Source: an uncultured Spirochaeta sp. (GTDB lineage: Bacteria > Spirochaetota > Spirochaetia > DTKZ01). From it: 33,467 bases of DNA. Position 1 is the first letter of the stretch; every line of letters begins with the position of its first letter. Positions 1 through 33,467 of the stretch are shown here, in pieces. Location: positions 1-33,467 of the forward strand of contig CAKZQO010000048.1 of assembly GCA_937140905.1 (NCBI GenBank). Direction: 5' to 3'. The translations under genes and the position numbers were made by a program. The notes under the pieces are model-generated. The model was not told the DNA's origin and did no database searches. It saw only the letters and a list, made by a program, of their open reading frames with translations.

Positions 1-802
1 CCGAATACATTAAAATTAGTCGCCACGCCAGTTCCAGGGGAAACGCGGCGCTCCGGGAACGCCCCACTCCTCCATCGTTACTTGGACGTTGCTCGAAGGG
101 AACACTAGTTTCATCCTCCGAAAGTTTGTTTCGCGCGGGCTGCTCCAGGCGCGCCCCCTTGCGTTGCTCTCCTCCTAGTTCCTGTCGCACTCCCTTCAGA
201 TCCCATAGATCCACGAACCACCGGTTCCGTTCTTCCCAGAAGAAGGCGCTTTCCTGCCTCCTTTTCTTTTCTTCCGGTGTTCGGAATTGCCGTTTCCCCC
301 CTTTCCGGAAGATCAGGATGTACTCGTGCTCCAGGGTCACGTAGGCGCCGGCGGGGAACATGCCCGAACCCATGAACTTGTTGGGAGCGTTGGTAGTCTT
401 TCGCCAGAGGATCAGGGGTAAGACAGTGAACCCAATCGCCCTGCAAGCTTCCGTGATCCGGGAATGGTTACTGTAAAGTTGAAACTCCCCCCCAATGGTC
501 CGAGTAGCGTCCCCAATATTCACGCATAGGAAACAGCCAGGCGCCAACACTCGAAAGCACTCCTTCCACACAGGATCCAGGAGGTTGTGCATCCGTTCGA
601 AGGCTCTATCCCCCTCCCCCCCCTCAAGCGCCTCTCCTATTGCGGGGTCCTGCGACGTGAATTGGGCGTCCCACATCTCGATCATGGGATAGGGAGGCGA
701 GGTAACGATCAGGTGGATCGATTCGTCAGACAGTTCCCTCATCGATTGGGAGAAGTGGGGGTAGATACGGAGGGTGCGGGAGGTATTAGTACTGGATTCC
801 AT
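1..802 (-). CDS. Site-specific DNA methyltransferase (N4-cytosine/N6-adenine type), 3'-truncated by the window edge
   Basis: The reading frame opens at the ATG whose complement is 800-802 and stays open to base 1, giving 267 residues. An in-frame TGA directly precedes this ATG, so the gene cannot start further upstream. The N-terminal part holds the catalytic motif IV as TSPPYP (about residues 41-46), which fits beta-class amino-methyltransferases (N6_N4_Mtase family). In that class the SAM-binding DPFxGxGT motif comes near the C-terminus, here beyond the edge. Other supporting segments are FRVLAPGCFLCVNIGD and the HEYILIFRKG stretch, as in this family. SPPY rather than NPPY favours N4-cytosine, but this is only a tendency. 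The start overlaps the end of the upstream GntR gene by 17 bases, suggesting translational coupling. No restriction endonuclease is visible, so whether it is an orphan cannot be judged. Confidence 0.85.
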   Translation of the reverse strand, partial: MESSTNTSRTLRIYPHFSQSMRELSDESIHLIVTSPPYPMIEMWDAQFTSQDPAIGEALEGGEGDRAFERMHNLLDPVWKECFRVLAPGCFLCVNIGDATRTIGGEFQLYSNHSRITEACRAIGFTVLPLILWRKTTNAPNKFMGSGMFPAGAYVTLEHEYILIFRKGGKRQFRTPEEKKRRQESAFFWEERNRWFVDLWDLKGVRQELGGEQRKGARLEQPARNKLSEDETSVPFEQRPSNDGGVGRSRSAAFPLELAWRLILMYS

Positions 803-1478
803 TCACCTGGCACCAGATTCGGGTATGCTGGTCAATGATCTGTTCTGCTTTTTCTATGTTTCGTTCCTGTAGCGCCTGAAGGAGTTGCTTGTGCACCTCT
901 AGCCCATAGGTGGCATTGATCGTGGGGGCGAACAATTCCATCACGAAGGCATAGATATTCTCGATCATCGAGTTCTTGCACAATTTCCCCAGGACTTTAT
1001 GGAATTCCAGGTCGGCATTGTCTCGTTCCTTGTGTCCCTCTTTCTCCGTGGTGGATAGTTCCTCCATCCGCTGCAAAACCCGGGATAATTCTTCCAGATC
1101 CTCATCCGTCGCATGTCGGATTACCAGGTCGACGATCCCTCGCTCCATCATGGCTCGCAGATCGATCAATTCTCTATAGTCCCGCGTGTCCACGAGGATC
1201 TTGAACAGTAGGGGGTTGAAGATCTTCTTGTTCACCGAAGTGGTGATGTAAGTTCCATCCCCCCTCCGGATTTCCACGATCCCGAAAGCGGATAGGATCT
1301 TCATCGCTTCCCGAATCGACCCCCTGCTAACCTTCAAACTTTCGGCAAGGACGTTCTCGCTGGGAAGCATGTCGCCTGGTTTCAGCTTTTGTTCGATCAA
1401 GAGTGTTTTGATTCGTTCCACCACCATGTCCACCATCGACATGCGGGGAAGATCCTGTTTGAACAGATCCCGGTTCAT
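786..1478 (-). CDS. GntR-family transcriptional regulator, FadR/FCD subfamily
   Basis: This 230-residue protein has an N-terminal winged helix (about residues 18-75; LKPGDMLPSENVLAESLKVSRG, then a wing ending GDGTYI) and a C-terminal all-helical FCD ligand domain. That domain includes DLRAMMERGIVDLVIRHA and DADLEFHKVLG, whose Asp and His are the kind of residues that bind metal in FCD regulators. Such proteins usually repress sugar-acid or carboxylate catabolic genes and release DNA when bound to a pathway intermediate. It is the third gene of the minus-strand operon behind the transaldolase-like and cupin genes (14-base gap to the cupin). Its likely targets are the TGAT-N5-ATCA palindromes in the divergent promoter at 2880-3056. 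The inducer is unknown. Confidence 0.9.
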   Translation of the reverse strand: MNRDLFKQDLPRMSMVDMVVERIKTLLIEQKLKPGDMLPSENVLAESLKVSRGSIREAMKILSAFGIVEIRRGDGTYITTSVNKKIFNPLLFKILVDTRDYRELIDLRAMMERGIVDLVIRHATDEDLEELSRVLQRMEELSTTEKEGHKERDNADLEFHKVLGKLCKNSMIENIYAFVMELFAPTINATYGLEVHKQLLQALQERNIEKAEQIIDQHTRIWCQVNGIQY

Positions 1479-1492
1479 GGTTGGATGTATCT

Positions 1493-1834
1493 CTAAGGAA
1501 CGTACTCAGGCCGCATGGGGGTGAAACACTCGATCAGCTCTGAGTCTTCCAGCACTTCCGACCCGTGCATCTCGTTCGAGTCGAACACATACCCATCCCC
1601 GGGTCCAGCCTCGAACGAGCTCCCATCTTCTTTTAGAAATCGTACTTTCCCCTTTATCACAAACCCATTCTGTACCGCCACATGTCGATGGAGTTCCAAC
1701 TTGGAGCCTTTCTTGAGGTAGAAATAGCAAAGCATCAGGTCTTTATTATAGGCCAACGTGACTCGATCGATACCCGGACGTACGGGAACCTTCTTCGAAG
1801 GGTCTAGATGAGCAATGGGAACCTTTTCTAACAT
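1493..1834 (-). CDS. Small single-domain cupin protein
   Basis: The protein is 113 residues. The ATG at 1834 is preferred because an AGGTGA ribosome site lies just upstream and it leaves only 4 bases after the transaldolase-like gene; a longer frame starting at 1867 would overlap that gene. It is one cupin barrel: ELHRH with His49 and His51 plus Gln55 (cupin motif 1) and GDGYVFDSNEMHG with His90 (motif 2) form a plausible metal site. Small cupins in sugar-acid operons include KdgF-like enzymes that linearise unsaturated uronates, and sugar isomerases. The context fits such a role, but the reaction cannot be assigned. It is cotranscribed with the transaldolase-like gene and the GntR regulator. 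Confidence 0.8.
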   Translation of the reverse strand: MLEKVPIAHLDPSKKVPVRPGIDRVTLAYNKDLMLCYFYLKKGSKLELHRHVAVQNGFVIKGKVRFLKEDGSSFEAGPGDGYVFDSNEMHGSEVLEDSELIECFTPMRPEYVP

Positions 1835-1838
1835 ACTA

Positions 1839-2879
1839 TCACCTCTTGTTCCTTTCCAATTTAACAAGCTCTAGAAGATATTTCCAGCCCTTTTCAAACA
1901 TGGTTCTGAAGAGAACTACCGGCCCGAAACCCGAGAACTGCTTCCTTTCCAGACCGTCCTCGAGGAACGCGGCCTTGAACTCCGGAATAGCCTTCGCGAG
2001 GGAGCAGATAAGGGAGGACGAAAGGGGTGTGTGGAAGCGGGGTACCACCGGAGGATTCTGCTGGATCAATAGATCGGCTGTACCCTGCCAGTTGATCGTG
2101 ACGTGCACGTCCCCTCCCACCATTTCGGTGAAATGATGAAGCCCTCTCGCCCCACCTCCCAATAGGATTCCGGGATAGCTTCGTTCTTTCATCACCCGGT
2201 ACTGGTGTCGGGCCAGGGTACATCCGGCTTGGAACAGGCTGTCAGGATCCACAGGCAGGTTTCTTTCTTTCACCACGTTCTGTAGGTACTCATCGAAAAT
2301 CCCCGTGATATGGGTTACGAAGAGAGGGGGTGTAGGGTTGGATAATTTCTGATACAGTTCGCACACGGCGACTGCCTGGGATAAAGCCATAATCTCCGTT
2401 GCGATGATCGGTACCCTCTCCCTTGCCAGAAATTCGATCGCTTTCAAGCCCGCCTCGGTGGTTGGAATTTTGGCAATGATATTTTTCCCCAACTTCAAAT
2501 TTTCCTCCGCATCCTGGATGATCTTTTGGGGATCTTCCTCTTCGAACGGACTGATTTGAATCGAAACCCACCCGATGGCTCCCTGACTTTTCTCATGGAG
2601 TGGATGAAAGATCTCGGCAATCCTTTGTACAGCTTTCCGTTGCACATAGGCCGCCGCCTCCTCATTGGAGGAGTACCGCTGGACTGCCTCTTTAATATCC
2701 GCTTCGATCTTAGCTTTTTCTTCGGGGCTCTGGTGGATCTTCATCACATAGGACGGATTAGTAGTGCAGCAGATCGCCCCTGCTTCGATCGCTTTCTTTG
2801 CTTCCGAGCAGGTCGGATTATTCACCCAGAACCGGGTGGGTGTGGAAGCATGAACCCGATGGAAATATCCCTCACGCAT
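1839..2879 (-). CDS. Transaldolase-family protein
   Basis: The 346-residue frame begins at the ATG at 2879, which follows an AAAGGAGA ribosome site; the frame opens further upstream but that part would cover the promoter. Transaldolase features are TTNPSY (about residues 39-44) and AKIPTTEAG with Lys137 as the expected Schiff-base lysine, followed by VPIIATEIMALSQAV and the FVTHITGIFDEY segment. Transaldolases move three-carbon dihydroxyacetone units between sugar phosphates. It is longer than compact FSA/TalC enzymes and the sequence is divergent, so the acceptor and donor may be unusual. It is the first gene of the minus operon and diverges from the operon carrying the split transketolase, which suggests one pathway for a phosphorylated sugar derivative. 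Confidence 0.85.
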   Translation of the reverse strand: MREGYFHRVHASTPTRFWVNNPTCSEAKKAIEAGAICCTTNPSYVMKIHQSPEEKAKIEADIKEAVQRYSSNEEAAAYVQRKAVQRIAEIFHPLHEKSQGAIGWVSIQISPFEEEDPQKIIQDAEENLKLGKNIIAKIPTTEAGLKAIEFLARERVPIIATEIMALSQAVAVCELYQKLSNPTPPLFVTHITGIFDEYLQNVVKERNLPVDPDSLFQAGCTLARHQYRVMKERSYPGILLGGGARGLHHFTEMVGGDVHVTINWQGTADLLIQQNPPVVPRFHTPLSSSLICSLAKAIPEFKAAFLEDGLERKQFSGFGPVVLFRTMFEKGWKYLLELVKLERNKR

Positions 2880-2906
2880 CGATACCGTCTCCTTTCTCCT
2901 CTTGAT

Positions 2907-2919
2907 TGATAAAACATCA
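2907..2919. promoter_or_regulatory. Candidate GntR operator A (TGAT-N5-ATCA)
   Basis: TGAT at 2907-2910 and ATCA at 2916-2919 flank a 5-base centre. The site lies just downstream of the minus-strand promoter, about 14-30 bases into the transcript, where a bound repressor would block elongation. The 16-base stretch 2907-2922 is repeated as a perfect inverted copy at 3004-3019, which contains operator B. Confidence 0.6.
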
Positions 2920-2942
2920 TACATTTTATGTTTAATACCGGA

Positions 2943-2971
2943 ATCATACCAGACTATTTCTCCCTTGGCAA
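2943..2971 (-). promoter_or_regulatory. Sigma-70-type promoter for the transaldolase operon
   Basis: On the minus strand, TTGCCA (2966-2971) and TATGAT (2943-2948) are separated by exactly 17 bases. The predicted transcription start is near 2936, leaving a leader of about 55 bases that contains operator A and the ribosome site of the transaldolase-like gene. Confidence 0.65.
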
Positions 2972-2981
2972 GAAAAAATAT

Positions 2982-3010
2982 TTGACAATTCACCAAAGCA
3001 AAGGTATGAT
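2982..3010 (+). promoter_or_regulatory. Sigma-70-type promoter for the racemase/transketolase/TRAP operon
   Basis: TTGACA (2982-2987) and TATGAT (3005-3010) with a 17-base spacer form a near-consensus promoter. Its -10 element is embedded in palindrome B, and palindrome C covers the region after the expected start. This is the layout of a strongly repressible promoter. Confidence 0.75.
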
Positions 3011-3020
3011 GTTTTATCAT
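3006..3020. promoter_or_regulatory. Candidate GntR operator B over the -10 box
   Basis: ATGAT-GTTTT-ATCAT is a perfect 5-base-arm palindrome overlapping the -10 hexamer of the plus-strand promoter. It shares the TGAT-N5-ATCA core with sites A and C. Confidence 0.65.
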
Positions 3021-3025
3021 TTAAT

Positions 3026-3044
3026 GTTTGATCGGTCATCAAAC
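3026..3044. promoter_or_regulatory. Candidate GntR operator C
   Basis: GTTTGAT-CGGTC-ATCAAAC has perfect 7-base arms around a 5-base centre. Its centre is 22 bases from that of site B, about two helical turns, so both could be bound on the same DNA face. It lies just before the ribosome site AAGGAG of the first gene. Confidence 0.65.
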
Positions 3045-3056
3045 AAGGAGTACAGA

Positions 3057-3725
3057 ATGATTCGTGTGGCAGCGATCTATACGGCAGACACCCTAGTTCC
3101 TTTGGTAAAAAATCTTTTCCGGGAACACATGCCTTCGGTAGATCTGGTAAACATCGTGGACGATAGCTTGATCCGGGACGTGATCCGGGAAGGGAAAGTG
3201 CCCCCAGCCGTTACCAGAAGGTTGTTTCATTACTACGAGGCTGCGGCCGACACGGGCGCCTCGGTTATTTTCAACACCTGTTCCTCTATTGGGGACGTGG
3301 CAGAGTATGCAAAATCCTTCAATCGGGTCCCTATTGTGAAAATCGACGATGTCATGGCGGAAGAAGCCGTCGAGAAAGGAACCACGATCGGAGTCCTTGC
3401 CACTCTACCCACCACCCTCCTTCCCACCATCTCCCTCCTTGAACGGACAGCGGCGAAGAGAGGCAAGAGCATTCGGATTGTGCAGGGACTTGCCGAAGGG
3501 GCTTTCGACGCGCTGGTTTCGGGTAATGCGGAACTGCATGATCAACGAATACGGGATACGGCTAACCGGATCGCGCCATCCGTTGACCTAATCGTACTGG
3601 CTCAAGGGTCCATGGCGCGGATGGAAGAAGCCCTGAGAAAGGCAACCGGGAAACCCGTTCTGAGCAGTCTCCGATCAGGCGTCGTATCCGTGCAGAGATT
3701 CCTGAAAAACGAAGGTCTTTTATGA
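3057..3725 (+). CDS. Asp/Glu/hydantoin racemase superfamily protein
   Basis: The ATG at 3057 is preferred over an upstream frame opening at 2928 because AAGGAG precedes it and the longer form would run through the promoter and operators. The 222-residue product has the superfamily N-terminal catalytic cysteine in FNTCSS (Cys75) and the TTIGVLATLPTTLLPTI segment typical of the second lobe. The second catalytic cysteine, expected near residue 182, is not present: the strand reads LIVLAQGSMARM. A classical two-base racemase is therefore doubtful; the family also contains isomerases and decarboxylases that use one or two cysteines. It is the first gene of the operon and overlaps the transketolase N-terminal gene by four bases (ATGA), implying tight coupling. 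Substrate unknown. Confidence 0.8.
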   Translation: MIRVAAIYTADTLVPLVKNLFREHMPSVDLVNIVDDSLIRDVIREGKVPPAVTRRLFHYYEAAADTGASVIFNTCSSIGDVAEYAKSFNRVPIVKIDDVMAEEAVEKGTTIGVLATLPTTLLPTISLLERTAAKRGKSIRIVQGLAEGAFDALVSGNAELHDQRIRDTANRIAPSVDLIVLAQGSMARMEEALRKATGKPVLSSLRSGVVSVQRFLKNEGLL

Positions 3726-4564
3726 GAAGTATTCGGATCGACCAGGAAACAATCATATCACTGGAAGAAAAAGCCCGGCAAATTCGTAAGGACGTGGTGA
3801 CCATGATCCATCAGAGCAGCGACGGTCATCCATCCCCTGCCCTTTCCATCGCGGACATGATCGCTGCTCTCTACTTTCATGTGCTGAATATCGATCCCCA
3901 GAATCCTGAGAAACCCGATAGGGATAGGTTAATCCTTTCCAAAGGCCATGCCTGTACGGCCCTCTGCGCGGCTTTAGCTCGAAGAGGCTTTTTCCCCCTC
4001 TCCGCGCTACCTACGTTCCGGTCCCTCCATTCGATTCTCCAGGGACATCCCTACCAGAAAAAAACTCCTGGCCTCGACGCTACCACAGGTTCGTTGGGGC
4101 ATGGGATCTCCATTGGATTGGGGATGGTACTTGCCGCGCGAGTACTTGGGTTAGACTATTTTACCTATGTGATCATCGGCGACGGGGAACAGGAAGAAGG
4201 CCTCATCTGGGAAGCGGCCATGGCAGCGGCAAAGTACAAGGCAGGCCGGTTGATCGTTCTCGCCGATTGCAATGGCCTACAGAGCGGCGGAAAGATCCAA
4301 GAGGTGGGAGGAATCGAACCGATCCAGCCCAAATGGGAAGCCTTTGGCTGGCACACCCAATCGATCGATGGACACAACCTAAAAGAAATTCTTTCCGCCA
4401 TCCTAAAGGCTCAACAGGTAGAAGAAAAGCCTTCCATTATCCTTGCCAGAACCATAAAAGGGAAAGGAGTTCCTTTCATGGAGAACAACAACGATTGGCA
4501 CAAGAAAGTCCCCACGAAAGAAGAACTCGAACTGGCGCTTGCGGCCTTAGGGGGTAATCGATGA
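3722..4564 (+). CDS. Transketolase, N-terminal (thiamine-diphosphate-binding) subunit
   Basis: The 280-residue protein corresponds to the first third of a classical transketolase. It shows SKGH (residues 73-76), GSLGHG, and the ThDP/metal motif beginning GDG (153-155) and ending at Asn184. IKGKG appears near the end. The pyrimidine-binding half is a separate gene, which overlaps its stop by ATGA, so the two chains are made together and form one enzyme. Split transketolases are common in anaerobes and in specialised sugar pathways, for example the two-subunit apulose-4-phosphate transketolases of apiose breakdown. Operon placement with a TRAP importer and opposite a transaldolase argues for such a dedicated catabolic role rather than the housekeeping pentose phosphate enzyme. 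Confidence 0.93.
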   Translation: MRSIRIDQETIISLEEKARQIRKDVVTMIHQSSDGHPSPALSIADMIAALYFHVLNIDPQNPEKPDRDRLILSKGHACTALCAALARRGFFPLSALPTFRSLHSILQGHPYQKKTPGLDATTGSLGHGISIGLGMVLAARVLGLDYFTYVIIGDGEQEEGLIWEAAMAAAKYKAGRLIVLADCNGLQSGGKIQEVGGIEPIQPKWEAFGWHTQSIDGHNLKEILSAILKAQQVEEKPSIILARTIKGKGVPFMENNNDWHKKVPTKEELELALAALGGNR

Positions 4565-5526
4565 GCGCATTGCAAAGCACCCGAATAGCGGCAATCGAAG
4601 CGATCGATTCCCTGATGGAACAGAACCCCCGAATCGTACTGGTATTTGCCGATTCGGTAAAGGTGTTTCGGGCGACAGAACTGGTAAAGAAGTATCCCCA
4701 TCGGTGCTTCGACGTGGGCATTGCGGAACAGAATGCCGTAACGGTTGCGGCGGGAATGGCTTCCAGTGGCCTCATTCCCTTCGTGGCAACCTATGCGGGT
4801 TTTCTAACCATGCGGGCCTGTGAACAAATCAGGACTTTCGTCGCCTACCCGAAACTTCCCGTAATATTCCTTGGCGCGAACGGTGGAATTGCGGGCGGAG
4901 AACGGGAAGGGGTGACCCACCAGTTCATCGAGGATCTGGGAATCGCTCGAATACTCCCTTCCCTGTCAGTCGTTTCTCCTGCGGATGCCTACGAGACCCA
5001 TCAGGCAGTCCTAAGAGCCGTTGAGCAACAAGGCCCCGTGTATATCCGTATTGGTAGTGGCAGGGATCCTGTATTCTTCGAACAACCCTATCCCTTCGAA
5101 TGGGGGAAAGCACACGTCATCCTGGAACAGAATCCAGAAGACGCGGTGATTTTTGCCACAGGCGGCTTCATGCTACACCGGTGTAAACAAGCGGTAAAAC
5201 TCCTTAACAAAGAAGGCTTTCGCATTTCCCTATTGAACATACATACGTTGAAACCCCTGGATACGGCTACGGTTGGTAGGTTTCTCCAACGAGCGAAAGC
5301 GGCGGTTACCGTAGAAGATCATACAGTGATTGGAGGACTTGGAAGTGCAATTGCCGAAGCGGCAAGCGAGCTATACCCTGTGCCTTTGGTCCGATTAGGG
5401 CTACAAGACACCTTCGCCGAATCCGGAGAACCTGAATCTCTCCTGGATGCCTATGGGATGAGTGTTACTAATATCAATGAATCCGTTAAAAAGGTAGTGT
5501 CATTAAAGAACCAATTGGGAAGGTAA
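4561..5526 (+). CDS. Transketolase, C-terminal (pyrimidine-binding) subunit
   Basis: The 321-residue protein starts on the ATG overlapping the stop of the N-terminal subunit. DVGIAEQNAV holds the conserved glutamate (Glu56) that activates the thiamine ring, and FVATYAGFLTMRACEQIR matches the pyrimidine-binding domain. A transketolase C domain follows (VIFATGGFMLHRCKQAV, then TVEDHTVIGGLGSAIAE). It pairs with the preceding gene to give a complete active site. The binding protein of the TRAP transporter follows after 31 bases with its own AAAGGAG site. Confidence 0.93.
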   Translation: MSALQSTRIAAIEAIDSLMEQNPRIVLVFADSVKVFRATELVKKYPHRCFDVGIAEQNAVTVAAGMASSGLIPFVATYAGFLTMRACEQIRTFVAYPKLPVIFLGANGGIAGGEREGVTHQFIEDLGIARILPSLSVVSPADAYETHQAVLRAVEQQGPVYIRIGSGRDPVFFEQPYPFEWGKAHVILEQNPEDAVIFATGGFMLHRCKQAVKLLNKEGFRISLLNIHTLKPLDTATVGRFLQRAKAAVTVEDHTVIGGLGSAIAEAASELYPVPLVRLGLQDTFAESGEPESLLDAYGMSVTNINESVKKVVSLKNQLGR

Positions 5527-5557
5527 CTTCCTAAATATTTTTAGAAAGGAGTTAACT

Positions 5558-6586
5558 ATGAAACGAACACAAGTGTGGTACGCGATCCTGGTTCTCTTCT
5601 GCGTAACGGGGCTTTTGTTTGGGGGTGGTTCCAAAGAAAGCGAAAAGACAAAACAAGCAGCCCCCATCGTCCTTCGGTACGCTCACATGAATGCTCCCGC
5701 GAGCGTGGCTGGAAAACAGGCAGACCTTCTTGCAAGAACAGTGGAGGAACGAACGGGAGGACGAGTAAAGATCCAGGTATTCCCCTCCTCCCAACTGGGC
5801 ACCCTCCAGGAACAGGCGGAAGCGGTAGCAGCGGGTACCGTTGCCATTCATCATAACACGATGGCGGGGATTGGGTCCCTCTACCCAGACTTCGGCGCCC
5901 TGGACACGCCCTTCCTGTACCGTACGGTGGATGAATTGATGAAAGTAGCGGATCCCGATTCCCCAGTGATGAAAAAGCTGAACGAGGGTTTATTAGCTGC
6001 ACGAGGCGTACGGGTATACTACACTTTCTACTTTGGCACTCGACACCTTACCTGTAACAAAGCTGTTTACAAACCAGAAGATCTGAAGGGTGTCAAGATC
6101 CGAGCAATTCCCTTCCCCATCTATATGGCGGCAGTGGAAGGAATGGGAGCCGTGGCAACGCCCGTGGATTGGGCCGAGGTTCCCACTGCGTTAGCCACAG
6201 GGGTAGTGGCAGGTCAGGAGAATCCTACCGATACGATCTTAAACGCGAAATTATACGAAAAGCAATCCCATATTATGCTAACAGGTCATATCAAGGGAGC
6301 GGAAATCGTAGTGTTCAACGACAAGGTTTGGAAGAGCTTGCCCGCGGATCTACAGAAGATCCTTTCTGATGTAGGTAGGGAAGTATCGAAACAAGCTACC
6401 CAAATGACCAAAGATGTGGAAGATGCCGCGCTGGAAGAACTCCGGAAAAAGGGGATGACCGTGATCGGGCCCAAGGAAGGATTGGATCTGGAAGCCTTCA
6501 GGACCCAAGTCTTGGCACACGTGAATGCCAAATTTGGCGCCCAGTATGGGAAGATCTACGAAGAGATCCGTGCTATCCTGAAATAA
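5558..6586 (+). CDS. dctP: TRAP transporter substrate-binding protein (DctP family)
   Basis: The 342-residue precursor has a hydrophobic signal segment ending in LLFGGGSKES, then a DctP fold starting IVLRYAHMNAP. Arg182 in KIRAIPFPIY is the position that normally clamps the ligand carboxylate, and GQENP (219-223, Asn222) is the second conserved contact. It catches an organic or sugar acid in the periplasm and hands it to DctQM. Translation starts after AGAAAGGAG. Only 14 bases separate it from dctQ, with no visible hairpin, unlike the other transporter operons in this window. Confidence 0.92.
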   Translation: MKRTQVWYAILVLFCVTGLLFGGGSKESEKTKQAAPIVLRYAHMNAPASVAGKQADLLARTVEERTGGRVKIQVFPSSQLGTLQEQAEAVAAGTVAIHHNTMAGIGSLYPDFGALDTPFLYRTVDELMKVADPDSPVMKKLNEGLLAARGVRVYYTFYFGTRHLTCNKAVYKPEDLKGVKIRAIPFPIYMAAVEGMGAVATPVDWAEVPTALATGVVAGQENPTDTILNAKLYEKQSHIMLTGHIKGAEIVVFNDKVWKSLPADLQKILSDVGREVSKQATQMTKDVEDAALEELRKKGMTVIGPKEGLDLEAFRTQVLAHVNAKFGAQYGKIYEEIRAILK

Positions 6587-6600
6587 AGGAAGGTTCTCCG

Positions 6601-7086
6601 ATGGAGCGGAACGGAAGAAAAGGAACACCCTTAGATAGGCTTCTTGCTCTGGTTGAATACGTATCGATGGGCACCCTGGTTCTCCTGGCGGTTCTGATCC
6701 TGCTACAGATTGCCCTAAGAAACCTCTTTTCCATTGCCTTTGCCTGGCTGGACGAACTGGCACGCTGGTTCCAAGTATCGATGGTGTACCTATCCGTTCC
6801 CCTCCTTGCCCGACGAAGTCAGCTTCTGGAGGTAGACTCTTTCGTGAAGCTTCTTTCTTCTTCCATGCAGAAAGGAATCACCCTTTTCAGTCGATTACTG
6901 AGCATTGGGTTCTCCATCGCGTTCCTATGGAGCGGATACGCCCTCATGGGAAAGGCAGGAACCGTGAAAACCCCGGCTCTAGGCCTTCCGAATTACCTAT
7001 TCTTCACTCCCGTGTTTCTGGGAATGGGTTTGTTAGGAATCGTCATCCTTCGTAATCTTCTTCCTGGTGAAGGGAGCTCCAAATGA
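6601..7086 (+). CDS. dctQ: TRAP transporter small permease subunit (DctQ family)
   Basis: The 161-residue protein has four hydrophobic segments (about residues 20-38, 55-73, 95-115 and 130-150). The WLDELARW signature of DctQ lies in the second segment. It scaffolds the large DctM subunit and uses an ion gradient with it to import the ligand delivered by DctP. The start follows AAGGAAGG. Its last codons overlap dctM by four bases (ATGA). Confidence 0.9.
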   Translation: MERNGRKGTPLDRLLALVEYVSMGTLVLLAVLILLQIALRNLFSIAFAWLDELARWFQVSMVYLSVPLLARRSQLLEVDSFVKLLSSSMQKGITLFSRLLSIGFSIAFLWSGYALMGKAGTVKTPALGLPNYLFFTPVFLGMGLLGIVILRNLLPGEGSSK

Positions 7087-8366
7087 CAGGATTAACGGTC
7101 ATCCTTCTCTTCCTTCTCCTCATCGTTCTGAAAGTACCCATTGCCGCATGTTTGGGAATTCCCGCGTTTCTCTATGTGTGGACCCATGGGATACCGATCT
7201 CTGTGGTGAGTCACCGAATGGTGAACGCGTTGAACTCTGTTCCATTGCTGGCAGTTCCCCTATTCATCCTAGCGGGCAACCTGATGAACACCTCCGGCAT
7301 CAGCGACCGGATATTCCGAAGCGCTCGTATCTTCGTGGGACGGATGAAGGGGGGTCTTGCTCAGGTGAACATCCTCGCCAGTTTGATTTTTTCCGGGATT
7401 TCGGGTGCGGCCCTGGCAGATGTGGGAGGATTGGGAAATGTGGAGATCCGTGCCATGAGGGATCAGGGGTATCCGGACGAACAATCCGCTGCCATTACCG
7501 CTGCTTCGGCCACCATAGGTCCCATTTTCCCGCCCAGCATTCCCCTTATTATCTTCGGAACCGTGGCAGAGGTGTCGGGGATTCAACTCCTGATCGCCGG
7601 GATCGTTCCCGCTCTCCTCATCACGGTATCCCTCATGCTTCTAGTCGCCTTTCTGGCGAGAAAGCACGATTGGCCCCGGGACACCGCCTTTCCAAAATGG
7701 AAAGAACGGGTACGGATCCTTTCCTCTTCACTACCCGCATTGGTAGCCCCTCTGATCCTGATCCTAGGGCTTGTAAGCGGAACCTTCAGCCCTACCGAGA
7801 TTGCGGGATTCACCGTGTTCTACATGATCCTGATCAATGTGTTGTTCTACCATGAGTTAAGCTGGAACAATATCGCGTCGATTATACGGGAAACACTGGT
7901 CTCCACGGCGAATATCCTCTTCATCGTCAGCGCTGCGGCCATCTTCGCGTGGGTACTTACGGTAGAGCAACTCCCGGTAAAAATCAGCCATCTTTTTCTC
8001 TCAATTACGAAAAACCCCAGCATCCTCCTTCTCCTCGTGAACCTCCTCTTGTTCATCGTGGGAATGTTCATGGAGAGTATCGCAGCGATCCTAGTATTTA
8101 CACCCCTGATCGTCCCTCCTCTCGTCGGGTTGGGAATAGATCCCGTTCACCTTGGAATTGTCGTAGTTCTGAACCTGATGATCGGGCTAATCACCCCTCC
8201 CGTGGGGATGAGTCTCTATATGGTAAGTATAGTCTCCGGTGTTCCAGTTCCCAAGGTGATCCGGGCCATGGTTCCGTACTATATACCCCTGATCCTTTCT
8301 CTATTTATTGTGACATTCTTTCCCTCGCTATCGACCTTCCTGCCCAACTTATTCTTCAAGAAATAA
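7083..8366 (+). CDS. dctM: TRAP transporter large permease subunit (DctM family)
   Basis: The 427-residue protein is hydrophobic throughout, with typical DctM landmarks: LAVPLFILAGNLM near the start, SGAALADVGGLGN, and TIGPIFPPSIPLIIFGTVAEVS before the midpoint, then LGIVVVLNLMIGLITPPVGMSLY in the second half. It forms the translocation path for the DctP-bound substrate. It is the last gene of the operon that begins with the racemase-like gene. A hairpin follows four bases after the stop and separates it from the convergent orphan binding-protein gene. Confidence 0.92.
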   Translation: MTGLTVILLFLLLIVLKVPIAACLGIPAFLYVWTHGIPISVVSHRMVNALNSVPLLAVPLFILAGNLMNTSGISDRIFRSARIFVGRMKGGLAQVNILASLIFSGISGAALADVGGLGNVEIRAMRDQGYPDEQSAAITAASATIGPIFPPSIPLIIFGTVAEVSGIQLLIAGIVPALLITVSLMLLVAFLARKHDWPRDTAFPKWKERVRILSSSLPALVAPLILILGLVSGTFSPTEIAGFTVFYMILINVLFYHELSWNNIASIIRETLVSTANILFIVSAAAIFAWVLTVEQLPVKISHLFLSITKNPSILLLLVNLLLFIVGMFMESIAAILVFTPLIVPPLVGLGIDPVHLGIVVVLNLMIGLITPPVGMSLYMVSIVSGVPVPKVIRAMVPYYIPLILSLFIVTFFPSLSTFLPNLFFKK

Positions 8367-8370
8367 AAAA

Positions 8371-8406
8371 CCGCCCTTTCTCTATCGGGTTATAGGGAAA
8401 GGGCGG
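8371..8406 (-). terminator. Rho-independent terminator between convergent genes
   Basis: A 15-base-pair stem (one G-T pair) runs from CCGCCCTTTC to GAAAGGGCGG around a short loop. On the minus strand it is followed by TTTTTTATTT, so it ends the orphan binding-protein transcript. The plus side lacks a U run, though the stem may also slow transcripts from the TRAP operon. Confidence 0.8.
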
Positions 8407-8442
8407 ATATGATATAGATCCGCAAACAGAATTAACCTTTCT

Positions 8443-9420
8443 CTACTGTGCCAGCACCTCTGCCCAGGTAGTAACAGGCCATTCTGTCTTGAAGAGCTGT
8501 TCCACAGCGGGTTTCCCTTTGGCTCGGAAGGCTTCCGCGTTCGGGATCACAACCTTCATGCTCTGCTTCAGGGTATCCATGATGGAGGATTCGCTCTTCT
8601 TCAGCTTATCCGTTGCCCAATCGCAGGCTTTCTTGGAAGCTTCCACGATCAGCTTCTGGTCCGCTTTGGATAGTTTGTCGAAGAAGGCTTTGTTTATCAT
8701 CATCCCACCCGTCTGCACGAGATGGTTGGTAATGATCAGGTGACTCTGCACTTCCTGGAGTTTGAAGGAACTGATCTGCGACAGGTCTCCCTCACTAGCC
8801 TCGGCGCGGCCATCTTTCAAAGAAGCATACAATTCGGTCAAAGGAATCGGCACTGGATCCGCGCCAATTTCTTTCCACACGGCAATCCAGGTCTTCACGG
8901 TAGGCAGGCGCAATTTCAATCCTTTCACATCATCCGGGGTAACGAGGGGTTTGTTAGCCGTTGTTTGCCGGAGTCCCCGGTACACGATTCCCAGATACTT
9001 CACGTTCCCATTCTTTTCCACCTCTTCCCGCGCCTTCTCGCCCAGTTTGCCGTTCCACACCCGCATGAAGTGCTCCAGATCCTTCATCACGTACGGAGCA
9101 TTAAAGAAGAAATATTTAGGTGCGTAGATTTCAAGAGCCCGGTGTCCGTTGGACTGCATTTCGATCTCACCCTTGCTGTTCTTGTCATTGATCACCTCTT
9201 CGGATTCCGTGCCCACTTGCAAGGTGACTTTGATCCGGCCTCCTGTCTCTTGCTCGATGATCTCTTTGAACTTTGCTGCCGCGTCCACCAGGATGTGTCC
9301 TTCCTTGAACGGACTCCCTATCCGGATGGAAACTGGCGGTCCTTCCTTGGGACTCGTTGCGCATCCAACCAAGGCAACGACTGCCAAGGCGATCAACATA
9401 CCGGTTATCACTCTTGTCAT
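8443..9420 (-). CDS. Orphan TRAP-type substrate-binding lipoprotein (DctP family)
   Basis: The 325-residue precursor has a lipobox VALVGC with Cys20, so it is probably lipid-anchored. The DctP body includes LKLRLPTVKTW with Arg171 at the carboxylate-clamp position. The second contact region reads GRAEASEGDLSQI, without the Asn of the usual GQEN motif, so ligand chemistry may differ. No DctQ or DctM lies next to it. It has its own promoter and terminator, so it is a single-gene unit downstream of the dgoK operon. It may feed a permease encoded elsewhere, or act as a sensor protein. AGGAGG precedes the ATG. Confidence 0.88.
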   Translation of the reverse strand: MTRVITGMLIALAVVALVGCATSPKEGPPVSIRIGSPFKEGHILVDAAAKFKEIIEQETGGRIKVTLQVGTESEEVINDKNSKGEIEMQSNGHRALEIYAPKYFFFNAPYVMKDLEHFMRVWNGKLGEKAREEVEKNGNVKYLGIVYRGLRQTTANKPLVTPDDVKGLKLRLPTVKTWIAVWKEIGADPVPIPLTELYASLKDGRAEASEGDLSQISSFKLQEVQSHLIITNHLVQTGGMMINKAFFDKLSKADQKLIVEASKKACDWATDKLKKSESSIMDTLKQSMKVVIPNAEAFRAKGKPAVEQLFKTEWPVTTWAEVLAQ

Positions 9421-9458
9421 AGGCTACCTCCTCTATGATACGTGTGAGTTCTTTTACT

Positions 9459-9487
9459 ATTCTATGTTGTAAGACGCCTGATGTCAA
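9459..9487 (-). promoter_or_regulatory. Promoter of the orphan binding-protein gene
   Basis: On the minus strand, TTGACA (9482-9487) and TAGAAT (9459-9464) are 17 bases apart, about 39 bases before the start codon. This makes the gene independent of the upstream kinase/aldolase operon. No clear terminator for that operon is visible between 9488 and 9584. Confidence 0.7.
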
Positions 9488-9584
9488 GGTAAAAAATGAA
9501 AGCCCCCTCATAACTAATTTTTAGACAAACGCTTCTATAGCTGAAGCTAAAGGAGAAGCTTAATTGGATGCAGAACCGTTTTTG

Positions 9585-10646
9585 TTAAAGAAGGACCCGC
9601 TTCTTGGCGAGGTACAAAGCCCCCTGTACGGCCAGCATAGAAATTTCCATGGGATCGGAAATTGAGCGAATCGTCGCAGGTATCCGCATCTTTTCTTTTA
9701 AATAATACTCGAAGATTTCACAGCGGGCTCGGGGCCCGACGAGAAAGATCCGTTCCCCATAGGGAAAATCGAACTTTGGAAACAGCCCAAGAGCGCGTAG
9801 ATCATCCACCGCCAGAGCGGCCTCGACGAACTTTCTCCTTTGTTGCCAGGTAGTACGGAGTAGAACATCCATGAATCGGGGCATTACGAACCCTCGTAGG
9901 AGGCCCGCCTCTCGAACAATTTCATACGCCAGATCGGCGATCACGGGATCAAAGGGAGAGGATTCTTCTGGTTTCGCCAAAGGGGATACAGATTCGGGTA
10001 GCCCAGAAGCGGATTCCGTAGGCACCACTGACTTCCCAATAAAGGTCTCTTTCATTAAGGCTTCGAACACTTGACCCGAGAGGGTAGTAACACTTCCCAG
10101 AATCCGGTCTCGCCGATCGATGGGAATACACTTGGTATGGGAAGAAAGGTTGATCACCGTGGTGGGGATCCCGGATCCATACAGCTGTAGAAGCCCAGCC
10201 ACCTGCGTCTCTTCGCCTCGCATGAAGTCCAGACGAGCAAGCTCAGCCAAATCGTTTCGTTCGGGGTGATAGGGGTTCTTGATTCCCCGGATAAGGTATA
10301 GGGGCAACTCAGAATCAAAGCTTTCCTCCCCATCCACCCGGGTTATGGAACCCGCTAGGTCTTCCATGGAAACAGGAGCGAACAGGTGGGGGAGTTCGAT
10401 CAGGCCCAACTCGCTGGTAATCATACCAGAGGAAATAACCAATCGAATCTGCGATTTGGAAAGACCCGCTTCGTATAGCACTTCCTCCGTGAGGGTTTTC
10501 AACTCCTTCTTCAAGAACGCGTTGGAACCCCGAATCGCCGTGTCCTTAACTCCCGCTTTCCTGCTCTTCGAGAGAAGGATTTCCCCTTTGAGGTTTACCA
10601 GGTACACCCTGGAATTGGTGGTGCCGCAATCAATGGTCAGAATCAC
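9585..10646 (-). CDS. dgoK: 2-dehydro-3-deoxygalactonokinase family protein
   Basis: This 353-residue protein matches the DgoK family: ILTIDCGTTNSRVYLV is the N-terminal phosphate/ATP motif of the actin-like kinase fold, and DFMRGEETQVAGLL is the DgoK hallmark. GLLRGFVMPRF and LVGPRARCEIFEYYLK follow. DgoK enzymes phosphorylate 2-keto-3-deoxygalactonate at C6 in the cytoplasm before aldol cleavage. Its ATG overlaps the stop of the preceding DapA-family gene by four bases. It is the last gene of a four-gene operon that also encodes an RpiR regulator. The family assignment is strong; the exact sugar acid is inferred. Confidence 0.88.
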   Translation of the reverse strand: MILTIDCGTTNSRVYLVNLKGEILLSKSRKAGVKDTAIRGSNAFLKKELKTLTEEVLYEAGLSKSQIRLVISSGMITSELGLIELPHLFAPVSMEDLAGSITRVDGEESFDSELPLYLIRGIKNPYHPERNDLAELARLDFMRGEETQVAGLLQLYGSGIPTTVINLSSHTKCIPIDRRDRILGSVTTLSGQVFEALMKETFIGKSVVPTESASGLPESVSPLAKPEESSPFDPVIADLAYEIVREAGLLRGFVMPRFMDVLLRTTWQQRRKFVEAALAVDDLRALGLFPKFDFPYGERIFLVGPRARCEIFEYYLKEKMRIPATIRSISDPMEISMLAVQGALYLAKKRVLL

Positions 10647-11545
10647 TCCAATACCCCCAGCGCCTTTAGGGCGGATGCGATTTTCCCCTTTTCTTCCTCG
10701 GTGGCAGGAACAAAGGGACTCCTTGGATAGGTTCTTAGGATACCCCGGATTTCCAGCATTGCATAGACAGCTAACTGGGTTGAACGGGCGAGGTACATCA
10801 CGTCCCGCACCTTATTCACCAAGAACTGTGTTTGACGACAGGCAGAAAAGTTTCCCTCCATGCCTTGCCGGTGAAGCCGAACGCAGAGCTCAGGGAACGC
10901 GTTGGCCAATCCGGGAATGTACGCTTCGGCTCCCAACGAACAAGCGGGGAGCCAGAGACTTTCCGTCCCTAGTACGATATCCAAGCCTTGCGGCTCCAGT
11001 TCTCGCATGTAGAGGGAAAACTTACCGATATCGAAGGTAGCATCCTTGATCCCTCGAATACCTTCTTGCGCGAGGGTCCTGAGGGCATCCATCCCAATCT
11101 CATACCCGGAGAACCGAGGGTTATGATACACATAAACAGGAAAACCTTCCGGTACGGAGCGAAGAATGGAGCGATAGAACTCCACCACTCCATCGCTACC
11201 ATGATGGTAATAAAAGGGTACCACGGCCGATACCGCGGTAGCCCCAATCGTAACCGCGTGTCTGGAAAGCTCAACCGCGTCCCGGGTATTGGCCGTTCCC
11301 GTGTGTACTACCACAGGGATTTTTCCCCCTACCCTCTCCAGAACGATCTCTGCCACTCGCTTTCGTTCCTCGGTAGACATGAGGGGCCCCGATCCATAGG
11401 AACCACAGATGAATAGCCCGTCCACCCGGTTTGAGAGGTAATCGAGGAGTTTCTTCAATCCCGGGATATCCAGATCTCCCGAAGAGGTAAAGGGTGTGAT
11501 CATCGGTGGAATCACTCCGTACAATTTCTTTCTCGAAGCCTGCAT
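10643..11545 (-). CDS. DapA-superfamily aldolase/dehydratase (paralogue 1)
   Basis: The 300-residue protein is a DapA/N-acetylneuraminate-lyase-type barrel. It has the Schiff-base lysine in GIKDAT (Lys167) and the catalytic tyrosine in VYHNP (Tyr140). The usual carboxylate-binding GTTGE loop is replaced by GSYGSGPLMS (residues 48-57), shared with the second paralogue at 12515-13393. Substrates of the superfamily are 2-keto acids such as 2-keto-3-deoxy sugar acids. Overlap with dgoK makes a 2-keto-3-deoxyaldonate plausible. True dihydrodipicolinate synthase is unlikely given context and motif. The start codon is preceded by GAAGGAGAT. Confidence 0.85.
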   Translation of the reverse strand: MQASRKKLYGVIPPMITPFTSSGDLDIPGLKKLLDYLSNRVDGLFICGSYGSGPLMSTEERKRVAEIVLERVGGKIPVVVHTGTANTRDAVELSRHAVTIGATAVSAVVPFYYHHGSDGVVEFYRSILRSVPEGFPVYVYHNPRFSGYEIGMDALRTLAQEGIRGIKDATFDIGKFSLYMRELEPQGLDIVLGTESLWLPACSLGAEAYIPGLANAFPELCVRLHRQGMEGNFSACRQTQFLVNKVRDVMYLARSTQLAVYAMLEIRGILRTYPRSPFVPATEEEKGKIASALKALGVLE

Positions 11546-11571
11546 GTGAATGAATCTCCTTCAATGAAAGG

Positions 11572-12504
11572 CTAGAACTTCAAATAGGACAGGGCTTGCC
11601 GGGATTTACCCAATCGTTCGAGGGCCTTTACCCCCAACCGGACCACGATCCCATTGAACAGGGTATCCACCAGGGCGATCTCCGCGATCCGGCCGATCAT
11701 GGGGTCCGTGCGAAAGGCCGTTTCCCGGGAACTCACGGTAAAGCAAATGTCGGCGATCTGTCCCAAGGGGGAGTCGGGGGATCCTGTAATGGCAATAATG
11801 GGGACTTTTGGTTTCAAAGCTTCCGGAGGGATCACCACATCCTTAGACTCTCCCGATTGACTGATGCAGAACAGGACATCCCCCTCCCTGTGTTCGGCCA
11901 GTACCAGCGCGTTGATGTGGGAATCCTGCGTGTACAGACAATCCAAGCCTACCCTGGAAAATTTGATGAAGGCGTCGTAAGCCACCACTACCGAGGTCCC
12001 ATACCCCAACACGATGATACGCCGAGCTTTTATTAGAGTATCCACGGCCTGCTCGAGTAGAACCGGATCCAAAGTCTCCATCGTTTTGTTGAGAACACGG
12101 ATGGCGGAAGAAAAGATCTTTCGTTTGATGGTGGGTAGGTCATCATCCAGGGTGATATCCGAGCCTTCATCCACCTGATTAATAGCCCTTCCCGCTACTT
12201 CGGTGGCTAGGGAAACCTTGAAATCATGGTACCCGCTGAATCCCAGGGTTCGGTAAAGCTTCACTACCGAAGCCTCGCTCTTCGCCCCGCTTCGATCCGC
12301 TAAAGTAGAAATGGACATCCGAAGGATCATCCGGGGATTCTCCAGAATGAAGCGGGCAATTTTTTTCTGCACGGGGGGAAGGGAGTCCATCCGTTGTTGC
12401 AGAGTCTCCAACACGGTTCCCCCCTTGGAAATTAAAAGAGGTTTACTATTCCCCTTTATAGTGTCCACACTCGAAGTCTGTGGAATACCCCTACCCTCCG
12501 TCAT
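11572..12504 (-). CDS. RpiR-family transcriptional regulator (HTH plus SIS domain)
   Basis: The 310-residue protein has an N-terminal RpiR helix-turn-helix (about residues 33-110: LPPVQKKIARFILENP, MSISTLADRSGAKSEASVVKLYRTLGFSGYHDFK) and a sugar-phosphate-binding SIS domain (about 135-270: RIIVLGYGTSVVVAYDAFIKFSRVG, FCISQSGESKDV). It probably senses a phosphorylated sugar or sugar acid made in this operon, such as the DgoK product, and controls the promoters at 13414-13494. It lies between the two DapA-family genes with gaps of 10 and 26 bases. The first 30 residues are not family-like and the ribosome site is weak, so a slightly later start is possible. Confidence 0.9.
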   Translation of the reverse strand: MTEGRGIPQTSSVDTIKGNSKPLLISKGGTVLETLQQRMDSLPPVQKKIARFILENPRMILRMSISTLADRSGAKSEASVVKLYRTLGFSGYHDFKVSLATEVAGRAINQVDEGSDITLDDDLPTIKRKIFSSAIRVLNKTMETLDPVLLEQAVDTLIKARRIIVLGYGTSVVVAYDAFIKFSRVGLDCLYTQDSHINALVLAEHREGDVLFCISQSGESKDVVIPPEALKPKVPIIAITGSPDSPLGQIADICFTVSSRETAFRTDPMIGRIAEIALVDTLFNGIVVRLGVKALERLGKSRQALSYLKF

Positions 12505-12514
12505 GCCCCTAGAC

Positions 12515-13393
12515 CTACAGAAGACCTAACCCTCGTAACTCCTTCTCCGCTTTCGCGTACAAATCCTGGGGAATATCCTTCCAGGGCGATCTCGGAAATC
12601 CCGGATCCATTCCACGCATCCGTAAAACCGCGTAGGTCATGGTAATGGTAGGACCAAGTTTCATCACGGCCCGGGCTTCCACGATCCGAAGTTGCTTCTG
12701 GGCGGTTTTTTGAGGGTTCCCCGCTTTCCATGTTTGCCAAAAATCGGTGAGGAGTTCGGGGAACACGTTGGCCAACCCCGCGATTACCCCGCAGGCTCCC
12801 GCGTCCAACGCGGGTTGAGCAATCGCCTCGGTACCCACGATAAACTGGAATCCCGACTTTTTTACTTTATTCATATACAGATAGAGATTCACCAAGTCGA
12901 AGGCGGAGTCTTTTACCCCTGTCAACCCCTCGTCAGCTAGAATCCTAAGAGTGTCGGGTGTGATGGGATTCCCGGAAACTTCGGGGTTGTTGTAGAGAAA
13001 CACGGGAATCCGTACCGCTTTAATAAGGGCGCGGTAATGATCTAGAAGCGCATCCTGCGGATAGCGGTAGTAGTACGGGGGAATGGCCCCTACCGCATCG
13101 GCGCCTGCCGCCTCCGCGTGCTTGGCCAAATCTACCGCGTCGACCGTGCTAGCCGCTCCCACATGGACGATCACGAAGGTGTTTCCTTTCTCTTTGATGA
13201 TCGTCTCAGCGACCTTCTTCCTTTCCTCTACCGACATCAAGGGACCGGAACCATACGTGCCACAAGGGTAGAATCCTTGTACGTGCGGGGCAAGAAAACG
13301 GACGATTTCCCGCTGACGAGCAGGATCGAATCGACCTTCCTTATCGAAACAAGTAATTACAGGGGGAATGATCCCGCTGAACTGGTGAACCAT
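12515..13393 (-). CDS. DapA-superfamily aldolase/dehydratase (paralogue 2)
   Basis: The 292-residue protein is the first gene of the minus operon. Lys161 in GVKDSA is the Schiff-base lysine and Tyr134 in FLYNNP the catalytic tyrosine. The substrate-carboxylate loop reads GTYGSGPLMS (residues 45-54) instead of GTTGE. It is clearly related to the product of 10643-11545 but not nearly identical, so the pair is an old duplication and the enzymes may act on different epimers or at successive steps. AGGAGG precedes the ATG. The promoter is about 20 bases upstream. Confidence 0.85.
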   Translation of the reverse strand: MVHQFSGIIPPVITCFDKEGRFDPARQREIVRFLAPHVQGFYPCGTYGSGPLMSVEERKKVAETIIKEKGNTFVIVHVGAASTVDAVDLAKHAEAAGADAVGAIPPYYYRYPQDALLDHYRALIKAVRIPVFLYNNPEVSGNPITPDTLRILADEGLTGVKDSAFDLVNLYLYMNKVKKSGFQFIVGTEAIAQPALDAGACGVIAGLANVFPELLTDFWQTWKAGNPQKTAQKQLRIVEARAVMKLGPTITMTYAVLRMRGMDPGFPRSPWKDIPQDLYAKAEKELRGLGLL

Positions 13394-13413
13394 GGAACGT
13401 CCTCCTAATTTTC

Positions 13414-13443
13414 AGCATACCACATTCCACCTCCCTTTGGCAA
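13414..13443 (-). promoter_or_regulatory. Promoter of the DapA/RpiR/DgoK operon
   Basis: On the minus strand, TTGCCA (13438-13443) and TATGCT (13414-13419) are 18 bases apart. The -35 side abuts an A9T8 tract at 13448-13464 shared with the divergent promoter, which could act as an UP element for both. The TTGCCAA(A)GGGAG start resembles the minus promoter at 2943-2971. Confidence 0.6.
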
Positions 13444-13465
13444 GAATAAAAAAAAATTTTTTTTA

Positions 13466-13494
13466 TTGACGGATTCTCCATTTCCAGGTACTAT
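13466..13494 (+). promoter_or_regulatory. Promoter of the first TTT transporter operon
   Basis: TTGACG (13466-13471) and TACTAT (13489-13494) with a 17-base spacer precede the tctC-like gene by about 35 bases. The promoter sits directly beside the A/T tract and back-to-back with the minus promoter, so one regulator, probably the RpiR protein, could control both units. Confidence 0.65.
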
Positions 13495-13529
13495 GGAAAC
13501 GCAAATCTTTCATGTAAGGAGAGTGTCGT

Positions 13530-14507
13530 ATGAAAAGATCATTCCTCGTGTGTCTTGTGCTAACCCTTACGGCGGGAATCCTTTTTGCCGGGGGAGCCAA
13601 AGAAGCGAAGTATCCCACAAAGCCCATAACCATCATCTGTCCCTGGGCCGCGGGGGGCGGAACCGACCGGACCGCTCGCTTTGTTGCAGAACAGCTTTCC
13701 AAGAAGCTTGGAGTACCGGTGAACGTGGTGAACAAAACAGGTGGTTCTGGTGCCGTGGGTCATGGGGAAGGAGCGGCAGCAGCACCGGACGGGTATACCA
13801 TCACGAACCTGACGTTCGAAATTAACGTGCTGAAATACCTTGGCTACGCGGATCTGACCCCTGAGAACTACATTCCCCTCATCCAGTTCAACGAAGACGC
13901 GGCAGCAGTGATTGTGAGCGCCAAGTCCCCCTACAAGAATGTGAAGGAACTACTGGATGATATAAAAGCAAAGCCGGAAGGGACTTTCAAGTTTTCCGGT
14001 AGCACCATCGCTTCAGCTTGGGACCTGCCCAGGATTCAGATGCTAATGACCTATGGGATCGATCCCCAGAAGGTAAAGTACATTCCCACCCAGGGCGCCG
14101 CACCCGCCATCACGGAACTGTTGGGCGGTCATGTGGACGTGATCACCTGCAGTTACCCCGAGGCGGCAGGGCAGATTGCCGCTGGCGCCCTTAAAGCTCT
14201 CGCCATCATGGCGGATGAACGAAACCCCAATTTCCCCGATGTTCCCACCCTGAAGGAACAGGGAGTGAACGTGGTGGGCGGTACCTGGAGAGGGTTCGGA
14301 GTACCTTTGAAGACCCCGGAACTGGCCGTCAATACCCTACGCAAAGCCTTAAAGGAAATTACCGATACCCAGGAGTTTAAGGACTTCATGAACAAGGCTG
14401 GATTCGGGATTAAAGTCCGGGTAGGTCAGGAGTTTGGGGACTTCATGATCAACCAGTACAAAGCTCTAAAACCCGTCATGGAAACAGCCGGGTACTTGAA
14501 AAAGTAA
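13530..14507 (+). CDS. tctC: TTT transporter substrate-binding protein (TctC/Bug family)
   Basis: The 325-residue precursor has a signal segment ending ILFAGGAKEA. The mature protein starts with YPTKPITIICPWAAGGGTDRTAR, where the glycine loop and Asp are the carboxylate-binding hallmark of Bug proteins. ADERNPNFPDVPTLKEQG and WRGFGVPLKTP are also standard for the family. It binds a carboxylate in the periplasm for the TctAB permease. TAAGGAGA precedes the ATG. A strong hairpin with a U run follows the stop, so this gene is probably expressed above the permease genes. Confidence 0.93.
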   Translation: MKRSFLVCLVLTLTAGILFAGGAKEAKYPTKPITIICPWAAGGGTDRTARFVAEQLSKKLGVPVNVVNKTGGSGAVGHGEGAAAAPDGYTITNLTFEINVLKYLGYADLTPENYIPLIQFNEDAAAVIVSAKSPYKNVKELLDDIKAKPEGTFKFSGSTIASAWDLPRIQMLMTYGIDPQKVKYIPTQGAAPAITELLGGHVDVITCSYPEAAGQIAAGALKALAIMADERNPNFPDVPTLKEQGVNVVGGTWRGFGVPLKTPELAVNTLRKALKEITDTQEFKDFMNKAGFGIKVRVGQEFGDFMINQYKALKPVMETAGYLKK

Positions 14508-14530
14508 TCCCTTTCCGAATTCTATTTGGA

Positions 14531-14562
14531 GAGAGCCCCGAACGCGTCGGGGCTCTCCTTTT
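14531..14562 (+). terminator. Intercistronic terminator/attenuator between tctC and tctB
   Basis: GAGAGCCCCGA (14531-14541) pairs perfectly with TCGGGGCTCTC (14547-14557) around a 5-base loop, and CTTTT follows. The next gene's ribosome site GAGGAGG begins a few bases after. Because the permease genes lie only just downstream with no separate promoter seen, this is more likely a partial terminator lowering permease expression than an operon end. Confidence 0.8.
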
Positions 14563-14579
14563 ACCGAGGAGGCTCCCCT

Positions 14580-15083
14580 GTGACGAAGAAACCCTTTCGG
14601 TTAAACCAAGAGCATGTTATCGGCCTGGTATGTCTGGCGGTTTCCGCCATTATCCTAAGCATCACCCCAACCTTTCCCAAAGGTAAGGCAAACATCGGCC
14701 TCACTGGCCCCGCCTTCTTCCCCGACCTTCTAGCCTTTGTGTTCATCCTTTGCGGGGTATATCAGCTCTGGTACGGGACCAAGAACGCCCCATCTTACTC
14801 GCCCATCACACTAGACACTTTTCGGAACCTCTTCAAGAAAAAGGAAACCCGTACCGCCTACCTTATCATCCTGTTCATGGTAGGGTTCATCCTTCTATTC
14901 GATGCATTGGGATTTCTGTTAACCACCTTCCTCTTCCTCCTTCTTTTCCTATTGAGATTGGGGGCCTCTAGATGGCAGAGCTTGTTCTATGCCCTTTTCT
15001 TTACAACCATTATCTATTTCCTATTCGGATGGTTATTTACGATAAGCCTCCCTTCGGGAATCCTTGCGTACGTGGGGTTATGA
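14580..15083 (+). CDS. tctB: TTT transporter small membrane subunit (TctB family)
   Basis: The 167-residue protein is taken to start at the GTG at 14580, which follows GAGGAGG; an in-frame ATG at 14526 lies in front of the terminator hairpin and is rejected. It has four hydrophobic segments, the last two being very leucine/phenylalanine-rich, and the SLPSGILAYVGL ending typical of TctB. With TctA it forms the membrane part of the importer. The tctA start lies one base after its stop. Confidence 0.85.
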   Translation: MTKKPFRLNQEHVIGLVCLAVSAIILSITPTFPKGKANIGLTGPAFFPDLLAFVFILCGVYQLWYGTKNAPSYSPITLDTFRNLFKKKETRTAYLIILFMVGFILLFDALGFLLTTFLFLLLFLLRLGASRWQSLFYALFFTTIIYFLFGWLFTISLPSGILAYVGL

Positions 15084-15084
15084 T

Positions 15085-16566
15085 ATGGATGCCATACTAA
15101 GCGTATTACGGGTCGAAATTCTCATTCCCTGGCTTCTGGCCATGGTACTTGGGATCTTCGTGGGAGCCATGCCGGGCTTAACCGCCACCATGGCTGTAGC
15201 GTTGATCGTTCCCCTCACCTTCCATACCCCACCCATCGTGGGCTTGGCCATGATCCTGGGGGTTAGCTTCACCGCCATCTTCGCGGGAGATATACCCGCT
15301 ACCTTTCTCCGGGTCCCCGGTACCCCCGCATCCGGAGCCGCTGTCCTGGATGGGTACGAGATGAACAAGCAGGGCAAAGGCCCCCTCGCCATTGCTTTGG
15401 ATCTGACTTGCAGTACCCTGGGGGGAACCATTGGCGTACTGATTCTCATCACCATCTCTCCGATCTTGGCATCCTTCGCGCTCCAGTTCACCCATTTCGA
15501 ATACTTCTGGCTGGCCCTTCTAGGCCTTTCCATGAGCGCGGTGATCACCAAGGGATCCACCATGAAGGGACTAATCTCCATGACCGGCGGGTTGATCCTT
15601 TCCACGATCGGGCTGGACATTTCCACTGGATACCCTAGGTTCTCCTTTGGAAGCACCTACCTGATGAGTGGGATCAACTTCATCCCCGTGATGATCGGGT
15701 TATTCGGCATTTCAGAGGTCCTGCGCTCCATCTCCCTCACCTCCCATGATCAACTGGGAGATGCGGCCATCGTTAGCAACGTGAAGGCCGATTTCCGTTC
15801 CGTAGGCTCCATCATGGGAAGGAACAAACGCCTTATCCTGCAGTCCTCGGTGATCGGAACCCTCATCGGCGCGTTACCCGGTGCGGGAGCGGACATCGCA
15901 GCCTGGGTAGCGTACGGAATGGCAAAGAAAACGTCCAAAACGCCCGAAAAGTTTGGAACCGGTTCCGAGGAAGGGGTAATAGCTCCTACCACCGCCAATA
16001 ACGCGGCCCTGGGAGGAACGTGGATTCCCGCCCTCGTGTTCGGGATTCCGGGCGACTCCATTACGGCCATCGTGTTGGGGGCCATGATGATGTACGGCCT
16101 GAAGCCAGGACCGTTGGTGTTCCAGGGAAGCCGGGACCTGGTGAACCAGATATTCACTGTGGCAGTGATCTCCCAATTCTTCCTCCTTATACTAGGCTAC
16201 CTAGGGATTCGAGCTTTCACCTGGTTCTTCAAGTTTCCTCGCAACGTGGTTCTGGCAGGGATCACCATCTTTTCCATCATCGGCGCGTACGCTCTTCGAA
16301 GTAGCGTGTTCGACGTGGGACTGGTCCTCGTGTTCGGGATCCTGGGTTACCTGATGGAACGGGTCACCATCCCCCTCCCTCCTTTCATCTTGGGGTTGAT
16401 TCTCGGGCCCATGATCGAAGAGAATCTCCGAATCGGCCTCGTAAAAACCAGTGGAAACTTCTGGCCCTTTTTCAACCGTCCCATCTCGGCTTTTTTCGCG
16501 ATCCTATTAGTTCTGATCTTCCTCTACGAGCCAGTGAAGCTTCTGATCCAGAAAAAGCGAAAATAG
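15085..16566 (+). CDS. tctA: TTT transporter large membrane subunit (TctA family)
   Basis: The 493-residue polytopic protein has family signatures near the N-terminus, GIFVGAMPGLTATMAVALIVPLTF with PGTPASGAAVLDGYEM after it. In the middle are GALPGAGADIAAWVAYGMAKKTSK and GVIAPTTANNAALGGTWIPALVFGIPGD. The ATG at 15085 is favoured over a TTG at 15064 that would overlap tctB and add residues not typical for the family. It provides the translocation path for the ligand of the upstream binding protein. Confidence 0.92.
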   Translation: MDAILSVLRVEILIPWLLAMVLGIFVGAMPGLTATMAVALIVPLTFHTPPIVGLAMILGVSFTAIFAGDIPATFLRVPGTPASGAAVLDGYEMNKQGKGPLAIALDLTCSTLGGTIGVLILITISPILASFALQFTHFEYFWLALLGLSMSAVITKGSTMKGLISMTGGLILSTIGLDISTGYPRFSFGSTYLMSGINFIPVMIGLFGISEVLRSISLTSHDQLGDAAIVSNVKADFRSVGSIMGRNKRLILQSSVIGTLIGALPGAGADIAAWVAYGMAKKTSKTPEKFGTGSEEGVIAPTTANNAALGGTWIPALVFGIPGDSITAIVLGAMMMYGLKPGPLVFQGSRDLVNQIFTVAVISQFFLLILGYLGIRAFTWFFKFPRNVVLAGITIFSIIGAYALRSSVFDVGLVLVFGILGYLMERVTIPLPPFILGLILGPMIEENLRIGLVKTSGNFWPFFNRPISAFFAILLVLIFLYEPVKLLIQKKRK

Positions 16567-16578
16567 GGCAGGCTTTCC

Positions 16579-17730
16579 ATGGCAAAAGGTAAGCCACTTG
16601 ATACAGAAGACTTTTTGTCTGAGCAGCTGGGGGAGGGAAATCGGTCATGGATGAATCGTTCGATCGATCTCCTTTCCTATGGCGAACCTCTGGTGGGGTT
16701 CTATCCGATAGAAGCTGTACACCAGTTGGGCAATAGAGCAAGGAAGAAGAACCCTCGATCTTTTACCAATAACCGCACGGGAAAGGTCGATACCAATGCC
16801 GAGCCTGATCACCTCTCGGCAAAGGCAAACGAAATGGTACCTTTGAAGACGCCCTGGATGGCTACGTGGGGTGGGGATACTTCCAACGTGGTGCTGGCCG
16901 CTTCTAAACTCGGACTCTCCTGCGCGTACCTTTCCCGGGTGGGAGAAGATCCCTTCGGTGAGGGATTCTTTTCCCTCTGGGAATCTTCCGGTATCCAAAC
17001 CCGCTTGGTGCAGAAGGATCCCCATCACCCCACAGGGCTCTATTTCGTTTCCTTCCGTGAAGGGAAACATATCCTCACCTATTACCGGAAAGATTCCGCT
17101 GCTACCCATATCGATCCTAATCAGTTTGATCCCGCCGTTCTCAACTCGGTGCGGGTCCTGCACCTGAGCGGCATAAGCCTAGCGATCAGCCCCAGAGCGC
17201 GTGAGTTCGGCGTGTTCCTCATGCAAGAAGCCCGGAAACGCGGCACATTGGTATCCTTTGACACCAACTTCAGGCCTGCCCTTTGGGGAAAGGAAGAAGC
17301 GCGACAGGTCCTCGAACAAATCATTCCCGCTTACGTGCATGTCCTTGCCACCACCGACGAAGAGATGGAACTTTTGGGATGGGGACAACGGCCTGAGGCA
17401 ATGGCCCAGTTGTTGCGCGGTCCCGCATATTACCTAGTAAAACAGGGGAGTAAGGGAGCCTATGTACGAAGCTCGCAGGAAGAACTCTTTTTCCCATCTT
17501 TCCAAGTGCCGGTCGTAGACACCGTGGGAGCAGGGGATGCCTTCGATGCGGGTTTTCTACGGGCTCTCCTTCATTCGGACCCTTTGAGGGACGCTGCCCG
17601 ATACGCGTCTGCCGTGGCCGCCCTGGTATGCACTGGACAGGGACCATTGGAAAAACAACCTACCCATCGAGAAGTGGAAGCTTTCCTACGGAAGCAGAGT
17701 CAGTCTAGTTTTATCCGCCGGGCTAAATGA
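16579..17730 (+). CDS. PfkB-family sugar kinase, probably 2-keto-3-deoxygluconate kinase-like
   Basis: The 383-residue frame encodes a ribokinase/PfkB fold: YGEPLVGF near the start, GGDTSNVVLAASKLG (substrate loop), FDTNFRPALW as in KDG kinases, and TVGAGDAFDAGF with the catalytic Asp. A hydrophilic stretch of roughly 30 extra residues (about 47-85) separates the first strand from the GGDTSN loop. The true start may be the ATG at 16651 (MNRSIDLLSYGEP), which agrees better with the family; a GGAGG lies 15 bases before it, while the ATG at 16579 has only a weak GGCAGG. It sits 12 bases after tctA and likely phosphorylates a sugar acid imported by it. The 3' end overlaps the convergent SbcC-like gene by 31 bases. 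Confidence 0.85.
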   Translation: MAKGKPLDTEDFLSEQLGEGNRSWMNRSIDLLSYGEPLVGFYPIEAVHQLGNRARKKNPRSFTNNRTGKVDTNAEPDHLSAKANEMVPLKTPWMATWGGDTSNVVLAASKLGLSCAYLSRVGEDPFGEGFFSLWESSGIQTRLVQKDPHHPTGLYFVSFREGKHILTYYRKDSAATHIDPNQFDPAVLNSVRVLHLSGISLAISPRAREFGVFLMQEARKRGTLVSFDTNFRPALWGKEEARQVLEQIIPAYVHVLATTDEEMELLGWGQRPEAMAQLLRGPAYYLVKQGSKGAYVRSSQEELFFPSFQVPVVDTVGAGDAFDAGFLRALLHSDPLRDAARYASAVAALVCTGQGPLEKQPTHREVEAFLRKQSQSSFIRRAK

Positions 17731-20024
17731 CCGAACCGGGATTCCACCTTTTCGGCCAACGATTTTTCCTTAGTAAAGAGGAAAATCTGCCAGCCCGTGG
17801 CCTGCTGGAACTCTTGCAGCACCTCGATGGCCCGGTCTACTCGTTCGGTGTCGAGGGTAAGGAAGGGTTCATCCATCACGAGAAGCGCTTTCCCTTCTCC
17901 CTGGACAGCCTTCCGGGCTAAAGTAAGCCTAGCTGCCAATAGAAAGGCATCCCGTGTCCCCGTGGAGAGGAACACTCCCTCCTTGCCTTCCTTTTTTTCA
18001 ACTTTACCAAAGGGACGGAAATGCCCCTCCGCGTCCATCACTTCCGTATCCTTTAAGGAGAAGGTCCTCAAGGTTACTTTCCGAGCCTTAGCTTCTGCCT
18101 TTCCTTCTCCTCGTGCCGGGGCTATGCGGGAAAAGGCGATAGCGATTTCCTCCGATAGGGAAGCAAGAAGAGTATCGTTATCTGCAGAAAGGGAACGAAA
18201 GAGTTCGGCTGCCCGTTCTGCCCCCTTCAATGAGAGTTCTTTTTCCTTTAAAAGTGCCCTCTCTCGGAAGAGTTCCTGTTCTTTTTTAACAATCCGTTCC
18301 GGCAGATTCCGGTAGGCACCAGACACTTCCCCTTTCTTTCGATTCACAATCTGGATGAGCCTCTTTTCCTCTTGCTCGAGGATAGCCTTCCGTTCCTTCT
18401 TCTCCCTAAGAACATTCTCTAACCGCATCACCTCTGCTTCCGGGTGTTCGGGTTCTATGATCTGTCGCTGGATCCGTTCCAGTTCTGCCAAAAGGAAAGC
18501 CCCCAACTCTTCCATTCCCGATTGTCCATACCGTTTACACGCTTCCTCTAACTGGCGATTCAACTCTCGAAGTCGAGTCTCCTTATCCCATCGTTTCTCC
18601 ATCTGCGCGGTATAATGGGTGCTATCCCGTACATTTCTTCGATCGCACTTTACCTTCAGTGAATTCCCTATCTCTTCCCGTTCATGCCGATATTCTCCTA
18701 GTTCTTTATCCAGATTCTCAATTCGTTTCCTGATTTCGCCCTCTTCGGCATGCTTCTCCTCTAAACTTTTTCTAAGGTTTGCAAGCCTCTCCTCGGTTCG
18801 CTCCAAGGTTGCCAAGAACCGTTCCCACGTGGCTTCTGGAATGGGATCGCCCCCCTCTTTTACCCATTCGCTACAGATTCCCTCCAAAGCTCTTCGAAAC
18901 CTCGAGTCATCTTCCCTTGTTTCCCTATGGATTCCAAGGAAACCCAACAGGGCCGATCCCAACATACCCATTACCAGGGGAAGGATCAATAGATCTCCCG
19001 GGAAAACCCACATTCCCCCGATACCCAGAATGAGAACTACTGCTGCTAAAACAAGAAACGCCGGCCTAAAAACGTAGCGAGTCTTTACGTCTATGAACGA
19101 AGACCGATCCTGTAATCGAGTTTTTAGGGAAACCCCAAGATCCCGGATCTGTTGTACCTTTCGGGATTGAGTAGATAGTTGTTCTATCTCAGGTTGCAGT
19201 CTCTGCAACTCTTTTCGTAGTTCTTCCTCGAGGGTTCGTAGCTTCTGGATCTGCCCATCCAGTTCTTGTAGCTTGCGTTCCAGTGTTCGAAGGCTCTCCA
19301 ATTCTTCCTCGGTATAGCTGGGAGTCTCCTCTAATTCCTTCTTCAGCGTCTTTGCCGATTCAAGAGTCGCTTTTACGTGTAACAACTCTTTCTGGGTGCG
19401 ATGGAGTTTCTGCTGTTCGAGGGATTTGGCCAATCTTTCCTCCTCCCTCCTTAGCCTTTCCAGTTCAGACTGTACCGTTTCTAGTTCCTCTTCGGAATGG
19501 ATAGATTCCTGTTCTTCCCCAAGGGCCGCATCCCGCTGCCGATGCAATTCCTGTACTTCTGCCTCTAAAGCATCAACCTTCTTTTGAGTTTCCAGCATCT
19601 CCGCGTTCAAAGTACCTTTCGCAGTACGCTCACACTGTCGGCTCAACTCATTTGCCACAGCGAGAGGATCAATCCCTCCAGTGAAGAGTTGAGCCTTCAC
19701 CCTAGACAACCATTCCGAATCCTTCGATACTTCCACCGAAAGATCCCCCGCCCGTATGGCAAAGAGGTTTAGGAAATCCACCGCAGAAATTGTAAGGGGG
19801 ACTCCTTCGAACTCCAGGGTAACGGATCGTTCATCTCCGTATCTTGCCTTGAGGAGTTTTCCTGCTTCCATCGTACCTTTGGGTTTGCATAATCCTTCCA
19901 AAAGCGCATCGAACAGGGTGGTTTTCCCCGACTCATTGGCACCTTCCAGGATAGTTACGGGGGCGCAGGAAATCTGGTAGTTCTGGAACTTACCAAAAGA
20001 AGCGATATGGATTTTCTTGATCAT
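17700..20024 (-). CDS. SbcC/Rad50-like ATPase with central membrane segment (YhaN type)
   Basis: The 774-residue protein has Walker A GANESGKTT (residues 28-36), long coiled coils (about 140-300 and 400-600), an ABC-type signature LSTGTRDAF (from 686) and Walker B ALLVMDEP (713-720) with LTLD after it. Two hydrophobic helices occur in the middle (about 321-340 and 344-365), which is typical for YhaN-like members and not for classical SbcC. The partner nuclease gene overlaps its start by four bases. The complex probably processes DNA ends or structures near the membrane. Its 3' end overlaps the kinase gene on the other strand. Confidence 0.87.
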   Translation of the reverse strand: MIKKIHIASFGKFQNYQISCAPVTILEGANESGKTTLFDALLEGLCKPKGTMEAGKLLKARYGDERSVTLEFEGVPLTISAVDFLNLFAIRAGDLSVEVSKDSEWLSRVKAQLFTGGIDPLAVANELSRQCERTAKGTLNAEMLETQKKVDALEAEVQELHRQRDAALGEEQESIHSEEELETVQSELERLRREEERLAKSLEQQKLHRTQKELLHVKATLESAKTLKKELEETPSYTEEELESLRTLERKLQELDGQIQKLRTLEEELRKELQRLQPEIEQLSTQSRKVQQIRDLGVSLKTRLQDRSSFIDVKTRYVFRPAFLVLAAVVLILGIGGMWVFPGDLLILPLVMGMLGSALLGFLGIHRETREDDSRFRRALEGICSEWVKEGGDPIPEATWERFLATLERTEERLANLRKSLEEKHAEEGEIRKRIENLDKELGEYRHEREEIGNSLKVKCDRRNVRDSTHYTAQMEKRWDKETRLRELNRQLEEACKRYGQSGMEELGAFLLAELERIQRQIIEPEHPEAEVMRLENVLREKKERKAILEQEEKRLIQIVNRKKGEVSGAYRNLPERIVKKEQELFRERALLKEKELSLKGAERAAELFRSLSADNDTLLASLSEEIAIAFSRIAPARGEGKAEAKARKVTLRTFSLKDTEVMDAEGHFRPFGKVEKKEGKEGVFLSTGTRDAFLLAARLTLARKAVQGEGKALLVMDEPFLTLDTERVDRAIEVLQEFQQATGWQIFLFTKEKSLAEKVESRFGHLARRIKLD

Positions 20025-21136
20025 TTCCGTCCCCCTCGAAGTTCCTGTATGGTTCGTAATCCATGGAGCCGAGCGTAGCGCAGGATATTCTTCTCCTCCC
20101 CCTCGGCTTTACGATACTGCGTTTCCCATTCGGAAAGGAACCTCTGGGCTAGCGGATGGCTGGAAACCCCTTCCATCCATTCCATTCTCGAAAAATCCAC
20201 CGTTACCTTTCGTACGTGCTTTTCCAGTTGGGTTCGTACCTTTTCTGCCTGCTCCCGGGTCTTTCTCTCATCCTCCGTGATTCCCACTAGACTCAGTTGG
20301 ATCCAATCCGCCCTTCCGACATCTTCTGGAATCTTAGGCTCCTGGATATTCCCTTCCAGCGTTACCTCCACATCCACAGCAAGAAATTTACCCGCAGACA
20401 GTAAGACCTTTCTTCGTACCTTCACCAATGGAGACCCAGCCCTTCCCCTCTTGGAATCTTCTTCCGCTCCTGTAAGTTCCCAGATCGCCACACTCCTCGG
20501 TCCTTCCTCCCCCGCCCTCCATACCCGGCCAGAACCAGGGTAGATGAACGGGATAGTTCCACTGCGATCTTCCAGGGGAACATGCAGGTGCCCCAATGCG
20601 GCATAGTCGATTTCGAACCGTTGGAAAGAGGATAGATCCAACGCTCCTAGTTCTTCCTCCCCTTCTCCCTGATACACCACCCCAGGAACTGTCCCATGGG
20701 CAGCTAGGATTCGGTAGGTGGACTGCTTCGGAGGTATTTGCCAACTCTCCACGGATAAAGGCTCTTGCGAGTAAGGCACAGACAGGATTTCCACTACAGG
20801 ATCGATTTTCCGTACGGTAAAGGGGTAATCAGCCCCTAGTTGGATCCCTCCAAGATCAAGCTTTTTTAAGAGATCCAGAGCCTTCGGTGTCTTTCCTACC
20901 TCATGGTTTCCGGGGACAAAGAAGGTCTGGAAGTTCGACTCATACGATCGAATCAGGTTCCGTACTTCCTCCCGTAACTGGAGCAAATCCTCCCAACTAT
21001 CGAACAGGTCCCCACAGATAAGGATCCATCGACATCCCTCTTCTTTCGCGATCTGCAGAACCTCCTGAAATACGGAAAGGGAGTACTCTTTCTCGTTCAT
21101 CGAAAGGTGAAGATCCGCCATGTGAAGGAAGGTCAT
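20021..21136 (-). CDS. SbcD/Mre11-like metallophosphoesterase (YhaO type)
   Basis: The 371-residue protein shows all calcineurin-like phosphoesterase motifs: DLH (Asp8, His10), GDLFD (Asp43), GNHE (Asn77, His78), AHG (His147) and GHLH (His183, His185). These bind two metal ions, usually manganese, for DNA cleavage. It is the nuclease partner of the following ATPase gene, with an ATGA overlap. The start follows GAGGGAGAGAT and lies about 40 bases from a minus-strand promoter. Confidence 0.9.
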   Translation of the reverse strand: MTFLHMADLHLSMNEKEYSLSVFQEVLQIAKEEGCRWILICGDLFDSWEDLLQLREEVRNLIRSYESNFQTFFVPGNHEVGKTPKALDLLKKLDLGGIQLGADYPFTVRKIDPVVEILSVPYSQEPLSVESWQIPPKQSTYRILAAHGTVPGVVYQGEGEEELGALDLSSFQRFEIDYAALGHLHVPLEDRSGTIPFIYPGSGRVWRAGEEGPRSVAIWELTGAEEDSKRGRAGSPLVKVRRKVLLSAGKFLAVDVEVTLEGNIQEPKIPEDVGRADWIQLSLVGITEDERKTREQAEKVRTQLEKHVRKVTVDFSRMEWMEGVSSHPLAQRFLSEWETQYRKAEGEEKNILRYARLHGLRTIQELRGGRK

Positions 21137-21176
21137 GGTTCATCTCTCCCTCAATTACGATATTGATCTTAACAGA

Positions 21177-21205
21177 AGAATATAGAATAATTCATAGTTG
21201 TTCAA
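21177..21205 (-). promoter_or_regulatory. Promoter of the SbcD/SbcC-like operon
   Basis: On the minus strand, TTGAAC (21200-21205) and TATTCT (21177-21182) are separated by 17 bases. The intergenic region 21137-21217 is AT-rich and must also hold the divergent promoter for the lipoprotein gene, for which no convincing hexamer pair was found. Confidence 0.5.
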
Positions 21206-21217
21206 AGGAGGGAACAC

Positions 21218-21607
21218 ATGAAAAAGTTTTTTCCTAAAGTTTTCGCATTCCTCTTGGTTATTTCCTTGCTCTCCTGTACCACCTTTCAGTTCTCAGGTGC
21301 CCAGGTCACGAAAACCATTCCAAGTTATACATCCGTGGGAACTTTTGACGTAACAGTGAAAGTTCATGAATTTTTAGGTTCATCCGGCGGAACGAATTTA
21401 TTTAATATTACGGCAGACAACATGGATACGAAAATCTACGATACAATCCAGCGGGAAATCCAGAAATACACGGGAGATGCCGCTGTGAATATCACTATCG
21501 AATACGAAGCTAGCTTTGTGGATCTCCTTTTAAATGGTATCACCTTTGGAATCTATGCCCCGGCTACCGCTAGAATCAAAGGTACCGTTGTCAAGTATTC
21601 AAAATAG
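21218..21607 (+). CDS. Small lipoprotein of unknown function
   Basis: The 129-residue precursor has a clear lipobox, SLLSC with Cys20, after a hydrophobic N-terminus, so it is probably membrane-anchored. The mature part is about 110 residues, with a beta-rich pattern and one likely helix (KIYDTIQREIQKYTG). It ends in FGIYAPATARIKGTVVKY, resembling small Bor/TRL-like lipoproteins of unknown role, but the match is weak. GGAGGG precedes the ATG. It is a single-gene unit closed by a strong terminator. Confidence 0.75.
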   Translation: MKKFFPKVFAFLLVISLLSCTTFQFSGAQVTKTIPSYTSVGTFDVTVKVHEFLGSSGGTNLFNITADNMDTKIYDTIQREIQKYTGDAAVNITIEYEASFVDLLLNGITFGIYAPATARIKGTVVKYSK

Positions 21608-21649
21608 ATCCACAATCAGGGAAAATCATCCTGTAGATATCACTAAAAC

Positions 21650-21677
21650 AAGCATCCCGTTTAAGCGGGATGCTTTT
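21650..21677. terminator. Bidirectional rho-independent terminator
   Basis: AAGCATCCCG (21650-21659) pairs perfectly with CGGGATGCTT (21666-21675) around a 6-base loop, and TT follows to make a TTTT run. On the minus strand TTGTTTT follows. It can end both the lipoprotein gene and the convergent DUF2892-like gene. Confidence 0.85.
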
Positions 21678-21685
21678 GGCTACTC

Positions 21686-21892
21686 TTAAGTTTTCTTCTT
21701 GTCAGTGTTAATATGGAATGGTACGTACAGGGGACAGAACCGAATGATACTGGTGAGGACAAAGACAACTGCCAGAATACCTAGGATGGTAGCTGCTGTT
21801 CCTTGCACAGTTCCTGTTACAATCAATAGCACGAATAGAATCGCTAGAAGGATCCGAATAGCCCGATCAAGAGTTCCCATGTTCGCAGTCAT
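21686..21892 (-). CDS. DUF2892-like small inner-membrane protein
   Basis: The 68-residue protein starts at the ATG at 21892, which follows GGAGGAATATAT; a longer frame from 21955 lacks such a site. It has the DUF2892 pattern: NMGTLDRAIRILLA at the N-terminus, two membrane helices, and RFCPLYVPFHINT with the conserved CPLY. Members occur alone or fused to rhodanese domains (YgaP). Their role is unclear. It diverges from the LysR regulator gene with 65 bases between, so it may be a LysR target. Confidence 0.8.
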   Translation of the reverse strand: MTANMGTLDRAIRILLAILFVLLIVTGTVQGTAATILGILAVVFVLTSIIRFCPLYVPFHINTDKKKT

Positions 21893-21957
21893 ATATATTC
21901 CTCCATATATAGAAATATCATGTACAAATATCGCTAGAATCGAGGCCAGAGGCAACC

Positions 21958-22875
21958 ATGGATCTCATTAAAGTACGGGCTTTCTACACCGTTGCGACCC
22001 TCTGTAGCATCAGTGAAGCTGCTAAGCACCTACATTATACTCAGCCAGCCATCAGCGCCCAGATCCGAGAATTGGAGCATGAACTACAAACAAAACTCTT
22101 CGAACGGGTAGGTAGAACCCTCAGGCTCACAGAAGCGGGAAACGCGTTCTTGCCCCACGCGGAGCGTTTATTGAAGGATTTCGACTCCTGCAGGCAGGCC
22201 CTTCAACAACTGACCGATCACAGGGAAGGACAGTTACGGATTGGAGCCAGCCTGATCCCGGGAATGTACATTCTTCCCAAACTGATTTCCGCCTACCTCG
22301 AAAAAGACAGTGAGTTTACCTTCTCCCTCGACATCCAGAACGCGTACGAAGTGGAACGGATGCTGTTCGACCAACAGATCGATCTTGGTTTTCTGGGAAG
22401 GCGCAAACCTTACCCCCTTAATAGCGCTTTGGAAGCATCCCTCTTGTTCTTCGACCATCATGTGCTTATCCTTCCTCCCAAACATCCATTGCTGGAAAAG
22501 GAGAAAATCCATATCAAGGACCTGGCACAGTTGCCCCTGATCCTACCCTCCCGAAGCACGGTTACCCGGAAAAGTTTGGACACCCGGTTTCGCGAACTAG
22601 GCTTCTCCCCCCATATCCAGTTCGAGGTGAATAATATCGAAGCCATCAAGCGGATGGTGATCCAGGGAATAGGAGCTTCCATCGTGTGTAGGATCACAGT
22701 GCTAGAGGAAGTAGCCTCTGGTCTTCTAGCCGAACGTTTACTTCTAGGGTTAGACCTAAAGCGTTACTTTTATATGGTGCAGCGAAGGTCTACCTCAGCT
22801 CTATCTTCCTCATCCTTTGGTCAGTTCGTGTTAACCTACGTTCGAAGTCAGGAATTCTTGCACCAACGGTTGTAG
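21958..22875 (+). CDS. LysR-family transcriptional regulator
   Basis: The 305-residue protein has the LysR winged helix at residues 1-60 (LCSISEAAKHLHYTQPAISAQIRELEHELQTKLFER) and a periplasmic-binding-like effector domain (about 90-295). The effector is unknown. It is divergent from the DUF2892-like gene, the usual arrangement for a LysR and its target, and its last 45 bases overlap the end of the DHH phosphoesterase gene on the other strand. Only a weak AGAGGC precedes the ATG. Confidence 0.92.
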   Translation: MDLIKVRAFYTVATLCSISEAAKHLHYTQPAISAQIRELEHELQTKLFERVGRTLRLTEAGNAFLPHAERLLKDFDSCRQALQQLTDHREGQLRIGASLIPGMYILPKLISAYLEKDSEFTFSLDIQNAYEVERMLFDQQIDLGFLGRRKPYPLNSALEASLLFFDHHVLILPPKHPLLEKEKIHIKDLAQLPLILPSRSTVTRKSLDTRFRELGFSPHIQFEVNNIEAIKRMVIQGIGASIVCRITVLEEVASGLLAERLLLGLDLKRYFYMVQRRSTSALSSSSFGQFVLTYVRSQEFLHQRL

Positions 22876-23895
22876 TTTTTTCCGAGAATACTCCGCGTTC
22901 CCCTGCGTATAACCACCGGGGAATCCGATCGACACCAGTTGAGTCCCCTTCGAATTTAGGTAGTTCACGAGGGAGGAAGCAAGTTTTTCCGATTCGGCCA
23001 CCAATACCAATTCCCGTTGGAACTTGGGTTCCGTATAGGCGATCATCACTACCAGTAGGTCTAATTTTCGCGTCTTGCGATACCTTTCCAGTTCCTGCTG
23101 CAGACGCGGATCCTTTTTCTTCCACGCGTCGAGGGAAATTAGGACTGTGCTCATCCCATACCGGATCTTCCCCGCCGCGTACTCCTTGTAGTCCTTTCGG
23201 AGAAGATCAGCGGTGCTAAGATCAGACACGTTGAACTTTTCTCGCTGTAAGGTCTCGAAAAGGGTATTCGAGTCGAGGGGCACCTTGGATTTGAGTTTCT
23301 CCGCTATCTCCGCATCCTTGGGAGTAACCCGCCCCGCCTTGGGATCGAGGTTTACCGTATCTAGGAGGATCGTTCCCAAAAGAAGCACCGCTTCCCGACG
23401 GGTGATTAGTTCGGGGGCCTGCCGAAAATATTCTTCCGCCACTAGCGTACAGGTAGACCCCACAAGTTCTATCTTTCGTAGCCGGGCCTGGGGATAACTC
23501 CCCTCATCCTTGTGATGGTCGATGATCTCCTCTACCGCCCCTTCATATGCGGTATACTCTTTCCCCAGTTTATTGTGATCCATCAGAATCAAGGACAAGC
23601 GGCCTTCCCTATGCAACTGAGATAGATCGATCTCTCCCTGAAAAACGAGGGCTTCTTGTCCCATCCCCGCTTCCTTGAACAGGTACACCGCCTCGGTGCG
23701 GAGTTTGAAGTCCTCTTTTGGAATCGGAGCAAAAGGAATATAGAGATGGGAAGGATCGGGATCCACCTTACTCTTCAAATATCCATAAAGCACCGCCGAC
23801 GCCATCGAGTCGAGGTCTGCGGCTTCGTTACCCATTACCACATATACCTTGCCCGCTTTGGAAATCCGGTCACGATTCATGGTCATAGATTCCAC
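22831..23895 (-). CDS. DHH/DHHA2 phosphoesterase, exopolyphosphatase (PPX1/Prune)-like
   Basis: The GTG at 23895 is chosen because AAGGAGG lies seven bases before it; a frame from 23946 lacks a site. The 354-residue protein shows GNEAADLDSMASA (Asp27, Asp29), LMDHN (Asp106-His107-Asn108) and DHH (126-128). These are the metal-binding motifs of the PPX1/Prune branch, whose members cleave short polyphosphate or pyrophosphate with manganese or magnesium. The DHHA2 domain covers the C-terminal part. A family II pyrophosphatase is the alternative, though the NExxDLDS motif favours PPX1/Prune. It diverges from a possible triphosphate-tunnel protein gene. Confidence 0.82.
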   Translation of the reverse strand: MESMTMNRDRISKAGKVYVVMGNEAADLDSMASAVLYGYLKSKVDPDPSHLYIPFAPIPKEDFKLRTEAVYLFKEAGMGQEALVFQGEIDLSQLHREGRLSLILMDHNKLGKEYTAYEGAVEEIIDHHKDEGSYPQARLRKIELVGSTCTLVAEEYFRQAPELITRREAVLLLGTILLDTVNLDPKAGRVTPKDAEIAEKLKSKVPLDSNTLFETLQREKFNVSDLSTADLLRKDYKEYAAGKIRYGMSTVLISLDAWKKKDPRLQQELERYRKTRKLDLLVVMIAYTEPKFQRELVLVAESEKLASSLVNYLNSKGTQLVSIGFPGGYTQGNAEYSRKKLQPLVQEFLTSNVG

Positions 23896-24013
23896 TGTAC
23901 TGCCTCCTTGAAATTCTCGTGATGTTATTTTCCGCAGGGAATACATCCTCTGTCAAGAAAAACGAACCCATTCCATCCATAAAGTTTTTTATCGATCCCT
24001 TAAATTCTTTTTA

Positions 24014-24044
24014 TTGGATTCTCTCTAGGGGGGAATGGTATAAA
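24014..24044 (+). promoter_or_regulatory. Possible promoter of the CYTH-like gene and second TTT operon
   Basis: An extended -10 TGGTATAAA (hexamer at 24039-24044) follows TTGGAT (24014-24019) with a long 19-base spacer. It lies about 35 bases before the start codon. The opposite promoter for the DHH gene must also lie in 23896-24013, where only a TTGACA without a good -10 was seen. Confidence 0.35.
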
Positions 24045-24079
24045 TGTATAGAAAAAGAATGAAACACTAGGAGGATACT

Positions 24080-24721
24080 ATGGCAGACGTGTATGCCAAG
24101 AACAAAGCCCTTTCTCCCGAGGAAGCGGCAAAGATCGTACCCCGGGCAGAGTTCCGGGTATTCGGTCATGGGATCATCGAAATAGTGCAGTCTAAGATGT
24201 GGAACGGGAAAACCATCCTGCAACAGGCGCGTAAGATGCCCCCGGAAACATACTTCCTTTCCGTGCACACCAACGAGGCCAACGTGAAGGTCCGGGAAGG
24301 GCTTTTGGACATAAAGACAAAAGTAGGAGAGACCCCCGAAGGATACGAGATTTTCCAACCCAGAGGCAAGTTCCAATTCCCCGTGAAGAAAGCCGATTTA
24401 CAGACGATCCTTTCTCACCTTAAAGTAGAGATGAAACTAGAGAAGGATTCCTACACGATCGAGGAGTTTATCGAGCTCGCCCGGAAGCATCCAGACCTTA
24501 CCCCCGTGACGGTGGAAAAAATGCGGTACGGGTTTACCATCGATGGGATCATCTGTGAGTACGCCAAGGTCTGGTTCAACGGGGCGCTAGTGGAAAGCGC
24601 TTGCGTGGAGAGCGATAATTACAGCGGGATGAAGACCGTGATCGAAGGGCTGGGTCTTTCGGCGATGCCGAATACCAACTACCTGAAAGCCGCCAAACGG
24701 GTAGTAGGGATGATCCAGTAA
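24080..24721 (+). CDS. Possible CYTH/VTC-like (triphosphate tunnel) protein; function uncertain
   Basis: The 213-residue protein was not recognised with certainty. The pattern of a first charged strand, TYFLSVHTNEANVKVREG with LLDIKTKVGE after it, a FQFPVKKADL segment, VTVEKMRYGF, EYAKVWFNG, VESDNY and a final GLSAMPNTNYLKA resembles CYTH/VTC-type tunnel enzymes. Such proteins bind triphosphate or polyphosphate with alternating acidic and basic strands. The canonical N-terminal ExExK is not evident. No signal peptide or membrane segment is seen. It diverges from an exopolyphosphatase-like gene, which supports a phosphate-polymer link. The second TTT operon starts 26 bases downstream on the same strand. 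AGGAGG precedes the ATG. Confidence 0.6.
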   Translation: MADVYAKNKALSPEEAAKIVPRAEFRVFGHGIIEIVQSKMWNGKTILQQARKMPPETYFLSVHTNEANVKVREGLLDIKTKVGETPEGYEIFQPRGKFQFPVKKADLQTILSHLKVEMKLEKDSYTIEEFIELARKHPDLTPVTVEKMRYGFTIDGIICEYAKVWFNGALVESACVESDNYSGMKTVIEGLGLSAMPNTNYLKAAKRVVGMIQ

Positions 24722-24747
24722 CGAAGACTCATAAAGGAGGAAAGAGT

Positions 24748-25716
24748 ATGAGGAGAACCTATCTGAATCGGTTCCTGATCTTAGGTCTCGCGGTATTGAT
24801 CGGTTGTGCCTTTGGCGCTTCTCTATTTGCCGCAGGAAAGAAAGAGTCCGCTCCAGCCTTCCCAACCAAACCGATACGCTTGATCGTGTACACCGCGCCC
24901 GGCGGGGCCCTCGATATTACCGCTAGAAAGTTTACCGAAATCGCGGGAAAGTACACCAAGGCGACTTTTGTGGTGGAAAACAAAGCGGGAGCCGGGGGAA
25001 TGGTTGGGTGGGAGTACGTCCTGTCCCAACCGGCGGATGGGTACACGTTGATGGCCGTTACGAAAACCCTCATCGCGAACCTCGTGGCCACCGATTCGAA
25101 GATCGATCCCTTCTCCTTGGACTGGATTGCCTTCCTTATCAACGATCCGGAATGCATCATCACCGGGAAGAAGAACAAGGTAAAGACAGCCCAGGATATC
25201 TTTGCCGATGCCAAGGCCCGTCCAGGCCAGCAGATCTGGGTCGCGCCTCCGGGGGTAGACGAAGTGATGACCTACAAGGTTTGGACCAAGGCGGGCATTA
25301 CGGGGAAGTACGTTCCCTACGACAGTGGCGCCCAGGCAATGGCAGCCGTCATTGGGGGGCAGGCGGAAGTGTACGTGGGAAATCCCGCCGATATACAAGG
25401 AAAGCCTGACCTCATGATCGCGGCCCTTTCCGCCACAAAGCGACTGCCCCAATTCCCCGATGTCCCTACCTTCAAAGAGCTAGGATTGGAAGGGCTGGAT
25501 GAAGAGTCCATGTGGAGGGGATTCGCGGTGAAGAAAGGAACCCCTGATTCCATCGTCGCTTGGTACGACGATCTGTTCGCCAAGGTGAACCAAGATCCGG
25601 ATTGGCGACAGTTCTTCGAAAAGAATGGAATGGAACTGGTCCACTACAAGCGGGACAAGTTCAACCAGATGATCAAAAACGAACTCCAAGATTTCAAAAC
25701 CTATTTGAAAAAGTAG
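24748..25716 (+). CDS. tctC: TTT transporter substrate-binding protein (TctC/Bug family), second system
   Basis: The 322-residue precursor has a signal segment ending SLFAAGKKES, then FPTKPIRLIVYTAPGGALDITAR, the Bug glycine loop with its Asp. KRLPQFPDVPTFKELG and WRGFAVKKGTP are the other family marks. It is only moderately similar to the product of 13530-14507, so the ligand probably differs. AAAGGAGGAAAG precedes the ATG. A hairpin separates it from tctB. Confidence 0.92.
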   Translation: MRRTYLNRFLILGLAVLIGCAFGASLFAAGKKESAPAFPTKPIRLIVYTAPGGALDITARKFTEIAGKYTKATFVVENKAGAGGMVGWEYVLSQPADGYTLMAVTKTLIANLVATDSKIDPFSLDWIAFLINDPECIITGKKNKVKTAQDIFADAKARPGQQIWVAPPGVDEVMTYKVWTKAGITGKYVPYDSGAQAMAAVIGGQAEVYVGNPADIQGKPDLMIAALSATKRLPQFPDVPTFKELGLEGLDEESMWRGFAVKKGTPDSIVAWYDDLFAKVNQDPDWRQFFEKNGMELVHYKRDKFNQMIKNELQDFKTYLKK

Positions 25717-25722
25717 ATACTA

Positions 25723-25767
25723 GCGGGAGCGCCCAGAAATGGCCACGCTCCCGCGCTCCTTAATTTT
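25723..25767 (+). terminator. Intercistronic hairpin between tctC and tctB (second system)
   Basis: GCGGGAGCG (25723-25731) pairs with CGCTCCCGC (25746-25754) around a 14-base loop. A U-rich run (AATTTTT) comes about eight bases later, so termination would be partial. Its position matches the terminator of the first TTT operon, suggesting that binding protein is made in excess over permease. Confidence 0.65.
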
Positions 25768-25778
25768 TCGGAGGTCCC

Positions 25779-26351
25779 ATGTCGATCCGAAGCATAGACT
25801 CCTTCCTCGATAGTCCTACGGGGCTCGTGGTTCTCCTGGTAATTCTCCTAATGATTGAAACACCGCTGTACGTGCTCCTCCGTAAAAAGGGATCCCTCTA
25901 CATAGGCCAAATCCTCGTGCTCGTCTCGCTGGTGTACATGTCTCTGGTATTCCTTCTATTGTCCTTCGCTTTTCCCGTGAAGGGTAAGGTGAGCGCGGGG
26001 GTAACGCCACGGTTATGGATCGTGGGTATCCTTCTCTGCGTCCTATACCTCGCGGGTCGCATCCAAAAAGGCAAAGAAAAGCCCGATCCTTCGGTTCCTG
26101 GTTCCCAATTACGGATGGTGTTCCTGTTCATCCTCTTGTGCGTGGGATATTTGGGAATCATCGATCTAGTGGGCTTTTTCCCCGCGAGCTTTTTCTTCTT
26201 ACTGATCGGAATGCGTCTTTTATCCTACAAGCATCCCCTTGGCTTAATCGTTCTATCCCTTGGCTGGATCGCCTTTCTCTACGTGGTGTTCTACTCTCTC
26301 CTCTCGGTTCCCTTCCCCGAAGGGATCCTGATTCCCTATCTTCTTGGGTAG
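25779..26351 (+). CDS. tctB: TTT transporter small membrane subunit (TctB family), second system
   Basis: The 190-residue protein has about five hydrophobic segments and the TctB ending VPFPEGILIPYLLG. CGGAGG precedes the ATG. It is longer at the N-terminus than the first TctB because of an extra hydrophobic segment. It sits between its binding protein and tctA (71-base gap). Confidence 0.85.
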   Translation: MSIRSIDSFLDSPTGLVVLLVILLMIETPLYVLLRKKGSLYIGQILVLVSLVYMSLVFLLLSFAFPVKGKVSAGVTPRLWIVGILLCVLYLAGRIQKGKEKPDPSVPGSQLRMVFLFILLCVGYLGIIDLVGFFPASFFFLLIGMRLLSYKHPLGLIVLSLGWIAFLYVVFYSLLSVPFPEGILIPYLLG

Positions 26352-26422
26352 TCCCCGATGAACCTGTTAAACCCATTCAAAGGTATCATTCGTATAGCAC
26401 GCATATATAAGGAGAATATCCC

Positions 26423-27910
26423 ATGGAACTGATCACCCACCTTTTGGAAGGATTCGGATATATCGCGGGCGTGGCCCCCTTCCTTGCCATCGTTGTGGGA
26501 GTAATAGCGGGGATCTTCGTGGGAGCGATGCCAGGTCTTTCCCCCTCCATGGGAGTGGCGATCCTCCTTCCCTTCACCTTTAAGATGCCTCCCCTCATTG
26601 GACTCGTTCTCCTCACCGCCGTGTACCTGGCATCCAACTATGGAGGATCCATCACCGCGGTCACCATCAACACTCCCGGAACACCTTCGGCGGTGGCCAC
26701 CGCCTTCGATGGGTATCCGTTGACCTTACAGGGGAAAGCAGGATGGGGGTTGGGGGTTTCCCTCGTGGCTTCCACCGTCGGAGGCATGGTGGGAATCATC
26801 ATCCTGATTCTTTTCTCCCAACCCCTTGCCGCTGTCGCGGTCAAGATGCATCCTGCCGAATACTTTTCCCTAGCCCTCTTTGGTCTGTCCACGGTGGCCT
26901 CGTTAGCGGGAAAAGACTGGGCCAAGGCCTTCACGGCGGCCCTCTTGGGTCTTCTGATTAACACGATCGGAATCGACCCTATTTCCGGGGTCAAACGGTA
27001 CACTTTCGGAGAAACGAACCTCTTCGACGGGTTCGATTTCATCCCCGCCCTCATTGGACTATTCGCGTTGAGCGAGGTGTTCTCAAAAATCGAAGAAGGC
27101 TCCTGGAAGACCCAACTCAAGGGCGAGATTTCAAAAAAGGAACAGTGGCCCACATTGAAGGATTACTGGAACCTCAAGTGGGCTACCCTTCAAGCCTCCC
27201 TCGTGGGGACTCTCATCGGAATCTTTCCGGGAGCCGGTTCCGCCATTGCCTCCTTCTTGGCCTACGATTTGGGGAAACGGACCAGTAAGCATCCGGAAAC
27301 TTTCGGGAAAGGGAACCCCGAGGGGGTAGCCGCCGCCGAAGCCGCGAACAGCGCCTCGGTGGGAGGAGCAATGGTCCCCCTCCTGACCTTGGGGATTCCC
27401 GGAAGCGCGTCAACAGCCGTACTAATCGGCGCTCTCATGATCCATGACCTCGCTCCTGGCCCCCTCCTATTCACCGAACGGCCCGACCTCATCTACGGTC
27501 TGTTCGCCAGTATGTTCGTTGCCAATGGCGTGATGTTCCTCCTAGGGTACTGGGGAAGCCGACTCTGGATCAAAGTAACCAAGGTTCCCCTCAACGTGCT
27601 GATCCCGTTGATCATCTCCATCGCTTCAGTGGGGAGTTTCGCCGTGAAGAACTCCCTGTTCGACGTGGGCGCCTGCTTCGGGTTTGGAGTCGTGGGATGG
27701 CTATTGAAGCGGTACGGATACCCCATGGCTCCCATCGTGTTAGGGATGGTACTGGGGAAATTGATGGAGGTTAACTTCCGAAGAGCCGTCATCATGGGTG
27801 GGTATGGGGTGTTCTTCCATCGGCCCGCCAGCTTGATCCTCCTTTTGATCAGCGTGGCCGCCTTCGCGTACCCGTTGATCCAGATGAGGAAACAGGAACG
27901 GGTCCCCTAA
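26423..27910 (+). CDS. tctA: TTT transporter large membrane subunit (TctA family), second system
   Basis: The 495-residue polytopic protein has GIFVGAMPGLSPSMGVAILLPF and INTPGTPSAVATAFDGYPL near the start, GIFPGAGSAIASFLAYDLGKRTSK in the middle and GVAAAEAANSASVGGAMVPLLTLGIPGSAS just after, all standard for TctA. AAGGAGAAT precedes the ATG. It is the membrane partner of the preceding TctB and TctC proteins. The otnK-like gene follows after 72 bases. Confidence 0.93.
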   Translation: MELITHLLEGFGYIAGVAPFLAIVVGVIAGIFVGAMPGLSPSMGVAILLPFTFKMPPLIGLVLLTAVYLASNYGGSITAVTINTPGTPSAVATAFDGYPLTLQGKAGWGLGVSLVASTVGGMVGIIILILFSQPLAAVAVKMHPAEYFSLALFGLSTVASLAGKDWAKAFTAALLGLLINTIGIDPISGVKRYTFGETNLFDGFDFIPALIGLFALSEVFSKIEEGSWKTQLKGEISKKEQWPTLKDYWNLKWATLQASLVGTLIGIFPGAGSAIASFLAYDLGKRTSKHPETFGKGNPEGVAAAEAANSASVGGAMVPLLTLGIPGSASTAVLIGALMIHDLAPGPLLFTERPDLIYGLFASMFVANGVMFLLGYWGSRLWIKVTKVPLNVLIPLIISIASVGSFAVKNSLFDVGACFGFGVVGWLLKRYGYPMAPIVLGMVLGKLMEVNFRRAVIMGGYGVFFHRPASLILLLISVAAFAYPLIQMRKQERVP

Positions 27911-27970
27911 CGCCGCCATCCAATTCCCCCTCACGGCTGCATTACCTGTTCAAAAGGTTCCGCTCCGGTC

Positions 27971-27982
27971 TATACTTAGACC
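27971..27982 (+). promoter_or_regulatory. Possible -10 element with leaderless start of the otnK-like gene
   Basis: TATACT (27971-27976) is six bases from the ATG at 27983, and no ribosome site is seen in the 20 bases before that ATG. If the hexamer is used, transcription would begin at the start codon itself. A -35 match is poor (TTCAAA with a 16-base spacer). Confidence 0.35.
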
Positions 27983-29572
27983 ATGACATTTCCACAACTC
28001 CTTAACGGCAAACCAAAAGTACGACGCGATCTTCAAGATCGCGCCGAAATCCGGAAGCGTTTGGCCGCCGCCAATCAGAAACTGGTAGTTGTCGACGATG
28101 ATCCCACCGGCACCCAGACGGTCCACGGGATCCGGGTATACATGGATTGGTCGGTAGACACCCTCTTTCGGGCCCTGTCCCGCCCGGATGAGGTGTTCTA
28201 CGTCTCCACTAACTCGCGGGCCTTGCCCCCCCCGGAAATGCGAGCCTTGACCCAACAGCTTGGTGCTAACCTCCGGACCGCTACCCGGAAACTGGCCGGA
28301 GAAACGGGGAACAAGATGCCTCTCCTGTTAGCCTCCCGGAGCGACAGTACCCTTCGGGGACATTTTCCCGAAGAGATCGACGCCCTCTTAGAAGGATACG
28401 GGTTACCGGCCGATGGGGTAATCATCGCTCCCGCGCTCTTTGAAGCGGGAAGGTACACGATCGACGATATCCACTGGGTAGACCTTGGGGACCGGATCGT
28501 GCCGGCGGCCGAGACGGAGTTCGCCAAGGATCCCGCCTTCGGCTACACGAAAAGCGACCTAAAGGAATGGGTGGAGGAAAAAACCAAAGGCCGCTGGAAG
28601 GCGAATGAGGTCCTTTCCCTTTCCCTCGAAACCCTCCGCGTGGGAGGGGTGCCTGGGGCCCTGGAAGTGTTTTTGCGCGCTGAAGGGGGTGTTCCCATCG
28701 TGGTAAACGCCGCCTGCTACGAGGATTTGGAGACCGCCGTCCTTGCCCTGATACAGGCGGAAGAACGGGGCAAACGGTTCGCTTACCGCTCCGCCGCCTG
28801 TTTCGTGAAAGTGCGGGGAGGGTTCGTGGACCGGCCCCTTTTGACAGCCGCTGAACTAGGCATCGGCCAAACGCCGGGCGTAGCCACTTTTACTACTGGC
28901 GCGGTCGCAAACCTTCCCAGCGGCGCGGCCGATGCGGGCCACGGCGCAACCTCAAACTTCCCTTCCTACGCCGCGGCCACTTCAACTCAGGGGGCTACGC
29001 CGTCGATCATCGAAGAATCGCGGAACCGGAGCGAAAGAGGCGCAACCGCGGGTCTCGTGGTGGTAGGTTCCTACGTGGGAAAAACGGGGCGACAACTGGA
29101 CCAGCTCCTAAAGGCCGTTCCCTGCGAAGCGTTGGAACTACAGGTAGGCCGAATCGCGGAGGGGGATAGCGCGGGAGCTGAGGAAGTGAAAAGGGTTGCC
29201 CAAGCCGCGGACAGGGCTCTTGAAGCGGGCCGTACCGCCGTGGTGTACACTTCCCGGAAGGTCCGGCAATTGGAAGGGAAAGAATTCCTCGAGTTCGGCA
29301 ACCGGGTCATGATGGCCCTCTGCTCTGTGGTGCAGTTGGTGGGGAAGCGTCCCTCCTTCGTGGTAGCCAAGGGGGGAATCACCAGCATCGAGATCGCCCG
29401 CACGGGCATGGGGGTTAAGGAGGCCTATGTGCCCGGGCAGATCGCTAAGGGGGTACCCCTCTGGCAGTTAGGGCCAGAGTCTAAATGGCCCGGGATCCCC
29501 TACGTGGTGTTTCCCGGAAACGTGGGGGACGACTTTACCTTAGCCGAGGTAGTGCGAGCGTTAGGGGGGTAG
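27983..29572 (+). CDS. otnK: Four-carbon acid sugar kinase family protein (OtnK/DUF1537)
   Basis: The 529-residue protein has the two-domain OtnK architecture. The N-domain starts LVVVDDDPTGTQTVHG (residues 34-49), then SRSDSTLRGHFPEE and IIAPALFEAGRYT. The C-terminal nucleotide domain has VVAKGGITS (from 461), VPGQIAKGVPLW and FPGNVGDDFTL. Such kinases phosphorylate 3-keto or other acid sugars after oxidation by an LtnD-type dehydrogenase, encoded next downstream. Between the domains (about residues 296-354) is an alanine/glycine/threonine-rich insertion coded by GC-rich repeats like those in the following gap. It probably forms a flexible linker. The family is certain; D-erythronate, L-threonate or glycerate-type ligands are inferred. 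Confidence 0.9.
   Translation: MTFPQLLNGKPKVRRDLQDRAEIRKRLAAANQKLVVVDDDPTGTQTVHGIRVYMDWSVDTLFRALSRPDEVFYVSTNSRALPPPEMRALTQQLGANLRTATRKLAGETGNKMPLLLASRSDSTLRGHFPEEIDALLEGYGLPADGVIIAPALFEAGRYTIDDIHWVDLGDRIVPAAETEFAKDPAFGYTKSDLKEWVEEKTKGRWKANEVLSLSLETLRVGGVPGALEVFLRAEGGVPIVVNAACYEDLETAVLALIQAEERGKRFAYRSAACFVKVRGGFVDRPLLTAAELGIGQTPGVATFTTGAVANLPSGAADAGHGATSNFPSYAAATSTQGATPSIIEESRNRSERGATAGLVVVGSYVGKTGRQLDQLLKAVPCEALELQVGRIAEGDSAGAEEVKRVAQAADRALEAGRTAVVYTSRKVRQLEGKEFLEFGNRVMMALCSVVQLVGKRPSFVVAKGGITSIEIARTGMGVKEAYVPGQIAKGVPLWQLGPESKWPGIPYVVFPGNVGDDFTLAEVVRALGG
28868..29044 (+). repeat. GC-rich repeat-like insertion inside the otnK-like gene
   Basis: This stretch is built of short irregular units starting GGCGC(G/A) (for example GGCGCGGTCGCAAACC and GGCGCGGCCGATGCGGGCC), about 21-27 bases long. 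It encodes a low-complexity segment rich in Ala, Gly, Thr and Ser between the two kinase domains. It resembles the repeats at 29573-29900 and 30082-30255 in composition and in its CC-loop-GG hairpins. Confidence 0.55.
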
Positions 29573-29900
29573 ACCCCCTTGTGACAATAGGTGGTCGCGC
29601 GACCCCCAAAAGAGGCGGTCTTTCTTGGGTACAGACACCCAGCGATGGGAGCCATAAAGCGGCGATAGCCCTAAAAGGGGCAGCCGTCTTGAAAAGCTGC
29701 GCGAGCCCTGCGGCGCGACCCCCCAGAGTTGCGGCTACCCCAAGATGGGGATCATAAAGCGGCTCGAGATCCGCAGGCAGCCGCTCAAAGAGGCTGCCAA
29801 TCCTCGATGGGGACCATAAAGTAACGGCAGGCCCACGAAGTGGCGATGCTCCTCGGATGAGGTGGCGGCGCCCATTAGACCGCGGTGGCGCCCTTATCTG
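29573..29900. repeat. Array of short hairpin-forming repeats in the otnK-ltnD gap
   Basis: The 356-base gap 29573-29928 has no credible gene. It holds roughly nine degenerate units of about 30 bases, each with a CCC-loop-GGG hairpin and often ending ATAAAG. GATGGG(G)AnCATAAAG occurs at 29644, 29744 and 29806; the first two copies match at 17 of 20 positions and lie exactly 100 bases apart. A perfect stem GGCAGCC/GGCTGCC is at 29776-29798. A G6/C5 hairpin spans the otnK stop codon. It is not CRISPR-like: units are neither identical nor separated by unique spacers of fixed size. The last 28 bases before ltnD are AT-rich and carry its AAAGGAAAA ribosome site. Confidence 0.7.
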
Positions 29901-29928
29901 AAAAAGAAACAGAGAAAGGAAAAAGACC

Positions 29929-31002
29929 ATGAGCACACAGATCGGTTTCATCGGACTCGGCGTCATGGGAGGACCCATGGCGCGAAACCTCGCCTCAAAG
30001 TTCCCCGGAATCCGGGTGTTCGACACTGACCCTGTCAAAATCCAACGCTTGGTAAAAGGGGCCGAAGAGTTCGCCCAACGGCAAGGCCCTGTTTCCGGCG
30101 CCCGAGGATCCGCAACCTTAGAAGCCGGTACCCCAGGGCCCACCTCCCGGGATGTGGCCTCCCGGCAACCAACTCTCAATGAAGCCACCCCTGGTGGAGC
30201 CTCTACACGGGAAGCCACCACAGGTGAGGCCGCGACACGGAAAGCCGCCGTCCTCCCCGCCTCGTCGGCGGCCGAAATCGGCTCCTCCTGCGATATCGTG
30301 ATCCTTTCCCTCCCCACATCGGAGGTGGTGAAGACCGTGGTTCTCGGCGAGGGCGGGTTGGGGAGGGTCATGAAAAAAGGCTCCATCCTCATCGATACCA
30401 GCACCACCGAAGTGGGGATCACGAAAGAAATCGCTACCGCTTTATCCCAACAGGGAATCCACTTCCTCGACGCTCCGGTAAGCGGAGGGGAAAAGGCGGC
30501 CATTGAAGCCACCCTTTCCTTCATGGTTGGGGGGGACCCTACGGTATTCGAAACCTGTAAACCCTACCTGTCAGCCATGGGTGCTTCGGTAGTTCGTCTC
30601 GGGGAAGCTGGGATGGGGCAGGTAGCGAAGTGCGTGAACCAGATGATCGTGGGAGCCACCTTTGCCGTGATCGCCGAGTCCTTTGCCCTCGGCGCCAAGG
30701 CGGGCTTAGACCCCAAAGTGCTCTACGACGCCATCAAGGGAGGCTGGGCCGGCTCGAAGCTCCTCGACGTGGCGGCACGGGACATGTTCTCCCGGGAGTT
30801 CAAGCCGGGCGGCACGGTGGACATCCACTGGAAGGACTTAGGCTACGCCCTGTCGGTGGCCAAGGCTGAAGACGTTCCCACTCCCCTCACCGCCCTCACC
30901 CACGAGATCTTCAAAGCCGCCCGCGCCGCGGGGGACGGTAAGCGCTCCCAGCCCGCCGTGGTACGGCTATGGGAACGGTTGTTGGGGATAGAGGTGAAAT
31001 AA
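29929..31002 (+). CDS. NAD-binding 3-hydroxyacid dehydrogenase (LtnD/GarR type) with repeat insertion
   Basis: The 357-residue protein belongs to the beta-hydroxyacid dehydrogenase family: IGFIGLGVMGGPMARNL (nucleotide loop), DAPVSGG (substrate loop, 181-187) and GQVAKCVNQ with catalytic Lys234, then a DLGYAL-containing C-domain. It probably oxidises an aldonate such as threonate or erythronate before phosphorylation by the preceding OtnK-like kinase; tartronate semialdehyde reductase is the alternative. Family members are usually about 300 residues. The excess is an insertion at about residues 52-109 in the loop after the second strand, containing four 10-residue tandem units (65-104; EATPGGASTR and EATTGEAATR are the clearest). 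The fold motifs on both sides are intact, so the enzyme is probably active. Confidence 0.9.
   Translation: MSTQIGFIGLGVMGGPMARNLASKFPGIRVFDTDPVKIQRLVKGAEEFAQRQGPVSGARGSATLEAGTPGPTSRDVASRQPTLNEATPGGASTREATTGEAATRKAAVLPASSAAEIGSSCDIVILSLPTSEVVKTVVLGEGGLGRVMKKGSILIDTSTTEVGITKEIATALSQQGIHFLDAPVSGGEKAAIEATLSFMVGGDPTVFETCKPYLSAMGASVVRLGEAGMGQVAKCVNQMIVGATFAVIAESFALGAKAGLDPKVLYDAIKGGWAGSKLLDVAARDMFSREFKPGGTVDIHWKDLGYALSVAKAEDVPTPLTALTHEIFKAARAAGDGKRSQPAVVRLWERLLGIEVK
30082..30255 (+). repeat. In-frame 30-base tandem repeats within the dehydrogenase gene
   Basis: Units of 30 bases at 30121, 30151, 30181 and 30211 encode 10-residue repeats; the units at 30181 and 30211 agree at 24 of 30 bases. Each contains a small CCACC/GGTG hairpin. 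The 30-base period keeps the reading frame. Composition and hairpin style match the repeats in the upstream gap and in the otnK-like gene. Confidence 0.75.
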
Positions 31003-31009
31003 TTTTTCG

Positions 31010-31039
31010 TTGACAACTCTCTACTCCCTGTTGTATCAT
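31010..31039 (+). promoter_or_regulatory. Promoter of the second TRAP operon
   Basis: TTGACA (31010-31015) and TATCAT (31034-31039) with an 18-base spacer and an upstream TG lie about 42 bases before the dctP start codon, directly after the dehydrogenase gene. The transporter can thus be expressed separately from otnK-ltnD. Confidence 0.7.
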
Positions 31040-31080
31040 AATCCGAAACAATATTTCATATAGCAAGAACAGGAGGATGT

Positions 31081-32061
31081 ATGAGAGGGTTTCGAAAGGT
31101 CACTCTAATGATCGGTATCTTGATGGCAGTTTCCTTAATGGCAGGCGCAGCGCCGAGGTACAACTGGAAGCTTGCTTCCGTTCTGCCAGAAAGTCATCCC
31201 GTTCACAAAGCACTGGTTTTTTTTGCCGATAAAATGGCGGAACGGACCAAAGGAGACGTGAAGATTACTCTGTTCCCCGCGGGGCAGTTGGGGCAGGAAA
31301 AGGACTACATCGAAGGGGTAAAGCTCGGCTCCATAGAAATCACCAAGGTGTCCGCGGGACCAATGGGGCAATACTCTCCCTCGTTACAAGTAGTGAGTCT
31401 TCCCTTCATCTGGAGGGATCTCGATCATCAGCACAAAGTGTTGCAAGGACCTATCGGTGAACGCCTCATGAAGGACATGGAAAAGTATGGGTTCAAAGGG
31501 TTGGCCTTCCTGGACGCGGGCTTCCGGAGCATCACGACCTCTGTAAAACCTATCTACACACCCGCGGATCTCAAGGGGTTGAAGATCCGAGTGATGCAAT
31601 CCAAACCCTTGATCGACACGATCAACGCGTTGGGAGGCACGGCAGTTCCCATGGGACAATCGGAAGTGTACACCGCTCTTCAGACCAAAGTAATCGACGG
31701 GTGGGAGAACAATGAACCGACCGTCCTTTCCTTCAACATGCAGGAAGTGGCCAAGTACTATAGCTACACCCGGCACACCTCTATCCCAGACTTCCTGGTG
31801 ATGTCCAAACGCGTGTTCGATTCTGCTCCAAAGAACGTCCAGGACGCGATCCTTCAAACCGCAAAGGATACAATCCAGGAACACAACAAACTCTGGGCTA
31901 TGATGATCGACGATACGGTAAAACAGCTGAAAGCGAAAGGCATGATTTTCAATGAAGTGAAAGATATCCGCGAATTTCAACAGGCTGTAGCAAAAGTGTG
32001 GAAGGAGTTCGAACCGATCGTGGGAAAAGATCTAATCGACGCCATTGTGAATACTAAATAA
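31081..32061 (+). CDS. dctP: TRAP transporter substrate-binding protein (DctP family), second system
   Basis: The 326-residue precursor has a signal peptide ending near AGAAPRYNW. The body includes KLASVLPESHPVHKAL, FPAGQLGQEKDYIEGV, LKGLKIRVMQSKP with the ligand-clamp Arg, and KVIDGWENNEPTV with the conserved Asn. It is close to classical DctP proteins for sugar acids or dicarboxylates. AGGAGG precedes the ATG. A terminator-like hairpin separates it from dctQ. Confidence 0.93.
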   Translation: MRGFRKVTLMIGILMAVSLMAGAAPRYNWKLASVLPESHPVHKALVFFADKMAERTKGDVKITLFPAGQLGQEKDYIEGVKLGSIEITKVSAGPMGQYSPSLQVVSLPFIWRDLDHQHKVLQGPIGERLMKDMEKYGFKGLAFLDAGFRSITTSVKPIYTPADLKGLKIRVMQSKPLIDTINALGGTAVPMGQSEVYTALQTKVIDGWENNEPTVLSFNMQEVAKYYSYTRHTSIPDFLVMSKRVFDSAPKNVQDAILQTAKDTIQEHNKLWAMMIDDTVKQLKAKGMIFNEVKDIREFQQAVAKVWKEFEPIVGKDLIDAIVNTK

Positions 32062-32107
32062 CAGAGAGGCCAGATAGCAACACGTAAGTTAGCCGAATAC
32101 AAGACGC

Positions 32108-32148
32108 GAGGCTCGTGGGCACCCCCCATGAGTCTCTTTTTATGGGGG
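32108..32148 (+). terminator. Terminator/attenuator with overlapping ribosome-site hairpin before dctQ
   Basis: GAGGCTCGTG (32108-32117) pairs with CATGAGTCTC (32127-32136), including two G-U pairs, and is followed by TTTTT: a good intrinsic terminator. An alternative stem pairs CCCCCAT (32123-32129) with ATGGGGG (32142-32148) and would hide the GGGGGA ribosome site of dctQ. The two stems share bases 32127-32129 and cannot form together. The effect would be lower permease than binding-protein expression. Confidence 0.65.
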
Positions 32149-32153
32149 AACGC

Positions 32154-32657
32154 GTGAAACAAACAGTACAAATGTGGATGGACCGCATCGAGCGGGGAGT
32201 TACCTTCTTTACAGCTATATGCATGGGAATCCTTTCTGTTCTAGTGTCATGGCAAGTATTTGCCCGGTACGTGCTCCGGGCCAGTCCCTACTGGGTAGAG
32301 GAGATCGTGGTAACGGGCATGATGTGGGTAGGCCTTCTGGGTGCGGCCGCCTGCGTGTGGACAGGATCCCACATGAGTCTAGAACTAGTGGTAAAACGGT
32401 TACCCGAACGATTCAAGATTCTAGTGGAAATCATCGTGGATCTGGGAATCGGGGCCTTTGCCGTGTTCCTCCTGACCCAAGGGTGGGTACTGGCAGAAAC
32501 AACCATGTCCAGCCAGATGTCTACCGTTCCCGTTCCTTTAGGATACACCTACATCGTCATTCCCATCGCGGGAGGTTTCATGATTCTCTTTGCCTTTCTA
32601 AGAGCTTTCCTCAAGATCGTCAACTCCACAACCCAAAAGGGGGAACCCCATGCTTGA
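32154..32657 (+). CDS. dctQ: TRAP transporter small permease subunit (DctQ family), second system
   Basis: The 167-residue form begins at the GTG at 32154, four bases after GGGGGA. An in-frame ATG at 32142 lies directly on the T run of the terminator with no ribosome site, so it is less likely. The protein has four hydrophobic segments and the DctQ signature YWVEEIVVTGMMWVGLLG. It pairs with the DctM-like gene that overlaps its stop by eight bases. Confidence 0.85.
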   Translation: MKQTVQMWMDRIERGVTFFTAICMGILSVLVSWQVFARYVLRASPYWVEEIVVTGMMWVGLLGAAACVWTGSHMSLELVVKRLPERFKILVEIIVDLGIGAFAVFLLTQGWVLAETTMSSQMSTVPVPLGYTYIVIPIAGGFMILFAFLRAFLKIVNSTTQKGEPHA

Positions 32658-33189
32658 ATCCATCGCGTTAATCGGAACCTTCCTGGTGTTGATTCTCGTG
32701 GGAGTTCCCATTTCCTTCAGTTTGGGAATTTCCGCCCTTGTGAGCGCCTTTGTTTCCAATCTGGGAGTAGCGATGATCGCCCAGCGGATCGCCGCGAGTC
32801 TACAAGCGTTTCCTTTACTAGCCATTCCCCTCTTCATCCTGGCGGGGGGCCTCATGTCGAAAGGTGGTGTCGCTCGGCGGTTGGTGGATCTTGCCTACCT
32901 CATTGTGGGGCCCTTGCCGGGAGGGCTTGCCATGGTAAACTGCATCGAAAGCATGTTCTTCGGGGGAGTCTCTGGTTCTGCCGTGGCGGACATTTCTTCC
33001 ACCGGTCCCATCATGATTCCCATGATGGTGGAAAAAGGGTATGACCGGGATTTCTCCGCCGCACTTACCGTGGCGTCTTCGGTGCAAGGGATCATCATCC
33101 CGCCGAGCCACAACGCGGTCATCTACTCGCTCGCGGCGGGTGGGGTCTCCATCGGGGCGCTCTTTTTGGGCGGCTACATCCCCGGCATC
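32650..33189 (+). CDS. dctM: TRAP transporter large permease subunit (DctM family), interrupted after about 180 residues
   Basis: The N-terminal part is a normal DctM: FPLLAIPLFILAGGLMSKGG, FFGGVSGSAVADISSTGPIMIPMMVEKGYDRDFSAAL, and QGIIIPPSHNAVIYSLAAGGVSIGALFL. A full protein has about 425 residues, but after the GGYIPGI segment (33169-33189) the frame continues as the end of SecY. Codon choice already becomes richer in C and G from about 33085 (CCG, GCG, TCG, CTC). The true remainder of this gene is missing from the window. It overlaps dctQ by eight bases. Confidence 0.85.
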
Positions 33190-33467
33190 CGTCCCGGCAA
33201 GAGGACGGCGGAATATCTCGACTATGTGGTGAACCGCATCCTGGTGCTGGGCTCGGCCTATCTGGCGCTTGTCTGCATGCTGCCCGAGATCCTGCGGGCG
33301 GAGCTGGCCGTGCCCTTCTATTTCGGCGGGACATCGGTGCTGATCGTGGTGTCCGTGGGCATGGACACGATCCAGCAGGTGCAGAGCCATCTTCTGGCGC
33401 ATCAGTATGAGGGGCTGATCGAACGGTCGCAGCTGCGCGGCCGGGGCAAGCCCCGCAGCCCGCGCAG
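33169..33467 (+). other. secY: SecY C-terminal fragment fused in frame to dctM (probable chimeric sequence)
   Basis: From GGYIPGIRPGKRT onward the frame encodes SecY transmembrane segments 9-10 and the cytosolic tail: VNRILVLGSAYLALVCMLPE, VPFYFGGTSVLIVVSVGMD, and IQQVQSHLLAHQYEGL near the end. The wording is typical of alphaproteobacterial SecY, and codon use is strongly GC-ending, unlike the rest of the window. There is no stop before the edge. A real DctM-SecY protein is implausible; an artefact joined at the shared GGYIPGI coding segment fits better. Confidence 0.8.

Follow-up and report, generated by a model that had tools for sequence, protein, structure and literature searches.

The otnK-ltnD locus and its lengthened genes

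The window, the whole stretch of 33,467 nt analysed here, is contig 48 of a spirochaete genome (G000) assembled in 324 contigs totalling 3.57 Mb. It carries an otnK-like gene (27983..29572, forward strand) encoding a DUF1537 kinase of 529 aa with an SBD_N and an NBD_C domain (Pfam PF07005 at residues 34-276 and PF17042 at residues 358-519). This is followed by an ltnD-like gene (29929..31002, forward strand), which encodes a 357 aa dehydrogenase of the 3-hydroxyisobutyrate / tartronate-semialdehyde reductase family (Pfam PF03446 and PF14833). NCBIfam models for 2-hydroxy-3-oxopropionate reductase match LtnD with scores under the model cut-offs, and the closest solved structure by sequence is 1vpd. 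Orthologues were compared with those of five relatives, G002, G003, G004, G006 and G008, each species being represented by one genome. G002 (Spirochaetes bacterium SKW186) and G003 (uncultured Spirochaetales R1_Bin_Bin_54_1) belong to the same genus as the window, while G004 (Spirochaetales Gx481_bin132) and G006 (Kf353_bin16) belong to a sister genus; all four are spirochaete MAGs. The adjacency of otnK and ltnD is kept in all five relatives, and the congeners in which the inserts described below are missing or shorter are 80-87% identical and have the same gene order.

Alignment with the congeners delimits an in-frame insert of 58 residues in LtnD (residues 47-104; 30067..30240, forward strand). 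The G002 orthologue is without these residues and is 83% identical across the remainder, and the G003 orthologue is without 44 of the 58, being 10 residues longer than G002 at the insert site. Measured from the VFDTD to the EIGSSC motif, the segment spans 86 aa in the window, 38 aa in G003 and 28 aa in G002, with a median of 24 aa among 45 homologues. A decayed in-frame tandem repeat was detected here with TRF at 30181..30246 (forward strand), having a 30-nt unit, 2.2 copies at 80% and a 15-nt sub-period. Its units lie head to tail and both periods are multiples of 3 nt, as in a coding minisatellite. It was equalled in none of 300 codon shuffles, confirming the 30-base unit that had been proposed from a first inspection of this DNA (hereafter the earlier note).

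In OtnK the interdomain linker is expanded. The alignment with congeners places this segment, which is rich in A, T, S and G, at about residues 294-356 (28862..29050, forward strand), between the two Pfam domains. The linker segment measures 71 aa in the window, 42 aa in G003 and 19 aa in G002, and has a median of 15 aa in 80 homologues. Within the OtnK linker no internal repeat of the coding-minisatellite kind was found beyond the level of codon shuffles (P = 0.51).

AlphaFold2 models of LtnD and OtnK have mean pLDDT values of 89.3 and 87.4, respectively, and segments with pLDDT below 50 are confined to the inserts (residues 65-98 of LtnD and 297-340 of OtnK). According to the secondary structure of the LtnD model, the insert begins where helix 35-51 ends and stops ahead of strand 108-110. 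Both inserts are thus predicted to be disordered, with the folds on either side predicted to be intact. The earlier note had held that both genes carry in-frame inserts and that these look tolerated. The first point is upheld by the alignments with congeners, in which the frame is kept, and the second agrees with the intact frame, the high-confidence flanking folds and the predicted disorder.

The intergenic array and the question of a common family

The gap between the two genes is 356 nt long (29573..29928), while in congeners the two genes are separated by tens of bases at most. The distance between the otnK stop codon and the GFIGLG motif of LtnD is 371 nt in the window, 48 nt in G002, 19 nt in G003, 64 nt in G006, 11 nt in G008 and 488 nt in G004. 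When 152 neighbouring gene pairs conserved in G000 and G002 were compared, this spacer proved the most lengthened. It holds a hairpin-rich array of three diverged units, all on the forward strand and each ending in GATGGG(G)AnCATAAAG. Unit 1 (29611..29665) has the 3' end GATGGGAGCCATAAAGCGGC; unit 2 (29711..29765) contains the hairpin CCCCAAGATGGGG, then ATCATAAAGCGGC; and unit 3 (29773..29827) contains a 7-bp hairpin, GGCAGCC...GGCTGCC, then GATGGGGACCATAAAG. The self-similarity score of the gap is 17 (shuffle maximum 13), and hairpins with a stem of at least 4 bp number 13 where 6.6 are expected, a count reached in 0 of 200 shuffles. The long gap with repeat units noticed earlier is confirmed.

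Such an array could be a selected RNA element, in which alternating hairpins and the repeated single-stranded AnCATAAAG site tune the stability or translation of the ltnD message, the protein inserts being separate and neutral. The GATGGG and CATAAAG cores are kept in all three copies while their surroundings have diverged, hairpins are in excess, the entire gap has a moderate folding advantage over shuffles (z -1.84 and -2.40), and no promoter-like or terminator-like site was detected in the gap. However, the units taken singly show no such advantage (z +0.55 to -1.5), Rfam has no match in the window and only chance-level matches to the gap, the array is missing from the congeners, and no second locus that would make up a regulon was found in the own genome or three congeners. 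We regard this reading as unlikely, if the most credible of the alternatives. The one match resembling a terminator is located within otnK, is at chance level and was rejected as a candidate.

The earlier note had further assigned the OtnK linker, the gap and the LtnD insert to one family of CC-loop-GG units. Its observation of inserts in both genes, a long gap and repeat units stands, but the common family does not. In pairwise local alignments on both strands the three regions resemble each other at shuffle level (P 0.12-0.57); for the OtnK and LtnD inserts the DNA similarity gave P values of 0.12 and 0.175, and the encoded peptides are visibly different. Among the three regions the hairpin excess is limited to the gap. 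Hairpin counts in the OtnK linker and the LtnD insert are at shuffle level, with folding z values of -0.16 and -1.35, respectively. A family shared across the three regions was ruled out by the local alignments against shuffles.

Copies at other loci were likewise ruled out, by three types of search. BLAST queries with the gap, the LtnD insert and the OtnK insert returned only self-matches in the own genome and three congeners. A covariance model built from the three gap units recovered just those three in the same genomes, and a 16-nt core pattern with up to two mismatches is as frequent elsewhere in the own genome as its reversed control. This lack of further copies in the genome is the result that the earlier note had itself named as speaking against its reading. 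The reading as a single hairpin family fails because the three regions are mutually unlike and without further copies.

Palindromic elements that insert into genes have been described in Rickettsia (RPE; PMC10969869), and a single mobile element of this type might have inserted in frame in both genes and repeatedly in the gap. As with RPE, extra in-frame segments occur here in otherwise intact metabolic enzymes, and the two genes, ltnD and otnK, are adjacent and unrelated; the gap does contain hairpins. Unlike RPE, these sequences are not dispersed in many copies in the own genome and three congeners, the LtnD and OtnK inserts are not palindromic or rich in hairpins, and no common peptide is encoded by the two inserts. 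With the regions unrelated to each other and no additional copies in the genome or genus, a mobile element invading the genes, as had been suggested, is most improbable.

The sister-genus genome G004 contains a dispersed palindrome family, a species-specific proliferation of perfect hairpins, and its otnK-ltnD gap is occupied by strong hairpins of this perfect kind with loops of 3-4 nt. The motif AATTGCC(N3-6)GGCAATT occurs 477 times in G004, 4-11 times in its congeners and not at all in the genus of the window. Among the candidates scored in G004, at least 22 are near-full copies of an 84-bp double-hairpin unit, with 89-100% identity, and one of these lies inside the otnK-ltnD gap (G004:C142:1264-1343). 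Of 39 other genomes searched with this unit, 38 gave no match and one gave a single 25-base match. In the loci inspected the G004 hairpins are intergenic (L065:1089-1572, reverse strand; L297:1-760; L050:121-494; JAISAF010000026.1 corresponds to L069/L065). That a real dispersed family has placed one copy in the equivalent gap lends some plausibility to a mobile element at the window locus, yet the AATTGCC palindrome has zero copies in the window's own genome. The G004 double-hairpin family is unrelated to the gap array of the window, but it shows that the otnK-ltnD gap takes unrelated insertions in different genera.

Comparable expansions in the cluster and in other genomes

The same cluster contains a PfkB-type sugar kinase gene (16579-17730) with a 28-residue in-frame insert relative to G002 near the N-terminus (16723..16806, forward strand), in which no clear internal repeat was found (P = 0.04). 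Relative to G002, the G003 PfkB-type kinase has a different insert, of 32 aa, at the corresponding place. A dgoK-like kinase gene (9585..10646, reverse strand) has orthologues with inserts in the congeners: that of G003 carries a long low-complexity in-frame insert with a 66-nt tandem repeat (2 copies, 75%; L180:12659-12919), and that of G002 an insert of 21 aa. Outside the spirochaetes, the OtnK linker of the actinomycete Nonomuraea jiangxiensis is also 71 aa long and contains a 15-nt tandem repeat of PAGPV type in 6.5 copies (L138:4875-4978); it is an independent parallel to the window linker. From the repeats in G003 dgoK and Nonomuraea OtnK it follows that such loops grow independently, and by tandem duplication where their origin is still legible.

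In a sample of 181 orthologue pairs shared by G000 and G002 (30 in the window and 151 from elsewhere), inserts of 15 aa or more were counted whichever species carried them. Such inserts were found in 5/30 genes of the window and 5/151 others (Fisher P = 0.012), a clustering that is suggestive only because the test was post hoc and one window case, at the contig end, is doubtful. A genome-wide plague of inserts was rejected, since only five of at least 15 aa occur in G000 among the 151 pairs outside the window, two of these being a structured-looking segment of 95 aa and a heptad-repeat expansion of 56 aa. Tandem repeats with a period of at least 9 nt are scarce in both genomes, at about 1.4 and 0.5 per 100 kb. 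Elsewhere in G000, a 63-nt period repeat in 5.4 copies encodes FKDEMK heptads in a protein 56 aa longer than in G002 (G000:C208, L248:8873-9211), probably a length expansion of a coiled coil. Another spacer measures 332 nt where that of G002 measures 12 nt (G000:C168, L189:11417-11749). It was rejected as a second copy of the gap, being AT-rich and unlike it, and is possibly a decayed gene.

The disordered inserts might be adaptive, for example by acting as tethers or interaction segments to hold together the sugar-acid kinases and the dehydrogenase of this catabolic cluster. In favour of this, OtnK, LtnD, the PfkB-type kinase and DgoK all vary, while no inserts of comparable size occur in the transporters and aldolases that the cluster also encodes. 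Against it, the sequence, length and presence of the inserts differ within one genus, they have no evident common motif, and the enrichment rests on the post hoc test. We give this explanation very little credence.

Origin of the expansions and their meaning

The observations are probably best explained by three independent, lineage-specific local expansions that lie side by side and arose through tolerated duplication or slippage, an ordinary process. Coding minisatellites are usually explained by replication slippage. In LtnD, the surface loop leading from the second helix to the third strand of the Rossmann fold would have been lengthened as units of 15 and 30 nt were duplicated in tandem and in frame, most likely through replication slippage followed by decay of the repeats; even between the two congeners the length of this loop differs by some 10 residues. 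The OtnK linker perhaps grew by the same route, its repeats being too decayed, or absent, to tell. Separately, a short array of diverged hairpin units would have arisen between the genes, at this single spot, and purifying selection would have preserved the reading frame and the folds. We infer both slippage as the mechanism and the neutrality of the inserts. The slippage amplification put forward in the earlier note fits the tandem repeat of the LtnD insert but is unproven for the OtnK linker, because no repeat there rises above codon shuffles.

Intragenic tandem repeats and low-complexity regions are known from prokaryotic proteins (PMC3899988, PMC6821194). Like such coding minisatellites, LtnD has in-frame head-to-tail units in multiples of 3 nt within a disordered low-complexity loop, and related species differ in whether the insert is present and in how long it is. 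Unlike them, the window OtnK linker has no detectable repeat, whereas LtnD, G003 dgoK and Nonomuraea OtnK each have one. The gap, as an extragenic array of short hairpins, resembles the REP extragenic palindromes and BIMEs (for REP, see PMC3733652), but it lies at a single locus instead of being dispersed, and its units have diverged.

The origin of the gap array is not fully accounted for by simple slippage. In addition, the occurrence of three neighbouring expansions and a fourth in the PfkB-type kinase is a notable coincidence, which counts against the preferred explanation of independent local expansions. It is very unlikely that the sugar-acid catabolic cluster is, in this genus, a hotspot of repeated lengthening of disordered loops in kinases and a dehydrogenase of different species, and that its gap array is a functional RNA element of alternating hairpins and AnCATAAAG sites, with both kinds of insertion under selection.

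With independent local expansion as the preferred explanation, the claim that a new palindrome invades spirochaete genes, tempting as it was, falls, and ordinary growth of loops by duplication takes its place. The dispersed double-hairpin repeat family of G004 may merit separate attention. Because expansion of this OtnK linker, and of genes in this cluster, has occurred independently in different species, these enzymes offer a handy natural case of tolerated disordered insertions.
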